Assembly: GCF_023277115.1 (NCBI RefSeq)
Contig: NZ_JALQCS010000001.1
Span: forward strand, 1,978,001 to 2,042,000
Reading direction: 5' to 3'
Length of the DNA: 64,000 bases
Source of the DNA: Acidithiobacillus acidisediminis
Lineage (GTDB): Bacteria > Pseudomonadota > Gammaproteobacteria > Acidithiobacillales > Acidithiobacillaceae
Below, piece by piece: positions 1 to 64,000 of this stretch. The first letter of the stretch is position 1. Each line of letters opens with the position of its first letter. Below the pieces are notes generated by a model. That model searched no databases. It was not told the DNA's origin and saw only the letters and a program-made list of their open reading frames with translations. The position numbers and the translations under genes were made by a program.

Positions 1-1079
1 GTGATGACGATGATGGAGTCGAACTGCGCCGTCATCGGGTCGTCCTTGCGGCGCAGTTCCACCAGTTGGTGCGCCAGCCAGGCAATCGTGTTGCTCTTGC
101 CGCTGCCTGCCGAATGCTGGATCAGATAGCGCTTGCCCACCCCATCGGTGTGGGCACGGCGCAGCAGTGCACGCACCGTGCGCAACTGATGGAAGCGCGG
201 GAAGATCTGCTTGCGTTTCTTGCGTTTCTTGCCGCTGGCGTCTGCTTCTTCCTCCTCCACCACCTGCGCGTAGCTCTCGATGATGTTGGCCAGCGACTCG
301 CGGGTCAGCACCTGCTTCCACAGGTAATCAGTCTTCAGGCCATCCGGGTTGGGCAGGTTGCCTGCGCCGCTGTTCCAGCCCTGGTTGAACGGCAGGAACC
401 ACGACGCCTTGCCCTTCAGCTCGGTGCAGAACGCGGCCTCCGCGTCATCCACCGCGAAGTGCGCCACGCAACGCCCCAGCTGGAACAGCAGTTCCCGGGG
501 CTCTCGCGTGGTCTGGTACTGGACGATGGCGTCGGCCAGGGTCTGCTTAGTCAGCGAATTCTTCAGCTCGAAGGTCAGCACCGGCAGGCCGTTGATGAAG
601 ACAACCAAGTCCAGTTCGTTGCCGGAATCGTTGCTGTAGCGCACCTGCCGGGTGACGCTGAAGATGTTCTTGCCGAAGGCGTCCGCAGCGGCAGCGTTGC
701 CCGGCGTGGGCAGCAACTTATAGAGATCGACGTGTACCGGCCCATGGCTCACGCCGTGGCGCAAACAGTCCACCACGCCGCGCTTGGTGATCTCGCCCTG
801 CAGCCGGTGCAGGAACTGGGTGCGATTGATGCCGTCCGCCGCCAGTTCCAGCGTTTCCACCGCCTTGGGCTGGGTGGCCTGTAAGAAAGCCAGCAACTGC
901 ACCACATCCAGCGCCACGTCGCGGTTGTAGTCGGTGGGTTTGCCCTGAACATAGCCGTTGTGGGTGGCGGCGAAGTCCGTGGGAGCCAGCGCATGGCTGT
1001 ACTCGGGCTGCGGCACACCGGTCAGGCCGCGCACCACGCGCGCCTCGAACCAGCGCTCGCTGGTGTCAGTCTTCGCCAT
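1..1079 (-). CDS. hsdR: Type I restriction enzyme R subunit HsdR (partial, C-terminus off the window)
   Basis: This is the motor and nuclease subunit of a type I restriction-modification complex. It translocates DNA with ATP and cuts it away from the recognition site. The N-terminal ~360 residues are present. They include the nuclease core (ELDLVVFINGLPVLTFELKN, a PD-(D/E)xK-type D...ExK arrangement) and, close to the window edge, a Walker A segment HSAGSGKSNT. The start at 1079 (MAKTDTSERW) is preferred because AGGAGG lies 6 nt upstream; another ATG at 1085 touches the AGGAGG itself. The start overlaps the hsdS stop, so the two are translationally coupled in the order hsdM-hsdS-hsdR. Most of the helicase domain lies outside the window, so intactness cannot be judged. 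Confidence 0.93.
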   Translation of the reverse strand, partial: MAKTDTSERWFEARVVRGLTGVPQPEYSHALAPTDFAATHNGYVQGKPTDYNRDVALDVVQLLAFLQATQPKAVETLELAADGINRTQFLHRLQGEITKRGVVDCLRHGVSHGPVHVDLYKLLPTPGNAAAADAFGKNIFSVTRQVRYSNDSGNELDLVVFINGLPVLTFELKNSLTKQTLADAIVQYQTTREPRELLFQLGRCVAHFAVDDAEAAFCTELKGKASWFLPFNQGWNSGAGNLPNPDGLKTDYLWKQVLTRESLANIIESYAQVVEEEEADASGKKRKKRKQIFPRFHQLRTVRALLRRAHTDGVGKRYLIQHSAGSGKSNTIAWLAHQLVELRRKDDPMTAQFDSIIVI

Positions 1080-2487
1080 CGCCATCCTCCTCTTCGGTCA
1101 CATCTTCTGAATCATCAACGAGCGCAGCCAGCGCCGTGTCGTCCACCACGTCCTCCGGGCCGGGCTGCCAGCCCCGCACGTCCACTTGGCCCGTGACCAC
1201 ATCGGCAATCAGGCGATCGCGGTATTCCCGGATTAGCTTGATTTCTTCTTCGGTGCGGGTAATGGCGTCGTCCAGCGGCTGGCATTCGTCGGTGATCCAG
1301 CGGCAGATGGCTTTTTGCTCCTCGATGGGTGGTAACGCGATGACTGCGTTCTTCACATCGTGCTTGCCGAGTGCAAAGCGCGTGACGCCGGTGGCGAGAA
1401 CGTGGAACTGCTGCGCCGTGCGCGCCGAGCCGATGGCGCGAAACAGGAACTCTCCCAACACGCGATCCGGTACGGGACGCAGCAGGCCGAGGTGATACGC
1501 GCAAACCACGCCGGGCAAATCCTCCGGCACCCACGCGGGTACACCGATGTCGTCCGGCGTTTCGGAATCTTTCGTCAGAATGACATCGCCCGCGTTCAGC
1601 GTCAGGCGGGCGATCTCCGCCGCCGTCGCTGTGGCGCGCATCAAGTCCATATCGTCGGTGATGCGGTCATTCTTGTAGACGTCGGTGTAATTGCACAGGC
1701 GCACCGGTGTTTCGTGGTCGTGTGAATGTTTGTCCACACCGCTGAAGCGCACGTCCGCGACGTGCTTAATGAGGGCTACCTCCCAATGCTCGGGCACCTC
1801 GCCCAGCCATTCGATGCCTGACGGCTTCAGCGCTACTGATGAATCAAGGCCGCGCGTGACAGCGTGGTCGATGATGCGCAGCTTCTGCTCGGTGAGCAGC
1901 TTGATCAGATCACGCTTGGTCTTGATGAAGCGGGCGATGTGCGCGTCCTGCGCGCGCAGGTAGGCGACGATCTGGTCTTGCTCGGGGCGCGGCGGCTGGA
2001 TCAGCACAATGTCGAGGAACTGGTTCGGGTACAGGCGCAGGCGCGAGGATCGGATGCCCGTCGAGCGCCCGATGTATTCGGCGACATAGGCGCGGGTGCG
2101 CAACAGGTAATCGAGATACGCCGGGTTGAAGCTGTCGGCGTGGTGCGGGCGGTACACGCCGTAGGCCGGACTGACGATGCCCACGTGCCTGCTCGCACCA
2201 AGCGCCGCCATCCACGCCCACAGCGTGTTGATGACGATGTCGCCTGGACGGCACAGTTTGGAGCCAACGTAGCTCGCAGCCTTGAACATCGTGACCTTCT
2301 TTTGACTGCGCGGAGTAACGCCAGTGAGGTGAGACACCGACAGCAGTTCTTCCTGTCCGGTCTTCGAGCGCTCATCCACCTCGCGGAAAAAGGTCTTGGC
2401 GCGTTGCTCGCTCCAGTGTTCCGGCACAGCGGGTAACCAGCGCATCTTCGGCTGCCGGTAGTTCGGGTACGCGCTCGCCACCGTCAT
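1066..2487 (-). CDS. hsdS: Type I restriction-modification specificity subunit HsdS
   Basis: This 473-residue subunit sets the DNA target of the HsdM/HsdR complex. It shows the classical duplicated layout: a first target-recognition domain at about residues 1-170, a helical spacer with heptad-like character at about 172-215, a second target-recognition domain at about 225-395 (beginning GIEWLGEVPEHWEV, which echoes the first domain's MRWLPAVPEHWSE), and a second helical spacer at about 395-435. The tail is strongly acidic (DDSEDVTEEEDGDGED). Its ATG overlaps the hsdM stop as TAATG, and its end overlaps the start of hsdR, so the three genes form one coupled operon. The recognition sequence cannot be predicted by eye. 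Confidence 0.93.
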   Translation of the reverse strand: MTVASAYPNYRQPKMRWLPAVPEHWSEQRAKTFFREVDERSKTGQEELLSVSHLTGVTPRSQKKVTMFKAASYVGSKLCRPGDIVINTLWAWMAALGASRHVGIVSPAYGVYRPHHADSFNPAYLDYLLRTRAYVAEYIGRSTGIRSSRLRLYPNQFLDIVLIQPPRPEQDQIVAYLRAQDAHIARFIKTKRDLIKLLTEQKLRIIDHAVTRGLDSSVALKPSGIEWLGEVPEHWEVALIKHVADVRFSGVDKHSHDHETPVRLCNYTDVYKNDRITDDMDLMRATATAAEIARLTLNAGDVILTKDSETPDDIGVPAWVPEDLPGVVCAYHLGLLRPVPDRVLGEFLFRAIGSARTAQQFHVLATGVTRFALGKHDVKNAVIALPPIEEQKAICRWITDECQPLDDAITRTEEEIKLIREYRDRLIADVVTGQVDVRGWQPGPEDVVDDTALAALVDDSEDVTEEEDGDGED

Positions 2488-4871
2488 TACGCGCCCCCCA
2501 CGATCTTGTGCAGCAACCCTTCGCTCTGGCGCTCCAGCGCGAGGATGTCGGCGCGGATTTCTGCCAGCGTGCGCAGCGGCGCGGGCTTGTAGAAATAGCG
2601 GGCAAACGAAATCTCGTAGCCGATCTGGGTCTTATCCGTGGCGATCCAGGCGTCCGGCGCGTGCGGCAGCACTTCGCGGGCGAAGAAGGCGACGATGCCG
2701 CCCGGTTCCTTCAACGGCACCTGCTCGGTGTCGCGCAGCTCGCTGTCAGGCTCGTACTCGACGATGAAACGATCCTTGCCCACGGTCTCCAGGTACGCGC
2801 CATCGAAGCCAGGCTCGAAATGCTCGCCCGCCTTGAGCTTGCTGCGCTTGGCGATGACCGGCGGCGCGGCTTCGTCGCGCCAGCTCACCGCCTTATAGAT
2901 GGCCTTCTTCTCCGGCGCGCCGAGCTTGTCGCCCTGCGCCTTCAGCGCAGCATCGAAGCGGGAGCGGAACTCATTGTGGTCATCAAACACGGCGCTGCCC
3001 AGTGCCTGCTGCGCCCGCTGCGCCACCTCCATCAGCCCCTTGTCGCGCTGCCACGTCGATGCGTCGAGCAGCTTCTTGCGGCGCTTGGCGGGCACGGCCT
3101 TACGGGCGGCGGAGGCTTCGCCATCATCGCCGCTGTCGCTGTCTTCGCTGTCGTCGTCTTCGTTCTCGTCCTCGCCTTTCAGCCACGCCTCGATGGCTGG
3201 TTTGCGCTTGGCGAACTCGGTGTAGAGCGCCTCGCCGTGGGTGGCGTAGATCTCGGCGCGCAGCACCTCGTCGCCGGTGGCAAACCGCAGGGGCTCGATG
3301 CGCTCGTCGGAGAGCTGGTTTTTCAGGCGCAGCGGGCGCTCGACGGTGATCTTCCAGTAGCCGAAGTCCTGGGTGTCGAACCATTTCGACTCGGCGGTTT
3401 CCTGCGCCTCGCCGAGGTAGAGGTCGAGGATTCGCTGGATGTCTCCATCCGAGAGTTCGCAGTTCTTCTTGCCGAGGTTGCGGCGCAGCGGCTGGGACCA
3501 CTGAGATGCGTCGATCAACTGCACTTTGCCACGCCGCGCTTCGGCCTTCTTGTTGGCCAGTACCCAGATGTAGGTGGCGATGCCAGTGTTGTAGAAGATG
3601 TTGAGCGGCAGGGCGATGATGGCTTCGAGCCAGTCGTTCTCCAGCACCCAGCGGCGGATGTTGCTCTCGCCCTGGCCTGCGTCCCCTGTGAACAGCGCCG
3701 AGCCGTTATGCACCAGCGCAATGCGGCTGCCCAGCGGCGTGTTGTGCTTCATCTTTTGCAGCTTGTTCACCTGGAACATAAGCTGCCCGTCGCTGGAGCG
3801 GGTAATGAGCTTGAACTCGTTGTTGCCCGCGTGGCTGACGATGAAGCGAGGGTCGTTGAATTCCTTCTTGCCGCCCATGCGCTCCAGATCGGTCTTCCAA
3901 CTCTTGCCGTAGGGCGGGTTGGAGATCATGAAATCGAATTCGCGGCTGCGGAACTGGTCGGCGGACAAGGTGGATTTGTCCGCGCCACCGACGATGTTCT
4001 CCGCCTCCGCGCCTTCGCCCTTCAGGAGTAGGTCTGCCTTGCAGATGGCGTAGGTTTCGTCGCTGATCTCCTGCCCGAACAGGTGGATCGACACTTCCTT
4101 GCCATGCTGCTCGGCCAACTCGTGGAGCGCTTCCTCGGCCACGGTGAGCATGCCGCCGGTGCCGCAGGAGCCGTCGTAGAGCGAATAGGTGCTGGACTCG
4201 ATGCGGTCGGCCACCGGCAGGAACAGCAGCTTGGCCATGAGCTGCACCACGTCGCGCGGGGTGAAGTGCTCGCCTGCCTCTTCGTTGTTTTCTTCGTTGA
4301 AGCGGCGGATCAGCTCCTCGAACACCGTGCCCATGCCGTGGTTGTCCAGCGCGGGCAGCTTGATGCGGCCGTCGGCATCCTTGACGGGCAGCGGCGCAAG
4401 ATTGACCTCGGGGTCGAGGAAGTCCTCGATCAGGTAGCCGAGGACGTGGGAATCCACCAGCTTCTGGATTTGGTTGCGGAAGTTGAACTTGGTGAGGATC
4501 TCCTGCACGTTGGGCGAGAAGCCGTCCAGATACGCAATGAAGTCATTACGAAGCCGCTGGCCTGCCGCGCTGGCTTTCAGCTTGGCCAGCGTGAATTCCG
4601 AGACGTTGTAGAAGGCCTGGCCTGCCGCCATGCGCAGCGCACCGTCCTGCTCGGCCACCTCGTGGGTGTCGAGAAACTTCTTGCGCTTCAGCACCGCGTC
4701 CTTGGTGGCTTCGAGCACGGCGTCGAGCCGCCGCAGCACGGTGAAGGGCAGGATCACGTCGCGGTACTTGCCGCGCACATAGACATCGCGCAGACGGTCG
4801 TCAGCGATGTTCCAGATGAAGTCAGAAATCCATTTGATCTGGCTCTGGTCTTGTTGTTGTTTCTTCTGCAT
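2487..4871 (-). CDS. hsdM: Type I restriction-modification DNA methyltransferase HsdM
   Basis: This is the adenine-N6 methyltransferase subunit. With HsdS it protects host sites, and it is required for restriction by HsdR. From the chosen start (MQKKQQQDQS) it is 794 residues, long for the family. The N-terminal HsdM helical domain covers about residues 1-170. The SAM-binding motif DGSCGTGGML is near 233-242 and the catalytic NPPY near 318-321. The start at 4871 is chosen over an in-frame codon at 4985 because it has a GAGG upstream, lies just past the end of the DUF262 gene, and begins with the family's usual N-terminus (IKWISDFIWNIADDRLRDVY). An acidic low-complexity insert (DENEDDDSEDSDSGDDGE) lies in the C-terminal half. 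Confidence 0.94.
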   Translation of the reverse strand: MQKKQQQDQSQIKWISDFIWNIADDRLRDVYVRGKYRDVILPFTVLRRLDAVLEATKDAVLKRKKFLDTHEVAEQDGALRMAAGQAFYNVSEFTLAKLKASAAGQRLRNDFIAYLDGFSPNVQEILTKFNFRNQIQKLVDSHVLGYLIEDFLDPEVNLAPLPVKDADGRIKLPALDNHGMGTVFEELIRRFNEENNEEAGEHFTPRDVVQLMAKLLFLPVADRIESSTYSLYDGSCGTGGMLTVAEEALHELAEQHGKEVSIHLFGQEISDETYAICKADLLLKGEGAEAENIVGGADKSTLSADQFRSREFDFMISNPPYGKSWKTDLERMGGKKEFNDPRFIVSHAGNNEFKLITRSSDGQLMFQVNKLQKMKHNTPLGSRIALVHNGSALFTGDAGQGESNIRRWVLENDWLEAIIALPLNIFYNTGIATYIWVLANKKAEARRGKVQLIDASQWSQPLRRNLGKKNCELSDGDIQRILDLYLGEAQETAESKWFDTQDFGYWKITVERPLRLKNQLSDERIEPLRFATGDEVLRAEIYATHGEALYTEFAKRKPAIEAWLKGEDENEDDDSEDSDSGDDGEASAARKAVPAKRRKKLLDASTWQRDKGLMEVAQRAQQALGSAVFDDHNEFRSRFDAALKAQGDKLGAPEKKAIYKAVSWRDEAAPPVIAKRSKLKAGEHFEPGFDGAYLETVGKDRFIVEYEPDSELRDTEQVPLKEPGGIVAFFAREVLPHAPDAWIATDKTQIGYEISFARYFYKPAPLRTLAEIRADILALERQSEGLLHKIVGGA

Positions 4872-4882
4872 CGACACGTTCC

Positions 4883-6604
4883 TCAGTTCTCCGCCGTGCC
4901 TGTTGTGGAAACGGCGAGATTCCAGTGATCTTTGAGCACGCCGACAAGGCGTTTCTGGCGCTCGGCCAGAAGCGTGGGCGTCCACTCGTTTTCTGCTCTG
5001 ACTTCCTGCGTCAACACGAAGGGCGACGCCTTGCCTTTGCCCCTAAAGTAGGCGTCCTTCTTCTTGGCAAAATCGTAGTTGCCCGCAGATGAATTCTTTT
5101 TTCTATCCAAAGGTACCAGATTGGCCAAACGGTGCGTCCAGCCATCGCGCTCGTCTTCGTCCGGGAACCACTTGATCCAGCCCGAACCGTCGGGCGGGCT
5201 TTGTGGCAAGACGTGTTCTAGAGACACGGCATCTTGAAGCTGCACTCCGGGGGCGCGCACCAAGGACTCAAGGCGCAAAACCAGCGCCATCCGTGCCTTG
5301 GGCAGATCGTCGTACACGTCTCCATCGAGTGCCGCGACGAACTTGCGCTTTTGCGCGTCTGTCAGCGCCAGCGTGGTGAGCGCAGCCAGATCCCCCTTGA
5401 AGGTCTCCGGTTCAATTTCCTTGGTGAGCGCGGCGTAGGTTTCGATGCGCTCGTTGATGCCGACCTTAGTGACCAGCAGGAAGTAGGTCAGGCGTTCTAG
5501 CGACTGGAAAAATTCTGCGAGCAGTTTGGGCTGCTGCCGGAAGCGCTTGAAATAGACCAGTGCCGGTGGCACCCAGTCCTTGAAGTCCACACGATTGAGC
5601 CAAGACAAGTGCTCGTTGATGGTCTCGGCGTGCTCCGTGGCCTCAAAGTCGGCGTCGCGCACGAAGTCCCACACCTCGGCGTAGGGTTTGATGACCTTGT
5701 CGACGAGGTCGATGGGAGCCTTGCATTCGGTGACGTGCTCCTGGAATTCCTTGACCAGCGTGTACTTTTGCTTCTTCTTGGCGTAGATGCTGCGGATGTG
5801 GCCGAACAGGTCTCCGAAGGCGTCGCGACCCAGGGCAGTCTCGATGCGGCTCCACTCTTTGGCGTAGGCCCGGCTCTTGACGTCGCCTGCCGTGGTACGG
5901 ATCAGGCCCAGCACCTGCGCCTTGATGATGTCGATGGGCGCGAGGTCGAGTCCCCGGTTGTTGAGTACAGAGAAGATGCGGTATGCGGCTTCGAGGTCGG
6001 GCGTGGAGATGACAACCAGCGAGCAATCGTTGGCCAGGAACTGCCACAGCGCAATGAGGTCGGCGGGTGGTATCGCCTTGGCCTTGGCAAGCAGCAGCAT
6101 AGCGTTTTCGCGGTAACGCAGGCGGCTGTCTTCCAGCTTGTCCGTGCTGGCAACCAACTGCGTGATGCCGCCCGGCTCCTGGATATTGGTGCGGAAGAAG
6201 TCGGCATCTTCCTCACGGGCGGTCAGGCGGTACTCGTTTATCTCGCCAAGACTGACCTTGCCCTTTTTGTAGAGGAAGTCGGTGATGTCGTCTGCTGCAT
6301 CCGGCATCACGGTGCGCAACACGGCAAACAGCATCGTGAGCGTAGACAGGCGTTGCTGACCGTCGACCACCGAAGATTTCGGGTCCCGGTCGTTCTTGAT
6401 CAGAACGATGCTGCCCAGGAAGTATTGGCTGCTGGCCCCTGAGACACGCGCGTCCTGCATCGCCGAGTACAGATCATCGAACAGCTCTGTGGCCTGCTCG
6501 GTTGTCCAGGCGTAGGGACGCTGGTAGTCCGGAATCTCGAACTGGTAGCTGCCTTCGAAGATCTCCCGGATCAGTTTGTCGTGGGCTTCAAGTGTCTTGG
6601 CCAT
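4883..6604 (-). CDS. DUF262/DUF1524 (GmrSD-like) protein in the hsd operon
   Basis: This 573-residue protein joins an N-terminal DUF262 domain, with its signature DGQQR at about residues 81-85 (ParB-like nucleotide-binding fold), to a C-terminal DUF1524 domain. The latter carries the HNH-like segment LEHVLPQSP near residue 470, followed by RLANLVPLDRKKNSSAGN. Proteins of this class include the modification-dependent restriction enzymes GmrS/GmrD and phage-defence proteins such as BrxU-type enzymes. It is the first gene of the operon and ends 11 bp before the hsdM start, so it is probably co-transcribed with the type I system. The start at 6604 (MAKTLEAHDK) fits the family N-terminus; an in-frame extension to 6712 looks non-coding. 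A defence role is inferred from family and context. Confidence 0.88.
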   Translation of the reverse strand: MAKTLEAHDKLIREIFEGSYQFEIPDYQRPYAWTTEQATELFDDLYSAMQDARVSGASSQYFLGSIVLIKNDRDPKSSVVDGQQRLSTLTMLFAVLRTVMPDAADDITDFLYKKGKVSLGEINEYRLTAREEDADFFRTNIQEPGGITQLVASTDKLEDSRLRYRENAMLLLAKAKAIPPADLIALWQFLANDCSLVVISTPDLEAAYRIFSVLNNRGLDLAPIDIIKAQVLGLIRTTAGDVKSRAYAKEWSRIETALGRDAFGDLFGHIRSIYAKKKQKYTLVKEFQEHVTECKAPIDLVDKVIKPYAEVWDFVRDADFEATEHAETINEHLSWLNRVDFKDWVPPALVYFKRFRQQPKLLAEFFQSLERLTYFLLVTKVGINERIETYAALTKEIEPETFKGDLAALTTLALTDAQKRKFVAALDGDVYDDLPKARMALVLRLESLVRAPGVQLQDAVSLEHVLPQSPPDGSGWIKWFPDEDERDGWTHRLANLVPLDRKKNSSAGNYDFAKKKDAYFRGKGKASPFVLTQEVRAENEWTPTLLAERQKRLVGVLKDHWNLAVSTTGTAEN

Positions 6605-6825
6605 TTTTGCGCTTTCACCTTTTTTCAATTTAGTTATGGGGCAGGAGTCGAGTCTGGATTCTTCGGTTATCTCGCGCCCTCTGGGTATCTGGACTCCTTT
6701 GGCTGTCTGCATGATTTATACCACGAATGCCGATGAGCGCAGTACAGCCCGGCTGCACTCCCAAGTAACCTGAGAACAAAATCATTTTCGTTGACACCAC
6801 GACAGCTATTCACAGGAACCATTGG

Positions 6826-9714
6826 ATGGCGGGGTGTGGGATGATTCGGGTCAAACCTATCAAAAGCAGTGGCGGTGCGGCAGGGGTCGCGAACTACCTG
6901 CGCAACGAGCACGTGGGCGAATCGGCAGAACATGCGGTTGGTTATTACAGCGAGAGCGGGGGGGCGCCTTCTTTCTGGGCGGGCCGTGGTGCGCAAACGC
7001 TGGGTCTGACAGGAGCGGTGGACACGGTCCAGTTCAAGGAATTATTGGAAGGTAAGCTGCCAGATGGCACGGATTTGGCGGCCAGGCACGAAAACCGTCG
7101 CATGGGGGATGGCTATGTCATCAGTGCTCCCAAGTCGGTGTCTATGATAGCCTGCGAGGACGAACGCTGGAAAGTGTGGCACGACGAGGGCGTCAAGGCT
7201 GCCGTAGTCTTCCTGCAGGAAAGAATGGTCTATGCCCGTCTGGGCAAGGGCGGCATGGTGTCCGAGTACAACGGAGATATTATCGCCGCCGTGCATCGGC
7301 ACGAGGACGCCCGTCCAGTCGATAGTCTGGTGGATATGGACCTGCATAGCCATGTGACAGTCATCAATGCCATGCGTCGGGCCGATGGGCAATGGACCAG
7401 CATCAACAATGACCAGGGCGTCGACTGTGAGCTCCAGAAAGAAGCCGATGCGATTTATCTGGCCACAATGGCCCGATTGGCCGTAGAGCATGGCTACGAA
7501 CTGGAGCAAAGTGCAACTGGGTTCGAAGTAGCGGGCATCAGCCGCGAGCAGATCGAGGCGTTCAGTCGGCGGCGGGAGCAGATCAAGACAAACCTGGCGG
7601 AGACTGGCGGCATTAAGAACGCCAGCGTGGCACAACGGGACGCTGCGTGGGCTGTAACTCGCGCGGACAAACGCCAGTTGAGCCAGTCGGAGCAACGTTG
7701 GGAGTGGCGGCAACGCCTACGAGAGGCCAAGGTCCCCACCCATGAGCTATGGCTGAAAAGCAGGAGGCGAGCGAATGAGCGCAAAGAGCCCCCGCATGAT
7801 CAAGCTGCGGTGGCTGTAGAGATTGGGCTGGATCACTGCAGTGAGCACGAAACGGTATTTTCGGTGTCGGCAGTCCGGGCCGAGGCTCTGCGGCAGGGTA
7901 TGGTGCAGGGCCTACCCATTGAGGCCATCGACTCTGCCCTGCAGGCGGCCCCAGAACTACTGGATGGCGGACAGGTGGACCGGGATGGAACCGGCAAGAT
8001 CCGCAAGCTGCACACCACCACACGGGCCGTTCAAGAAGAGTTGGTGATCCAGTCAATTGCCACACAGGGGCAATCGGAAGCGCTTCAGTCTCCAGAAGCC
8101 GTGTCGGCGCTGCTGGAGATAAGGGAGAAAGCGCAAGGCTGGACCTATACCGAAGGGCAGAGGGAAGCCATACAGATGGCCCTCAGTGGTCGCGAACGAC
8201 ACCAAGGCATCGTGGGTGCGGCCGGCGCCGGGAAAACCACCAGCATGGCCGTCATCGTGGAACAGTATCGGCAAGCGGGATACCAGGTAATCGGGCTCGC
8301 TCCTTCGGCCAAAGCTGCGGCAGAGCTGCGATCGGCGGGCTGCGAAACCCAGACTCTCGAGTCCTTTCTGCGGAGTAAGCCCGCAGAGAGCCCTGGGAAG
8401 GTCCTCTATGTCGTTGATGAGGCGGGCATGGTGTCCCGCAAGGATCTCCTACGATTTTATCGGCGTGCGGAGCGGGACGGGGGGCGGACACTGGTTGTGG
8501 GCGATCCCAAACAACTGCAAGCCGTGCAGGCCGGCAACCCCTTCGAGCAGTTGTTACAGTGTAACGAATTCCGGCAGGCCACTATCAGCCAGATCAACCG
8601 GCAGAAGGATAAGGCGCTACTGGCGATCGCCGAGGCTTTCGCCAGCGGAGACGCCCAGAAAGGATTGCAGCTTGCTGAACCGTATATCCGCGAATTTGCA
8701 ATGCCCACGCCTGAGCAAGGTCAAAAGAAGCTCGACAAAAGCGTCAAGCAGGAAGTGTTGGCGAAGGCTGCAGCAGAAGCCTACTTGCGGCTGTCTCCCG
8801 AAGACCGGAACCAGACCTTAGTCCTTGCTGCCACGAATGGCACCCGGCAGGCCGCTAATGCACAGATCCGAAGGGGCCTCATCGAACGGGCAGAATTGGG
8901 CCGAGACTCCGTAATGCTCACCGCACTGGACAAGGTCAGCCTGAGCACAGCCCATCAGGGCCAGGCGGCATTCTACCAGTCGGGACAGGTGGTAGAGCTG
9001 GGCCGAGAGGAGAAAGGAGTCGGAGCGCGGGGTACCCGTTGGAAGATCGTGGGGACAGAGAATGGAAAGCTGCAAGTCGTCCCACTGCACGAAGAAGGGA
9101 AAGTGCCGGCAAACCTCACGCCTTCGACAAAGCTGCAACTGTACAATACGCGGCAAATGGAACTGCGCGACGGTGACAAAGTCCTGTTCCGAAAAAATGA
9201 CAAGAGTCGGGATATCGATCTCCGAAACGGTGATGATGCTGTAATCGCAATTTCCGATGGCAAATTATTTGCCAACATGGGTGACGGTAAATGGGTGGAA
9301 TTGAAGTCCAGTGAAGTAATGGATTACGGATACTGCCGAACGGTTCATGCCTCGCAGGGGGCTACAGTAGATCGCGCCATTATCATTGCCGAACAGACTA
9401 AAGCCGGCGCAAACCTTGGCTATGTCGCTCTGAGCCGGGAAAAGCATCATCTGGAGATTATCACCGACAACAAGACGAAGCTTGCAGAAAGTTGGGGTAA
9501 ATATGTCCTACAGGAATCTGCTCGGGATGCGGAAATGCGCGGTACAACACAGGCCGCCAGACAGCAGGCTAGCAAAGTCCTATCTTTCCAAGCCAGCCGC
9601 ACTCGGGAGGAAGAACAAATTCATCGCGGCGTCGTGGACAAAGAGAAATCGCGCATCGTATCGAACGCCGAAAAAAATCGTAGCCGCGCTCCAGACCAAG
9701 GCATGGGCATCTAG
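6826..9714 (+). CDS. MobF-family conjugative relaxase-helicase (TrwC/TraI type)
   Basis: This 962-residue protein nicks the transfer origin and unwinds the transferred strand during conjugation. The N-terminal relaxase domain spans about residues 6-310 and includes the metal-binding histidine motif in DMDLHSHVTVINAM (H174 and H176), with H157 or H159 as a likely third ligand. The candidate catalytic tyrosines YY lie near residues 40-41. The C-terminal RecD-like helicase has Walker A VGAAGAGKTTS near 463-472, Walker B VVDEAGMV near 528, and GDPKQLQAV near 560. The start at 6826 has an AGGA 8 nt upstream; an ATG at 6841 (MIRVKPIK) is equally compatible. It is divergent from the restriction operon and upstream of two small transfer-type genes, which points to a plasmid or ICE. 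The low-complexity tail ends NRSRAPDQGMGI. Confidence 0.93.
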   Translation: MAGCGMIRVKPIKSSGGAAGVANYLRNEHVGESAEHAVGYYSESGGAPSFWAGRGAQTLGLTGAVDTVQFKELLEGKLPDGTDLAARHENRRMGDGYVISAPKSVSMIACEDERWKVWHDEGVKAAVVFLQERMVYARLGKGGMVSEYNGDIIAAVHRHEDARPVDSLVDMDLHSHVTVINAMRRADGQWTSINNDQGVDCELQKEADAIYLATMARLAVEHGYELEQSATGFEVAGISREQIEAFSRRREQIKTNLAETGGIKNASVAQRDAAWAVTRADKRQLSQSEQRWEWRQRLREAKVPTHELWLKSRRRANERKEPPHDQAAVAVEIGLDHCSEHETVFSVSAVRAEALRQGMVQGLPIEAIDSALQAAPELLDGGQVDRDGTGKIRKLHTTTRAVQEELVIQSIATQGQSEALQSPEAVSALLEIREKAQGWTYTEGQREAIQMALSGRERHQGIVGAAGAGKTTSMAVIVEQYRQAGYQVIGLAPSAKAAAELRSAGCETQTLESFLRSKPAESPGKVLYVVDEAGMVSRKDLLRFYRRAERDGGRTLVVGDPKQLQAVQAGNPFEQLLQCNEFRQATISQINRQKDKALLAIAEAFASGDAQKGLQLAEPYIREFAMPTPEQGQKKLDKSVKQEVLAKAAAEAYLRLSPEDRNQTLVLAATNGTRQAANAQIRRGLIERAELGRDSVMLTALDKVSLSTAHQGQAAFYQSGQVVELGREEKGVGARGTRWKIVGTENGKLQVVPLHEEGKVPANLTPSTKLQLYNTRQMELRDGDKVLFRKNDKSRDIDLRNGDDAVIAISDGKLFANMGDGKWVELKSSEVMDYGYCRTVHASQGATVDRAIIIAEQTKAGANLGYVALSREKHHLEIITDNKTKLAESWGKYVLQESARDAEMRGTTQAARQQASKVLSFQASRTREEEQIHRGVVDKEKSRIVSNAEKNRSRAPDQGMGI

Positions 9715-10272
9715 CCATTCCACTGCCAAGCCAATGCGAACGTGACTGCGAAGTGAGGGTGAGCGCAGCGAGCTAGGACGGAGCCTGGAGCGGGAATCTG
9801 CAAGACGCAGGTTCAGGGGAGCTAGCCGCCAGCCCCGTTCGCGCTCTTCGATGACCCCCACAAGTCCAGCGAGAGGGACGGGTGCAGGGATTCGCGCATT
9901 GCGATGTCCCCGCCTCGGTACCCATCGCCCATCCCATGCCGATGACCAAGCCGAGGGTGCTGAGAGCAGAAATCGCGCCGGATTCGTGATTTCGGGACGC
10001 AGCACAAATGCAAGCGGAGCGTCCCCCCAAAGGGGTGCGTTTGTGCGGATAAAAGCCCAACCCGAAGGGTGGGCGTATACACACGACATTACATCGGCAC
10101 CTGCATTATTTGCACGGCAAAACGTGCAATTCCCTCTCCATCGCGAGCCATTCCCGTGTTCCTGCGTGTCAACCAAAAACCAAGCCGTGTTTTCGGTTGA
10201 CATCCCGCTAGCCATAGGCAAGAGGCGTAAATCAGGCACGGGTCTCAATGTCTCTTACAGGAGGGTCGATTT
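9715..10272 (+). other. Hairpin-rich intergenic region, candidate oriT or transfer control region
   Basis: No credible gene is seen here. The right half holds four inverted repeats: 10002-10046 (outer arms GCACAAATGC and GCGTTTGTGC around a CCCCAAAGGGG core), 10055-10074 (GCCCAACCC gaa GGGTGGGC, one unpaired base), 10110-10129 (TTGCACG, 6-nt loop, CGTGCAA, perfect) and 10167-10202 (TGTCAACC to GGTTGACA, perfect arms). The position between a MobF relaxase and a TraK-like gene is where plasmids often keep the nick region. No nick sequence was recognised with confidence, so oriT is an inference. Confidence 0.45.
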
Positions 10273-10584
10273 ATGGCACGAACGTTCACGGCAAAGGTGC
10301 TTCCATACCTCGAAGCCATCGAGACGGCACATCGGGCCGGTGAATCGTGGAAGGATATTTGTGTACTGCTGGAAGCGGTCATTGACGCCCGGTTTGGGTC
10401 GCCGGTTTGCCTCAGCAACGCAGTTCGGCGGGCACGAAAAGGGGTAAACGATGGCCGCCTCTGGACGGAGCAGCGACCGTTGTCCGGTATGGCACCAAAG
10501 GCAGTGGACTTACCCGCAACTATCAAAACAACTAGTTCCAACGAAGCACGAAAATCCATCTCGATCGATTTAGATAAACTGTAA
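10273..10584 (+). CDS. Small transfer-module protein, TraK-like (tentative)
   Basis: This is a 103-residue basic protein (starts MARTFTAKVLPYLEAIETAH) with a strong ribosome-binding site (AGGAGGG) upstream of its ATG. The N-terminal ~60 residues look helical, followed by a basic stretch (AVRRARKGVNDGR) and a hydrophilic tail. It lies 12 bp upstream of a ParA/TraL-like ATPase. In IncP-type plasmids the oriT-binding protein TraK precedes TraL, and size and order match here. Sequence similarity to TraK is only weak by eye. If correct, it would bind the hairpin-rich region just upstream and assist the relaxase. It could also be a partition-type DNA-binding partner of the following ATPase. Confidence 0.5.
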   Translation: MARTFTAKVLPYLEAIETAHRAGESWKDICVLLEAVIDARFGSPVCLSNAVRRARKGVNDGRLWTEQRPLSGMAPKAVDLPATIKTTSSNEARKSISIDLDKL

Positions 10585-10596
10585 CAGGAGATTGCA

Positions 10597-11313
10597 ATGA
10601 AGCATCTGGTGATTAGTCATGGGGATAAAGGCGGCGTTGGGAAAAGTATCTTTTCCATGCTTGCCGTGGAGTTTGGGTTATTTTCGGGGAGGAATGTCGC
10701 AATCGTCGAAGGTGATACCAAAATCGGAGATGTGAAGGCACGGTACGAGAATGTTGTCTCCGTCTTGTCGGTTAATTTGGACAAAAGCGGCAAGGATGCC
10801 GAGAACGCGATAGCCACCTTGTTCGGCCATCTGGAAGCGCTGGAAAGTGATTATGTCGTGATGAATGCGCCCGCCAATGCGCACAAGGCACTGGACTCCT
10901 ACGCGGAGCTCATTGTGCCGGTTGCGCGGGAGTTAGGATTTCAAATCTGCGTGGCGTGGATGATTGGGCGGGAATCCAGCAGCGCGACCCTTGCGAACGA
11001 GTCTGCGATTTGCCAAATGGCGGATCGAAAAATGGCCGTCGTCAATCGGCATGAGTCAGATTACGACCTGGATTATTACTGGTTCACCGTTCCGCAATTC
11101 AAGGATGCCTGGATAGCGTCTGGAGGTCTGACCGGCGAAATCCCTGAGCTGGCCTCGCGGGTAGGGGCGAAGATCAAGGAACATCAAGGCCGGTCGTTTG
11201 CCTCGCTGGCCGGCAGGGAAAGCCCATTGTTCATAGTAGAGCGCCAGATCATCAAGAACTGGCTACGGAAATCCTGGGAAGAATCCATGATCCCATTGGT
11301 AGAGGAGAAGTGA
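10597..11313 (+). CDS. ParA/MinD-type P-loop ATPase, TraL-like
   Basis: This 238-residue protein has a deviant Walker A at residues ~9-17 (HGDKGGVGKSIF), the signature of ParA/MinD ATPases. It continues with VAIVEGDTKIGD, in the position of the usual 'VLLIDxDPQ' segment, and a plausible switch region YVVMNAPANA. It is preceded by AGGAG 7-8 nt from the ATG and follows the TraK-like gene by 12 bp. Size and gene order match TraL of IncP transfer regions (about 240 residues); chromosome- or plasmid-partition ParA proteins are usually longer. The role in transfer or in positioning the transfer machinery is inferred. A further gene began directly downstream but is truncated by an IS21-family insertion. 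Confidence 0.75.
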   Translation: MKHLVISHGDKGGVGKSIFSMLAVEFGLFSGRNVAIVEGDTKIGDVKARYENVVSVLSVNLDKSGKDAENAIATLFGHLEALESDYVVMNAPANAHKALDSYAELIVPVARELGFQICVAWMIGRESSSATLANESAICQMADRKMAVVNRHESDYDLDYYWFTVPQFKDAWIASGGLTGEIPELASRVGAKIKEHQGRSFASLAGRESPLFIVERQIIKNWLRKSWEESMIPLVEEK

Positions 11314-11316
11314 ATC

Positions 11317-11369
11317 ATGAAAATTGTGACCGAAAAAGAAACGCCGACCACGGAGCCCATGCCTCAAGC
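11317..11369 (+). pseudogene. 5' stub of a third transfer-module gene cut by IS21
   Basis: An ATG at 11317 lies just after the TraL-like stop and opens MKIVTEKETPTTEPMPQA before the frame runs into the left end of the IS21 element at 11370. The spacing from the previous gene suggests it was the next member of the same operon (a TraM-type position). The rest of the gene is not recognisable anywhere else in the window. Confidence 0.5.
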
Positions 11370-11478
11370 TGTTAATCAGCGTGCAAAAGTGAACAGGTGC
11401 AGGTAGGAATCAGCGTCGAAAACTGAACACCTGCTACCCTCTCGGGATTTGGCCCGGGAGGTACCTGGAGTGCTTTGC

Positions 11479-12984
11479 ATGGAAACGATTGCCAAGATTC
11501 GCCTGCTGTACCACGTTAAGAAGAAGTCCATCAGCGAGATAGCCCGGCAGTTTCGCTTGTCGCGGAACACGGTCTACAAGTACCTGCACCACGATGGAGA
11601 TGTCCCCAAGTACACCCGCCGGTCCTCGGCGAAGCCCCAACTCGGGCCTCATGAGGCCATTCTGCAGAAGTGGGTGGAGACCGAATCGCATCTGCCCCGC
11701 AAGCAGCGTCGGACGGCGCGCCGACTCTTTGAGGATCTGCGCAAGGAGGGCTATACCGGGGCCTACGATAGCGTCCAGCGCTGGGTGAAGCACTGGAAGG
11801 TCGTTGAGCATCCGGGCGTGCAGAAGGCCTATATCCCTCTAGTCTTTCGCCCTGGCGAGGCCTATCAGTTCGACTGGAGCACCGAGACGGTCGTTTTGGG
11901 CGGCGTGACGCACACCGTGAAGGTGGCGCAATTTCGGCTCACCCATAGCCGGATGTCTTTCGTTCGGGCCTATCCCAGGGAGACCCAGGAAATGGTCTTT
12001 GCCGCCCACCAGGAGGCCTTTGCCGCCTTTGGCGGGGTGCCCGAGCGGGGGATTTACGACAACCCCAAGACCATTGTCGACATGGTCTACCGCAAGCTCG
12101 TTGAGGGACAAGATCGGGAGTTCAATCCCCGGTTCCTGGCGATGATGAACCACTATCTCATCGACCCCACCGCCTGCACGGTGGCGGCCGGCTGGGAGAA
12201 GGGGCAGGTCGAGAACCAGGTGGATACGCTGCGCAAGTGGTTCTTCACCCCCACGCCGCGCTTCGATGACATCGACCAGCTCAATGCCTGGCTCTGGCAA
12301 CAGTGCGTGGAACGCGCGCAGAGCGAGGCTCACCCCGAGCAGAAGGACCGCAGCATCTGGGAAGTCTTCCAGGAGGAGCAGTCCTCCCTGCGCGCCTTTC
12401 GGGCAACCTTCGATGGATACGTCGAGGTGCGGGCGCGGGTGTCCAAGACCTGCCTGGTGACGGTGGATCGGAACCAGTACAGCGTGCCGGCCCAATACGC
12501 GGGCCAGTACCTGCAGGTACGCCGCTATGTGGACCGTATCCTGGTCCTGCACGAAGGCCAGGCGGTGGCCAGCCATCGGCGGCATATGGGGCGCGGCCAG
12601 GTCTTCACGGATGTCATCCACTACCTGGATGTCCTGGAGCGCAAGCCCGGTGCCCTGCGCAACGGGCGCCCCTTCCAGGAGCTGCCTCGCGCCATCACCT
12701 CAGTGCGTCAACGGCTGCAAAGCAAGCCCTTGGGGGATCGGGAGTTCGTCACCGTACTCCTGATGGCACGGGAATACGGCATCGACAATCTGGAAACCGC
12801 CTGCGCCATGGCCCTGGAGCAGGGTGCCGTGAATGCCGCGGTGGTACTGAACCTTATGCATCGTTTGGCGAATCCGCTGCCCCCGGCCCCGGTGTGTACG
12901 CCGGAGGCTCTGCGTTTGCAGGATGAGCCCCGTGCGGACTGTGCCCGCTACGACTTGCTGCGGGGGAATGCCTATGTCCACTGA
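11479..12984 (+). CDS. istA: IS21-family transposase IstA
   Basis: This 501-residue DDE transposase starts with an HTH ([20 protein letters not shown]), followed by an RNase H-like catalytic core in which [10 protein letters not shown] holds the first catalytic Asp, [10 protein letters not shown] the second, and [16 protein letters not shown] the catalytic Glu. The C-terminal domain has the IstA pattern ([15 protein letters not shown]). The ATG at 11479 is preferred because GGAG lies 8 nt upstream; an in-frame codon at 11449 adds ten residues with no clear signal. The 3' end overlaps istB. The copy at 51498-53003 encodes the same protein. Confidence 0.93.
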
Positions 12985-13705
12985 GCTGCTGCAATCCCTG
13001 CGTGCTCTGCATCTCTATGGCATGGCCCTGGCGGTGGAGGATTGGATGGACCAGCGCCTACCTCAGGATCCCGAGACGTGGTTGGGGCAACTCCTCGCCG
13101 CGGAAAGCCAGGAACGCAGCAATCGTAGCCTCCTCTACCAGATGCGTACCGCACGTTTCCCCGCCCAGCGCGGCCTGGAAGACTTCGACTTTACCGAGAG
13201 TCCCGTGGACCAGAAGGCGCTACAACGACTTGCCGAGGGCCACAATCTGGGCGCCGCCCACAACATCATCTTCGTCGGTGGTACTGGGACCGGGAAAACC
13301 CATCTCGCACTGGCTCTCGGACACGCTGCCATCTACCAGGGCCATCGTGTGCGCTGGTTCAACGTCGTCGATCTGGTCAATCAATTGGAGCAGGAAAAGA
13401 CCCGTGGCCAGAGTGGCCGCCTGGTCAAAACCCTGCTGAACATGAACCTCGTCGTCCTCGATGAGCTGGGCTACTTACCCTTCTCCGAGTCCGGTGGCGC
13501 CTTGCTCTTTCACCTGATCAGCAAGCTCTACGAGCACACCGCGCTGATCGTCACCACGAACCTCTCCTTCGGGGAATGGGTCCAGGTCTTCGGCGACGCC
13601 AAGATGACCACCGCCATGCTCGATCGCCTCACCCACCACTGCGACATCATCGAGACAGGGAACGACTCCTACCGCTACAAACAGCGCCGCTCTCTCCCCC
13701 TCTGA
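12974..13705 (+). CDS. istB: IS21-family helper ATPase IstB
   Basis: This AAA+ ATPase of the DnaA/DnaC type works with IstA to choose and load the target. It has Walker [17 protein letters not shown] at about residues 98-113 and Walker [18 protein letters not shown], the usual IstB pattern. It starts inside the 3' end of istA; ATG at 12974 has GGGGGA 6-8 nt upstream, and an ATG at 12968 is also possible. It is about 243 residues, as usual for the family. Downstream lies the right terminal repeat. The copy at 50777-51508 encodes the same protein. Confidence 0.93.
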
Positions 13706-13767
13706 AACTGTTCAAAATTGGACGCTGACACCTGTTCAAATTTCGACGCTGATTGACATCCAGATGG

Positions 13768-14754
13768 TTACAGGCTCAGATCTGGTTTTCTTCGGGTTCG
13801 TTTTGGAGGGGATGGCTCTTTAGCGTGAGAACCGAACTCCTTTTGTAACTGCTTGAGAACGCCATTTACAGCGGTCTCAAAGTATTTTCCATGCCCAAAG
13901 CTCTCAAACGTCCGGTCATACAGAGTTTTTGGTACAAATCTCTTCATTTGATCCTGGAAGTCATGTCCGCTTGCAATGACGGGGATTGCAGCGATAGCTT
14001 TCTCCAAAAGCTTTTGGTAGTTCCGCAGACCATAGTCTTCGGCTTTCTTTTCCACTAGCCGTGCATCCATTTGGGCTCCGTGCCCAACCAGCCAGGCAAT
14101 GTCCCAAATGTCCCTGTGCCTGATACGTGTGGGGGTGAGTTCTATCTCCCCGCCATCCGACCTGGAAATGGATGCTGGCAAGGCAATCAGCTTGTCAGCC
14201 AGAATCTCATTCTTTGATTCGACAGGCACCAATGGCTGGCTGCGACCTTCCAGAACAGAATAGTTAGCCCGCAATGGAAGAATATCTCGTGTGTAAGCAG
14301 GGATATTGGCGATTTCCATCTTGATCTTCTGTTTCGGGATATCTGGCCTTTCTGGACTGGTTTGAATGGCAACCATCCACTTTTCAACACGTACCAGGTT
14401 TGACGATGGCGTCCCACGGGCATCAGAAAAAGAACGAGGCTCGCGCACGGATACATCCAGACCAAATCTCTTACCAATAGTATCGATGATGCACTCTTTG
14501 ATCGCCACCATGCCTTTGGCGGAAAAATCTTTACCACCAGCGAAGTCCAAATCCTCACTGAACCGCTCCGAACCATAACATAATCGTAATGATGTTCCGC
14601 CCTGGAAGACCAGCGACTTGAGCAAGCCTGCACCGTCCATTGCGCTAAAGATTTCATAATGCAGCAACTCCTTTTCAACTACTGGACGAAGGAATCCCAG
14701 CCCATCAGCCTGCATGGCCATATTTACATAGCGCAAAAAATCTTCATCATTCAT
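13768..14754 (-). CDS. AbiEii/AbiGii-type nucleotidyltransferase toxin
   Basis: This 328-residue protein is the toxin of a type IV (AbiE-like) toxin-antitoxin system, which can abort phage infection. The nucleotidyltransferase core is clear: FQGGTSLRLCYGSERFSEDLDFAGG near residues 58-82 holds the GG(T)S...D.D arrangement of DNA polymerase beta-like transferases, with a later DKLIALPASISR segment characteristic of AbiEii proteins. The start at 14754 (MNDEDFLRYV) has GGAGG 8 nt upstream and overlaps the antitoxin stop by 8 nt, so the two are translationally coupled. The gene ends 10 bp from the IS21 right end and appears intact. Confidence 0.88.
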   Translation of the reverse strand: MNDEDFLRYVNMAMQADGLGFLRPVVEKELLHYEIFSAMDGAGLLKSLVFQGGTSLRLCYGSERFSEDLDFAGGKDFSAKGMVAIKECIIDTIGKRFGLDVSVREPRSFSDARGTPSSNLVRVEKWMVAIQTSPERPDIPKQKIKMEIANIPAYTRDILPLRANYSVLEGRSQPLVPVESKNEILADKLIALPASISRSDGGEIELTPTRIRHRDIWDIAWLVGHGAQMDARLVEKKAEDYGLRNYQKLLEKAIAAIPVIASGHDFQDQMKRFVPKTLYDRTFESFGHGKYFETAVNGVLKQLQKEFGSHAKEPSPPKRTRRKPDLSL

Positions 14755-15286
14755 CCTGAACTTCCTCCCAATCAATCAATCCCGTATTGCGTCCAACACG
14801 AAGTAAGTCCTTTACAGCAAAAGTTTTCTTAGCAATGCGCAGAGGACGCCCAGGAACAATTATTGTCCGATCCAGAAGGTCGGGAATGCTGCGCTTGGTG
14901 TGGGTGAATTCAATTGTGCCAAACGGCGTGGTATGTTCGCCCTTGGCTCCTGTGGTCATGACAGTCAGACGATCCATGGGAATCTGGGAAATTACGCCAT
15001 ACTCAGACAAGATACTTTCTAGTGAAACGTAATTAAAATCACTAGGGCGCAACTTCTTCGCAATGTGCTCGATCAACCATCCCCTGTACCGAGGAATGGC
15101 CGGCGCAAAAACATACACGCCCCTGGCAGAGCGCGCCAGAAGACCGTCTCGGCACATGCGCTGAAGCCCTTTCTCAAGCGTTTTCTCATCCTCAGGGAAG
15201 ATCTTCTCCAGGTCACCCTTGGAGAAGGCGACAATCCCTTTTTGCTCAAAATGGGCAAGCCTCTGTAATAGGTCAATACGATTCAT
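14747..15286 (-). CDS. AbiEi-type antitoxin / transcriptional autorepressor
   Basis: This 179-residue protein pairs with the downstream AbiEii nucleotidyltransferase. It has a winged-helix N-terminal half (FSKGDLEKIFPEDEKTLEKGLQRMCRDGLLARSARGVYVFAP) followed by the AbiEi C-terminal antitoxin domain (VMTTGAKGEHTTPFGTIEFTHTKRSIPDLLDRTIIVPGRPLRIAKKTFAVKDLL). In this family the N-terminal domain represses the operon promoter. The AT-rich 65 bp upstream (15287-15350) is the likely control region. It contains short repeats around TATATATTAGGG and TTTATATTGACA, though the operator itself was not delimited. Confidence 0.85.
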   Translation of the reverse strand: MNRIDLLQRLAHFEQKGIVAFSKGDLEKIFPEDEKTLEKGLQRMCRDGLLARSARGVYVFAPAIPRYRGWLIEHIAKKLRPSDFNYVSLESILSEYGVISQIPMDRLTVMTTGAKGEHTTPFGTIEFTHTKRSIPDLLDRTIIVPGRPLRIAKKTFAVKDLLRVGRNTGLIDWEEVQDE

Positions 15287-15351
15287 GTCATTAAAAACCA
15301 GACTATATATTAGGGTTTATATTGACATAATACCAGATTCCCCAAGTATGT

Positions 15352-15807
15352 CTATCCAATCTTGCGCAAGTGAACCCACCTCTCACGAGAAACAGCGTTG
15401 TCCAACCGCACCGACGGCAGCCGAAACCTGCGATGAAACAGCCGCAATTCCGTCACCGAACACCGGGACTTCCTCACCAACCAGTCTGCGCCAGGCCGGT
15501 CCGGACGATCCGGATCAACGACCCCCGTGCCCTGGGGGAAGAGCACGACACCGCCGCCAGCAGCAAGGGTGCGCAGAATGACACGCATGGCCATGGGCGA
15601 GCGAGTATCCAGCGGAACCATGTGACGCCCGCCCGTCAGACAACCATAGAGCGCCAGTAGCGGACGAAATACCCGATGGCGGGCATAGTCTGGATCAACC
15701 GCAAATAGATAGCCGCGGTGCCCCCCCACCATCTGCAGATAGCGGGCCACAACTGGACCGTCCAGCAAGGACACATGCGGACGCACAAGAATCAGATGGC
15801 CTGACAT
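15352..15807 (-). CDS. PlsC-like acyltransferase domain protein (short)
   Basis: This 151-residue protein resembles the core of 1-acylglycerol-3-phosphate acyltransferases. It has the catalytic motif I in RPHVSLLDGP (H-x4-D) near residues 11-16 and the substrate-binding motif III as FPQGTGVV near 90-97, in place of the usual FPEGTR. It starts ATG (MSGHLILVRP) and is shorter than typical PlsC enzymes (about 200-250 residues), so it is either a minimal variant or truncated at the N-terminus. The Glu-to-Gln change in motif III may lower activity. The surroundings give no pathway context. Confidence 0.62.
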   Translation of the reverse strand: MSGHLILVRPHVSLLDGPVVARYLQMVGGHRGYLFAVDPDYARHRVFRPLLALYGCLTGGRHMVPLDTRSPMAMRVILRTLAAGGGVVLFPQGTGVVDPDRPDRPGADWLVRKSRCSVTELRLFHRRFRLPSVRLDNAVSRERWVHLRKIG

Positions 15808-15932
15808 CGATGTCTCCCAAGAGTAGAGGAGGGGATGTCAGGGTATAGATCGGGGGAGGGTTAAATGAGATCTGAACGGGAGAAGGGGATTACAGGTCGA
15901 TATCCTGTTTTTTTCCTGGCAAGTTTGCCCGC

Positions 15933-16244
15933 CTAACAAAGACCTATGGTGGCCTGAAGAATCTCTTGCAAAGTCGGAAAACGCTTGTGACGCAGGTTTC
16001 CATACAAAGGAATGTCTGTCTGAATGGGCGCTTCCTGCTCCGGCTCCTGCAGGGGGATTAGCTGAATCTGCAGCCCCAAAATTTCGGCAATTTCACCGAC
16101 TGTGCTTACCGACAGTCCAGCCCCCTGCTCATAGGAGATCAAAGTAGCACGAGAGACGCCGACACGCTCTGCAAGTTCCGCCTGGGTGATTCCCAACGCC
16201 CGTCGGGTTCTGCGGATTTCTGCGCCGAAGCTCTTTGCATCCAT
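15933..16244 (-). CDS. XRE-family transcriptional regulator
   Basis: This 103-residue protein has an N-terminal helix-turn-helix (IRRTRRALGITQAELAERVGVSRATLISYEQG, about residues 10-41) of the Cro/HipB class, followed by VSTVGEIAEILGLQIQLIPL, the typical helix and strand ending of HipB-like antitoxins. The C-terminal 35 residues (LRHKRFPTLQEILQATIGLC) may bind a partner. GGAGG lies just upstream of the ATG at 16244 on the minus strand. No HipA-like toxin is seen next to it, so it may be orphaned. Confidence 0.8.
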   Translation of the reverse strand: MDAKSFGAEIRRTRRALGITQAELAERVGVSRATLISYEQGAGLSVSTVGEIAEILGLQIQLIPLQEPEQEAPIQTDIPLYGNLRHKRFPTLQEILQATIGLC

Positions 16245-16630
16245 GTGGCACCTCCTGAATCGGAAGACTCAATGTGCCTCAGACAAGCCTTAATGTCGAG
16301 AATATTTGACATGCACAGTTTGGCAGATTGCAGAGCTAGAGGACTGGACGGCGATGGTTGTTGCACCAAGTCCCGGAAGCAACACGAGTGACGGAGCCTG
16401 CGACGGCGCGAGGGTTGCGCTGGGACGATACCGGGCGGACGTACTCCTTCTTTATCTTGCATTCATTCTTCTCTCTGATACCATCGGCATCAATACGAAT
16501 TCATTTTTTTTGCATGTATGTCGTATAGACTAATGCGACTGGGTTGCATAGGTGATTACCAAAATCCAGTGTTCATGAACAACTGGATTGGATTTGGAAC
16601 GAGCCTAAAACTACAAGCGCAGTCCTCACT
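16245..16630. other. Intergenic stretch with no recognised gene
   Basis: Both strands were read. Short open frames exist but none has a ribosome-binding site together with family-like sequence. The region is the likely promoter area of the XRE gene and the worn edge of the transposase remnant that follows. Confidence 0.4.
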
Positions 16631-16631
16631 C

Positions 16632-16990
16632 ATTCTCGCTATCCCAACTACGAAAGCGCTGCACTGACAGTAAACTCGCAGGAGTTTCTGGGCCTTTGCG
16701 TAGAGGATAGCCACGCGTGGTAGCCTTATGTGCTTGGCGTCAAGGTGAGCGCTGCCAACGCCTAGCACAGCAATCTCCTCGTTAGCGCACGGGCCTTCCA
16801 CGGGAATCCCTATGATAGCCAAACCCTGCACGAGCAACTGGAACAGAGTGCTATCCTGATCCAGGATGTCAGCACCCCGCCAGAGCAGGTCTTCGTCGCT
16901 CTGGGCTATCGGGTCGGGGATGCGAACAATCCTGCCGCTCATATAATCCACGAAGGCAAGCAAGCACAAAGCCTCAGCGGCCATAGGTGT
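16632..16990 (+). pseudogene. Decayed IS5-type transposase fragment
   Basis: Read on the plus strand from about 16680, the frame gives a recognisable IS5/IS1182-type transposase interior: PYVLGVKVSAANA, LLVSARAFHGNPYDSQTL, QVFVALGYRVGDANNPA and IHEGKQAQSLSG. These correspond to the core segments 'YEFGVKVS', 'HGNPYDGHTL', 'FVDLGYRG' and 'GKxKSLTG' of that family. Two in-frame TAG codons (after DSHAW and SAANA) and missing termini show that it is dead. The open frame on the opposite strand is its shadow. Confidence 0.75.
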
Positions 16991-17069
16991 AGGTGTTGCA
17001 GTACGGCATTTTCTGCCATCTCCTAAGTTTCAGGAATCGCCTTCTGCTCATCTCATTCTCCTTGTAGAA

Positions 17070-20000
17070 CTACCGCAAGCCTAATCTCCGCCGTTGCCAA
17101 AGCGCATACAATGCAGGAATCACCAATAGTGCCAGGAGCGTTGCGCTGAACATGCCGCCAATCATCGGCGCGGCAATCCGTTTCATCATGTCGGCACCTG
17201 TGCCATGGCTCAGCATAATGGGCAAAAGTCCTATCACGACCAAGGTAAATGTCATCGCTAATGGTCGCAGACGTAGCATTGAGCCCTCAATAATCGCAAG
17301 TTGAAGATCGTGCCAATTGTTTAACGAATTTCGCATCTGATGCTTTACCAGTGCCTGATCCAGGTACAGTAGCATCACCACACCGAATTCCACTGCGACG
17401 CCCGCGAGAGCGATAAATCCAACGGCGACTGCAACCGATAGTTTATAGTGTAGCGCATAAACCAACCAGAGACCTCCCACCAGCGCAAATGGTAATGTCA
17501 CTAATATGATAGATACCTCGGCCCAGCGACGAAAATTGAGATAGAGAAGCAGCACAATCACCAATAGTACGGCGGGAATCACCAACATCAGACGTTGCTC
17601 CGCCTTTTGCATGCTGCGATATTCTCCGACCCAGGAAAGTGTGTATCCGGCGGGAAGATGAACCTGAGAAGCAATTGCCCGTTGTGCCTGACGCACATAA
17701 CTGCCGATACTCGTCCCTGGCTTTAGATCAATGGTGATCCAGGTATTCAGGCGACTATTGTCGCTAGTCAACATGGAAGGGCCATTTTCCAACGTGATCC
17801 GAGCCACCTGCGCCAATGGAATTTGCGCCCCACCGGGCGTTGCAATGCGGCTCTCGAGGAGAGTCGCAAGGGATTGCCGTAGTCGCCGAGGATAGCGCAA
17901 GTTCACTGGAAACCGCTCTACCCCCTGCACCGCCGTAGTAATGACCTGCCCTCCTACGGCAGTAGAAACCAAGCGATTCACATCTGCTATGGAGATCCCG
18001 TAGCGCGCTGCGGCGCGTCGGTCCGTATGCACGACGATGTAGCGACCACCAGTGACACGAGTTGCATATGCGGAATCTGTATGCGGGACGCCCAGTAAGA
18101 CCTTTTGTACTTCCTGACCCAATCGGTTCAGCGTGCCAAGGTCTGTGCCGGTAATTTTTATCCCCAGCGGAGTTTGCAAGCCCGTGGTCAACATATCGAC
18201 TCGGCCCTTGATCGGCTGGGTCCAGTTGTTTGTGAGGCCAGGAATTTGCAGGGCGGTATTCATCAAGTTCTGCAAATGATGCTGGGTCATACCGGGCGGC
18301 CAATGATCCGGGCGCCTTAGCGTTACCACCGTATCAAACATGGAGATGGGTGACTGATCGGTCGCAGTTTGCGCTCGACCCGCCTCCCCAAATACGCTCT
18401 TTACCTCAGGGAATGTCTTGAGAATCCGGTCGGTGAGTTGTAGCAGCGCGCCCGCTTCGCCATAGGAGATCGCCGGGTTTTGCGCGACGGGCATATACAG
18501 CAAGGTGCCCTCATCGAGGGGAGGCATCAACTGGGTACCAAGACGCTGCCACGGATAGACCAAGCTGGCGGCCAGCAGGGCAGACACTAACAGGACCAGC
18601 CAGGGGAACTTCAGGACGCCGCGAATCATAGGCTGATACAGAGCTACCAGCCATCGGTTAATTGGGTTTTTTCGCTCTGCGGGGATATGGCCGCGAATAA
18701 ACCATCCCATGAGGATGGGAACCAAGGTGATGGAAAGTATGGCCGCTGCGGCAATGGAAAAGGTTTTAGTATAGGCGAGCGGTGCGAAGAGTTTTCCCTC
18801 CTGTCCCGTTAGGGCAAATATGGGAAGGAAGGAAATCGTAATGATCAACAGTGAAAAAAACAGCGCAGGCCCCACCTCCAAGGCAGCCATTTGCGCACTA
18901 TGCCATGGGTTCGCCTCAGCCTGCCGTTCCAGATGCTTATGCATATTCTCAATCATGACGACTGGCGCGTCGACCATCACTCCAATGGCAATGGCAATTC
19001 CGCCCAGCGACATGATATTCGCCGGAATATCGAGCCAATACATAATGACGAATGCAACCAGTATACCCACGGGCAGTGCGATGAGCGCCACCAAGGCAGA
19101 GCGAACCCGAACCAAAAACAGTAGGGCGACCAAAGAGACGGCAATCATCTCTTCGAGCAATTTGCCGGTCAGAGTGCCAATACTTCGTTGGATGAGCGGA
19201 CGCTGGCTGTACGTGGTAACTACCTGCACTCCCTTGGGCAGGGCGGGGCGAATTTCTTGCAGCTTTTGTTGAATGCGCTGAATCAGGGCATTGGCATTGC
19301 CATTTTGATTCATCATGACGATACCACCGACTACCTGACCCTGCCCATTGAGATCGGCGATACCGCTCGGCAATACCGGGCCCAGTTGAACGCGGGCCAC
19401 CTGACCGATGGTGATCGGAACGTCATTGGCGACGGTCAAGGGAGCCTGTCGTAGATCCTGTAATGAATGGATATAGCCCGAGGTACGCACAATGTAACGG
19501 GCCCCGCCCATGTCCACGACCGAACCGCTGGTCTCACCATTGGCAGCGCGAATTGCGGCTTCCACTTGCTCCAGCGTCAATCCATATGCCAACAACCTAT
19601 TAGGATCCACGACGACTTGATACTCTTGAGTCATACCTCCTACAGTGGCCACCTGAGCGACTCCAGGGATACCTTGCAAAGCAAATTTCAGAAACCAGTT
19701 CTGCAGTGTCGTGAGTTGGGCGAGATTCAGGGTGCCCGAGGGATCCGTCAGAGCATATTCATAAACCCAATCGACACCGGAGCTGTCCGGACCCAAGGCT
19801 GGGGATACGCCGGGGGGTAGCTGCGCCTGCGCCTGATCCAGATATTGCAACACTAGGTTTCGCGCCTGGAAAATATTCGTCCCATTCTTGAACAGTACAT
19901 AAACGTAGGAGTCACCAAACATCGAGTATCCACGCACCGCTTGTGCACCGGGCACCTCTTGCAGCGTGGTTTCGAGCGGATAGGTCACCTGATCCTGGAC

Positions 20001-20180
20001 AATCTGGGGAGCTTGTCCAGGGTAGCTGGTTTTCACAATGACCTGGGTTGGAGAGATATCGGGAATGGCTTCCAGGGGAATGTATTGCAGGGCCAGAATC
20101 CCGGCAACGGTGACGAATAGCATAGCCAGCAACACCATAAATGGGTTGTTCATACACCAACGTATCGTGGCTTTAATCAT
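17070..20180 (-). CDS. cusA: Heavy-metal RND efflux pump CusA (Cu/Ag type)
   Basis: This 1036-residue inner-membrane proton antiporter drives copper/silver export through CusB and CusC. It has the full RND layout with twelve predicted membrane spans. The motif in span 4, VMVDAPVVMIENMHKHLE (401-418), has the Asp used for proton relay and matches the monovalent-metal (HME4) subgroup, not Czc-type pumps. The three methionines that bind Cu(I)/Ag(I) in E. coli CusA are all present as M563 (LLYM), M614 (ISMFDT) and M663 (VDMLTTG). The ATG overlaps the cusB stop by 8 nt, placing it last in cusCBA. It appears intact. Confidence 0.95.
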   Translation of the reverse strand: MIKATIRWCMNNPFMVLLAMLFVTVAGILALQYIPLEAIPDISPTQVIVKTSYPGQAPQIVQDQVTYPLETTLQEVPGAQAVRGYSMFGDSYVYVLFKNGTNIFQARNLVLQYLDQAQAQLPPGVSPALGPDSSGVDWVYEYALTDPSGTLNLAQLTTLQNWFLKFALQGIPGVAQVATVGGMTQEYQVVVDPNRLLAYGLTLEQVEAAIRAANGETSGSVVDMGGARYIVRTSGYIHSLQDLRQAPLTVANDVPITIGQVARVQLGPVLPSGIADLNGQGQVVGGIVMMNQNGNANALIQRIQQKLQEIRPALPKGVQVVTTYSQRPLIQRSIGTLTGKLLEEMIAVSLVALLFLVRVRSALVALIALPVGILVAFVIMYWLDIPANIMSLGGIAIAIGVMVDAPVVMIENMHKHLERQAEANPWHSAQMAALEVGPALFFSLLIITISFLPIFALTGQEGKLFAPLAYTKTFSIAAAAILSITLVPILMGWFIRGHIPAERKNPINRWLVALYQPMIRGVLKFPWLVLLVSALLAASLVYPWQRLGTQLMPPLDEGTLLYMPVAQNPAISYGEAGALLQLTDRILKTFPEVKSVFGEAGRAQTATDQSPISMFDTVVTLRRPDHWPPGMTQHHLQNLMNTALQIPGLTNNWTQPIKGRVDMLTTGLQTPLGIKITGTDLGTLNRLGQEVQKVLLGVPHTDSAYATRVTGGRYIVVHTDRRAAARYGISIADVNRLVSTAVGGQVITTAVQGVERFPVNLRYPRRLRQSLATLLESRIATPGGAQIPLAQVARITLENGPSMLTSDNSRLNTWITIDLKPGTSIGSYVRQAQRAIASQVHLPAGYTLSWVGEYRSMQKAEQRLMLVIPAVLLVIVLLLYLNFRRWAEVSIILVTLPFALVGGLWLVYALHYKLSVAVAVGFIALAGVAVEFGVVMLLYLDQALVKHQMRNSLNNWHDLQLAIIEGSMLRLRPLAMTFTLVVIGLLPIMLSHGTGADMMKRIAAPMIGGMFSATLLALLVIPALYALWQRRRLGLR

Positions 20181-21531
20181 GGGTGCTGCCCCCCATTGCC
20201 ATCCCTTTCATGCTGGACGCCGCAGGCGTTGCCGGTTGCGCAGCTGTTTTGCTGGGCATTGTAGACGCAGTGTTGACCGTCGCGGCGACGTTACTACCTA
20301 ACATCCGTGCCTGAACGGACTGAAATTGCGACTCCGAGTAGAGCAGGAACTGGGCATTCTCGACCACTCGCTCACCGGCCTGCAGTCCTTTGGATATTGC
20401 GGTCCATCCGTCGGCTTCCGGTCCAAGCTGTACTTGCACAGGCCGAAAATGGCCGCCCGGCTCATGCAGCATCACAAAATCCCCTTCCTGGCTGCGGACT
20501 ATCGCGCTGCTCGGGATTGCGAGCATGCGCTGGGCTTGTGCGAGTAGGGTGGCATCGGCATACATTCCAGGGCGCAAGGTGCCGCCTGGATTCGGGAAAC
20601 TGAGGCGCGCTGTCACAGTGCGACTTTGGCTATTGACGGTGGGGTAGAGAAAGCTCACCCGGCCACTCCACGTTTTTCCTGGGTAATCCGGAAGCTGTAG
20701 GGTCACCTCGTCGCCTAGGTGTACCCGGGAGAGTTGATATCCATAGAGCGCTACATTGACCCAGATACGTTGGAGGTTAGCCACCTGCATGAGGCTGCTC
20801 TGTGGGGTGATATACCCTCCTTGCCGGGCTGACAGGCTGTCGATCACCCCGGAAACGGGCGCATAGACAGGGATCACCTTTTCCGCGGCGCCGGTCTGCC
20901 GAAGTTGTTGAATTTGCGCATTGGAAAGTCCCAACAACTGCAACTTGGTCTGCGCCGCAGAAACCAGACCATTCCCCAGGTCGATTCCGGCGGCCTTTTG
21001 CGCTACGAGATAGTCCTGCTCGGCGCTGTAAAGTTCTGGCGAATAAATCTCGGCAATCTTCTGACCACGAGATACAGGATCGCCAACGGCTTTGACCGGC
21101 AGTTGTTCGACCCACCCGGAAAAGTGTGGATTGATGGCATACAGGCGGTTTTCATCAATGGCCACCGTTCCTACGGTATGGATGGCTTGCCCCATCTGTC
21201 GTTCCTGGACTGTAACCAGGCGCACCCCCAAGGTTTGAACCATTCGGGAATCGACGGCGAGGCCTGATGTTGAAGATTGAGCGGTATGGGCAGGCTGAGA
21301 ATATATTGGAATATATTTCATCCCCATGTTGTCTTTCATCGGATGACTTGAATGAATGGCAGGATTCATGGGATTGGCCCAATACAGGATATGCCTAGGG
21401 CTTGGTGTGGTGGTCGCGCGCGGAGAGTGCGAACCTACCGTTGGCGCTGGCCACCACAGAGTCACGGCCGCTCCAATTCCTACACCGATAAGCAATAGCG
21501 CGGAGCCCACCAAAACTTGGCGCGTTTTCAT
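20173..21531 (-). CDS. cusB: Efflux periplasmic adaptor CusB
   Basis: This 452-residue membrane-fusion protein links CusA to the outer-membrane channel. The N-terminus has a membrane anchor (VLVGSALLLIGVGIGAAVTLWW). It is followed by the CusB-type metal-binding segment at about residues 47-78 (YWANPMNPAIHSSHPMKDNMGMKYIPIY), in which methionines replace the Cys pairs of related domains, as in E. coli CusB. Lipoyl, beta-barrel and hairpin domains follow. The C-terminus is again Met/His-rich (MKGMAMGGSTHD), suggesting extra copper capture. The start overlaps the cusC stop as ATGA, and the end overlaps cusA. Confidence 0.93.
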   Translation of the reverse strand: MKTRQVLVGSALLLIGVGIGAAVTLWWPAPTVGSHSPRATTTPSPRHILYWANPMNPAIHSSHPMKDNMGMKYIPIYSQPAHTAQSSTSGLAVDSRMVQTLGVRLVTVQERQMGQAIHTVGTVAIDENRLYAINPHFSGWVEQLPVKAVGDPVSRGQKIAEIYSPELYSAEQDYLVAQKAAGIDLGNGLVSAAQTKLQLLGLSNAQIQQLRQTGAAEKVIPVYAPVSGVIDSLSARQGGYITPQSSLMQVANLQRIWVNVALYGYQLSRVHLGDEVTLQLPDYPGKTWSGRVSFLYPTVNSQSRTVTARLSFPNPGGTLRPGMYADATLLAQAQRMLAIPSSAIVRSQEGDFVMLHEPGGHFRPVQVQLGPEADGWTAISKGLQAGERVVENAQFLLYSESQFQSVQARMLGSNVAATVNTASTMPSKTAAQPATPAASSMKGMAMGGSTHD

Positions 21532-22808
21532 TCGCTTCCTCCTTGCACATGTGTTGCCAGGAAATTCAATTCGGCTTGGCTGGCATAGGCATTCTGGCGC
21601 AACTCGATCGCCTCGGTCTGGGTCGCGAGAACGCGATCCTGTGCCTGCAAAACCGCCCGAAAGCTGGTATGGCTGGAAGTAAAATCAGCCAAGGTCGCTT
21701 GATAGGCCAATTGTGCTTCCGGTACCAGTTTTCGCCGCGTCCGGTGATATTGGTTTTGGTAGGAGATGTATGCTGCAAAAACTCCACGCACCTGGCGTTC
21801 CAGTGATAAACGCTCCTCATCGTACTGGTCCTGTGCTGCAATCGACTGTGCCTGCGCTGCCGCAACGGTTTGATCTTGGCGATCTGCTGGGAAAATCGGC
21901 AGACTGAGGTTGACGCCCACCGATAACCAATTCGGGCTCCCTGGCGCAAAATCCTGTCCATAAGCGGTACTCAGGGTAATTTCCGGGAGATAGGCCGTGC
22001 GTGCTACGCGCACTGCCTCTTGCGCTGCGGCAGATTGCTCCGCAGCAGCACGTAGTAATGGCTGTGCCGCGATCTGCGTTATCAGCTGGGCCAAGGATGG
22101 GGGTGAGGGTAATTGTGGCCAGCTTGAAGAAATGTGCGGCGGACTTGGAAGGGCCAAGGTTTCGGCAAGTCGCGCTCTATCTTCTTGATATTCTGCGAAT
22201 AGTTGAGTTTCATCATTTTGTAACTTCTCCAGAGCAAGCTGCGCTTCTATGACTGAAGCTTCCGTGCCGCGACCCGCACGATAGGCAGCCAGGGCGGTTT
22301 GTATGGTTCTTTTAGCCAAGGATTGCTGTGTATGTAGCACGGCAATTTCTCTTTTGATTGCGACTGTCTGCAGCCAGCTACGTTCTAGCAATAGAATCAA
22401 TGCGGCAGAGCGTCCAGCCAACGTATCCTTCGAAGCCTGTACTTCTAGGTGGAGTTGGCGTCTTTTCCGGGTCAACTGGCCGAATGGGGGAAAAGTTTGG
22501 CTCAAACCGATGCTCAACATGCTCATTTGCATGGTATTCATGGAAAAATTATTGGTCGGAAGATTGACTGCGCCAAAGCTCAGGTGCGGATCGGGCAATT
22601 GCGCGACTGCCACAGACTGGTGTTGCAGGGTAATAATCTTTTGATTGAGGGCGCCCAAACTGGGGTTTTGTTGCAAGGCAAGTGCCTGAGCTTCCCGAAG
22701 CGTCAGGGTGTCAGCAACCGCTGCACATGGCAACAAAACACTCGCACCGAATACCAGAGCGCCGAAATCACGCCATAAGTGATGTCTTTTGAATGCTAAA
22801 CACAGCAT
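21528..22808 (-). CDS. cusC: Outer-membrane efflux channel CusC/TolC family
   Basis: This 426-residue outer-membrane factor forms the exit duct for the CusAB pump. It has an N-terminal signal peptide (FGALVFGASVLLPCAAVA), then two TolC-type repeats of long helices (e.g. LTLREAQALALQQNPSLGALNQKI and the second repeat AAQEAVRVARTAYLPEITLSTAYG). The ATG at 22808 follows AGGAGG with a 6-nt spacer. The stop overlaps cusB. No lipobox Cys is obvious, unlike E. coli CusC. It is the first efflux gene of the operon. Confidence 0.88.
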   Translation of the reverse strand: MLCLAFKRHHLWRDFGALVFGASVLLPCAAVADTLTLREAQALALQQNPSLGALNQKIITLQHQSVAVAQLPDPHLSFGAVNLPTNNFSMNTMQMSMLSIGLSQTFPPFGQLTRKRRQLHLEVQASKDTLAGRSAALILLLERSWLQTVAIKREIAVLHTQQSLAKRTIQTALAAYRAGRGTEASVIEAQLALEKLQNDETQLFAEYQEDRARLAETLALPSPPHISSSWPQLPSPPSLAQLITQIAAQPLLRAAAEQSAAAQEAVRVARTAYLPEITLSTAYGQDFAPGSPNWLSVGVNLSLPIFPADRQDQTVAAAQAQSIAAQDQYDEERLSLERQVRGVFAAYISYQNQYHRTRRKLVPEAQLAYQATLADFTSSHTSFRAVLQAQDRVLATQTEAIELRQNAYASQAELNFLATHVQGGSE

Positions 22809-22837
22809 AGGAAACCTCCTGAACCAAAAAGCAGAGG

Positions 22838-22880
22838 GCCCGCCTAGTTTTCCAGGCAGGTAGCGCTTTGATTGAGGAGG
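22838..22880 (-). terminator. Hairpin between the Met-rich gene and cusC (possible attenuator)
   Basis: On the minus strand a stem CCTGCCT / AGGCGGG around a short A-rich loop is followed by CTGCTTTTT. It lies between the Met-rich membrane protein gene and cusC and could partly uncouple expression of the two. The pairing is imperfect. Confidence 0.35.
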
Positions 22881-22881
22881 T

Positions 22882-23355
22882 TTAAATCAAAAGAAGAATG
22901 TTTTGTAAGGGAGGAGCCTCTGCGGGACGAAAGAACGGCTTGCACAGAGTTGACACATTGCCGACTTCCATTGGAGTAAGAAGGAAAATTATGATGGCGA
23001 TCAAGCTTGCTGGGGGAACCAATACATGCGCCAATTGCAGACCCTCTGGAGCATGAGCAGAGGCGAACAATGCAGTACAAGCAGGATTCATCGCAGGGTT
23101 TCCAGCGGCATGGTTTGATACCATTGCCGCTTCCATGCTAGCCCCGGATATCATCTCCATCGCCATGCCAGCCTCATTGATACGAGGGCAGTAATCAGGG
23201 AAGATTTCTACAAAAATGGAAAGGCACAACAGCAGAATACTGAAACTTGCAATCCAGCGCCGATACCCATACCAAGTTCCCGGCGCACAGCGATAACCCC
23301 GATGCCACCGGTTTTTGGCACCGGAGAGACGATCTTGGACTGAAGTGCTGTGCAT
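22882..23355 (-). CDS. Met-rich small membrane protein upstream of cusCBA
   Basis: This 157-residue protein has two predicted membrane spans, about residues 33-52 (WIASFSILLLCLSIFVEIFP) and 108-130 (LVPPASLIAIIIFLLTP). Between them is a loop rich in methionine and histidine (AGMAMEMISGASMEAAMVSNHAAGNPAMN). The loop probably faces the periplasm and could bind copper or silver; this is inference from composition. It lies 73 bp upstream of cusC on the same strand, so it is likely part of the same operon. I do not recognise a named family. The first ~30 residues are basic and the true start may be one of the later in-frame codons. Confidence 0.6.
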   Translation of the reverse strand: MHSTSVQDRLSGAKNRWHRGYRCAPGTWYGYRRWIASFSILLLCLSIFVEIFPDYCPRINEAGMAMEMISGASMEAAMVSNHAAGNPAMNPACTALFASAHAPEGLQLAHVLVPPASLIAIIIFLLTPMEVGNVSTLCKPFFRPAEAPPLQNILLLI

Positions 23356-23425
23356 TGCCGCCCCCGAGATTCACTCTTTTCGACTGGCAGGATATCCAAG
23401 TAAGTATGTACCCATGATCTTCGAG

Positions 23426-23657
23426 GGCTGTCAAGCAACTGCAGCTGCAACGGGCGGTGAAAGGCCCCAACGACCTGCAGGTAGACTACAATGGTCACCC
23501 ACTTTACCTCTATACTCCGGATGTTCGACCTGGGGAAGCGCTTGGCAACGGTCTGTTTGGCGGGACTTGGCGGGTAGCAAAACCCAATTTGTCAGTCCAA
23601 GCCATCAATACCGGGGCCAACACCAAACCTGTAGCCAAGAAAAGCAGTGGTTGGTGA
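23426..23657 (+). pseudogene. C-terminal fragment of a secreted YxxxD-repeat lipoprotein (Lipoprotein_15 type)
   Basis: The frame reads LQVDYNGHPLYLYTPDVRPGEALGNGLFGGTWRVAKP, matching the last repeat of the 'secreted repeat / Lipoprotein_15' family, whose repeats end '...YNGHPLYYYxxD...GGxWyvv.P'. The signal peptide, lipobox and earlier repeats are absent. A GTG at 23457 could start a 66-residue product but without the family's N-terminal half. It is most likely a remnant. It lies between the divergent Met-rich gene and the disrupted Crp/Fnr gene. Confidence 0.6.
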
Positions 23658-23771
23658 TAAGGGGTACACGCCAAATACCAGAACGGTGATGGGGCGGTAG
23701 CGGCAGAGTTAAGCCACAAGGGGCGACAGTTGAGGGTCTCTGCAAAAGTGTCCGCCAGCGATTGGTTATTA

Positions 23772-24872
23772 ACCAGGCCCTTAAATATCCAACATAGCGT
23801 AACGAGCGGCAGGGTGATGGAAATAGCGAGAGACCTTCTCCGGCAGGAGACAGAGACCATTCATGAAGGCCATGGCCTTTGCCAAGAGGGTGGTTTTGTC
23901 TGTGCTCATAGGCCCGTTGCGTAGGGCCGTTTTGAAATCCCGGTTGAGGTATTCATCCGGGTTGGACTCTGGCGCATAAGGCGGCAGAAACACGAGCTCA
24001 ATGCGGTCCTTCTTATCGGCCAGCCAGGCCGTTACCACCTTGGCGTGATGCACCCGTAAGTTGTCGACGATCAGGAAGATCTTCTGTTCGGCATGGCGGA
24101 TCAGCTTTTCCAGGAAGGCGATGAAACGCTCGGTGTTGATGCTGCCCTCCACCATCTCAAAGGCAAGTTCTCCGCGCGGTGAGATCGCCGATATCATGGA
24201 CAGACTGGTCCATCGTGCTGGATGTTCGAGGAGCGGCGTCTGGCCTTGGGGCGCATATCCACGCACCCAATGGGCGTCCTCTTTGACGGCCGTTTCGTCG
24301 CCCCAGTACAGCACTGCACCCTCGCGCAGGGCGCGCGCTCGGACTTGGGGATAATCCACTTCCAGCCATTGGCGCACTGCTTCTGGGTTCTGCTCCATCG
24401 CTCGCTTGACCGGACGCTGGGGCGTAAAACCCCAGCGCTTGAGGTACTTGCCTACCAGGCGCACCTGCAGATCTATCCCAAAGCGATCCCGGATCAATTG
24501 CCGGATGGCCGGCCGGGTCCAGAGGGCAAAAGGCATTTGCAACTGCCGCGGATCCCGTTGCACGATCTGATCCCGAACCCAGGCTTCCGCAGCCAACGTC
24601 AATCTGCGACAGGCCCCTACAGGACGCCCTCGCGGCCGTTCATCAAGGCTTTTGCCCCCCTCTCGTTTGGCTTGCGCCAACCACCCGCGAATGGTCGAGG
24701 GATGGGCGCCAGAGACCTTGGCCAGGTCTTCCACCCGCATACCAGACTGCTGGCGTAGCCGCAGCACCATCTGCCGAAGCAGATTCCGCCCCTCTACCGT
24801 CAACTTGCGCACATCTATCCGTTCCATACTCGCTATTCTACCATAGATAAGTCGGATATTTATGGGCCTGGT
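23772..24872 (-). mobile_element. IS630-family insertion sequence
   Basis: This is a 1101-bp element with imperfect terminal inverted repeats (left ACCAGGCCCTTAAATATCC, right complement ACCAGGCCCATAAATATCC). It is flanked by the TA target duplication (23770-23771 and 24873-24874) diagnostic of IS630/Tc1-mariner elements, and it encodes one transposase. It is inserted in the Crp/Fnr gene. Confidence 0.92.
23781..24827 (-). CDS. IS630-family transposase
   Basis: This 348-residue DDE transposase has an N-terminal HTH (MRVEDLAKVSGAHPSTIRGWLAQAKREGG), a winged-helix linker (LVGKYLKRWGFTPQRPVKRA) and a catalytic core with YWGDETAV (first Asp), FLIVDNLRVHHAK (second Asp) and LPPYAPESNPDEYLNRDFK (the family's P-Y-[AS]-P-x-x-N-P-x-E signature, here written with D-E). 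It appears intact and fills the element almost end to end. Confidence 0.92.
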   Translation of the reverse strand: MERIDVRKLTVEGRNLLRQMVLRLRQQSGMRVEDLAKVSGAHPSTIRGWLAQAKREGGKSLDERPRGRPVGACRRLTLAAEAWVRDQIVQRDPRQLQMPFALWTRPAIRQLIRDRFGIDLQVRLVGKYLKRWGFTPQRPVKRAMEQNPEAVRQWLEVDYPQVRARALREGAVLYWGDETAVKEDAHWVRGYAPQGQTPLLEHPARWTSLSMISAISPRGELAFEMVEGSINTERFIAFLEKLIRHAEQKIFLIVDNLRVHHAKVVTAWLADKKDRIELVFLPPYAPESNPDEYLNRDFKTALRNGPMSTDKTTLLAKAMAFMNGLCLLPEKVSRYFHHPAARYAMLDI

Positions 24873-25606
24873 TAATAGAGAATTTTCCGGATCTACGGCG
24901 GCTGAGCGCAGAAGAGCGGCAGTACCTCACTGTCGCGGCGAGCTCTTTGGTCCTTCCTCCGGATCAGATTCTTTTTACGGCGGGAAGTTTATGCCAGCAA
25001 TACCTTTTGGTGGTTGATGGCTGCGTCCGAGTGCAACAGATTTCGCGCTCAGGTCGGGAAATACTGCTCTATCGTATTGGTCCAGGCGAGTCCTGCATCC
25101 TCACCACGGCCTGTCTGTTCAGCGAACGTCCTTATCCGGCCATGGGCATTACAGAAGGACCTGTAGTTGCGGTGACCCTGAGTCAGGCGGAATTCTCTCA
25201 GCTCGTCGGATGCTCTGAAGGGTTCCGGCGTTTCGTATTTCGGAGTTATGGCGAGCGCCTTGCAGAGCTGCTGATGCTGATCGAGACTGTCGTATTCACT
25301 CGGCTGGATGTTCGCTTGGCGCGCAGGCTCCTGGAGCTCGCGCCCCATCAAGCCGAACTCTGTGTCACCCACCAGAAGCTTGCGCTGGAATTGGGGTCGG
25401 CGCGGGAAGTCATCAGTCGAGCGCTAAAGAACTTCGCCGATCAAGGGTGGATTGAGCAACATCCGCGCCAGATTGTGATTCGGGACCGTGCGGCACTAAA
25501 GCGTGTAATCCAGAGTGCTGACTGAACGCCCAGTGACAAAGTCACCGAATTTCCTGTAGGTGCGCGCTAGACTCAGCGAACCGAAACGGATCATGGGAGA
25601 GATAGC

Positions 25607-25813
25607 GTGAATATTTCAGCATTGACAAATGAGGGCGGTCTGGATCGCGCAATTCGCGTCATCGTGGGTGCTATCCTTCTGGCACTGGTATTTGTTGGCC
25701 CGCATACGCCCTGGGGGTGGATTGGTTTGGTTCCCCTGCTAACGGGATTGATCGGCTGGTGCCCGGCGTACTCCCTGCTGGGCATGAGGACTTGCCCTCT
25801 GCGGCATAGATGA
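25607..25813 (+). CDS. DUF2892 (YgaP-like) inner-membrane protein
   Basis: This 68-residue protein starts GTG with GGGAGAG upstream and has the DUF2892 pattern: N-terminal NEGGLDRAIRVIVG, then two membrane spans (AILLALVFVGPH and WIGLVPLLTGLIGWCPAYSLLGM) ending in a conserved CPAYSLLGMRTC. In other bacteria this domain anchors or accompanies rhodanese domains (YgaP), with a role in sulfur or persulfide chemistry. Here it stands alone downstream of the broken Crp/Fnr gene. Confidence 0.82.
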   Translation: MNISALTNEGGLDRAIRVIVGAILLALVFVGPHTPWGWIGLVPLLTGLIGWCPAYSLLGMRTCPLRHR

Positions 25814-25896
25814 ATAGGTGGAGATGATGATGCCCTTGCCCCAGCCAAACAAATGCGCCGGCGCAAGAGACAGGTAACTGAACGGAGGGTCTGTCG

Positions 25897-26445
25897 ATGG
25901 ACCGAAGGCAATGGCTGAAATCCTTTTTCTCGGCCTTGGCCCTGATGGGCTATGTGCGGGCCGATCCCGCCGCAGCTTCCAGCATGATGGATGGGATGAT
26001 GTCTGGGGGTGGCATGATGGGTAATGGCGACATGGGCGCCATGATGTCCCCAGAGAATCGTGGTGCCATGCGCACCGGCATGGAGCTTTTCGAGGTCCAT
26101 GCGCAGGTGCACCGCAAGGTCACCTTTTTGCCCGATGGGGTTCATGCCGTCAGTATTTCCGGAAATCCTAAGGTAGCAGCGCTGCTGCAGGCCCATGTTT
26201 CACAGATGTATGCGCGCTTGGCGGAAGATCATCCTTTCCCCTATCCGGCCAGACGCAGTGTGCCCGTCATGTTTGCCCATCCCACGCACTACCGCAGACA
26301 TCTTGAACTGTTAAAGGATGGCGTGGCTGTGACGGAGACCTCTCGTCTCCCCTGGATGGTTGATGTGACTCACGCACATGCGCGAGAAATCACTCGTTTT
26401 GTAAAGGAGGGCATGCCAGCCATGATGCGGGAGATGATGCAGTAA
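25897..26445 (+). CDS. Met-rich exported protein of unknown function (possible Tat substrate)
   Basis: This 182-residue protein begins MDRRQWLKSFFSALALMGYVRADPAAAS. The RRQWLK segment followed by a hydrophobic stretch and AAAS looks like a twin-arginine export signal. Directly after the signal is a Met/Gly-rich segment (MMDGMMSGGGMMGNGDMGAMM) suggestive of copper binding. The rest (FEVHAQVHRKVTFLPDGVHAVSISGNPKVAALLQAHVSQMYARLAE) is a conserved-looking domain with several His residues and Met again at the C-terminus (MPAMMREMMQ). No named family was recognised. The ribosome-binding site is ACGGAGGG. Confidence 0.7.
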   Translation: MDRRQWLKSFFSALALMGYVRADPAAASSMMDGMMSGGGMMGNGDMGAMMSPENRGAMRTGMELFEVHAQVHRKVTFLPDGVHAVSISGNPKVAALLQAHVSQMYARLAEDHPFPYPARRSVPVMFAHPTHYRRHLELLKDGVAVTETSRLPWMVDVTHAHAREITRFVKEGMPAMMREMMQ

Positions 26446-26577
26446 TCTCACCACCGCGCGGACGCCGTTTATGCGGATGGCTACTTATGTGGCGGTTCCA
26501 GGGAAGTGCTGAGCACAGATCATCACCCAACAGACCCAAGCAGGAGACAGGGCCGAGCATTGCCGGGTCATTCATTG

Positions 26578-26820
26578 TCAACACTTATTCTCGGCGCCAC
26601 ACCTGCCAGAAATGGAGGAGAACCTCGATTCCTGTATGGGTGGGCAGGGCACAGTGCCATAGGAACAATACACACAGCAGTCCCCCGCTTTGGGCGTAAG
26701 CAGGGCCCCGCAACCTTTGCACTGATAGAAGTATTGGCAGGAATCTGTGGGCATTTTTTCTGTCTCGCTATGCCCACAGACTGGGCAAGTAATCATCGAC
26801 TGCAAGTAAATTTTTGACAT
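26578..26820 (-). CDS. GDCCVxC-domain small cysteine-rich protein
   Basis: This 80-residue protein contains CPVCGH, YQCKGCGALL and the family hallmark GDCCVYCSYGTVPCPPIQ. Proteins with this domain occur in many bacteria, some with selenocysteine in place of a Cys; their function is unknown, with a redox or metal role suspected from the cysteine pairs. The start at 26820 (MSKIYLQSMITCPVCG) has GGGGAG upstream; a longer in-frame reading to 27036 crosses the cytochrome gene and is not credible. It is downstream of cytochrome P460 on the same strand. Confidence 0.85.
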   Translation of the reverse strand: MSKIYLQSMITCPVCGHSETEKMPTDSCQYFYQCKGCGALLTPKAGDCCVYCSYGTVPCPPIQESRFSSISGRCGAENKC

Positions 26821-26844
26821 AGAAAACGTCTCCCCGAAAACCGT

Positions 26845-26866
26845 GGGTCTTTCACTTCGAAGACCC
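26845..26866 (-). terminator. Hairpin between cytochrome P460 and the GDCCVxC gene
   Basis: A perfect 7-bp stem (GGGTCTT / AAGACCC) with an 8-nt loop lies in the 59-bp gap. On the minus strand it is followed by a short T-run (GGTTTTC). It may attenuate read-through into the downstream gene. Confidence 0.45.
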
Positions 26867-26879
26867 TTGGTCAAGTTGA

Positions 26880-27473
26880 TTACCGCACAATCGCCTGGGG
26901 GTGCTCCTTGATCAGGCTTACATAGACAGGATTCATCACCTGCTTGGGGAAGAATGCCTTCCACGTATTGACCGAAAGCAACTGCTTTGGGGGCGGCGCG
27001 AACACGAAATCCTGGTGACGGACCATCACGTGACAAGCGATGCAGGTGCCTACCTTTCCATAAGCCACCAACGTTCCATTTGGCTTGTAGGCCGCCATCA
27101 CCCAGTTTCGATCTGACGCATCATACCCGGGGAGTTTGAGCATCGCAGTCACGCCTGTTAATTTTCTCTCCTGGTTGTAGTTATCTTTCACCAACAGGCT
27201 ATCCTGCGCATAACGGGTCACCTTAATGATGCCACCGGCCATGCGAATGGAGTGAACTGCCGCAGCATTGGCGAGGTCCGTGGTAAAGGCGTCTACCGTT
27301 CTGGAACCCACTTGGAATGGATGACTTTCTGGCATGATGGCATGGTTCTTTTGCAGCGTTTGTACCTGCTGCCAAAGCGCTTGTGGCGTAGGAGCACGCA
27401 CCCCCGCCAGGGCCACGCCTATCCCAACGGCCATTATCCCCGCTGGCACGGACAATAGAACAAAGGTCTTCAT
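26880..27473 (-). CDS. Cytochrome P460-family protein
   Basis: This 197-residue exported c-type cytochrome has a signal peptide (VLLSVPAGIMAVGIGVALAG), a P460-like beta domain (FTTDLANAAAVHSIRMAGG...ITGVTAMLKLPGYDASDRNWVMAAYKPNGTLVAYGK in outline) and a single heme-attachment motif CIACH (GTCIACHVMVRHQDFVF) near the C-terminus. Family members oxidise hydroxylamine or act in nitrogen-oxide detoxification, and related proteins occur in iron and sulfur oxidisers. A Lys that could cross-link the heme is not assignable by eye. Confidence 0.82.
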   Translation of the reverse strand: MKTFVLLSVPAGIMAVGIGVALAGVRAPTPQALWQQVQTLQKNHAIMPESHPFQVGSRTVDAFTTDLANAAAVHSIRMAGGIIKVTRYAQDSLLVKDNYNQERKLTGVTAMLKLPGYDASDRNWVMAAYKPNGTLVAYGKVGTCIACHVMVRHQDFVFAPPPKQLLSVNTWKAFFPKQVMNPVYVSLIKEHPQAIVR

Positions 27474-27590
27474 GGAAATTTCCTCCCGTACGATTCGTCA
27501 CGATGATTGCCTCTGCAGTCCATCTACCAAAGCCAGGAAGAGGAGCCGAAAAGGGCGCCGAATCGGACTGGATTCAGTGCCCAGCACAGA

Positions 27591-27932
27591 TCAGAAATAT
27601 ACCAACTCATCCGCCGCACTGATCCACGCCGACAGACCCTTCATGGAGCCCCCGTGCACCCCGGACGGCAGCACCGATAACCCGTGCCGTTTGAGCGAGT
27701 TTCCGCAACACTGCACTTCTAGCCCTAAGTCTAGCAGTTCTCGAAATAACGCCTGCGTAGCGCTTGCACTAGCCTCCTGCTCAGCAGCCAGCAGCGTTAC
27801 ACCATCTCCCACCAGAAACAGGCGGACTGCCTTATCCTCAGCCAACATGGCACCGGCGAGACGAATGGCGGTATTGGCTCGCGGATTGGCCTCTGCAATA
27901 CCACTGTGTAACACGATAAGCGCTGTACTCAT
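27591..27932 (-). CDS. DsrE-like sulfur-relay protein
   Basis: This 113-residue protein resembles the DsrE/DsrF/YchN fold: an N-terminal beta strand and helix (STALIVLHSGIAEANPRANTAIRLAGAMLAEDKAVRLFLVGDGVTLL), then LLDLGLEVQCCGNSLKRHGLS. The Cys pair (about residues 75-76) sits where family members carry the sulfur-accepting Cys. The ATG overlaps the MFS stop as ATGA, so the two are coupled. It is the last gene of a four-gene set with a persulfide dioxygenase, consistent with handling of sulfane sulfur. Confidence 0.78.
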   Translation of the reverse strand: MSTALIVLHSGIAEANPRANTAIRLAGAMLAEDKAVRLFLVGDGVTLLAAEQEASASATQALFRELLDLGLEVQCCGNSLKRHGLSVLPSGVHGGSMKGLSAWISAADELVYF

Positions 27933-29230
27933 CCCTTGACGCACTCCTGTCTCGCTTTTGGATGGGTTTCCTGTACGGCCAGGGCAATCCAGAACCCGGA
28001 TGCGGCAATGATCGCTGCCGTCAACCAAATCGTCGGCAAGGCGGCATCCGCCCACTGTGCTGCCGCACCCAGGAGCAGGCCGCCAATGGCGTAGCCGGTA
28101 TCGCGCCAGTAGCGATAGATCCCCAAGGTTTTGCCACGCGTTGCCGCCGGTGCCCGATCCGCCATCGCGGCAATCAGGTTGGGATAGAGCAGTGCCATGC
28201 CCATACCCATGACTGCAGCAGCTAGCATCCAGGCGGCAAAATGGTGGACCAGGGCAACGCCGATCAATCCCAAGGTCAGCAAGAAGAAACCGGACAGGAT
28301 GGGGGCCTTGCGTCCTACGGAATCCGCCAAATGCCCAGTCCAGAACTGGCACAAGCCCCAGATCATGGCATAGATGCCCGTAATCCAGCCGATGTGCACC
28401 AGTCCTTGACCCCGAAAATGCAAGTACACCGGGAACATGACCCAGACCAAGGTATCGGCAATCTTGTTGGCCACCCCTCCTTGGCACAGTGCCCGAGATG
28501 TCCTGTCCTGAAAGGAAACGTGGACAAAACTCTGCCAGCGTCCTTCTGGTGCTGTGCTGAGTGTGCTTTGGGCCAGCGAATCGCTAGGGCGCTGCCTTTG
28601 CCCTTCAGCCTGTGCCCACGGTAGCGTATCGCGCACCCAGGGCAGAAGGAGTAAGGCCAACACCATGACCAGCAAGGCAAAGCCCAGGAGTGCCCAGCGC
28701 GGGCCCCAAGCCAGGGCCAGATATCCCGTGCCCAATCCCGCCAAGCCCACGGCGATGTAACCCATGGCTTCATTGATGCCCACGGCAAGACCGCGCTGGC
28801 GATTTCCCGCCAGATCGATCTGACTGGTGACCGTCATCGTCCACGTAAACGCCTGATTGATGCCCAAAAAGACGTTGGCGGCAACGATCCACCACCAGTT
28901 GGGGGCAAAGAAAATGAGCAGCGGAATGGGGATTCCGGCCAGCCAGCCCCAAAGCAGCACCCGCTTGCGACCTACCCGATCGGAGAGGTCCCCGGCGACA
29001 AAATTGAGGGCGCCTTTGACCAAGCCAAAGGAAACGACAAAACTGGCCAAAAAGAAAAAGGCGTGACTCTCCAATCCGAAGAGATGTCGCATGGTGGGCA
29101 AAACGTTTCGCTCCATGCCAATGATAAGTCCCACAAAAAACACCTGCACCGTCTGCAAGGCAAATTGTGGGAGATTCTGGCCAATACCGTGCAGATGTAC
29201 CGCTGTGGACAAACGAAGCTGGGTGCTCAC
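27929..29230 (-). CDS. MFS transporter of the persulfide dioxygenase operon
   Basis: This 433-residue major-facilitator protein has about 12 predicted spans. The MFS signature after span 2 is DLSDRVGRKRVLLWGW, with the repeat motif in the second half HLADSVGRKAPILSGF. GTG at 29230 is chosen because it overlaps the ArsR stop as GTGA and starts a natural N-terminus; the frame upstream is the shadow of arsR. The substrate is unknown. Its place between a sulfide-type regulator, a persulfide dioxygenase and a DsrE-like protein suggests movement of a sulfur compound. Confidence 0.85.
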   Translation of the reverse strand: MSTQLRLSTAVHLHGIGQNLPQFALQTVQVFFVGLIIGMERNVLPTMRHLFGLESHAFFFLASFVVSFGLVKGALNFVAGDLSDRVGRKRVLLWGWLAGIPIPLLIFFAPNWWWIVAANVFLGINQAFTWTMTVTSQIDLAGNRQRGLAVGINEAMGYIAVGLAGLGTGYLALAWGPRWALLGFALLVMVLALLLLPWVRDTLPWAQAEGQRQRPSDSLAQSTLSTAPEGRWQSFVHVSFQDRTSRALCQGGVANKIADTLVWVMFPVYLHFRGQGLVHIGWITGIYAMIWGLCQFWTGHLADSVGRKAPILSGFFLLTLGLIGVALVHHFAAWMLAAAVMGMGMALLYPNLIAAMADRAPAATRGKTLGIYRYWRDTGYAIGGLLLGAAAQWADAALPTIWLTAAIIAASGFWIALAVQETHPKARQECVKG

Positions 29231-29577
29231 GCCGAACCTTTTTGTGGGAGCCGTACCAGCTCTGCCCGTTGCTGGGTGGTGATTTCCATCTGTTCGAGGA
29301 TCAACCCGCGCACCAGCTGGCAGGTTTCCAGCACCTTGGGACTGGTCAAGCGATAATGGCAAAACGTCCCACATTTTTCACAATGGACCAGACCGCGAGC
29401 CTTCAAGACATTGAGGTGCTGGGAAAGATTGGTTTTCGAGAGCTCCGTCAATGCTGCCAACTCTCCGGCCGTATGTTGTGCCTGGCCCAGAAGATGAATG
29501 ATTTCCAACCGCTTGGGATGCGAGAGAGCAGCAAAAACTTCGGCGAAGAGGGCAAAGCGCACGGTCCCTAGGCTCAT
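29227..29577 (-). CDS. ArsR-family transcriptional regulator of the sulfur operon
   Basis: This 116-residue winged-helix repressor (FAEVFAALSHPKRLEIIHLLGQAQHTAGELAALTELSKTNLSQHLNVLKARGLVHCEKCGTFCHYRL) has Cys at residues 66, 69, 73 and 86, so a thiol switch or metal site in or near the wing is plausible. BigR/SqrR relatives that control persulfide dioxygenases also use Cys pairs, though at other positions. The ATG overlaps the dioxygenase stop (ATGA) and the end overlaps the MFS start (GTGA). It probably regulates this operon from the palindrome upstream of the dioxygenase. Confidence 0.88.
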   Translation of the reverse strand: MSLGTVRFALFAEVFAALSHPKRLEIIHLLGQAQHTAGELAALTELSKTNLSQHLNVLKARGLVHCEKCGTFCHYRLTSPKVLETCQLVRGLILEQMEITTQQRAELVRLPQKGSA

Positions 29578-30311
29578 GCCGCACGTCCCATATTCGCTGC
29601 GACGATCTGCGCCATCTGCGCCGGTCGCGCCGGGGTGCTGGCCACCAGTTCGCGCACAAAGCTGGCCTCGTCCATCTGTAAATAAGGATCCCAACGTTTC
29701 TCGAAAGCGAGCGTGGAGCTCCCTTTGCCCGACAGGCCGGCACCACAGACACTCCCGGCGCTGTGTCCAGGATAGATCTCTAGGGTATCTGGCAAGGGAA
29801 GGATTTTCGCCTGCAGGCTCGCATACAGCAATGTCGCCATCTCTTCCGGTGTCCCGCCCAGATCCGGTCGGCCAACAGCCCCCACGAAGAGGGTGTCTCC
29901 CGTGAGCAAAAACCACGGCTCCGGTCCGCGCCGCAGGTCCGTCACCAATAAACAGATGCTGTCGCGCGTGTGTCCTGGAGTGTGCAGGATCTGGGTCTGC
30001 ACATTCCCCGTTTCCAGCACCTCGCCGTCCCGCAAGGGATAAATCGAATAAGAGACCAAGTCAACATCACTCTCATGCAAGCCATAGCGCGCACCGGCCT
30101 GCTGCGCCAGTTGTCGTCCACCGGACAGGTGATCCGCATGGATGTGGGTGTCAATGACATAAGAGATCCGCACGCCTTTTTGCATTGCCTGATCCAAATA
30201 CCAACCCTCGTCGCCGGCAAGCACATCAACGGCTACGGCGAATCCTTTGCCACCACAACCATAGAAATACGACTGCGTGCCATCACTGCTGCTGCGTTGC
30301 TGAAAAAACAT
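29574..30311 (-). CDS. Persulfide dioxygenase-like MBL-fold hydrolase (ETHE1/Blh type)
   Basis: This 245-residue metallo-beta-lactamase-fold enzyme probably oxidises glutathione persulfide to sulfite in the cytoplasm. Metal-binding motifs are THIHADH (55-61), HTPGHTRDS (second site) and LLTGDTLFVGAVGRPDL (Asp ligand), and the C-terminal YPGHSAGSVCGAGLSGKGSSTLAFEKR is characteristic of ETHE1-like persulfide dioxygenases. It is the first gene of the overlapping dioxygenase-arsR-MFS-dsrE set. It appears intact. Confidence 0.88.
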   Translation of the reverse strand: MFFQQRSSSDGTQSYFYGCGGKGFAVAVDVLAGDEGWYLDQAMQKGVRISYVIDTHIHADHLSGGRQLAQQAGARYGLHESDVDLVSYSIYPLRDGEVLETGNVQTQILHTPGHTRDSICLLVTDLRRGPEPWFLLTGDTLFVGAVGRPDLGGTPEEMATLLYASLQAKILPLPDTLEIYPGHSAGSVCGAGLSGKGSSTLAFEKRWDPYLQMDEASFVRELVASTPARPAQMAQIVAANMGRAA

Positions 30312-30332
30312 GATTCACCAATTCAGTAGTTG

Positions 30333-30348
30333 CAATAATTATGAATTG
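30333..30348 (-). promoter_or_regulatory. Candidate operator of the persulfide dioxygenase operon
   Basis: An AT-rich imperfect palindrome CAATAATTATGAATTG lies about 22 bp upstream of the dioxygenase ATG, in the expected promoter position. ArsR-type repressors bind such sites. The assignment to the ArsR protein of this operon is inferred. Confidence 0.4.
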
Positions 30349-30407
30349 TAGGTATCTGCTTTTCCCCGTCAAGGGTTTTCAACTACCAACAGATCCGTGA
30401 CACAATC

Positions 30408-31239
30408 CTACTGGTTGGGGTTGGTAGAATCATCCTGGGCAAACAAAGGATTGTACCGAGATACCCAGTCTGGAATCTGCTCGGCAGGCATGGGGCGCGC
30501 AATGGCGTAACCCTGAAAACACTGGCATTGGAGTTGGTGCAGCAAAGCCGCATGCTCTAGCGTTTCCACCCCCTCGGCAATCACGTCCAGTCCGAGCAAC
30601 CGCGCGCTGGTCACTACCCCAGACACGATCGCATAGTCTTTGGGATCGTGGAGGATGTCCCGGACAAAACTTTGGTCGATCTTAATGGTATGGGCCGGGA
30701 GCTTCTGCAGATAGGTCAGGGAAGCGCTGCCCGTACCAAAATCATCGAGGGCCACCCGCACCCCAAGCTGATGGCAGGCCAATAGCACCTCTTGCGCCTT
30801 GCGAAAGTCCTGCAATGGGGCCGTTTCCGTGACCTCGATCTCTACCGCATCTGCGGGAAGATCTGGGTGCGCAGCCAAGGCGGTTTGCAGATCAGAAAAA
30901 AAAGCGGGATCCAGGAGATGGTGCGGACTGATGTTGATCGAGACGCGCAGAGGGATGTCTTGCTGATGCCACGACTGATTTTGGCGCAAGGCCGTTGCCA
31001 GGACGAATTGCCCGATCCGCCGCGCCAAGCGCGGGGAATCCAGAGCGCTGGCAAAGGCAGCAGGAGGCAAGAGGCCGCGCTCGGGGTGGTGCATCCGCAA
31101 CAGGGCCTCTACCCCCACCGGACCGCCCTGCGCCTCCACAATGGGCTGATAGTGCAATACCAAACACCCCTGTTCCAGCGCTTCCTCGGTCATTCGACAA
31201 ATCTCCATACTGCGATCCTGAAACTGATCCATGTGCGCA
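30408..31239 (-). pseudogene. EAL (c-di-GMP phosphodiesterase) domain severed from its gene by an IS21-type element
   Basis: The ~260-residue EAL domain is itself complete: LHYQPIVE, VEALLRM (EAL), INISPHHLL, VEIEVTE, VALDDFGTGSASL, TIKIDQSF and VIAEGVETLEH are all present. It is therefore potentially able to cleave c-di-GMP. It lacks the upstream sensor and GGDEF half, which lies at 33944-35888 beyond the IS element; together they would be a PAS-GGDEF-EAL protein. A start inside or next to the IS (e.g. MDQFQDRSMEI) could still express it as a stand-alone EAL protein. Simple removal of the IS does not restore the frame exactly. Confidence 0.75.
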
Positions 31240-31403
31240 TTCTGTTGATCGTGGGCGGTCATTCTGCTGATCGTGGGCACCCCCCGAAGAGCGAACTTTC
31301 TGGCCGGTGCTATTGTATGCCTGGGTGCCCACGATGGGTCAACTTTGGGTGGTCGTGGTGCCCAGGGATGTACGTTACCGTTACCGTGTAAATGGTGTAA
31401 TGG

Positions 31404-32162
31404 TCACGACGATTCGGTTGGCTGGTTTTCGTGACGGTCACGGTGACGGCGTAAAGACTCTCCCTTGAGCTCCAGCCGGTGTGCGCTTTGCAGGAGACGG
31501 TCGAGGACGGCATCGGCGACGGTGGGCTCGCCGAGATATTCGTGCCAGTGGGACACCGGCAGCTGACTGGTGATCAAGGTGGCGCGCTGGCCGACGCGAT
31601 CATCGATGATTTCCAGCAGGTCACGGGCATCCTCTCCACCCATGGGGGCGAGGCCCCAATCGTCGAGCAGTAAGAGGTCGACCTTGGCCAGGGTGTTCAG
31701 ATAGCGGCCGAAGCTCCCGTCACCGTGACGGATACGCAGATCTTCCAGCAGGCGTGGCAAGCGCAGATAGCGCACACTCAAGCCCTGCCGACAGGCTTGA
31801 TGACCGAAGGCACAAGCAAGCCAGGTCTTGCCGGTTCCGGTGGCCCCGGTGAGGAGGAGGTTCTGCCCCTGGCGTATCCAGGTATTCTGGATCAGGGCGG
31901 CGATGCGCGATCGATCCAGTCCCCGAGAACTGCGGTAGTCGATATCCTCGGCGCAGGCATCGTGCTTGAGGTGGGCGAGTTTCAGCAACCGCGTCAGGCG
32001 GCGTTGATCCCGGGCACAGAGTTCGCGGTCGAGGAGCAGGCCGAGGCGCTCTTCGAAGGAGAGCTCCTGGTATTGCGGCAGCCGGGTTTGCTCGTCGAGG
32101 GCATCGGCCATGGCATCGAGGTGTAACTGCCGCAGGGTGTTCAGGGTCGGTGGTAAGAACAT
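31404..32162 (-). CDS. istB: IstB-type helper ATPase of the second IS21-type element
   Basis: This AAA+ ATPase of about 252 residues has Walker A LLTGATGTGKTWLACAFGHQA and Walker B VDLLLLDDWGLAPM, with the IstB pattern ALIQNTWIRQGQN before it. The ATG at 32162 has AGGAG 6 nt upstream; a TTG at 32183 is in frame but overlaps the istA stop. It differs strongly from the IstB of the 11.4 kb element. Confidence 0.92.
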   Translation of the reverse strand: MFLPPTLNTLRQLHLDAMADALDEQTRLPQYQELSFEERLGLLLDRELCARDQRRLTRLLKLAHLKHDACAEDIDYRSSRGLDRSRIAALIQNTWIRQGQNLLLTGATGTGKTWLACAFGHQACRQGLSVRYLRLPRLLEDLRIRHGDGSFGRYLNTLAKVDLLLLDDWGLAPMGGEDARDLLEIIDDRVGQRATLITSQLPVSHWHEYLGEPTVADAVLDRLLQSAHRLELKGESLRRHRDRHENQPTESS

Positions 32163-32179
32163 GAGAAACTCCTGGATAT

Positions 32180-33721
32180 TCAATGGTAGTACTGGGAACC
32201 GCGGAGGTTGTTGTGCGCGGGCAGAGCCGTGCTTTTGGCCGTCGACTCCGGGACGTGATCCATGCCCTTTTGGAGAATCGACCGGACACTGCGGGTGGTC
32301 GGGGCACCAAGGTGCAAGGCCCGACGACAGGCCGCTTCCAGACGGGGCTTGTCATAGCGACGGGCGAGGTGGAGCAAGCCCAAACAGGAGCGATAGCCCT
32401 GCTCGGGGTGCGGCTTACTCTCCAGCTGCCAGCGCACGACGTCGCGGGTTGCCGGGCCAATGGACAGTGCCCAACGCAGCAGACGCCCCGGGCTCCATTC
32501 CCGGTGGCGCTGATGGGCCTTGGGCAGGTGCTCCGTGCAGGTACTGAAGCGGCCCGGCTGCAACCCACGCAGATGACTGGCCACCCGTTGTTGCTGGTGG
32601 AAGATCTCTACCGTTTCGGCACTTATCCGCAGGTCCACCCGTTGCCCGATCAGCCGGTAGGGGACCGAGTAATAGTGCCCCTCGCAAGCGACGTGATAGT
32701 CGATACTGACCTTGGCCGTCTTCCATGTGGCAAAGACATAGGGTTGTACGGGCAAGGGCTGCAGTGCCGGCCGGTCCAGCGCCTCGAAGAGGCTCCTGCG
32801 ACTGCCAGGCAGACGCTTGAAGGGGCGCTGGTTCAGGTCTTCGAGCAGACGATGAATCTCGCGGTTGAGCTCCCGCAGAGAGAAGAACTGGAAGTGCCGC
32901 AGGCGCGCGAGAATCCAACGCTCCACCACTTGCACCCCCACCTCGACCTTGGCCTTGTCTTTGGGCTTGTAGGGCCGAGTGGGGAGCACGACCGAGCCAT
33001 AGTGGGTCGCGAGATCCTGATAGCTGCGGTTGATCTGCGGCTCGTAGCGAGACGCCTTGGTCACGGCCGCCTTGAGGTTGTCGGGGACGAGCAGAACCGG
33101 TGCCCCGCCCAGGTAGTTCAGGGCACGAACGTGGGCGCCCAGGAAGTCCCCCAGGCTCTGGCTCCAGGTCGCCTCGCAGTAGGTATAGCTGGAAGCCCCC
33201 AGCACCGCCACAAAGATCTGTGCCTGCCGGATCTCCCCGGTACTCGGATCGATGACCGGCACGGTAGGGCCAGCATAGTCCACGAAGAGCTTTTCCCCGG
33301 CAACATGGGTCTGGCGCATGCTGAGTTTGAGGCGCCCTCGCCAGCGCCGGTACAGGGTGCAGAACTGCGCGTATTGATACACCCGTTGCCCGGCATGTGC
33401 CCCGACGTATTCCTCCCAGAGCAGCTGCAGGGTCATGCCCTTGCGCCGCAGTTCCGTGTGCATCTGGGCAAAATCCGGCAAGACCTTGCTTGATGCCACT
33501 GCGGGTTTCCGCTCGGGAAAGAGCCGTCCTTCCAGAGCCGCCTCGCCCTGATCCGCAGGCAGCGGCCAGGACACCGCAGCCTGTTCCGCCCGCTGCAGAT
33601 ATTTGCCGACAGCCCCTTTGGAGAGCCCGCAGGCACGGGCAATTTGCCGCTGGCTCAGGCCAGCCGCGTGTAAACGAAGTACCTCCATGATTGCTTTCAT
33701 CGTCATCCTCGGTGTCGGCAT
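32180..33721 (-). CDS. istA: IstA-type transposase of the second IS21-type element
   Basis: This 513-residue transposase has an N-terminal HTH ([24 protein letters not shown]) and a catalytic core with [15 protein letters not shown] (first Asp), [11 protein letters not shown] (second Asp) and [18 protein letters not shown] (Glu). The start at 33721 ([18 protein letters not shown]) has GGAGG 7 nt upstream. It appears intact. Confidence 0.92.
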
Positions 33722-33943
33722 CCTCAACCTCCCGTAAAAAGAGTGCAGGATGCTCGCTAAGCCAATGAATGACCAAAAAGTTCTGAAATCGCCAAGGGAA
33801 AAACACGACACCATTCTGGCATCGTGGGCACCCATTCTGAAAACACCGCAAAACTGCCCACGATCAAAACAGAATCAGTGCCCACGATCGATCAGAATGA
33901 CCGCCCACCATCGTTCAGAATCGCTGCCCACGATGGTCCAGAA

Positions 33944-35888
33944 TACGCACCATGTCCTCGTGAAAGAAGCGATAGCTGTCTCTGCCCGCATCTTTAGCGG
34001 CATACAAAGCGAGATCCGCATGTCGCAATAACTCCGCTGAGACGGTATCGTCTGCGGGGTAATAGGTCAGCCCCAGGCTCGCGGAAAGCAGGACGTTCAT
34101 CCCCTCTACCTCCAGCGGCGTGCGGAGTGTGTCGAGCACCGCCTGTGCACGGGCTTTCGCCACAGCAATCGACTCGATGCCGGGAAAGAGCACAGCAAAC
34201 TCATCTCCTCCTAAACGCGCAACGACATCCAGGCTACCCCACGCCAATTGCTGCAATCGTTGTGCCACCTCCTGCAGCAGCGCATCACCGAATCCATGCC
34301 CATAGCGATCATTGAGCTGCTTGAAGGCGTCCAGATCCAGGATTCCTACCATCAGGCTTCCTGGATACAAGGTCTGATCGTGATATTGTTCCAGACGCGC
34401 GAGGAACAACCGACGATTGGGCAGGTTGGTCAACATATCGTGGGTCGCCTGGTAGGCCAGTTGCTCTTGTAGGCGTCGGTGCTCAGTAACGTCCCGCAAG
34501 ACCCATACCATCCCGATCTCTCCCCCTTCTCGGTCATGCATGGGCGCTGCGCTGCGTTCAATCCATCGCGGCTCCCCCGTGGCCGAGTTCACTTGGACGG
34601 GCGACTGTGTTGTTTGGAGTTCGCGCTGGGGAGACTCCGTTGCTGGGTGCGGCGATCCCTCGTTCTCTACGCTCTCATCCCGCGTCAGAAACTGGTTCAA
34701 CGTCTGTCCACAGTCTTCGGGACAGTACAGATTCAAGAGACGTTCGGCTGCTGGATTCGCGTCACGGATCTGCCCGTTGTAGTCCGTTACGACAACGGCG
34801 TCGCCAATGCTGCGCAAGGTCACCTCGGCGCGCTCTCGATTTTCCCACAGCGCCTGGGCTGCGCCTTCCCGTTCCCGATCGATTGAGCGGAGATAGCGAT
34901 ACCCCAAAATACTGAGACCAAGCAATACCAACAGTCCCCAAAAGGTCCCTTGAAACAGGTCCCACCAGCGGGCCCAGAGTGTCATATAGCCAATCCCGAC
35001 GCCTGCTACCAGGGGGTATCCGGGCACACGAACCATGGCACCCATACGCCATTGATCAGCCGCCTTGGCCAAGCCGACGAAGGTCCCCGATTGTAGGTTG
35101 GGATGGGATTGAAGATAGCGGACCGCAATACCGGATTGTGGTACCGCAAAACTCGTCGCGGTTGGTACCGGGAACCGGGCCTCCAGAAAACCGTTGGTTT
35201 GCAATAAATAGAGAGAACCCTCGGTGCGAATTGGCAAGTGTTGCCAAGAAGGCAGTCGACCTTGCGCCAGAGGAAGTAAAATGAGGAGCGCTGGATATCT
35301 TCCAATGCTGGGTTGTCGCATCGGGATCGTCCAGATCCCGGCATCCCCCGGCTTTGTGTGGATTTCTACGGGTGGCCCGACACAAAAGCGCGCGCTCTGT
35401 AGACAAGCACGTAGGGCGTGTCTCTGCCCCGCTGACAAGGGAATCCCAGTAGGAGATGAAGACCTTGCCGGAGACAACTCTTGCCACAGCGCGGTCAGGG
35501 CCTTTCCCTGTTTGCCGGTGGTGAAGATCCCACCATCGGCAGTGGCGATGCCGACGGCAGCCACCTGCGGCTGCATCTGCAGATACCAGTGCAACAGCGG
35601 ATACGCTTGGGAGGAGGCTCCTCTGCCCGCAATCCCCTCCAACTGGTGATCTAACAGCTGCAATGAAATCTGCAAGCCATGCAGGGTGGCGTGGGTACTC
35701 GTCGCTACGGCCACGCTGAGCGTCTGCAGGTGTTCGGATTCGTTGCCAACCACCTCCTCCCAGGTCTGCCATCCCCAATAGAACCCGGCAGCGAGCACCA
35801 GTCCAACGAAGACCATCCAGAGATGAAACAAACGTCGGGGGTGAAACAAGATCGACGGCGCTGTTGTTCTAGATGCCGATTTTGCCAA
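33944..35888 (-). pseudogene. Membrane sensor-PAS-GGDEF half of a split GGDEF-EAL protein
   Basis: The open frame starts TTG at 35888 and continues a few codons into the IS (stop at 33915). Residues ~20-40 form a membrane span, followed by a periplasmic sensor region, a second span (LFQGTFWGLLVLLGLSILGYRYL), a PAS domain (TLRSIGDAVVVTDYNGQIRDANPAAERLL) and a GGDEF domain with an intact active site (VARLGGDEFAVLFPG) ending ALYAAKDAGRDSYRFFHEDM. The diguanylate cyclase part is therefore complete and may still be active; only the EAL half was cut off. It begins 10 bp after the upstream GAF-GGDEF-EAL gene. Confidence 0.82.
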
Positions 35889-35897
35889 ACTCGTCCC

Positions 35898-38135
35898 CTA
35901 CCGCGCTAGGAGCGTGGACATTTCCACAGCCGGTATAGGCGGAGAAAACCAGTATCCCTGGGCTTTGCGGATCCCGAGGTCCCGCAACAAGTCGGCCGCC
36001 TGTTCATTCTCTACTCCTTTCGCCACCACCTCTAGTGACAGGCCACTCGCCACATCCATCATGGTGCGAACGTGATGGACCTGCGCGGTGTTTTGCACCA
36101 AGTCCCGCATTACGTCTTGATCCAGCTTAATCCCGGCGCAGGCCAGCTCCGACAAGTAGCCTAACGCCGTAATGCCACTGCGGTAATCATCCAGCGTAAA
36201 ATGAACGCCCAAGCGGCGGCAGCGCTGAATGACCGCGGCCGTGGCCGGGATGTCGCGTAAGGCGACCCGCTCGACAACCTGCAGCCACACTCGCGCCGGA
36301 GAAATCTTTGGGTGACGCGCCAACTCCGCTTGTACAAAAGCGGAGAAACTGGCCTCCTCGAGCTGCACTGCCGACAGATTGATGTGAATATCTAGGAGAT
36401 TTTCCGGATTCTGCCAGGATTCTGCCTGCGCTAGCGCGGTGTCCAAGACCCACCGCCCAACCTCCAGAATCATCCGGGAGCGTTCCAGGTTGGGCAAAAA
36501 ATGTTCCGGACCCAGCAATCCTCGCTCCGGATGTCGCCAGTACAAGAGCGCCTCTGCACCCGTTACGGTATGATCGGTCAGCTCGACGATCGGCTGCCAA
36601 AAGAGCTCGAATTCCTGTCGCTGCTGCGCTAGGCACAGCTCTTGATAGAGCGGCTCTTGTGGCTGTTGGGTATCGATTAGGTCGCGCCCATACAGCTTCC
36701 AGGTATTGCCTCCTAACTCTTTGGCGGCGTACATGGCCAGATCGGCCTGGCGAGTCAAGTCTTCGGCCCCGCCCTCCGAGAAGGGATAAATCACCGCCCC
36801 CATACTGGCACTGACCTGCAATTGGGTTTGCTCCGCTGTTATGGTGCACTGCGCAGCCTGTACAATCCGGGCGGCGACAGCTTCCACTTCTTCGACGTTG
36901 GCAATGTCTTCCACGAGCACCACAAACTCATCGCCCGCATAGCGAATCACGCAGTCCTCTGTCCGCACGACGGCGCACAACTGCCCGGCAATGGTGCACA
37001 ACACGTCGTCACCGCGGTGATGCCCCAACTGGTCATTCACCGGCTTGAATCCATCGAGATCGAGAAAAAAGATGGCTAATAGGCGGTGATGCCGGTCGCA
37101 GCGCGCCATGGCGGCACGCAAACGCTCCTGCAAGGCCCGACGATTGAGCAAATTGGTCAGCAAATCTCGGACCGCCAACCCTTCCATCCGCTGCTCTAGG
37201 CGTTCGCGGTACAGATTGGCGCCCAACAGATCGGCGAGGAGCCGCAGATGGTCCCAGGAGTCCTCCGGAATCCGCAGCGGCCCAGGCTGCTGAAACCAGG
37301 AAATCACCAAAATGCCTGGGGTCTCTTCCGCAGTACGGGCTAAGGGGATCGCCAGACTGGACTGGAGGCCAGCCAACACAAATTCCGCCATCGCCCAGGG
37401 GCTGTGTGGATAATCAGGAAGATAGATCGGCTCCTCCCGCGCAAGCGCGGCCCCCGACACCCCTTCTGTCGCGGGAAATTCCCAGTGCTCGAGGTCTCGA
37501 TACCGCACAGACAAGCCATGGAAGAGCCGATACTGAAGCTTTCCCTCTTCATGCACAATCAATCCCGCACCATCGGCCTCGGCAATGGCACAGGCCAGTT
37601 GCGCGGCCTTCTCAAAAAAGGCTGCGAAGTCAAATTCCTGCAACAAATCCCGCAGCTGACGTACGACGGTATGATGCCGCTCTCTTTCTAGCCCAAACTG
37701 CTGCGCGGATTGGCAAGCATCCAATACGCGTAGAGCAACCGAGGAGGGGAGAGGGCGGATTCTTGTCTGGGGCGCCCAATCGCTTGCTTCGAGCAAGCAG
37801 GTTCGCAACAGGGTAAATGCTTGTGATAGAACTCGACGGGGAACTCCAGACCGCGCTAGTTGTGCACCAAGCGCAATCTGCTCTTCCCAAAACGCCAGAT
37901 CATAGGACCCCGAACAGAGCCGGCGTAACCACGCTATCGTGTAGGGACATACCGCCTCCCGCTGCTCGGTACCGGCAGGGCTGTTGCAGAACAGGAAAAG
38001 TGATGCCAATTGTTGCCTGATTGGGGAAAAGGAACGGGATAAGCTCTTGCGCAGGCGGCAAAGATCCCACTTGTCGGCCAGGGTGAGGGTTGACTCAGGA
38101 TAGAGCCAATGCAGTTCCTCTGGGAGATCACCCAT
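35898..38135 (-). CDS. Sensor-GAF-GGDEF-EAL protein with altered sensor and EAL residues
   Basis: This ~745-residue cytosolic c-di-GMP protein has an N-terminal helical domain that resembles globin-coupled sensors (LARSGVPRRVLSQAFTLLRTCLLE), but the expected proximal His is replaced by Leu. A GAF domain follows (FFEKAAQLACAIAEADGAGLIVHEEGKLQ), then a GGDEF domain with RYAGDEFVVL (AGDEF) and an EAL domain. The EAL domain keeps EALLYW, INLSAVQLEE, LDDYRSGI and IKLDQDV but has VVAKGVENEQ where active enzymes have AEGVE. Cyclase activity is possible; phosphodiesterase activity is doubtful. The start at 38135 (MGDLPEELHW) has AGGAG 6 nt upstream; an ATG at 38156 is an alternative. Confidence 0.82.
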   Translation of the reverse strand: MGDLPEELHWLYPESTLTLADKWDLCRLRKSLSRSFSPIRQQLASLFLFCNSPAGTEQREAVCPYTIAWLRRLCSGSYDLAFWEEQIALGAQLARSGVPRRVLSQAFTLLRTCLLEASDWAPQTRIRPLPSSVALRVLDACQSAQQFGLERERHHTVVRQLRDLLQEFDFAAFFEKAAQLACAIAEADGAGLIVHEEGKLQYRLFHGLSVRYRDLEHWEFPATEGVSGAALAREEPIYLPDYPHSPWAMAEFVLAGLQSSLAIPLARTAEETPGILVISWFQQPGPLRIPEDSWDHLRLLADLLGANLYRERLEQRMEGLAVRDLLTNLLNRRALQERLRAAMARCDRHHRLLAIFFLDLDGFKPVNDQLGHHRGDDVLCTIAGQLCAVVRTEDCVIRYAGDEFVVLVEDIANVEEVEAVAARIVQAAQCTITAEQTQLQVSASMGAVIYPFSEGGAEDLTRQADLAMYAAKELGGNTWKLYGRDLIDTQQPQEPLYQELCLAQQRQEFELFWQPIVELTDHTVTGAEALLYWRHPERGLLGPEHFLPNLERSRMILEVGRWVLDTALAQAESWQNPENLLDIHINLSAVQLEEASFSAFVQAELARHPKISPARVWLQVVERVALRDIPATAAVIQRCRRLGVHFTLDDYRSGITALGYLSELACAGIKLDQDVMRDLVQNTAQVHHVRTMMDVASGLSLEVVAKGVENEQAADLLRDLGIRKAQGYWFSPPIPAVEMSTLLAR

Positions 38136-38352
38136 CTTCATCTCCTGTTTCAGCATGGGGGAAGAGGGTCTCTCCTTTCTCCGTTCCGGGACGCGGCCTA
38201 GCGCCATCAACAATCACCTGGAGATAGGCCTCCAACAACAAAGCATCCACGATCTGTTCTGGCGGCATTCGCCAGCGCTTCGACAGCTCCGCCAGACAAT
38301 GGCGCCGCCAACGCTGGTCCTTTGCTTCGTCGAGGGAAAAAATCTTGCGCAC
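38128..38352 (-). CDS. Small hypothetical protein in the c-di-GMP operon
   Basis: This is a 74-residue protein (MRKIFSLDEAKDQRWRRHCLAELSKRWRMPPEQIVDALLLEAYLQVIVDGARPRPG...) with a helical N-terminal half and a hydrophilic tail. It starts 2 bp after the PilZ gene and overlaps the start of the GAF-GGDEF-EAL gene by 8 nt, so it belongs to a translationally coupled string. No family was recognised. Confidence 0.6.
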   Translation of the reverse strand: MRKIFSLDEAKDQRWRRHCLAELSKRWRMPPEQIVDALLLEAYLQVIVDGARPRPGTEKGETLFPHAETGDEDG

Positions 38353-38354
38353 AG

Positions 38355-39137
38355 CTACAGAATGCTCCCAGAAAAACGGTCCCGGGCGGAGGTGATCACT
38401 TTTTTGATCTGTTCTCCCTTCTTACACAGGTACAGATGTTCCGCCTTGCGTTTCTGCGCTTCCGTGAGTGTAAAGTGGATGCCGTACAGGTAAGGGTAGA
38501 GCGGGTGCAGGATCGACTCTCGTCGAACCACGGTGGCCACCGTTTCACAGGTGCCACACTCCGGGATCTCGAACTCTACCAAAACGGTCTCTCCAGGCTC
38601 CAGAAGCTCTCTATCCAGGAACATCGACGCGCCGCTGGGACTAAAATCATGCAACTTCCCATACAGGGTGCGACCATCCCTCGCTCGCATCAGGATATTC
38701 CCTTCGATCGGCACCCGTCGTTGTTTGCGTGCCGATCTCGCAAGGACGCGGGTGGGGATCTCGAAGGAGTGTATTCCCTGGACGCTATGTTTCCAGCCGG
38801 CGAAGAAGCCCAGGATATTGGGACGTGCCAAAAGAAAGATCAGGGGTTTGCGCAATGGAGGTTCTTCTCCGAGCGACGGATTCACCGTCTCCAAGAGAAA
38901 TTCACGCCCCTCCCAGCCACGAAAGTGACACAGCGTGCCAGCGTCGCCAGATTCGGGGGTGTAAAAAATTGCGCTCTGTCCTTCCGCCGCTCCCAGGTCT
39001 TCAGGATTCGGCAGTAACAACTCCTGGTACCCCACCAAGAAAACCAAGGGGAGAAAGTCGACCAAGGCTAAGTCTCCCCGCTGGGGGAGCAGCAAGGCCA
39101 GTTCGGTGTCATCTTCGCTGAGTGGCATACCCTGCAT
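38355..39137 (-). CDS. PilZ-domain c-di-GMP receptor (YcgR-like)
   Basis: This 260-residue protein has an N-terminal YcgR-like region and a C-terminal PilZ domain with both c-di-GMP-binding motifs: RKQRR (RxxxR, about residue 137) and DFSPSGASM (D/NxSxxG, about residue 164). Such proteins bind c-di-GMP and control motility, pili or polymer secretion. It is the first gene of the set that includes two GGDEF-EAL proteins, so it probably senses their product. No motility or biofilm gene adjoins it in the window, so the output is unknown. Confidence 0.87.
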   Translation of the reverse strand: MQGMPLSEDDTELALLLPQRGDLALVDFLPLVFLVGYQELLLPNPEDLGAAEGQSAIFYTPESGDAGTLCHFRGWEGREFLLETVNPSLGEEPPLRKPLIFLLARPNILGFFAGWKHSVQGIHSFEIPTRVLARSARKQRRVPIEGNILMRARDGRTLYGKLHDFSPSGASMFLDRELLEPGETVLVEFEIPECGTCETVATVVRRESILHPLYPYLYGIHFTLTEAQKRKAEHLYLCKKGEQIKKVITSARDRFSGSIL

Positions 39138-39342
39138 CCAGGTTTTTGTTCTATCCGAGTTACATCATTGTATCATTTTCGATACATATCATCCTCTCTT
39201 TCTCGCCACAATACAAGAAATCCAAATACCCCATCCCCCTCACGCCTAGGCGAGAAGGGCCTAGAGAAACAGTTGTCGGGCGGATTCCTCATGCACAGGT
39301 GAGCGATAGAGTCAGCGATTAGAGAAGCATGAGTTCATTACA

Positions 39343-39559
39343 TCAGGTAGCCGCATGCCGGATCCGCAATTGCAATCGCGTTTTGTCTCGGAAGTAATTT
39401 GCCTCCAGCTCATAAGCTACGTGGACAATTTGCCCAGCTTCCACAGGCATCACGCCGTCATGGACTGCGCCAAACCAGATGGCATCAAATTGATCTGGCC
39501 CAATGCCCATTAACAATTTCAGGTGGCTTCCGTCCCCGACGGCGCGGATTCCGATGATC
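39343..39559 (-). pseudogene. recJ: C-terminal fragment of recJ
   Basis: The minus-strand frame IIGIRAVGDGSHLKLLMG...FDAIWFGAVHDGVMPVEAGQIVHVAYELEANYFRDKTRLQLRIRHAAT matches the OB-like C-terminal end of the single-strand exonuclease RecJ ('RxVG..HLKL...daIaFg...Y.le.N.yrg...lQl'). Only ~72 residues remain. An IS3-family end at 39560 cuts it off. Confidence 0.8.
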
Positions 39560-39870
39560 TGAACCACCCCGGATTTTGAGGAGGCTCCTTTTTCCAAGAG
39601 AATGGAGCCATGATGAACAAAGCTAAAGCACCCAAATATTCCCCTGAAGTTCGCGAACGCGCGGTGCGCATGGTGCAGGAACACCGCGGCGAGTATTCTT
39701 CGCCCTGGGCGGCAGTGGAGTCTATTGCTCCTAAGATCGGCTGTTCGCCCCATACCTTGCATGAATGGGTTAAACGGCATGAAGTCGATACCGGATTGCG
39801 CGACGGCGTCACCAGCGCGGTCGCTTCCTCGAACAATCGCTGTTCTGTCTTCCAGAACAAACTAGGCTGA
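39560..39870 (+). pseudogene. IS3-family element remnant: left end and truncated orfA
   Basis: The inverted-repeat end TGAACCACCCCGGATTTTGAG at 39560 is nearly identical to the end of the IS3 element at 54127-55454. OrfA begins at 39610 with [20 protein letters not shown] and continues through the HTH to GLRDGVTS. There the similarity to the intact orfA stops, and the frame runs into unrelated sequence (AVASSNNRC...). OrfB is missing. Confidence 0.85.
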
Positions 39871-39944
39871 CCCTCCTTCAGGCCCCCGAAGCCCCGAGAG
39901 ATGTGAACCGCCACTCCACTGTTCATTGGTCGAGGCTCCTTCAT
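39816..39944 (-). pseudogene. Short coding fragment between two IS remnants, unknown
   Basis: An ATG at 39944 opens [43 protein letters not shown] before reaching the broken IS3 orfA. The composition looks protein-coding but no family was recognised. It could be the 5' end of a gene whose remainder was replaced by the IS3 element. Confidence 0.35.
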
Positions 39945-39952
39945 CGGTTTAG

Positions 39953-41130
39953 GGAGCCTCTGAACTGGCACAAAAATTGTGGGGGTTTGCACGGCTTTTG
40001 ACACATGGAGCCATTTCGGTGACGAAAATCGTCATTTTTTGTCCCCGGATGGGCAAACAGGGAAATCGCGGCCTTTGCACTGGCCCATTTTCCCTCTTTG
40101 GACGGATTACGCCTGTAGCCAGCATAACTCTCGTCGCTTCATGTAGAGGTTGACCAGGGCAAACAGCGTGGTCAGCTGGGCGCCATTCTTGGCCAGTCCA
40201 CGATAGCGGGTCTTGCGGTAGCCGAACTGGCACTTCAGTACCCGAAAGGCGTGCTCCCCCAGGGCCCGTATCCGCGCCACGCTCCGATTATAACATTATA
40301 GAGCGGCCAATCCGGTCTTTTGCCCCGGATATCGACGCAAGGCCACAGCATCCTGGGTTCCTTGCTTGGCCAGGCACTCATGGACCGACGGATAGTCATA
40401 CCCCCGATCGGCAAGGACTACCGCTTCCTCTCCCGTCAGCAATCGGTCCAGCACTTGGTGGTCCGGGACCTTCGCCGCCGTGACCTCCACCGCCTCGACG
40501 ACGCCTTGCAGATCGGTCGCCACATGGGCCTTCATCCCGAAGTACCACTGGTTACCCTTCTTCGTCGAGCTCATCTCTGGATCCCGGTTCTGGTCCCGAT
40601 TTTTGGTGGAACTCGGCGCATGGATGAGGGTGGCGTCTACCATCTTGCCTTCGGCAAGCAGCAGACCTTTCTCTCGCAGGACCCCTTGCACCTCGGCGAA
40701 GATGGCCGAAGCCAGATCCTGGCGTTCCAGCAGGCGCCGGAATTTGAGAATGGTCGTTTCATCGGGAACCCAGTCTCGGCCCAGATCGATGCCTACGAAT
40801 TGTCGCAGCAGCGGGATTTCATAGAGTGCTTCCTCCATGCCGGGATCGGAATAGGCGTACCATTGCTGTAGGAAGTGAATGCGCAGCATCCGCTCCAATG
40901 GCATCGGTTTGCGCCCACGGCCACCGCGAGGATAGTGCGGCTCAATCAGGGCCACCAGCCGTGCCCAGGGAACGACGGCGTCCATCTCCGCCAGAAAGCG
41001 CTCCCGCTTGGTCTGCTTCCGGCGACGGGAAAGATCCTGCTGTTCCGCAAAGGTCATCTGCCCAGACATGTCACTTTCCTCCGCATCCCTGACGCCAATC
41101 AGTATACCAGAGCCCTAGATCAGAAACTCC
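39953..41130 (-). mobile_element. IS5-family insertion sequence, copy a (transposase inactivated)
   Basis: The 1178-bp element is bounded by TTAG on both sides (39949-39952 and 41131-41134), the YTAR-type target duplication of the IS5 group. The ends are GGAGCCTCTGAACTGG on the left and the complement of GGAGTTTCTGATC on the right. It shares the middle TTAG with the next element. Confidence 0.88.
40107..41069 (-). pseudogene. IS5-group transposase with a premature stop
   Basis: The frame starts MSGQMTFAEQQDLSRRRKQTK and encodes a DDE core (GKMVDATLIHAPSSTKN, ADRGYDYPSVHE). A TAA at about 40294-40296 (after GQKTGLAAL) interrupts it. The same frame resumes directly with YNRSVARIRALGEHAFRVLKCQFGYRKTRYRGLAKNG to the normal end at 40107, so one nonsense change has inactivated an otherwise complete gene of about 320 codons. 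Confidence 0.88.
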
Positions 41131-41134
41131 TTAG

Positions 41135-42326
41135 GGAACCTCTGAACTGGCCCTAAAAATCGTCGGGTTTTGCATAGCGTTTGACACACAGATCGACTTT
41201 CGGCGACGAAAATCGTCATTTTCGCCCCCAGAGGGGCAAAAGGGCACCCTGCGGCCTCTGCGCTGGCCCATTTTCCCCTCTTTGGACGGATTACGCCTCT
41301 AGCCAGCATAGCTCTCGTCGCTTCATGTAGAGGTTGACCAGGGCAAACAGTGTGGTCAGTTGAGCGCCATTCTTGGTCAGTCCTCGATAGCGGGTCTTGC
41401 GGAAGCCAAACTGGCACTTCAAGACGCGAAAGGCATGTTCCCCCCGTGCGCGAAGGCGTGCCACGCTACGATTGAAGCGCTGCAGGGCTTGTAGCCCCTT
41501 TTGCTGACCCGGATAACGCCGCCGGGCGACGGCATCCTGAATGCCGTGCCCTTTCAGAAATTCGTGAACCTGGGGATAGTCGTAGCCTCGATCCGCCAGA
41601 ACGACTGGCTCGTCGCCGGTGAGTAGGTCTTCCAACACTTGATGGTCCGGGACATTGGCAGCCGTGACCTCAACGCTCTGGACCAGGCCTTGGGTGTCCG
41701 TCGCCACATGGGCCTTCATGCCGAAATACCACTGATTCCCTTTCTTGGTTTGATGCATCTCCGGGTCCCGTTTGTGGTCACGGTTTTTGGTGGAGCTGGG
41801 GGCATGAATGAGGGTGGCATCCACCATCTTGCCTTCCTGGAGAATGAGGTGCGCGGCGTCCAGCAGTTCTTGGACCTCGGCAAAAATCTGTTGCGCCAAG
41901 CCGTGCTTTTCCAGCAGGCGACGAAAACGCAGAATGGTGGACTCGTCGGGGATCAGGTCACGGCCAGTGTCGATGCCGGCAAAGGAGCGCAGCAAGGGAA
42001 TTTCGTGCAGGGCTTCTTCCATGCCAGGGTCGGAGTAGGCATACCACTGCTGCAAGAAATGGATGCGCAGCATCTGTTCTAGGGGCATGGGTTTGCGCCC
42101 CCCACGGGGACCGGCCTTGGGATAGCAGGGCTCAATGAGGGCAACCAGCCGTTGCCAAGGAACTACTTGATCCATTTCCCGGAGGAAACGCTCTCGTTTG
42201 GTCTCCTTGTGCCGGCGTTCCAACCCTGCGTTTTCCGCAAACGTCATCTGCCCTGCCATGTGTATTGCCTCCGGTCCCTTGCTGCTATGGCTCAGATTAT
42301 ATCAGATTGAGTTGTGCAGAGATTCC
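41135..42326 (-). mobile_element. IS5-family insertion sequence, copy b (apparently intact)
   Basis: The 1192-bp element is flanked by TTAG at 41131-41134 and 42327-42330. Ends are GGAACCTCTGAACTGG and the complement of GGAATCTCTGCACAAC. It is related to but clearly different from copy a (protein N-terminus MAGQMTFAENAGLERRHKETK). Confidence 0.9.
41291..42259 (-). CDS. IS5-group DDE transposase
   Basis: This 322-residue transposase has the IS5 N-terminal domain (MLRIHFLQQWYAYSDPGMEEALHEIPLLRSFAGID), then the catalytic segments GKMVDATLIHAPSSTKN (first Asp), LADRGYDYPQVHEFL (second Asp) and RARGEHAFRVLKCQFGFRKTRYRGL (the family's Y/x-E...K/R signature with the catalytic Glu). No interruption is seen, and it is the likely active relative of the broken neighbour. 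Confidence 0.92.
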   Translation of the reverse strand: MAGQMTFAENAGLERRHKETKRERFLREMDQVVPWQRLVALIEPCYPKAGPRGGRKPMPLEQMLRIHFLQQWYAYSDPGMEEALHEIPLLRSFAGIDTGRDLIPDESTILRFRRLLEKHGLAQQIFAEVQELLDAAHLILQEGKMVDATLIHAPSSTKNRDHKRDPEMHQTKKGNQWYFGMKAHVATDTQGLVQSVEVTAANVPDHQVLEDLLTGDEPVVLADRGYDYPQVHEFLKGHGIQDAVARRRYPGQQKGLQALQRFNRSVARLRARGEHAFRVLKCQFGFRKTRYRGLTKNGAQLTTLFALVNLYMKRRELCWLEA

Positions 42327-42536
42327 TTAGTGGAACATACTATTCCATAACCAGCTAATGTCAATTATATTATTACCAATATCTGAACATTTTTTTGCAT
42401 CAGTTTCCTTCATTCTGCTCGGACGAAGACTGCCTGCCTGAACTGGTTTCTCAAGTCGTTATTGAAGGTTCATATTGCAGACCCATAAATCCAGAGATGG
42501 CACCATTGGTGCCAAGCATGCAACAAGGAACCAACT

Positions 42537-42680
42537 ATGAAATCCGCCAGTGATAAGCGGCAAGCGAAAGTGAAATTTAGAAAAAAAGAAGACTTGGTTA
42601 AGTTGCCAAAAATACCAAACAAGCTGATGGATGATATCGGAATATTTCTTGAAAGTGAGATTAACGGAAAAATTCAATAG
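42537..42680 (+). CDS. Small basic protein (47 residues), AT-rich
   Basis: ATG at 42537 with AAGGA 8 nt upstream opens a lysine-rich frame of 47 residues: KFRKKEDLVKLPKIPNKLMD is its centre and it ends EINGKIQ. It lies 29 bp upstream of the YkgJ-family gene in a stretch visibly richer in A+T than the surroundings. No family was recognised. The good ribosome-binding site and spacing support it as a real gene. Confidence 0.5.
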   Translation: MKSASDKRQAKVKFRKKEDLVKLPKIPNKLMDDIGIFLESEINGKIQ

Positions 42681-42709
42681 AAAATAAAATATCTGCAATA
42701 TATACTGCA

Positions 42710-43132
42710 ATGCAGAGATTTGCGGATGAATTATTTTCATCTTTCTCAGTTTGCCAAAAGGGGTGCAGTCATTGTTGCAAATATGATGTTGTGGTTGGTC
42801 GCCTAGAGGCTAAATATATCTCTCTAAAAACCAATAAGAATATTGATATTGGTAATTCTATTACAACTAATCATAACTCGGATTGTCCATTCTTGCTGAA
42901 AAAAGGTGAATGTGGAATATATGAATATCGACCAATAGTATGTCGTACTTTACATACCCTTGATGATCCTTCGTATTGCTCTACACCAGATATTCCCCAC
43001 CAACTGTATGGGGTATCTGGTGGTTTGGGCGTTGGTTTCTATGAAAATGTGCAGCGTGCGTTTTTTATGCTTACTGATAGTGTCTGTGCGCCGCGCGGAA
43101 AACGCGATATACGTGATTGGTTCCCGGATTAG
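42710..43132 (+). CDS. YkgJ-family cysteine-cluster protein
   Basis: This 140-residue protein has the CxxGCxxCC pattern (CQKGCSHCCKYDVVV) near residues 15-24 and the later CPFL...GECGIYEYRPIVCRTLH cluster of the YkgJ (Zn/Fe-chelating, CxxCxxCC) family, whose biochemical function is unsettled. It is preceded by a 47-residue basic protein. The base composition is AT-rich relative to the IS elements and operons around it, suggesting separate acquisition. Confidence 0.82.
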   Translation: MQRFADELFSSFSVCQKGCSHCCKYDVVVGRLEAKYISLKTNKNIDIGNSITTNHNSDCPFLLKKGECGIYEYRPIVCRTLHTLDDPSYCSTPDIPHQLYGVSGGLGVGFYENVQRAFFMLTDSVCAPRGKRDIRDWFPD

Positions 43133-43314
43133 TCTTGGAAATGGTTCGCCACCATAAAGTAGTTGTTAGACTTTTTCGCCTCTATGTTCGCCTTATCGGC
43201 AGGATGGAATGTAAAAAACGGCTTGCCTTGTTCTTGAATAGTTATCATCCCATATCTGGTCTTTCCAATTACAGCCTTGTGGTTTTTAAGACCTTTCATA
43301 GAAAACTGCTTCAT
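43129..43314 (-). CDS. Small hypothetical protein (61 residues)
   Basis: ATG at 43314 with GGGAG 8 nt upstream opens MKQFSMKGLKNHKAVIGKTR and continues GMITIQEQGKPFFTFHPADKANIEAKK. The frame is a basic small protein with a strand-like centre; no family was recognised. It converges with the YkgJ gene, overlapping its last codon. It shares the AT-rich composition of that pair. Confidence 0.5.
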   Translation of the reverse strand: MKQFSMKGLKNHKAVIGKTRYGMITIQEQGKPFFTFHPADKANIEAKKSNNYFMVANHFQD

Positions 43315-43352
43315 TTTCAATTCTCCCTTGCCCGGCCAGGATGCAATTAACC

Positions 43353-43376
43353 AAAAAAGCCAGCACGGGGCTGGCT
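43353..43376 (-). terminator. Rho-independent terminator downstream of ssb
   Basis: On the minus strand the stem AGCCAGC / GCTGGCT with a 5-nt loop is followed by TTTTTTGG. It lies 60 bp past the ssb stop codon, closing the leftward replication operon. Confidence 0.75.
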
Positions 43377-43435
43377 AATAGCCGCAAAACAACCGCTACA
43401 ACACAGGGGTATAGATCAGCGTCTGGCAGGATAGC

Positions 43436-43957
43436 TTACAGCCATCGTTCTGCCCGGCGCCGGTGGCGGTCAACACCCTCCACCACTGCGCAGGTGATGA
43501 ACGGGATCTCGTCGTCCGGGTCGTCCCCCAAATACTGAGGGTCAGGGCCTGCAGGGGGAAGGGCGCTTGCACCAGATCCGGACTGTCCGCGATGGGTGCC
43601 TGCACTGTTTCCAGATTCAGGATCATGGCGCCCACCAATGAGATTCAGGCGGTCGCACACAATTTCAGTGGTGTATCGATCCTGTCCATCCCGGTCGGTC
43701 CATTTCCGGGTCTGAATCCGGCCCTCAACATAGGCTTGACTTCCCTTTCTGAGGTACTCCCCGGCAATCTCTGCCAAGCGGCCCCAAAGTACAACACGGT
43801 GCCACTCTGTGCGCTCCTGGCGATTCCCATCACGATCCTTGAAGGACTCGCTCGTTGCAATGGAAAGCGTCGCCACGGCCTTCCCATCTGGCATATATCG
43901 CATCTCTGGGTTTTGCCCGAGATACCCCAACAAGATCATCTTATTGACACCCGACAT
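43436..43957 (-). CDS. ssb: Single-stranded DNA-binding protein SSB
   Basis: This 173-residue protein has an OB-fold core ([35 protein letters not shown]...[37 protein letters not shown]) that coats single-stranded DNA and recruits replication proteins. After a Gly/Pro-rich linker it has the acidic tip DDPDDEIPF, normally the last residues of SSB. Here a further ~21 residues ([20 protein letters not shown]) follow, so the partner-binding tip is internal. GGAGGG precedes the ATG. It is the last gene of the leftward phage/plasmid-like operon. Confidence 0.92.
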
Positions 43958-44009
43958 ATCCGCGTTCCCTCCTGAATATCAGTCCATTGTGGTATAGATC
44001 AACTATGGG

Positions 44010-44603
44010 TCAGCCAAGCCGTGGCAGGGGATAACCCACTTGCCGGAAAAACGATCCCACCGCTTCTTCCAGCCCGCCAAATTCATGGATGCCATCGGGA
44101 GTTTCCTCCTGCTCGCAATACCGAATTCGGGCAATGAATGGCACCATCACATCGCGGGCCTCCACGCAGTGAACCAGAAGATCGTCTGCGAAGAAATGCG
44201 GGCGACACTGTGATAGCCCTCCCTTCTTTGTGGCACGCACGGCGATCATCTGCGCGCCGGATAGACCCCAGCGGTCCAAACACCATCGCCGCTGCTGCTC
44301 GGCATACTCATTCGGCAGGCAGGTCAACACCGTCACCGAATGACCCATGTCCAAAAGCATCCGGGCAACAGTGATCCCTTCCTGAATCGGGGGTACCCGG
44401 CGCCAACCCTCTGTGACATCCCACGCGGCCCACGCTTTGGCGACAGATGCCGTGGGTAAGCCATATCGGGCGCCCAGGTCGTAAACAGGATCAACGACTT
44501 CCATGCGGCGATCCAGCACCCTCTCAGTACAGCCGCGCCAGGCGCGGTCAAAATTCAACAATACGCCATCGGCATCCAACACAAAACGGTATTTCCTCAA
44601 CAC
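44010..44603 (-). CDS. HAD-superfamily 5'-nucleotidase-like phosphatase
   Basis: This 197-residue protein has the HAD nucleophile motif LDADGVLLNFD (D10 and D12) and VTVLTCLPNEYAEQQRRWCLD (motif II region), followed by FFADDLLVHCVEA (acidic motif). The length and motif spacing fit deoxy-nucleotidases (NT5C type) used by phages in nucleotide metabolism. It overlaps the Dam methylase stop by 7 nt and precedes ssb. A role in recycling or shaping the nucleotide pool is inferred. Confidence 0.72.
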   Translation of the reverse strand: MLRKYRFVLDADGVLLNFDRAWRGCTERVLDRRMEVVDPVYDLGARYGLPTASVAKAWAAWDVTEGWRRVPPIQEGITVARMLLDMGHSVTVLTCLPNEYAEQQRRWCLDRWGLSGAQMIAVRATKKGGLSQCRPHFFADDLLVHCVEARDVMVPFIARIRYCEQEETPDGIHEFGGLEEAVGSFFRQVGYPLPRLG

Positions 44604-45496
44604 GCCGTAGCGTCCTCAAAATCAAAAAGAGATACCTGCCGACGGGTCCCCCTTCCGGCATTCCATTCGGTCAACCTGGGGTTCAGCCACAATCTCTCAA
44701 TGCGGGATCGGTCAATACCGTCCCTTACCTGTGTAGACCGGTTTGCTCGGCAAACCACATCAAAATCCACGAAGGACCAACCTTTTTCTGTTTCCAGTAA
44801 ATCCCGATATAACTCCGATGGATAACCAGAAACCGCCACATAGCCATCTGAGTGCTTCAATGTGGACAACAACTGCTCATGATCCAGAGCATCCATTTCA
44901 TGCTCGTACCCACCATCACTCCTGGTCTCCAGGACATAAGGCGGATCGCAATAGATCACTGCATATTCAGAGTCGTATCGCTGAATCACACGGACAGCAT
45001 CATCATGCTCGATCACCGTATTGCGCAGGCGATCCCGGACCTGCAACAGTTCCCCGTCAATGACGGCGGACAGTGCTCGCGCCCGGTTGTCTGCAATCCT
45101 TGCAAAGGCCCAGGACGGAGTACGCCCCGTGGATTGTCCAGAGAATGCAGATCGAGCGACATAGAAAAAACGTGCAGCCCGTTCAATTTCTGGCAGGGTT
45201 TCCGGTATTGCTTTGCGCCAGGCATAAAAGATTTCGCGGGAGTAGGGGGTATTCTGCAGGTACTGGACCAGCTCGTCGGCATGATCCCGCAGCATGCGGA
45301 AGAAGAGGATCACTTCCCGGTTGCGATCGTTGATCACTTCAACGCCGGCAGGGTGCTGGGCAAAATAGACGGCGCCACCGCCGAAAAAAGGCTCGACATA
45401 GGTCCTCTCCCTGTGTGGCTGGGGGAGCCTCGCTAGTATCTCCCCAGCCAACCGGGTTTTACCTCCAATCCATGGGAAAATTGGGTCCATGATCAT
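44597..45496 (-). CDS. dam: Dam-type DNA adenine methyltransferase
   Basis: This 299-residue enzyme of the Dam/alpha-type N6-adenine methyltransferases has motif X near the N-terminus (PFPWIGGKTRL-like PWIGGKTRLAGEI), motif I FFGGGAVYF at 37-45 and catalytic motif IV DPPY at 184-187. Phages and plasmids carry such orphan methylases to protect their DNA or to time replication. It starts within the stop of the preceding unknown gene (4-nt overlap) and overlaps the HAD phosphatase gene. The target is probably GATC by analogy, not shown by the sequence. Confidence 0.9.
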   Translation of the reverse strand: MIMDPIFPWIGGKTRLAGEILARLPQPHRERTYVEPFFGGGAVYFAQHPAGVEVINDRNREVILFFRMLRDHADELVQYLQNTPYSREIFYAWRKAIPETLPEIERAARFFYVARSAFSGQSTGRTPSWAFARIADNRARALSAVIDGELLQVRDRLRNTVIEHDDAVRVIQRYDSEYAVIYCDPPYVLETRSDGGYEHEMDALDHEQLLSTLKHSDGYVAVSGYPSELYRDLLETEKGWSFVDFDVVCRANRSTQVRDGIDRSRIERLWLNPRLTEWNAGRGTRRQVSLFDFEDATAC

Positions 45497-46599
45497 GCCC
45501 CGCAGGCCATCGCATAGTGTTCGATTTCCTGTTCCGCGATCTCGTCCGAGACATAACGCTTGCAGGCGCTTAGGAGCTGCAAAATTTGCACAGAATCGGT
45601 CTTTCTGGGACGCAGGATCTGCTTGCGGATGTCGCTGAGCGGTCGATGTCCCATGAGGTCGCTCAGGATTTGTGCTTGCTCTTCCAGTCCAGGATCTTTG
45701 AGCACGCGCAACAAGGCATGAATGGCACGGAACTCATGGGCCTCGATCAGTGCGGGGATCAGGTCTCTGGCGGACATTTCCTTCTCACCAATCTGGAACA
45801 GGTAATCCAGAAACGACTGCTCCTGATCCGTAAACACTGGACGATCCACTTCATAGTCATCGTAATAGGCAAGATCCATCAAGTCTGCTGAGGACAGGTG
45901 CTGAGAGCGATCCTGATCCTCGCCTTCCTCTTCCAGGAGGGAAAGGCGAATTTCTGAGCGCATGCCATACAGTCGTGCTGTCAATTCCCGTATTTTGTTT
46001 TCCGCAGCGACTCTTTCCTTTCCTGTCTTGTGTTTCAGGAGACTCTTTTGCTGGCGGATGTAGGTCTCCAGCAAAAATCCTGACGGAGCGGAATCATTGC
46101 TGCCACGGTCTTCCTCTGCAGTGCATCGCTTGTGGTAAACAAAGTGCTCCATGGCTTCTCGCGACAAAAACCGGGTGTTGGCCGCAACAAATGCCAGAAT
46201 GGATGGATTGGGAATAACCGGTCCACCATTTTGCCCAGAGAAATTGTGGGTTTCGGTCAGGTGCTCAAGGGCTTTCGATGCCACAGACCAGGACAGGTCA
46301 TCGAGATCCCCGGAAGAGGGTATAAACCAACTGGTGGACCGAATTCGGTGTTTTACAACCACCGATCCCTTCCTGATGGCTGCGTCCAGAATCTGGTTCA
46401 TGACGTGAGTTTGGATCGGGGTCAGATCTATGGCTCGTGACCAGCGGACCAGGCGTATGGCAACCTGCGTGCTGCAGTCGTAGCCCAGATACTCGAAACG
46501 GTTGCCTTGCAGTTTTTCCAGAAAGCATCTTGGGCTCTCGAAAAAGGCTCCAAGGTCCACCAGATGACGACGCAGGTTATCGCGGATGATGTTACTCAT
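45493..46599 (-). CDS. Unrecognised 368-residue protein in the replication cassette
   Basis: No family was recognised. The N-terminal ~160 residues look globular (FEYLGYDCSTQVAIRLVRWSRAIDLTPIQTHVMNQILDAA). Residues ~180-250 are strongly charged and probably helical or coiled coil (RQQKSLLKHKTGKERVAAENKIRELTARL, then EEEGEDQD). The C-terminal ~130 residues are helical repeats (LIPALIEAHEFRAIHALLRVLKDPGLEEQAQILSDLMG). The ATG overlaps the replication P-like stop (ATGA) and the end overlaps Dam by 4 nt. Its conserved position suggests a role in replication or regulation of the element; this is inference from location only. Confidence 0.65.
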   Translation of the reverse strand: MSNIIRDNLRRHLVDLGAFFESPRCFLEKLQGNRFEYLGYDCSTQVAIRLVRWSRAIDLTPIQTHVMNQILDAAIRKGSVVVKHRIRSTSWFIPSSGDLDDLSWSVASKALEHLTETHNFSGQNGGPVIPNPSILAFVAANTRFLSREAMEHFVYHKRCTAEEDRGSNDSAPSGFLLETYIRQQKSLLKHKTGKERVAAENKIRELTARLYGMRSEIRLSLLEEEGEDQDRSQHLSSADLMDLAYYDDYEVDRPVFTDQEQSFLDYLFQIGEKEMSARDLIPALIEAHEFRAIHALLRVLKDPGLEEQAQILSDLMGHRPLSDIRKQILRPRKTDSVQILQLLSACKRYVSDEIAEQEIEHYAMACGA

Positions 46600-47201
46600 T
46601 TTGGTTCTCCCTGTGATGTTTCATAATTGCGCCCCGACACGCCTCTATCCCGTTGCGCTACCCATGCGCCGCCCAGAATTTCCTTGAGCTTGCTGCACCA
46701 TTCGTCAACGACTGCAGGGCTGGTATCACAGGCTTGTGGTGGAAATGCTTTGGGTAGGTCATGCGCAAAGGTTTTGCCGGATCGAATGGCCCGCAAGACC
46801 TGGTCGTAGTGGTAGGCAAAAAGGGACTGGCTTTTTTCTGCCGAAGTGATGATCAACGCCAATGCCGTCGCCTGGCGTACCGCCTCAATCACGGCTGCAG
46901 GTGTCGCCCGAATTTCCCTGCCATACTGAACGGCGCTGGCGTATGCCATGGCAGCACGATAGGCCATTACCCCCTGAAGTTCCTTGCCATGGTTCGCCAT
47001 CAGGCAAGCATGGCGAAATTCTGGAAGGGATGGCGGCCACGGGTCGCTACGATCGATAGCACACCACCGGAATCCCGCGGCAAGTTGTTCGCCCGTCAGG
47101 TCGGCAAGGGCTGCGGACCAAGACAAGACAGGCTCCAGCCCGTACATGCTGGTCCATTTGTGCCCGTAAATCTCAGTCATGCGAGACCAGATTTGCGCCA
47201 T
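46596..47201 (-). CDS. Phage replication P-like protein (putative helicase loader)
   Basis: About 201 residues from MAQIWSRMTEIYGHKWTSMYG. The pattern IWxRMxEIYGHKW...W..AL..LTGEQLAAGFRWC...WPPSLPEFRHAC is seen in phage and prophage replication proteins placed after O-like initiators and annotated P-like. Such proteins deliver the host helicase to the origin. An in-frame ATG at 47180 overlaps the O-like stop by 8 nt and is an equally good start. A longer frame to 47327 would overlap the initiator gene by 155 bp and is less likely. Confidence 0.65.
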   Translation of the reverse strand: MAQIWSRMTEIYGHKWTSMYGLEPVLSWSAALADLTGEQLAAGFRWCAIDRSDPWPPSLPEFRHACLMANHGKELQGVMAYRAAMAYASAVQYGREIRATPAAVIEAVRQATALALIITSAEKSQSLFAYHYDQVLRAIRSGKTFAHDLPKAFPPQACDTSPAVVDEWCSKLKEILGGAWVAQRDRGVSGRNYETSQGEPK

Positions 47202-48378
47202 GCGCTGCGGATATGTCGATGGTTCTGTCTTCTCTGGTTTGCCGCTCGACCCAGGTATTGCTTGCGTCGCGGACCTGCTCGACAAGCGAGAGCTTAGAAC
47301 GTGGAGAGTTTTGCTGACGGGTTCCATTGGCAGACTCCATGGCGGTTGTCGGTTGCGGAATTGGTAGAAGTTCGTCGGTCCATCGGTCCTGGTTCAGGTA
47401 CGTTGCCGGATTCGGGATGTATCCCCTTTGCCAGGCAGGGTCTCTGCTCAGTCGGTCGCTCAGGTCGTGCAAAATGTCATCGGCTAGAACGTCCAACCTT
47501 TTGGTTTTCCAACGCCTCATGGCTTCTGGCTTGGCCACTTTCTTCGGGTAAGCGTCCCAGAATTCGGCAAAGCGGGATGCATGCTTCCCAGCTTGCGCCA
47601 AAACCCCAGGCGGTGACTGGTCCCCCAGACGAGGTGGATGCCGAGTGTAAGATGGTGGGTCAGACTGTTTCGGAGACGGAGACGGAGACGGAGACGGAGA
47701 CGGAGACGGAGACGGAGACGGAGACGGAGACGGAGACGGAGACGGGGCAGTGCTCAAGTCTGCCGCGAGCACTGCTGAATTGTGCTGGCAGCACTGCTCG
47801 TTTGTGCTGACAGCACTGCTGTGGGCAGAAATGAGCATAACTGATTGTTCTTCCGAGCATTGCTCTTCTATGATTTCCGCACATCTCTTGTCTGCTGATG
47901 GCTCTGCCGATGTTTGCTGCGGCTGCTGCTCGATGTGCTTTTCGGCATTGCCCGTCGAAGGTGTTAGCACCGCTGTTTGATGTCCAGAGCACTGCTGGAT
48001 CATTTGTTCGGCTTTTGCTCGCCCGTATCTTTTTACGAGCGCGGCAAATCGTGCCTGCTGCGATCGATTTTCCGATCCGGCAGCCCATGGGTTGTGGTCC
48101 TGCCAGTCGTGGATGAGGTAATGGCCGGGCTCGATTTCATCCAATAGCCGAAGTTGGATCAGCGCCTCGAAAAAAATCCCAGGATCTAGAGGCCAATCGA
48201 TAGCCAACTCAATGTCGTCAGCATCCATGCCGGCGAGATCGCCATCAGGGCGATTGGCTGCGGCCCAGAGGATCAGCGCGATAAATGACAAGGGACCTTG
48301 CGGACCAAATTTCCGGTTCAGCTTTTTGGATTTTGGGTGTTGCAGAATCCCTGTGTTCAGGCGTGCGTCATTGGACAT
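47173..48378 (-). CDS. Phage replication O-like initiator with a variable Ser-Pro linker
   Basis: This 401-residue protein has an N-terminal winged-helix-like domain (MSNDARLNTGILQHPKSKKLNRKFGPQG...FIALILWAAANRPDGDL) and a C-terminal domain FAEFWDAYPKKVAKPEAMRRWKTKRLD...YIPNPATYLNQDRW, typical of phage replication proteins that bind the origin and the P-like partner. Between them is a Gln/Cys-rich region followed by a (Ser-Pro)n run encoded by a 6-bp tandem repeat (47671-47742), then the C-terminal domain. The gene starts inside the end of a small upstream frame and is followed by the P-like gene. Confidence 0.78.
   Translation of the reverse strand: MSNDARLNTGILQHPKSKKLNRKFGPQGPLSFIALILWAAANRPDGDLAGMDADDIELAIDWPLDPGIFFEALIQLRLLDEIEPGHYLIHDWQDHNPWAAGSENRSQQARFAALVKRYGRAKAEQMIQQCSGHQTAVLTPSTGNAEKHIEQQPQQTSAEPSADKRCAEIIEEQCSEEQSVMLISAHSSAVSTNEQCCQHNSAVLAADLSTAPSPSPSPSPSPSPSPSPSPSPSPSPKQSDPPSYTRHPPRLGDQSPPGVLAQAGKHASRFAEFWDAYPKKVAKPEAMRRWKTKRLDVLADDILHDLSDRLSRDPAWQRGYIPNPATYLNQDRWTDELLPIPQPTTAMESANGTRQQNSPRSKLSLVEQVRDASNTWVERQTREDRTIDISAAHGANLVSHD
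47671..47742 (-). repeat. Hexanucleotide microsatellite, 12 x CGGAGA (Ser-Pro codons)
   Basis: Twelve uninterrupted copies of CGGAGA on the plus strand (TCTCCG on the coding strand) lie inside the O-like initiator gene. Because the unit is six bases, copy-number changes keep the reading frame and only lengthen or shorten the Ser-Pro linker. Confidence 0.95.
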
Positions 48379-48665
48379 GGTTTTTCAGCCTCATCAGCCA
48401 GCAGAATAGGCGCCAGACATGACCGCGCGGCCAAAACACAGTTCGGATGCCCCCGTTTTCTGGCATAGAAGTGGGTCTCATCCGATTCTTCCCCGTGCCA
48501 ACATCCGCACCTGGGCGGCAGACACAAAGTCATCGATCGATACGTGACCATCACGCTTGAGCAATTGGGAACCCCTTCCCGCCTTTCGGTAGTAATCTGT
48601 TGGGCGGCTTCGCGCGAAGCCTGAAGGGCGAGATCCGGGCGGTGGGAAGGTGAGCGATTTTTCAT
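48357..48665 (-). CDS. Small Cys-containing hypothetical protein between CII-like and O-like genes
   Basis: This 102-residue frame (starts MKNRSPSHRPDLALQASREA) begins at an ATG overlapping the CII-like stop (TATGA) with GTGAGG upstream, and it overlaps the O-like start by 22 bp. It contains a cluster LCLPPRCGCWHGEESDETHFYARKR. Gene spacing favours a real gene, but no family was recognised and the overlap with the initiator is unusual. Confidence 0.4.
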   Translation of the reverse strand: MKNRSPSHRPDLALQASREAAQQITTERREGVPNCSSVMVTYRSMTLCLPPRCGCWHGEESDETHFYARKRGHPNCVLAARSCLAPILLADEAEKPCPMTHA

Positions 48666-48973
48666 ACCTCACCCACGGACAGGATTTTGGCCATCTCGTC
48701 GTCGACCAGGACCCGCGACATCCTTTGGCGCAGGAACTGGAGGACTTCAGAACGGATGGTGACTGCATCCTCATCAACAACCTTGAACCCGTTCAGGTAG
48801 ATCAGGGCAAGGGCATCTTTGAGCGCTTCGTTTTTGCTTTGAGAGACCCCTAGAGCTTTCGCTAATGCAAGTTGGCTGCCTGGCTCTTGCATGGACTGCA
48901 AGATGCGCCCATGCGCCTTGCGTGCCATTTCAATCGGGGACCCCGATAGTATGGTCATGGTTTTATCGCGCAT
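48662..48973 (-). CDS. CII-like phage transcription regulator
   Basis: This 103-residue protein (MRDKTMTILSGSPIEMARKAH) has the segment ARKAHGRILQSMQEPGSQLALAKALGVSQS followed by KNEALKDALALIYLNGFKVV, which resembles phage CII-type activators ('RILQ.la..G...lA.alGvseSTVSR.KN..le.fa..La.lGlkvV'). The few residues expected between SQS and KN (the TVSR part of the recognition helix) are missing. It lies directly after the Cro-like gene in the leftward transcript. The ATG at 48973 is chosen, with AGGGGG upstream; 48958 and 48928 are alternatives. Confidence 0.65.
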   Translation of the reverse strand: MRDKTMTILSGSPIEMARKAHGRILQSMQEPGSQLALAKALGVSQSKNEALKDALALIYLNGFKVVDEDAVTIRSEVLQFLRQRMSRVLVDDEMAKILSVGEV

Positions 48974-49014
48974 ATAGGAGCGCCCCCTGCCTACCATTGT
49001 CGATCCCGATGTCA

Positions 49015-49260
49015 TCACGCGGCCCCTTGGTCTGGATGTTCCTGTTTCTGCTCTGGCGGCCAGATGTCCGGACGCAAGTCCGACCTAGTCACGAGCCCGC
49101 CGGTCGCGGCCTCGATGCGGATGGCACTTAGCACGCTTGGCTGTTTCCTCCCGGTCACCCAACCGCTTACTGCTGGCTGTGTCACTCCGGCAATAAGCGC
49201 TAGGGCTTTCTGGGAGCCTGCGAAAGATAGCGCTCTCGAAATTTGGTCGTGAATGCTCAT
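49015..49260 (-). CDS. Cro/YdaS-like helix-turn-helix regulator
   Basis: This 81-residue protein (MSIHDQISRALSFAGSQKALALIAGVTQPAVSGWVTGRKQPS) has the YdaS/Cro-type HTH in which GSQKALALIAGVTQPAVSGWV forms the DNA-binding helices. It is divergent from the S24 repressor gene and first in the leftward operon, the place of cro in lambdoid phages. The ATG at 49260 lies only about 8 nt past the presumed -10 element, so the transcript would have almost no leader. Confidence 0.85.
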   Translation of the reverse strand: MSIHDQISRALSFAGSQKALALIAGVTQPAVSGWVTGRKQPSVLSAIRIEAATGGLVTRSDLRPDIWPPEQKQEHPDQGAA

Positions 49261-49345
49261 GCGTCAAAAATATAGCTTAGGTTATCGGGCAGATCAATAA
49301 CCTAGGGGTGTTGATATCTTATAACCGGAGTTATACACTGTGCCC
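49261..49345. promoter_or_regulatory. Divergent repressor/Cro control region with palindromic operators
   Basis: Leftward promoter (complement): TTGATC, 17-nt spacer, TATATT (about 49268-49296). Rightward promoter: TTGATA at 49311-49316, 15-nt spacer, TATACA at 49332-49337. Operator-like 14-bp palindromes sit inside both: ATAGCTTAGGTTAT at 49272-49285 and ATAACCGGAGTTAT at 49321-49334 (consensus ATAAC-N4-GTTAT), with a half-site ATAACCTAG at 49297-49305 between them. Both promoters end within about 8 nt of the start codons. Confidence 0.7.
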
Positions 49346-49957
49346 ATGAACTTTTCTGAGCGATTAAAGAAGGCGAGGGAGCATGCGGGGCTGTCGCAGC
49401 GCTCTTTGTCTGAGTCCGTGGGGATGTCGCAACCCGGATACCAGAAGTTAGAAAATGGGGCTTCTGGGTCAAGATTTGCTGCGCAAATTGCGTTCGCCTG
49501 CGGTGTAAGCCCAGAATGGCTGGTGACCGGGAAAGGGGGGATGCTTGACGGGGTTCTGCCTGGCCCAGACATTAGAGCTTGGTATCCAATTCTCGGTTCG
49601 GTGCCTTGCGGGGCGCCGGATCAGATTATAGAACGGGCACGGCAGGACCCTGCTGTTCAATGGGCTCCAAGTCCAAAGATGGTTTCATGCTTGGCGTTCT
49701 ATCTTCGCGTTTCTGGTAACAGCATGTCTCCAACCCTTAGCGAGGGCGATATCGTCTTGATAGATCCTGAAGCGCAGCCTAGGCATAGAGATATTGTCGT
49801 GGTTCGGAATGGTGACAATGAGGCGACCATGAAGCGATTGCTTCAAGATGGCGATGAATGGTTGCTGGTTCCAGATAATCCGCAATTCCCAACCAAAGCG
49901 TTGGGGGCGTGCGAAATTGTTGGTGTTGCAGTGCATTCATATCGGGACTTGCGATGA
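49340..49957 (+). CDS. CI/LexA-like S24 repressor of the phage-like element
   Basis: This 205-residue repressor has an N-terminal XRE HTH (FSERLKKAREHAGLSQRSLSESVGMSQPGYQKLENG) and a C-terminal S24 peptidase domain with catalytic Ser (VSGNSMSPTL, S128) and Lys (EATMKRLL, K165). The likely autocleavage bond is Cys90-Gly91 (GSVPCGAP), where family members have Ala-Gly or Cys-Gly. It should repress the replication operon until DNA damage triggers self-cleavage. GTG at 49340 has GGAG 9 nt upstream; ATG at 49346 would make a nearly leaderless transcript from the promoter at 49311-49337. Confidence 0.92.
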   Translation: MPMNFSERLKKAREHAGLSQRSLSESVGMSQPGYQKLENGASGSRFAAQIAFACGVSPEWLVTGKGGMLDGVLPGPDIRAWYPILGSVPCGAPDQIIERARQDPAVQWAPSPKMVSCLAFYLRVSGNSMSPTLSEGDIVLIDPEAQPRHRDIVVVRNGDNEATMKRLLQDGDEWLLVPDNPQFPTKALGACEIVGVAVHSYRDLR

Positions 49958-49998
49958 CTATGGCGGTTCATAAGTCCCATGCCTGAAAACTTGGGATG

Positions 49999-50026
49999 TT
50001 GACTAAACGATAACTAAAGTTATACT
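49999..50026 (+). promoter_or_regulatory. Repressor-controlled promoter of the rightward small-gene operon
   Basis: TTGACT at 49999-50004, 16-nt spacer, TATACT at 50021-50026. The 14-bp palindrome ATAACTAAAGTTAT (50010-50023) covers the spacer and the -10, and has the same ATAAC-N4-GTTAT form as the operators at 49272 and 49321. The S24 repressor therefore probably also shuts this promoter. Confidence 0.75.
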
Positions 50027-50057
50027 TCCTCCATCGCCACTCAGCATGGAGCTAGGC

Positions 50058-50273
50058 ATGAACAACCCGCAGACAACATTCAACTCACTAATCCGAGTGA
50101 TGGGTTCCCCTCTTGCCCCTCGGGAGATTCTTGACCGGACATCGCCTATCCGTGTGGCAGTTCACTACCACGATGGCGCCACCCTGACTTTTCTCTTTGA
50201 TCGGGATACCCTCGTCACGAACCTGAACGGCATGATCAGCCGCGCTGGATGGGTGCGGAAGGTGGTGTTGTGA
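50058..50273 (+). CDS. Small hypothetical protein under repressor control
   Basis: This 71-residue protein (MNNPQTTFNSLIRVMGSPLA...VAVHYHDGATLTFLFDRDTLVTNLNG) has alternating strand-like segments. The start at 50058 has GGAG 6 nt upstream; an in-frame ATG at 50046 adds four residues. Its stop overlaps the next gene (TGATG). No family was recognised; it is the first gene after the operator-bearing promoter. Confidence 0.6.
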   Translation: MNNPQTTFNSLIRVMGSPLAPREILDRTSPIRVAVHYHDGATLTFLFDRDTLVTNLNGMISRAGWVRKVVL

Positions 50274-50530
50274 TGGTGGATCATCCAGAAACCAGTTCTT
50301 TCCTGGGCATCGTGCGCCACCCGAATGGTCGGGTGTTGCCCGTTCGCGAGGCAAAACCTGTTGAAGGCGTCATGTCCTTGCATGTGCAAGGATTGCGTGT
50401 GGACTACTGGGCGTCGCCGAGGCAGCTCCAGCGGCGCGGATATACATTGCTCTGCCCAAAGGGTAGCCTTTTGGATTGCTGGGGTGCCTGCCTGGCTCAC
50501 GCCCCGGATGCGCGTTGCTGGATCGGGTGA
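50273..50530 (+). CDS. Small hypothetical protein, second gene of the repressed operon
   Basis: This 85-residue protein (MVDHPETSSFLGIVRHPNGR...VEGVMSLHVQGLRVDYWASP) is coupled to the preceding gene by a TGATG overlap. It contains LLCPKGSLLDCWGACL, with three Cys that could form a small metal site. No family was recognised. Confidence 0.55.
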   Translation: MVDHPETSSFLGIVRHPNGRVLPVREAKPVEGVMSLHVQGLRVDYWASPRQLQRRGYTLLCPKGSLLDCWGACLAHAPDARCWIG

Positions 50531-50535
50531 GCAAT

Positions 50536-50723
50536 ATGGATAGCTTGATTCGAGAAGAAGGGCTGTTGGAGTGGTTGGGATACTCTAGGCGATCCGATGC
50601 CATGAAGTGGTTGGATGAGCATGGTGTACCCTACTGGTATGGGCGGGGAGGGCGGATCTGCACTACGCAAGCCGCCATCGATACGGTCATGACGGCTATT
50701 GCTACGCACGAGGCCAAGTCCAG
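50536..50723 (+). pseudogene. DUF4224-like protein cut by IS21 copy 2
   Basis: ATG at 50536 opens MDSLIREEGLLEWLGYSRRS and continues WLDEHGVPYWYGRGGRICTTQAAIDTVM, the pattern of DUF4224 proteins (a small domain usually found just upstream of a tyrosine integrase). After ~62 residues the frame enters the IS21 right end at 50724. The integrase expected downstream is not present in the window. Confidence 0.65.
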
Positions 50724-50776
50724 TGTCAATCAGCGTCGAAATTTGAACAGGTGTCAGCGTCCAATTTTGAACAGTT

Positions 50777-51508
50777 TCAGAGGGGGAGAGAGCGGCGCTG
50801 TTTGTAGCGGTAGGAGTCGTTCCCTGTCTCGATGATGTCGCAGTGGTGGGTGAGGCGATCGAGCATGGCGGTGGTCATCTTGGCGTCGCCGAAGACCTGG
50901 ACCCATTCCCCGAAGGAGAGGTTCGTGGTGACGATCAGCGCGGTGTGCTCGTAGAGCTTGCTGATCAGGTGAAAGAGCAAGGCGCCACCGGACTCGGAGA
51001 AGGGTAAGTAGCCCAGCTCATCGAGGACGACGAGGTTCATGTTCAGCAGGGTTTTGACCAGGCGGCCACTCTGGCCACGGGTCTTTTCCTGCTCCAATTG
51101 ATTGACCAGATCGACGACGTTGAACCAGCGCACACGATGGCCCTGGTAGATGGCAGCGTGTCCGAGAGCCAGTGCGAGATGGGTTTTCCCGGTCCCAGTA
51201 CCACCGACGAAGATGATGTTGTGGGCGGCGCCCAGATTGTGGCCCTCGGCAAGTCGTTGTAGCGCCTTCTGGTCCACGGGACTCTCGGTAAAGTCGAAGT
51301 CTTCCAGGCCGCGCTGGGCGGGGAAACGTGCGGTACGCATCTGGTAGAGGAGGCTACGATTGCTGCGTTCCTGGCTTTCCGCGGCGAGGAGTTGCCCCAA
51401 CCACGTCTCGGGATCCTGAGGTAGGCGCTGGTCCATCCAATCCTCCACCGCCAGGGCCATGCCATAGAGATGCAGAGCACGCAGGGATTGCAGCAGCTCA
51501 GTGGACAT
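50777..51508 (-). CDS. istB: IS21-family helper ATPase IstB (copy 2)
   Basis: Encodes the same protein as the gene at 12974-13705, with Walker [10 protein letters not shown] and Walker [12 protein letters not shown]. It overlaps the 3' end of the copy 2 istA. Confidence 0.93.
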
Positions 51509-53003
51509 AGGCATTCCCCCGCAGCAAGTCGTAGCGGGCACAGTCCGCACGGGGCTCATCCTGCAAACGCAGAGCCTCCGGCGTACACACCGGGGCCGGG
51601 GGCAGCGGATTCGCCAAACGATGCATAAGGTTCAGTACCACCGCGGCATTCACGGCACCCTGCTCCAGGGCCATGGCGCAGGCGGTTTCCAGATTGTCGA
51701 TGCCGTATTCCCGTGCCATCAGGAGTACGGTGACGAACTCCCGATCCCCCAAGGGCTTGCTTTGCAGCCGTTGACGCACTGAGGTGATGGCGCGAGGCAG
51801 CTCCTGGAAGGGGCGCCCGTTGCGCAGGGCACCGGGCTTGCGCTCCAGGACATCCAGGTAGTGGATGACATCCGTGAAGACCTGGCCGCGCCCCATATGC
51901 CGCCGATGGCTGGCCACCGCCTGGCCTTCGTGCAGGACCAGGATACGGTCCACATAGCGGCGTACCTGCAGGTACTGGCCCGCGTATTGGGCCGGCACGC
52001 TGTACTGGTTCCGATCCACCGTCACCAGGCAGGTCTTGGACACCCGCGCCCGCACCTCGACGTATCCATCGAAGGTTGCCCGAAAGGCGCGCAGGGAGGA
52101 CTGCTCCTCCTGGAAGACTTCCCAGATGCTGCGGTCCTTCTGCTCGGGGTGAGCCTCGCTCTGCGCGCGTTCCACGCACTGTTGCCAGAGCCAGGCATTG
52201 AGCTGGTCGATGTCATCGAAGCGCGGCGTGGGGGTGAAGAACCACTTGCGCAGCGTATCCACCTGGTTCTCGACCTGCCCCTTCTCCCAGCCGGCCGCCA
52301 CCGTGCAGGCGGTGGGGTCGATGAGATAGTGGTTCATCATCGCCAGGAACCGGGGATTGAACTCCCGATCTTGTCCCTCAACGAGCTTGCGGTAGACCAT
52401 GTCGACAATGGTCTTGGGGTTGTCGTAAATCCCCCGCTCGGGCACCCCGCCAAAGGCGGCAAAGGCCTCCTGGTGGGCGGCAAAGACCATTTCCTGGGTC
52501 TCCCTGGGATAGGCCCGAACGAAAGACATCCGGCTATGGGTGAGCCGAAATTGCGCCACCTTCACGGTGTGCGTCACGCCGCCCAAAACGACCGTCTCGG
52601 TGCTCCAGTCGAACTGATAGGCCTCGCCAGGGCGAAAGACTAGAGGGATATAGGCCTTCTGCACGCCCGGATGCTCAACGACCTTCCAGTGCTTCACCCA
52701 GCGCTGGACGCTATCGTAGGCCCCGGTATAGCCCTCCTTGCGCAGATCCTCAAAGAGTCGGCGCGCCGTCCGACGCTGCTTGCGGGGCAGATGCGATTCG
52801 GTCTCCACCCACTTCTGCAGAATGGCCTCATGAGGCCCGAGTTGGGGCTTCGCCGAGGACCGGCGGGTGTACTTGGGGACATCTCCATCGTGGTGCAGGT
52901 ACTTGTAGACCGTGTTCCGCGACAAGCGAAACTGCCGGGCTATCTCGCTGATGGACTTCTTCTTAACGTGGTACAGCAGGCGAATCTTGGCAATCGTTTC
53001 CAT
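51498..53003 (-). CDS. istA: IS21-family transposase IstA (copy 2)
   Basis: Encodes the same protein as the gene at 11479-12984, with [23 protein letters not shown] and the D-D-E core. Identity of the two proteins over their full length points to a recent duplication or ongoing gene conversion. Confidence 0.93.
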
Positions 53004-53278
53004 GCAAAGCACTCCAGGTACCTCCCGGGCCAAATCCCGAGAGGGTAGCAGGTGTTCAGTTTTCGACGCTGATTCCTACCTGCACCTGTTCACTTTTGCA
53101 CGCTGATTAACATCCCCCCAAATCCCGACTTGTGAAAGGGCCAAAAATCGCCCATTCTTGACTCCGTTCGAGAGCCCATTTCTGGCCATTTGAAGTGGCG
53201 CCATTAGGCCGACCCTGGTTGGCGCCATTAGGGTGGCCAATGACAGAGCTCGACGTCGGGTATCAGCAGGGGTGTACC

Positions 53279-53518
53279 ATGGTGCTAGATGGAAATTTAT
53301 TAACTCTTTATGGTGCCTTATCTGTCACAGCCATGATGATTTTTTATGCGTTGGAGACACGTTCCCCATGGTTTACGCTTCTTTTCAGCATTGGCTGTCT
53401 TTGCTCCAGTGCCTACGGCTGGCTTGCAGGAACTTGGCCTTTTGGAGTTATTGAAATGGTCTGGGCGATTATCGCCCTACGGAAATGGATGAATGTGAAG
53501 CGGATAGTAACAAAGTAA
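53279..53518 (+). CDS. Small membrane protein (CBU_0592-like)
   Basis: This 79-residue protein (MVLDGNLLTLYGALSVTAMM...) has two to three predicted spans and ends TWPFGVIEMVWAIIALRKWM, a motif shared by small membrane proteins of the CBU_0592 type, whose function is unknown. An in-frame ATG at 53240 (MTELDVGYQQG) would add 13 residues. Just upstream, TTGGCGCCATTAGG is repeated in direct orientation (about 53195-53231). Confidence 0.55.
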   Translation: MVLDGNLLTLYGALSVTAMMIFYALETRSPWFTLLFSIGCLCSSAYGWLAGTWPFGVIEMVWAIIALRKWMNVKRIVTK

Positions 53519-53649
53519 TCAGGAAACCCTAGTTCCAATGAGTGTGGTCAGGGGGTTGATGGGTTTTGGTACGAATATGATCACGTGTCATGATGGGACA
53601 CAATTTCTGTCCATAGCTTATTATCCCGGAACATTTATATCATCCCAGG

Positions 53650-54126
53650 ATTAGGCCATTGATCTGGACTTAGGACATCACCTATCTGGGCGGACCCATC
53701 GCCGGAACCTTTTACTACCTGTACCTGATCGTCGACATCTACAGTCGAAAGATCGTAGGATGGGAGGTGTATAGCAGCGAAAAGACCGAGTTCGCTGCAC
53801 AGTTGGTGCAGAACGCTGTGTGGCAGGAAGGAATCGGCCGGCCCCGCATCCTGCATGCAGACAACGGTAGTCCCATGAAAGGCGCTACGTTGCGGGCGAC
53901 CGTGCACCGTCTCGGAATTGCGCCTTCCTACAGCCACCCATGGGTGAGCGACGATAACCCCTACTCGGAAGCGCTATTCCGCACCTGCAAATATCGCCCG
54001 GATTTCCCCGAGAGAGGCTTCTCAGACCTGAGCTCGGCCCGTACCTGGGTACAGGGTTTCGTGCACTGGTATAACGAGGAACACTGCCATAGCGGCCTTC
54101 GCTTCGTGACGCCGACACAACGGCAC
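53650..54126 (+). pseudogene. IS3-family orfB fragment interrupted by another IS3 element
   Basis: From about 53656 the frame reads DITYLGGPIAGTFYYLYLIVDIYSRKIVGWEV, then HADNGSPMKGATLRATVHRLGIAPSYSHPWVSDDNPYSEALFRTCKYRPDFPERGF, ending VTPTQRH. This is the C-terminal DDE half of an IS3-type transposase. A TAG at 53671-53673 replaces the conserved Trp (W-x-W-DITYL), the N-terminal half is missing, and an IS3 end at 54127 cuts the last residues. Confidence 0.82.
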
Positions 54127-54160
54127 TGAACCGCCCCGGGTTTCGTGGAGGCCATTTGCT

Positions 54161-55075
54161 TTAAGTGCAGGCCGTTAATTCGGTCTGTTCGGCGAGTTGC
54201 CGATAGTAGTTTGCCTCCGCTTCTGCCGGAGGGACATAGCCGATGGGTTCGAGCAGCCTGACATGGTTGAACTACGCCACCCATTCGAGGGTCGCCAGTT
54301 CCACCGTTTCCCGTGTCCTCCACGGGCCGCGCCTGTGAATTAGTTCCGCCTTGTACAGCCTATTGATCGTCTCGGCCAGGGCGTTGTCATGGCTGTCGCC
54401 CTTGCTGCCCACGGAGGGTTCAACATCCGCTTCGGCGAGACGCTCGCTGTAGCGGATGCTGACGTACTGCGAGCCCCGGTCTGAGTGATGCACGAGGCTG
54501 CCATCGCATTCGGGATGACGGGCGTAGAGCGCTTGCTCCAGTGCGTCCAGCACGAAGTCCGTCGTCACGCTTCGACTCACTCGCCAGTCAACGATGCGCC
54601 CGGCGAACACGTCGATCACGAAGGCCACATACAGCCAGCCCTGCCAGGTCGAAACATAGGTGAAATCCGAGACCCAGAGCTGGTTCGGCCGATCCGCCTT
54701 GAACTGGCGATTCACCCGATCCAGCGGGCACGGTTGTTTGGAGTCGGGTACCGTCGTGCGCACGCTTTTACCCCGCACCGCGCCACGCAATCCTAGGCGG
54801 TTCATCAGGCGCTCGACGGTGCAGCGTGCGACCTCAGTGCCTTCGCGCTTCATCTGCCGCCAGACCTTGTCCGCGCCGTAGACTTGAAGATTGGCCTGCC
54901 AGACGCGCTCGATCTTGGGTATCAATACTTCGTCGCGTTGCGCACGCGCACAACGCAGCGCGGGATTGCGCTGGCGTGCGGCATGAAGCCGGTAGCCTGA
55001 CGGGGCGATCTGCAAGACACGGCAGATCGGCTCGACCCCGAAAGCATTACGATGCGTATCGACGAAGGTGTTCAT
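54161..55075 (-). pseudogene. IS3 orfB transposase with a premature amber stop
   Basis: The frame from 55075 encodes the IS3 DDE domain (QLWVSDFTYVSTWQGWLYVAFVIDVFAGRIVDWRV, HHSDRGSQYVSIRYSERL, SVGSKGDSHDNALAETINRLYKAELI) as far as LATLEWVA. A TAG at 54272-54274 stands where IS3 relatives have Trp. The frame then continues FNHVRLLEPIGYVPPAEAEANYYRQL to the natural end at 54161. Only the last ~36 residues are lost, so partial function cannot be excluded. A slippery run (TTTTTTG) in the orfA/orfB overlap fits a programmed frameshift. Confidence 0.85.
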
Positions 55076-55404
55076 GACTTCAGACGGCGGTCGAGCTCCG
55101 CCTGGGCAAAAAACGCACTTGCCAGCTTCAGGATTTCATTGGCACGGCGCAATTCCTTGACCTCACGCTCCAGCGCCTTGATACGTTCACACTCTTCGCT
55201 GGTGACGCCGTCGCGCAATCCGGTATCGACTTCATGCCGTTTAACCCATTCATGCAAGGTATGAGGCGAACAGCCGATCTTAGGAGCAATAGACTCCACC
55301 GCCGCCCAGGGCGAGGAATACTCGCCGCGGTGTTCCTGCACCATGCGCACCGCGCGTTCGCGAACTTCAGGGGAATATTTGGGTGTTTTAGCTTTGTTTA
55401 TCAT
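55072..55404 (-). CDS. IS3-family OrfA
   Basis: This 110-residue protein has an HTH ([49 protein letters not shown]) and a leucine-zipper-like C-terminus ([32 protein letters not shown]). It normally fuses to OrfB by frameshifting. The truncated copy at 39610 shares its first ~66 residues almost exactly. Confidence 0.9.
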
Positions 55405-55555
55405 GGCTCCATTCTCTTGGACAAAGGAGCCTTCTCAAAATCCGGGGCGGTTCAAACTGCAAGGACTCGCAATACTCTTCGTCAGGCTCGACAAAGCCCA
55501 TGGGCCTTGCTTGCGCTTTTTCCCAAAGGCGTTTTTCTTTTTCGTGTGACTCCAG

Positions 55556-55960
55556 TCACTTTTCACCAGAGCCTCTTTTGGAGAGCAAGGAATCCAGACT
55601 CCAGCTACCTGCGCCATGGGCAAACAACACCAGAAAGCCACCAGCATCCACCAACTCAGCCATCTGTATAATGCTCCCCGTTTCACTGGTGGGATGCAGG
55701 TGAAATATCAGGACCGCCAATATGGTATAGCCCGCCAACAGGAAGGCAAAAAGACGTGTTTTCCAGCCAAATAGCAGGAACACGGCACATCCAATTTCTG
55801 TTGCGATAACCAGTGGTAAGAGCCAGCTGGGGACTCCATTGGCGTCCATATAGGCAGCAGTAGCGGCGTAATGGGTGACTTTGCTCAGCCCGACTGGGAA
55901 AAACCAGGAGAAGATAAGAATACGCGCCAGAAGCACGGCAGCATCTTGTATGGATTTCAT
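55556..55960 (-). CDS. DoxX-family membrane protein
   Basis: This 134-residue protein has four predicted spans with the DoxX pattern: LLARILIFSWFFPVGLSKVTHY (span 1 with the conserved G.xK), MDANGVPSWLLPLVIATEIGCAVFLLFGWKTRLFAFLLAGYTILAVLIFH and a C-terminal span GGFLVLFAHGAGSWSLDSLL. Members range from thiosulfate:quinone oxidoreductase subunits in archaea to general quinone-linked or stress proteins; without a DoxD-like partner here the role is open. It is upstream of WrbA on the same strand. Confidence 0.82.
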   Translation of the reverse strand: MKSIQDAAVLLARILIFSWFFPVGLSKVTHYAATAAYMDANGVPSWLLPLVIATEIGCAVFLLFGWKTRLFAFLLAGYTILAVLIFHLHPTSETGSIIQMAELVDAGGFLVLFAHGAGSWSLDSLLSKRGSGEK

Positions 55961-56125
55961 AATTGGCCTCTATCAATGGATTCAGGGAAACTGTACTGTC
56001 ACTATGACTTCTCTTTACAAAAAGGGGGTATAATGAATCGCCGCCAAAATAGGAGGCCATGGATAGGAACGGGGACAACAGGGCAGATCACCCTGCTGTC
56101 TCGTGCCCTATCGCTTTCTCCGTAA

Positions 56126-56728
56126 CTACCCTGGGAACAGTCGTTGCGTAATCTCTGCTACATGGCGCCCTTGGAAGCGTGCAATGGCCAGTTCGTTGGC
56201 CGAGGGCTGACGACTGCCATCGCTCTTCGCCAGGGTGCTGGCGCCATAGGGCGTACCCCCACTGATTTCTTCCATGTTGCTTAGCTCAGGGCAGGTGTAG
56301 GGGACGCCAACTACGATCATCCCCTGGTGGAACAGAAAGGGATGAAAGCTCAGAATGGTGCTCTCCTGCCCACCATGCTGGGTCGCAGTGCTCACGAAGA
56401 CGCTGCCGACCTTGCCCGCGAGGGCGCCCTGTTGCCAGAGACCTCCGGTGCGGTCAAGGAAATTGCGCATCTGCCCACTCATGTTGCCAAAGCGGGTCGG
56501 GGTGCCAAAGAGAATGCCATCATAGTCGCCCAGCTCGTGGGGATGAGCCTCAGGAGCAGGTTGGGCCTTGACGTGCATGGCTGTCTGCTTTTCCGCATCC
56601 ATCGTCTCCGGCACGCGCTTGACGGTCACCTGGACCCCCGGAACTGAGCGAGCACCTTCGGCCTCAGCCTCCGCAAGCTGTTCCACGTGCCCCCAAAGGC
56701 TGTGATACAACACCAGTATTTTGCTCAT
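56126..56728 (-). CDS. wrbA: NAD(P)H:quinone oxidoreductase WrbA
   Basis: This 200-residue flavodoxin-like enzyme reduces quinones with NAD(P)H in the cytoplasm and limits oxidative stress. FMN-binding segments are [47 protein letters not shown] and [35 protein letters not shown], and the tail [17 protein letters not shown] is typical of WrbA. It appears complete, with GGGGAG just upstream of the ATG at 56728. Confidence 0.93.
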
Positions 56729-56755
56729 GACGGTTCTCCCCTCTGAAAAATAACC

Positions 56756-57031
56756 TCAGGCCAATCGCCCGGCGCGATAGTCTTCCATGGCTTGCTGCAG
56801 TTGCTCCTCGTTGTTCATCACGAAGGGCCCATACTGGGCGATGGGCTCGCCCAGGGGGCGTCCAGCGACCAAGAGCAGGCGGCTCGCCGCATGGGCATGA
56901 ATTCGCACCCCCGCCCCATCGGAGGTCACGCGGCTGGGCACGATGCTCTCCACCCCGCGCTCTTGCTCTTTCATCTGAGCACTCATTCTGGCCTCTCCTT
57001 GCGCAGCTTGTGCGCGTTGTAGTTGCCCCAT
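56756..57031 (-). pseudogene. C-terminal pirin domain fragment
   Basis: About 91 residues, ending SRLLLVAGRPLGEPIAQYGPFVMNNEEQLQQAMEDYRAGRLA, match the C-terminal cupin of pirin proteins ('LLLaGxPLxEPIxxyGPFVMNTxeEI..A..DyqxGr'). The N-terminal metal-binding cupin is missing. An ATG at 57031 (MGQLQRAQAAQGEAR) opens the frame, so a short product could be made, but it lacks the catalytic domain. It is divergent from an HxlR fragment. Confidence 0.75.
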
Positions 57032-57078
57032 AGTATGGCTTACGCTTTTTTTTGTAAAGTAGGTATTAACTAGTAACC

Positions 57079-57225
57079 ATGAGAAAGACGATTCAAGAAA
57101 GCCCCTGTCCGATGAATGCTCTTTTGCGCCTGTTGATGGGCCCATGGATGACCTACATCCTTTGGGTCCTCAGTAATCAGGGGCCATTGCGTTTTGGCGC
57201 CTTGCAGCGGGCGGTCCGCAAGATT
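57079..57225 (+). pseudogene. HxlR-family regulator, N-terminal fragment
   Basis: The first ~49 residues (CPMNALLRLLMGPWMTYILWVLSNQGPLRFGALQRAVRKI) are the start of an HxlR-type winged helix, including the conserved Cys and the 'W.l.IL..L......RF..L.r.i..I' pattern. The sequence then changes abruptly at about 57225 and the frame runs on to 57396 without similarity. It is divergent from the pirin fragment, the usual arrangement for an HxlR regulator and its target. Confidence 0.75.
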
Positions 57226-57575
57226 GCATATGGGGGACAAAGTTGGACATTATTGGGAATAAATCCCAATAGTTCTGATATTTCATGGATTCAGAGCAAC
57301 CAATCCAACAACCACGGGCGCCACACTTCAGCGCCTGCCACTGCTATAATTCCTAGACACGCACCGGCCACACCCAAAACACATCAGACCACTTGATCTC
57401 GGCACCAGCAGAAGAGTGTTATGCTTCTTGCTTACCCGAAGTCTTGCCCAAAATTCAGACCTACAGCAGAGCCACTTTTTGACTACTCTCCGCTAGTTGA
57501 GAATTTATGACGGAGCGCTGATGCAACGTATACTGGTCTCGCAGATCGCGAAGTCTCATCAAAGGAAAATTCGCC
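57226..57575. other. Intergenic stretch with no recognised gene
   Basis: No credible coding sequence was seen. The last ~100 bases contain the likely promoter of the dioxygenase gene (its ATG at 57576 follows AAAGGAAAAT). The left part begins exactly where the HxlR similarity stops, so it may be the edge of a deletion or insertion. Confidence 0.4.
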
Positions 57576-58364
57576 ATGCGTGACCAAAGCCGCCGGATGC
57601 CTGTCCTTTTTTTAGGCCATGGGAACCCCATGAACGCCCTGCGAGCCAATGCGTGGACTCAAGGTTGGATGGCGATCGGTCAGCAATTGCCTCGGCCGCG
57701 CGCCATACTTTCCATATCAGCCCACTGGTACTTGCCCGCGACCGCGCTGACTGCGATTGCCATGCCACCAACGATCCATGATTTTGGGGGATTTCCGCGC
57801 GAACTCTACGAAGTGCAATACCCCGCACCGGGCGATCCTATGTTGGTGGAGCGCGTGCGCACGCTGCTCGGCTTGACCAACGTGCGCACGGATATCGAGT
57901 GGGGCCTCGATCACGGCACATGGTCGGTGCTGCGCCACATATTTCCTGCCGCCGACGTACCGGTGGTACAACTTTCCATCGATGCGACACAGCCACCCGC
58001 GTTCCACTATGAGCTGGGTAGTCGACTGCAGCCGCTGCGCGATGAAGGCATCCTGCTGATGGGCAGCGGCGATGTCGTGCACAATCTGCACACCTACACC
58101 TGGGGTCGGCAGCCGGCAGTAGTTTTCGACTGGGCGCTGCGATTTGAGGCCACGGTCAGAGAATTGGTTCTGCAAGGCAATCACCAAGTGTTGGTAGACT
58201 ACACATCGCTTGGCCGCGACGCAGAACTTTCGGTGCCAACGCCCGACCATTACCTGCCGTTGTTATACGTTTTGGGCGCAAGCGTTTCCGGCGAGCCCGT
58301 TGCAGTTCCGGTCGAGGGCATGGACGGTGGCTCCATCTCGATGCTGAGCGTGCAATTCGGCTGA
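57576..58364 (+). CDS. DODA-type extradiol ring-cleavage dioxygenase (YgiD family)
   Basis: This 262-residue class III extradiol dioxygenase resembles 4,5-DOPA dioxygenase. Metal-binding and active-site histidines are in LFLGHGNPMNAL (first), SISAHWYLPATA (second) and WGLDHGTWSVLRHIFP (third), with GSGDVVHNLH holding another conserved His. The product opens a catecholic ring; the natural substrate is not evident. AGGA lies 7-8 nt upstream. The G+C and reading frame look healthy in contrast to its decayed neighbours. Confidence 0.9.
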   Translation: MRDQSRRMPVLFLGHGNPMNALRANAWTQGWMAIGQQLPRPRAILSISAHWYLPATALTAIAMPPTIHDFGGFPRELYEVQYPAPGDPMLVERVRTLLGLTNVRTDIEWGLDHGTWSVLRHIFPAADVPVVQLSIDATQPPAFHYELGSRLQPLRDEGILLMGSGDVVHNLHTYTWGRQPAVVFDWALRFEATVRELVLQGNHQVLVDYTSLGRDAELSVPTPDHYLPLLYVLGASVSGEPVAVPVEGMDGGSISMLSVQFG

Positions 58365-58559
58365 GCATTTATGCGGTGCCTGGGAGGTTGCCGAAAAATG
58401 GCAACGATCTCTCAGTTGCGCGCCTGGCATCAACAAATTCTCGTGAAATTGGGTAGGCGTAATGTCCTTTTGCCCCCTATTTTCGAGAGGTTTCATCGAA
58501 TTACCGAGTTTTATGGGTATTGCTCCCATCGGCCTGTCCTCAATCGGGAAATTCGCAGC

Positions 58560-59466
58560 ATATTGTAAGCCTTAGCGGCCAGAGTGAAATGCAGATCCAT
58601 CCGTTCCCATCCTGGGAATCGTGTTTTTCGCATCCCGCCGGTGGTCTTCATCCACCCGAAGATGGATTCAACCCCTCGCCGGACCTAAATGCTCATGGGA
58701 TACCCCTCATGGCGGGTCGTGCGACCATAAATAGCCGAGCCTCTCTTCTTGCTGGCGACATAGGGGGTGACATTCCGATCCCGTAACTCCTGGATGAAAC
58801 CGCTACGGTCGTATCCCTTGTCCGCTCCGGGGTCACTTGCTGGGTGCCGCCCAGCTCGCCCAGCATCAGAACGTGCCCGAGATACGCTGGGCGCGAGGCC
58901 TCGCCATCACTCTTCTTGTACAGTCTGGCATCAAGATCTGTTACCGACTCGTGGGTGTCATTGCTATGGCGCTGCCCGCGGAAATCGCTGCTACGATCTA
59001 GCGGATTCTCACGATCCTTGGGCTGAAATGACGCTTGAGATGCCCATGCTTCCAGTAGTCTGCACCATCCATGGAAAAGTGTTCTTCAGAAAGGAGATTC
59101 CCTGCACGGGCCTGCTCGACCACCGAGCGGAAGATCTGATGAATCGGGCCATGATCCAATAGCCGGTCCCGGTTTTTGGAAAAGACGGGCGGCACTCAGA
59201 CCGTGGTGTCCATATCCAAGCCGATAAACCAGCGAAAGAGCAAGTTGCATTTAGTTGCTCCATCAATTACCGTTCGGAGAGAATGCTGTAGAACATTTGC
59301 AAGAGCAAGGTCCGGAACAGGTGTTCTGGAGGAATAGACGGGCGCCCGAGACCCGAATAAATATCGTCACCCGGAAAGCGCTGAGGGGATGATCTTTCGG
59401 GACCCGCTGCTCCGGTGACAGATAGCTGAACATATCCCTCGGCTCCACCGCGGCGCCACGCATACC
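58560..59466 (-). pseudogene. Decayed IS1182/IS5-type transposase
   Basis: Frames on the minus strand spell a transposase in pieces: DMFSYLSPEQRVPKDHPL and GRPSIPPEHLF with TLLLQMFYSILSERQL (59290-59460), GTGYWIMA... / VFSKNRDRLLDHGPIHQIFRSVVEQARAGNLLSEEHFSMDG (59050-59195), and FRGQRHSNDTHESVTDLDARLYKKSDGEA further left. Several frameshifts separate the pieces and no full-length frame exists. Most short open frames in this interval are by-products of the decay. Confidence 0.78.
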
Positions 59467-59865
59467 CGTCCCCTCCAATCCGTAACTCGTAACACAATAA
59501 CACGGACTTTTTCAGCGGCCTCCCTAACCTTTATGATTTTTTAATGCTTGTCTCCAGCAATGCCAACATGACTAACCAAGGCCCAAATGCCACGTTGTTT
59601 TTCGTTGTCGGTAACAATCGCGATGGCATGTCCCGATGGATCTACTTCGGGGGTATGGTGCGTAATCGAGTTTTCTGAATAACTCTGTCAAAAACCTTCA
59701 ACCTGCTTGTAGAGGGTCGCGGTCATTGGCTACTCGCCACCTTCGACGAGCATTCTCCCGGTCAACCAAATGCCATGCCCAAACGTTATAGTGCGTGACA
59801 GAGGCTTGTGCGGGTATCTTTCCGTGTATTGCAGCGACTCTAGTAGGCTTGACGCGAGGGTAGAC
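59467..59865. other. Region with a short coding remnant and the sigma-operon promoter
   Basis: On the minus strand 59541-59683 reads YSENSITHHTPEVDPSGHAI and continues VTDNEKQRGIWALVSHVG before a stop; it looks like the C-terminal end of a protein but has no start and no family was recognised. The right part (59760-59865) should hold the promoter of the ECF sigma operon; AAACGTT near 59779 was noted but no ECF-type pair was confirmed. Confidence 0.35.
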
Positions 59866-60414
59866 TTGAATAGTATCGTCTGGCAGAGGCTGTTCTCGCG
59901 AATACAGTCTCGCGCCTACCGGATTGCTTGCTTGGAGCTCGGCCAGACAGACCTTGCCTGGGACTTGGTGCAGGAATCTGCCATCGCCTTGATGCGATCG
60001 TATGGGGACCGCCCATCGGAGGAGTTTGTTCCGCTTTTCTATCGGATTCTCCAGAATCGGATCCGAGATCAGCATCGCCGACAAAAATTGGAACGGATTT
60101 TAGGGTTCTGGTCCGATCGCAAGGAGGGCGACCCCGACCCCATGGACCTGCTAGCCGATCCCACCCCCTCTCCTGAAGGGGTACTGACAAATCAAGAGCT
60201 CAGCAAAGCAATCCATGTAGCCATACAGAAACTCCCTTCGCGACAACGCCAAGCCTTTTTGCTACGGGAGTGGGAGGGGCTAAGTATCGAAGAGACCGCG
60301 ATCGCGATGGGTTGCAGCACTGGAAGCGTCAAGGTCCATCACTTTCGTGCGTTGCGCCACTTACGAGAATATCTGGCCGACTGGACACCGGAGGGATATT
60401 TCCATGAACCATAA
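59866..60414 (+). CDS. ECF-type RNA polymerase sigma factor
   Basis: This ~182-residue protein has sigma region 2 (YRIACLELGQTDLAWDLVQESAIALMRSYGDRP...FYRILQNRIRDQHRRQKLER) and region 4 (LPSRQRQAFLLREWEGLSIEETAIAMGCSTGSVKVHHFRALRHLREYL). It lacks regions 1.1 and 3, as in ECF factors. TTG at 59866 is chosen because it has AGGG 6 nt upstream and begins just before region 2. It overlaps the anti-sigma gene by 11 nt. The small exported proteins that follow are its likely regulon and may point to an envelope signal. Confidence 0.9.
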   Translation: MNSIVWQRLFSRIQSRAYRIACLELGQTDLAWDLVQESAIALMRSYGDRPSEEFVPLFYRILQNRIRDQHRRQKLERILGFWSDRKEGDPDPMDLLADPTPSPEGVLTNQELSKAIHVAIQKLPSRQRQAFLLREWEGLSIEETAIAMGCSTGSVKVHHFRALRHLREYLADWTPEGYFHEP

Positions 60415-60838
60415 GCCGTCTACATCCTCTAGCGAGCATCCGGACATCGAGATCCTGGATCGCTGGCGTTCGGGATTGCTGTCTTCGCCTGACGCAGTTT
60501 CTGCGCATGTCGCAGAATGTAAACTTTGTCAGCAACGATCTCATTTCAGCGTTGATCTACTGCAAACTTGGTCAGCACATCCGTATTCACAAACAACAGC
60601 TCGACGGCGTACAGCGGGCCGCAGGCAGTCCCCCTTGTGGGTGGGCGCGGCAGCTACCTGCTGCCTCCTGCTGGCTGCGGGCTTTTGGCATTTTGCCGCT
60701 AGCCCGGTGAATCTCGCGACAAGCTCCCGTAATGCCGATAGCGTCCCGACGGAACAGCAGGTCGTCGCGCACCTCTCTTTCTATGAGTGGTTAAACGCCC
60801 ATCCCGACCAGCTCGAACAGGTGGCTGACCATGGGTAA
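60404..60838 (+). CDS. Zinc-binding anti-sigma factor
   Basis: This 144-residue single-span membrane protein partners the upstream ECF factor. The cytosolic N-terminus has the ZAS motif H-x3-C-x2-C (SAHVAECKLCQQ, about residues 33-42). One span follows (WVGAAATCCLLLAAGFWHFAA), then a periplasmic tail of about 40 residues. ATG at 60404 has GGAGG about 8 nt upstream inside the end of the sigma gene. Overlap with the DUF3106 gene (8 nt) couples it downstream. Confidence 0.85.
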   Translation: MNHKPSTSSSEHPDIEILDRWRSGLLSSPDAVSAHVAECKLCQQRSHFSVDLLQTWSAHPYSQTTARRRTAGRRQSPLWVGAAATCCLLLAAGFWHFAASPVNLATSSRNADSVPTEQQVVAHLSFYEWLNAHPDQLEQVADHG

Positions 60839-61124
60839 GAGAAGATTGATTTTCCTCCTATTAACCTGTTTGGCGAGCTGTTCCTTCGCGGCGAACGCGA
60901 CACCACTGTGGCAGCGACATCAATTTCCCGAGAAGCCCGGATGGGAGCGGCCCCCTCCTCGGGCAGATTGGCAGCAGCACCTACAGCGCTGGCGACAGCT
61001 ACCGCCACAACGTCGTGCACGGATTCTGAATCGCGCGCAACGCTTTCAAAAGCTTCCGCCCGCTGCAAAAAAGCGTCTGTGGGAGGAATACCAGCGGTCT
61101 CATATGCATCAGCACACGAGGTAG
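60831..61124 (+). CDS. DUF3106 exported protein
   Basis: This 97-residue protein has a signal peptide (LIFLLLTCLASCSFAANA) and the DUF3106 pattern of alternating 'LPPxxR..L..R..RFQ.LPP' units: RWRQLPPQRRARILNRAQRFQKLPPAAKKRLWEEYQR. Proteins of this type follow ECF sigma/anti-sigma pairs in several proteobacteria. A periplasmic, possibly metal- or stress-sensing role (like RsrR/CnrX-type Arg-rich proteins) is inferred. It overlaps the anti-sigma gene and ends 2 bp before the next gene. Confidence 0.82.
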   Translation: MGKRRLIFLLLTCLASCSFAANATPLWQRHQFPEKPGWERPPPRADWQQHLQRWRQLPPQRRARILNRAQRFQKLPPAAKKRLWEEYQRSHMHQHTR

Positions 61125-61126
61125 TT

Positions 61127-61477
61127 ATGTTGCCTATTTCCAAAACTCTAGCCCTAAGTATTGTCGTTTCTACTCTTTCACTCCTGACCGTAAATGAGGC
61201 GCAGGCCGATGAGGCGTGGGCTCACCACCACCCCCGTCGAACAGAGGTCCTGGATCGCGCGCATCACCTCAATGCGCGCATCAACGAGGAAGCTCGGGAG
61301 GGAGAAATCTCCCCAGCTTGGGCAGCGGCTCTGCATTGGCGTGTTCGTCAGGTCGTTGGCAGAGAGAACTGGGACGCGATGCACCAAGGAGGCGTCGTAA
61401 ATGGATACATCAGCCAGTATCAACAGCAGACGCTCAATCGTCGGGAGAGCATGATCAGTCAAGAGATTGGACGGTAG
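61127..61477 (+). CDS. Exported helical protein of the ECF operon
   Basis: This 116-residue protein has a signal peptide (TLALSIVVSTLSLLTVNEAQA) and a charged helical body (HHHPRRTEVLDRAHHLNARINEEAREGEISPAWAAALHWRVRQVVGREN...YISQYQQQTLNRRESMISQEIGR). Similar small exported proteins with 'RxxxVnxRl..qn.RIn.e...G.is' are widespread but uncharacterised. It directly follows the DUF3106 gene and belongs to the same operon. Confidence 0.75.
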   Translation: MLPISKTLALSIVVSTLSLLTVNEAQADEAWAHHHPRRTEVLDRAHHLNARINEEAREGEISPAWAAALHWRVRQVVGRENWDAMHQGGVVNGYISQYQQQTLNRRESMISQEIGR

Positions 61478-61547
61478 AGCAATAGGAGCTACGGTCGAAA
61501 GACTCGAGCACCGGCATATTCCTTGCTTTTACGTGAGGTATCTTTAT

Positions 61548-61745
61548 ATGAATAGGCTACTAATAACCATAAAATTCGCTCTGGTCATCGGGACTATTAT
61601 GGCACTTTCTGGCTGTTATGTGGTTCCACCCAGAGGCCCGGTGGCCGTCGTGCAGCCTGGACCCGTGATCATTCACCCCTATGGGTATTGGCATCCTGGT
61701 TGGTGGGGCCCATGGGGCTGGCATCGGGGTTACTGGCATCGTTGA
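61548..61745 (+). CDS. Small Trp/Gly/His-rich lipoprotein
   Basis: This 65-residue protein has a type II signal (ALVIGTIMALSGC, lipobox LSGC at about residues 20-23) and a short mature chain of prolines, then HPYGYWHPGWWGPWGWHRGYWHR. It should be anchored in the outer membrane. The aromatic and His-rich tail may bind metal. GTGAGG lies about 9-10 nt upstream of the ATG. The last 80 bp are echoed imperfectly at 63372-63451. Confidence 0.75.
   Translation: MNRLLITIKFALVIGTIMALSGCYVVPPRGPVAVVQPGPVIIHPYGYWHPGWWGPWGWHRGYWHR
61666..61745 (+). repeat. Imperfect direct repeat, copy A (lipoprotein 3' end)
   Basis: The 80 bp from TGATCATTCAC to the lipoprotein stop match 63372-63451 at roughly three quarters of positions, without length change. 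The glycoside-hydrolase-like gene lies between the two copies. Confidence 0.8.
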
Positions 61746-61886
61746 TGGAGAGTCGTTAGGTACATGATGGCTTCATTCTTGGCCGGCGGGAGAGCCATGT
61801 TTTCGATCTCCACATCGTATCACCGATCTGTTAGATGGTGGTCTCGTCAGCACAGTGATCAATCCAGGGACGGCCATGTCTCGGGT

Positions 61887-63374
61887 ATGCTTTTGCGCAC
61901 GCTCCTCCGTCTGGGTGTATTTACCTTCTTGGCTTGTGCGGGAACCGTCGTTCCCGCACAGGGCCAGGAGGCTGAGGTGATTACCACACAAATCGGGCCG
62001 ATGCGCGTGCTACCACCCGATTTTCTCGGCTACAACCTGGACCTCGGCGCCAGACTCCAGGATTGGCATGCAGCGCCTTTTCTCGCCGCCGTGCGCGCGC
62101 TGCAACCCGGCACGCTGCGCTATCCGGGCGGCACGCTGAGCAACTACTGGAATTGGCGCAGCGGCAATTTCGATGCTGCCGGCCGGCAGCGGTATCGCGG
62201 CTGGCGGCGCCTTCATCCGCAACTGCACTTCGGCCTGGGTGACCTGCAATCCGGCCTGCAGGCCAGCGGCGCGCAGGCAGTGTTCGATCTGAATCTGCTC
62301 AGCGGCACACTGGCCAACGCTGAAGCCGAACTGCACGCGGCACAGGCACAGGGCATCGCCGTGCGCTACGTCGAACTAGGCAACGAGTTCTACCTGTCCA
62401 CGCCCAATAATGTGCGGGCCTTCCCAGATGCGCAGAACTATGCGGCCAAGGCGACGCGCTGGGCGCAGGCCTTGCACGCGGCATTTCCACTGGCACGGAT
62501 CCCGGCCATTGGCGCTTATATGTTCGACCCCGCGTGGGCGCAGCGCCACCAGCCGCGTATCGCCGACTGGAACCACCGCGTGATGGCCGCACTGCACGGC
62601 GTGGACGCGATGACCATGCACATCTATGTGCCCACTGGCATTTACCTGCGTCGGCATCACCTGCGCTTCGATGCCGCCAGTGTTCCCGCCCTGCTGGGCT
62701 ACACCTTGCAGCAAATGCACCAGGCGACGACGCAGATGCGCGCCTTCGGCACCTTGCCGGTGTGGGTGACCGAATACAACCAGACTGACTGGCACAAAGT
62801 GCCCGCACCCTGGGGTATGCGCGAGCTACCTGGTCCGGTGGATGGCACCTGGACACAAGCGTTGATCGTCGCTGCGCAGACACTGGCGCTGGCGCAGGAT
62901 CCACAGATGCGCCTTGCCGATGTGCACGCATTGGTCTCGCAGGGCGCGTTCGGCGCCCTGTTCGCCAACGCCCAGGCGTTCGGGCCACAACAGCCGGCGG
63001 TGCGACCGCTGGCACGCTCGGCCAGCGGCGTGATGCTGCAGGCCGTCGCGCACGTGCTGCATGGCGCGACACGTCTGGCGCCTTTGTACTTTGCGGGCGC
63101 GCCGACGCTGCCCGGCGGCGCATCCAGCCTGATGGGTGTGGAAGTCTGGCGTGGCGACGGCCCGCCCGCATTGCTGGTCTTGAATCTCGGCGTGCAGGCG
63201 CAGTCGCTGCAGTTGCCCTCGCTGCCGGCCGGCGCGACGTGGCAAACCCTCAGCGCCGTGCCGACCGATCGTCTGCTCGATGCCGCGCGGCAGATCACGC
63301 GGCAGGGGGGCGCGCTGCAGGGCACCCTGAGCCTGCCCGGCTACGCGCTGTTGTCCGTAGGGGTACACCGATGA
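61887..63374 (+). CDS. Exported glycoside-hydrolase-like (clan A) protein
   Basis: About 495 residues from MLLRTLLRLGVFTFLACAGTVVPAQG, a signal peptide. The body resembles (beta/alpha)8 retaining glycosidases of the GH39/51/79 kind: LRYPGGTLSNYWNWRSG, then VRYVELGNEFYLST (N-E, the acid/base Glu) and LPVWVTEYNQTDW (nucleophile Glu). The substrate is not predictable by eye; turnover of an envelope or exopolysaccharide is plausible. A longer in-frame start at 61764 is possible. Codon use is markedly GC3-rich (GCGCAGG-type runs) compared with the ECF operon beside it, suggesting separate origin. Confidence 0.75.
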   Translation: MLLRTLLRLGVFTFLACAGTVVPAQGQEAEVITTQIGPMRVLPPDFLGYNLDLGARLQDWHAAPFLAAVRALQPGTLRYPGGTLSNYWNWRSGNFDAAGRQRYRGWRRLHPQLHFGLGDLQSGLQASGAQAVFDLNLLSGTLANAEAELHAAQAQGIAVRYVELGNEFYLSTPNNVRAFPDAQNYAAKATRWAQALHAAFPLARIPAIGAYMFDPAWAQRHQPRIADWNHRVMAALHGVDAMTMHIYVPTGIYLRRHHLRFDAASVPALLGYTLQQMHQATTQMRAFGTLPVWVTEYNQTDWHKVPAPWGMRELPGPVDGTWTQALIVAAQTLALAQDPQMRLADVHALVSQGAFGALFANAQAFGPQQPAVRPLARSASGVMLQAVAHVLHGATRLAPLYFAGAPTLPGGASSLMGVEVWRGDGPPALLVLNLGVQAQSLQLPSLPAGATWQTLSAVPTDRLLDAARQITRQGGALQGTLSLPGYALLSVGVHR

Positions 63375-63451
63375 TCATTCACTACTTTTAGTATTGGCAC
63401 CTTGTTTGGTGGCTCCCGTCGGGCTGGCATCGATGCTGCTGGCATCGCTGA
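63372..63451 (+). repeat. Imperfect direct repeat, copy B
   Basis: Translated in the frame of copy A it gives IIHYF*YWHLVWWLPSGWHRCCWHR, a decayed image of the lipoprotein tail IIHPYGYWHPGWWGPWGWHRGYWHR with one stop. No start or lipobox precedes it. Confidence 0.8.
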
Positions 63452-63463
63452 ACCGGAGGATGA

Positions 63464-63674
63464 TATGTAGAAGTCACCATCAGGGAATCGACTGGCTCGC
63501 CTGTTTATAACCATCGGCTTATTCTTCTCTATTGCCTCCGCCTCAATGATTAGTGCTGAGGGTGATGTTGACCAGACACGCGCAAGGGAACGCCAAAGAA
63601 TCGCTTACTTGAGGCCAATGCGCACCTGGGGTGTATACCGCTGTCGTGATCCAGGCAACATGGGAGCAACTTGA
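63464..63674 (+). pseudogene. Broken small exported protein
   Basis: After GGAGGATGAT the frame reads ATG TAG AAG..., then SPSGNRLARLFITIGLFFSIASAS, a signal-peptide-like stretch, followed by [30 protein letters not shown] before a stop. A TAG as second codon and the sudden end suggest a remnant of another small exported gene of the same operon type. Confidence 0.45.
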
Positions 63675-63794
63675 GCCGAAGCCCGAGATGTTTGATGACA
63701 GCGTCATCAACAAGGCACTGAGGAATATCGCTTCGTACAACGCTCGGTATCCAGCGACCCCGATCGTTGGCAAACTGCGGATATTTCCTGGCAT

Positions 63795-64000
63795 CCAAAT
63801 GTGGCTCATGGCGGTCGTGTCGGTAGCGCCGTGCCAGTGCTCTTGGCCACAGTTGCAGAAAACCACATCGCCGGCACGGATTTCCTTTATGCAACCGCCG
63901 TAATACTGGGTCCAGCCACAACCCGAGGTAACGACGAGGTGCTGGCGAAGGGGATGGCTGTGCCGTGCGCTCCTTGCGCCGGGCTCGAAAGTTACCGCAG
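63795..64000 (-). CDS. Cupin-domain protein, partial (N-terminus off the window, C-terminus apparently altered)
   Basis: Read on the minus strand from the right edge, the frame gives [66 protein letters not shown]. This matches small cupins with the metal-binding HxH pair and later His in EHWHGA. After MSHI the usual ending ('AIQE...') is replaced by unrelated sequence ([13 protein letters not shown]), and the frame runs to a stop near 63543, so the 3' end is probably a junction. The N-terminus is outside the window. Confidence 0.65.

Follow-up and report, generated by a model that had tools for sequence, protein, structure and literature searches.

The window analysed here (64,000 nt of a 2.8 Mb host genome) very probably carries, in a prophage remnant, a lysis-lysogeny switch of the lambda type, in which the messages of the repressor (cI) and of its divergent partner (cro) would be leaderless or nearly so and that of the left arm (PL) would carry a leader. 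It presents a cI-type repressor gene divergent from cro, with a CII-like gene and replication genes behind cro, as in lambda-type immunity regions. A phage-type switch in which one repressor governs two arms of the element had already been proposed in the initial annotation, and this reading is favoured by the comparison with five related loci, which keep both the operators and their spacing. We therefore regard the window as a compact but otherwise ordinary lambda-type switch of an acidophile, with a probably leaderless divergent regulator pair. A prophage switch of Acidithiobacillus is not described in the titles and abstracts among the literature matches listed.

The features of the switch are collected in Table 1; the gene identities, as well as the operators, spacing and promoter positions discussed below, come from the sequence and its conservation. 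On the minus strand, reading from 49260, cro is followed by the CII-like gene, the gene for replication initiation and one matching P-like helicase loaders. The best solved chain for the Cro profile is 3bd1, named 'Cro protein' (1e-12), and the CII assignment stems from one PHROG match, the gene having no match in Pfam. Within the replication gene, a run of GGAGAC hexamers (about 47674-47746) codes for a Ser-Pro repeat. PF15943, the family matched by the cro product, is named a toxin, a function that we set aside because both the position of the gene and the accessible part of a study on a related immunity region (PMC8630535) argue for a Cro analogue.

On the plus strand, from 49346, the repressor gene is followed by two small genes, for which no family match was obtained, and then by the excisionase-like gene. 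The repressor, whose best solved relative by sequence is the lambda repressor (3bdn, 2.3e-18), has an S24 domain, and its residues G89, S126 and K163 are invariant across the six repressors of the window and its relatives; these are the putative cleavage-site and catalytic residues (Ala/Cys-Gly site, Ser and Lys). For the product of the first PL gene no Pfam or PHROG match was obtained at E 0.01; GGAG lies 6 nt ahead of its ATG at 50058, and its C-terminus VRKVVL recurs in the first ORF behind OL in the related locus L006 and in locus L029. At its 3' end the excisionase-like gene continues into an IS21 element (IstB at 50777-51559). Transposase genes flank the element (40.3-42.3 kb and 50.8-55.4 kb) and no virion protein was found among the 22 proteins of the window scanned against protein families (part of the window's ORFs), so that it is probably an early-region prophage remnant between insertion sequences. 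Two IS21-type IstB/IstA pairs occur in the window, at 31404-33835 and 50777-53033, the latter cutting the end of the excisionase-like gene.

Table 1. Genes, predicted operators and predicted promoters of the switch, with positions in the window.
Feature	Position	Strand	Remarks
Replication initiation gene	47173..48378	-	position of lambda O; phrog_9474 3.8e-35
CII-like gene	48662..48958	-	downstream of cro; phrog_725 'CII-like regulator' 3e-7
cro gene, YdaS/Cro type	49018..49260	-	81 aa; ATG at 49260; PF15943 4.6e-16, phrog_35 2e-21
PR, TTGATC-N17-TATATT	49269..49297	-	-10 ends 8 nt ahead of cro ATG 49260
OR1, predicted operator	49272..49285		ATAGCTTAGGTTAT; 1 mismatch; overlaps PR -10
OR2, predicted operator	49297..49310		ATAACCTAGGGGTG; one perfect half-site, 4 mismatches
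PRM, TTGATA-N17-TACACT	49311..49339	+	-10 ends 6 nt ahead of repressor ATG 49346
OR3, predicted operator	49321..49334		ATAACCGGAGTTAT; exact
cI-type repressor gene	49346..49957	+	203 aa; HTH + peptidase S24; PF00717 2.2e-24, phrog_4 3.3e-46
OL2, predicted operator	49986..49999		AAAACTTGGGATGT; degenerate, 3 mismatches; 24 bp from OL1
PL, TTGACT-N16-TATACT	49999..50026	+	predicted to drive left-arm genes
OL1, predicted operator	50010..50023		ATAACTAAAGTTAT; exact; overlaps PL -10
First PL gene, small protein	50058..50273	+	ATG 50046 or 50058
Excisionase-like gene (DUF4224)	50536..50835	+	PF13986 3.1e-5, phrog_1266 'excisionase' 5.6e-7

The initial annotation had placed one and the same palindrome at 49272, 49321 and 50010. 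All three sites were recovered; ATAAC-N4-GTTAT is exact at 49321 and 50010, its only two matches in the 64 kb (mean of 0.00 in 100 shuffles), while the site at 49272 (ATAGCTTAGGTTAT) deviates in one position and joins them when one mismatch is allowed (shuffle mean 0.46). Two degenerate partners, at 49297 and 49986, had been missed, and the sites of the window probably number five, not three. OR2 at 49297 lies 25 and 24 bp from the neighbouring sites, completing three regularly spaced operators, and its centre falls at -42.5 from the repressor ATG; the site at 49986 forms with that at 50010 a second cluster, accompanied by a promoter, behind cI. The layout is that of lambda: OR1-OR2-OR3 separate cro from cI, and OL1-OL2 follow cI ahead of the excisionase arm. 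Sites with up to three mismatches occur at 0.6% and with up to four at 1.7% of local positions; OL2 and OR2 of the window are thus weak when taken alone and rest on the relatives.

Among 14 family loci scanned, the operator set was found in five (L006, L029, L030, L032 and L034) and was absent from nine (L031, L033 and L035-L041), one of which, L038, has a one-mismatch and a two-mismatch site 48 bp apart. L006 belongs to the same genome as the window, and L029 and L030 to a genus-mate, Acidithiobacillus sp. YTS05 (NZ_CP094359). In all six loci (the window and the five relatives) the OR spacing is 23-25 bp and the cI-cro gap 83-85 bp, and the centre of OR2 is found at -42.5 (two loci) or -43.5 (four loci) from the cI ATG. 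At the OR2 position all five relatives have a site with a perfect half, and their OL comprises two sites 24 bp apart, with a one-mismatch site in each. That palindromes should have come to lie near three promoters by chance is extremely improbable: three sites were reached in 1 of the 100 window shuffles at the one-mismatch level, but an exact site in none of them, and the recurrence of the same sites and spacing in five related loci led us to rule this explanation out. In L029 an OL operator (2166-2179) and the repressor stop codon overlap. The genome of the window also has a third cI/cro pair (L037, G000:C1:2065700-2070700), which is without the window's operator and therefore probably represents another immunity type.

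As had been proposed, each of the three better palindromes lies in a sigma-70-type promoter: between 48900 and 50600 only three such promoters were detected (shuffles: mean 1.2, sd 1.0), each overlapped by an operator at its -10, and the -10s end within about 8 nt of the start codons of both regulators (Table 1). PR is the top-scoring promoter in 6/6 loci; the distance from its end to the cro ATG is 8 nt in the window and 6 nt in the five relatives, and all six have a good -35, spaced by 16-17 bp. The best PRM call is located 6-9 nt ahead of the cI ATG in five of the six loci, a 7-nt option ranking second in L034; it scores 10.5 in the window versus 5.0-6.7 in the relatives, whose PRM start is therefore uncertain. 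Ahead of cro no SD word of the strict list was found in any of the six loci, and ahead of the cI ATG an SD-like word is present in one by the strict list (L032) and in three by a looser one (L029, L032, L034). Across 29 family genomes, ATAACYNNRGTTAT-N6-12-ATG gave eight matches versus two for the reversed control, and by position all eight are cI or cro starts of the six loci. As transcription starts about 7 nt after the -10, the cI and cro messages would begin at or beside the AUG, and judged by promoter position and SD words both are probably leaderless or nearly so. A PL-like promoter is likewise present in 6/6 loci; because 17-49 nt separate its -10 from the candidate starts (19 or 31 nt for the two candidate ATGs of the window), the left-arm message is predicted not to be leaderless and to have an ordinary leader.

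The same switch might instead work with leaders, from promoters elsewhere (for example a CII-dependent PRE, with translation from GTG 49340), the close -10s arising incidentally where operators ending in GTTAT lie near start codons. We consider this quite unlikely. The operator half GTTAT does by itself yield TAT-like -10s, and GGAG is found 9 nt ahead of the in-frame GTG 49340 of the repressor, which would suit a leadered message; this GTG is a possible second repressor start on a longer transcript. There is also, at 48918 and on the strand reading toward the repressor, a 7/8 match to the CII box, whose consensus is TTGC-N6-TTGC, a match that is not rare in 400 bp. Against leaders stand, however, the good -35 of PR in all six loci together with the lack of an SD word before cro, and the split of cro starts in the survey described below into short-gap and long-gap groups that differ in their SD words. 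Moreover, of the 64 window ORFs of at least 150 aa three have a promoter gap of 5-9 nt and only one combines such a gap with a promoter score of at least 10, score and gap being those of the repressor.

In the lambda-type switch that we favour, PRM would supply the S24-type repressor, which would occupy OR1/OR2 and OL1/OL2 and shut both PR (cro, the CII-like gene and the replication genes) and PL (the excisionase arm). From OR2, with its centre 42.5 bp upstream of the repressor's own start, it could also activate PRM. Lambda CI activates PRM from OR2 at about the position seen here (-42.5/-43.5), and the centre at -42.5 would fit a window repressor that occupies OR as well as OL and, from OR2, activates PRM. 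The YdaS-type Cro would in turn shut PRM, and DNA damage would lead to RecA-assisted self-cleavage of the repressor; since the element is an apparent remnant, such damage may not yield phage. Transcripts from PRM and PR would start at or within a few nt of the AUG, and the PL message would have a normal leader. Binding, activation, cleavage and transcript starts are the inferred parts of this scheme.

The genome of the window contains a second element (L006, 601-603 kb) with the same operator consensus and half-site preferences. ATARC-N4-GTTAT occurs at eight distinct places in this genome, five of them in the window switch or the second element; ATARC-YNNR-GTTAT fits these five and not the remaining three, and this Y/R rule for the operator centre is a tendency, broken by a few sites of relatives. 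The two repressors are 41% identical overall and agree at 42 of 65 HTH positions, GMSQPG(Y/I)QKLE in the HTH part being nearly the same in both, and cross-binding between the repressors and operators of the two elements is likely on these similarities. YTS05 also holds both kinds of element, and the second element is 96% identical to its YTS05 counterpart over 19.5 kb. It carries an anti-restriction protein, with restriction/methylase-like genes nearby, and no virion families were found among the 13 of its proteins scanned (part of its ORFs). Beside it, a stretch with ResIII helicase-like, DNA methylase and AAA/PHP-like genes (L168, 9353-17073) is possibly a defence island.

The shared operator code raises a further alternative, somewhat unlikely in our view, namely that the switch is defunct and that the operators of the remnant matter only through silencing by the L006 repressor. 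The operator consensus and HTH residues common to the two elements would be in line with this, as would the transposase genes on both sides and the lack of virion proteins among the 22 scanned. Against long neglect speaks, however, that the repressor and cro frames are intact, as are the three promoters and the three good operators.

Among known systems, phage lambda resembles the window in its three OR sites, its OL behind cI and its related repressor (3bdn, as above), and differs in operator sequence. Its cro has a leader and its OL has three sites. The cI message of lambda is leaderless (PMC4488713, PMC8630535). Closer in operator sequence is Escherichia phage HK639 (NC_016158), which has ATAAC-N4-GTTAT operators (ATAACCCAAGTTAT, ATAACCTTTGTTAT and ATAACCTCGGTTAT) between cro and cI, spaced by 25 and 24 bp as in the window, and one further operator at the annotated pL; the repressor-cro-CII order and the distance of 11 nt from OR3 to the cI ATG are also shared. 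Unlike in the window, the cI-cro gap of HK639 is 110 bp, so that its cro would have a leader, and three genes plus one opposite gene lie between cI and pL. The putative pR of the HK639 record ends 16 nt before cro, which is 17 bp nearer than the promoter given by our rule in a locus of the same kind (L194, 33 nt).

In the immB region of the Yersinia telomere phage PY54, cI and cro are each transcribed as one leaderless mRNA from the AUG, as mapped by 5'-RACE according to the available part of the report (PMC4488713), and the same is predicted for the window. PY54 differs in that its Cro binds a single operator and in a stronger cI promoter at the 5' end of cro (PMC4488713). The initial annotation had stressed leaderlessness in both directions; the short -10-to-ATG distances kept in the five relatives support this prediction, but given the RACE data of PY54 it is not new. 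Besides PY54, no mapped double-leaderless switch was found among the literature matches listed, in which subscription journals are thinly covered. In the CP-933P immunity region of E. coli O157:H7 (PaaR2/YdaS/YdaT), YdaS is the Cro analogue, corresponding to the YdaS type of the window cro, the repressor mRNA is leaderless and the PL region has operators; unlike in the window, the repressor lacks a peptidase motif and the operon includes a toxin-antitoxin pair (PMC8630535). A leaderless ydaS is not stated in the accessible part of that report.

We also surveyed repressors with divergent neighbours in genome and viral contigs, where 261 repressor ORFs gave 188 pairs (a divergent neighbour of 50-160 aa, starting with ATG and 40-200 nt away). 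Dereplication at 80% reduced these to 76; it merges copies, and of the six group members four are left (window, L029, L030, L032). Partners were picked for their position and length irrespective of family, and some are therefore wrong; the pairs are interrelated, and the counts below do not represent independent events. The two -10s are 68-72 bp apart in 36/76 pairs (mean 4.8 and maximum 13 in 5000 runs with gaps shuffled among pairs); the other 40 do not show this core, and wrong partners, starts or promoters are possible there. The 36 comprise 10 with short gaps on both sides, 14 with a short gap on the cI side only (the lambda type), nine with neither and three unclear cases; doubtful among the 10 is L046, double-leaderless with the ATG start for which it was counted and leadered with a GTG start. 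SD-like words precede cro at 0/11 short-gap versus 13/24 long-gap starts, and cI at 5/25 versus 5/9, and the long cro gaps are mostly 28-34 nt (19/24). In a separate survey limited to Cro-family partners (n=31 pairs), the cI gap was 6-9 nt in 20 and the cro gap 6-8 nt in 10. The combination of leaderless cI and leaderless cro, mapped only in PY54 among the literature matches listed, is thus suggested to recur (10/36 well-aligned pairs).

It is possible, and we put it forward tentatively, that many such switches share an operator-promoter core of fixed size, with about 70 bp separating the -10s, and that either side may or may not gain a leader (mostly about 18-28 nt) independently of the other, so that evolution could set none, one or both regulators leaderless. 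The window would then fall into the leaderless class, with the whole decision in one translation mode, and co-resident elements, as in this genome and in YTS05, would share an operator code and cross-regulate. If transcripts confirm that leaderless cI and leaderless cro recur together, the lysis-lysogeny decision would have in leader length a setting that can be separated and tested.

Many viral contigs near HK639 and others, including L105, L106, L111, L173 and L195, contain two exact ATAACYNNRGTTAT sites 47-49 bp apart. Exact matches are present in 83 of 329 loci, many of these being copies of one locus, and two exact sites 46-50 bp apart are found in 10 of the 76 dereplicated pairs.
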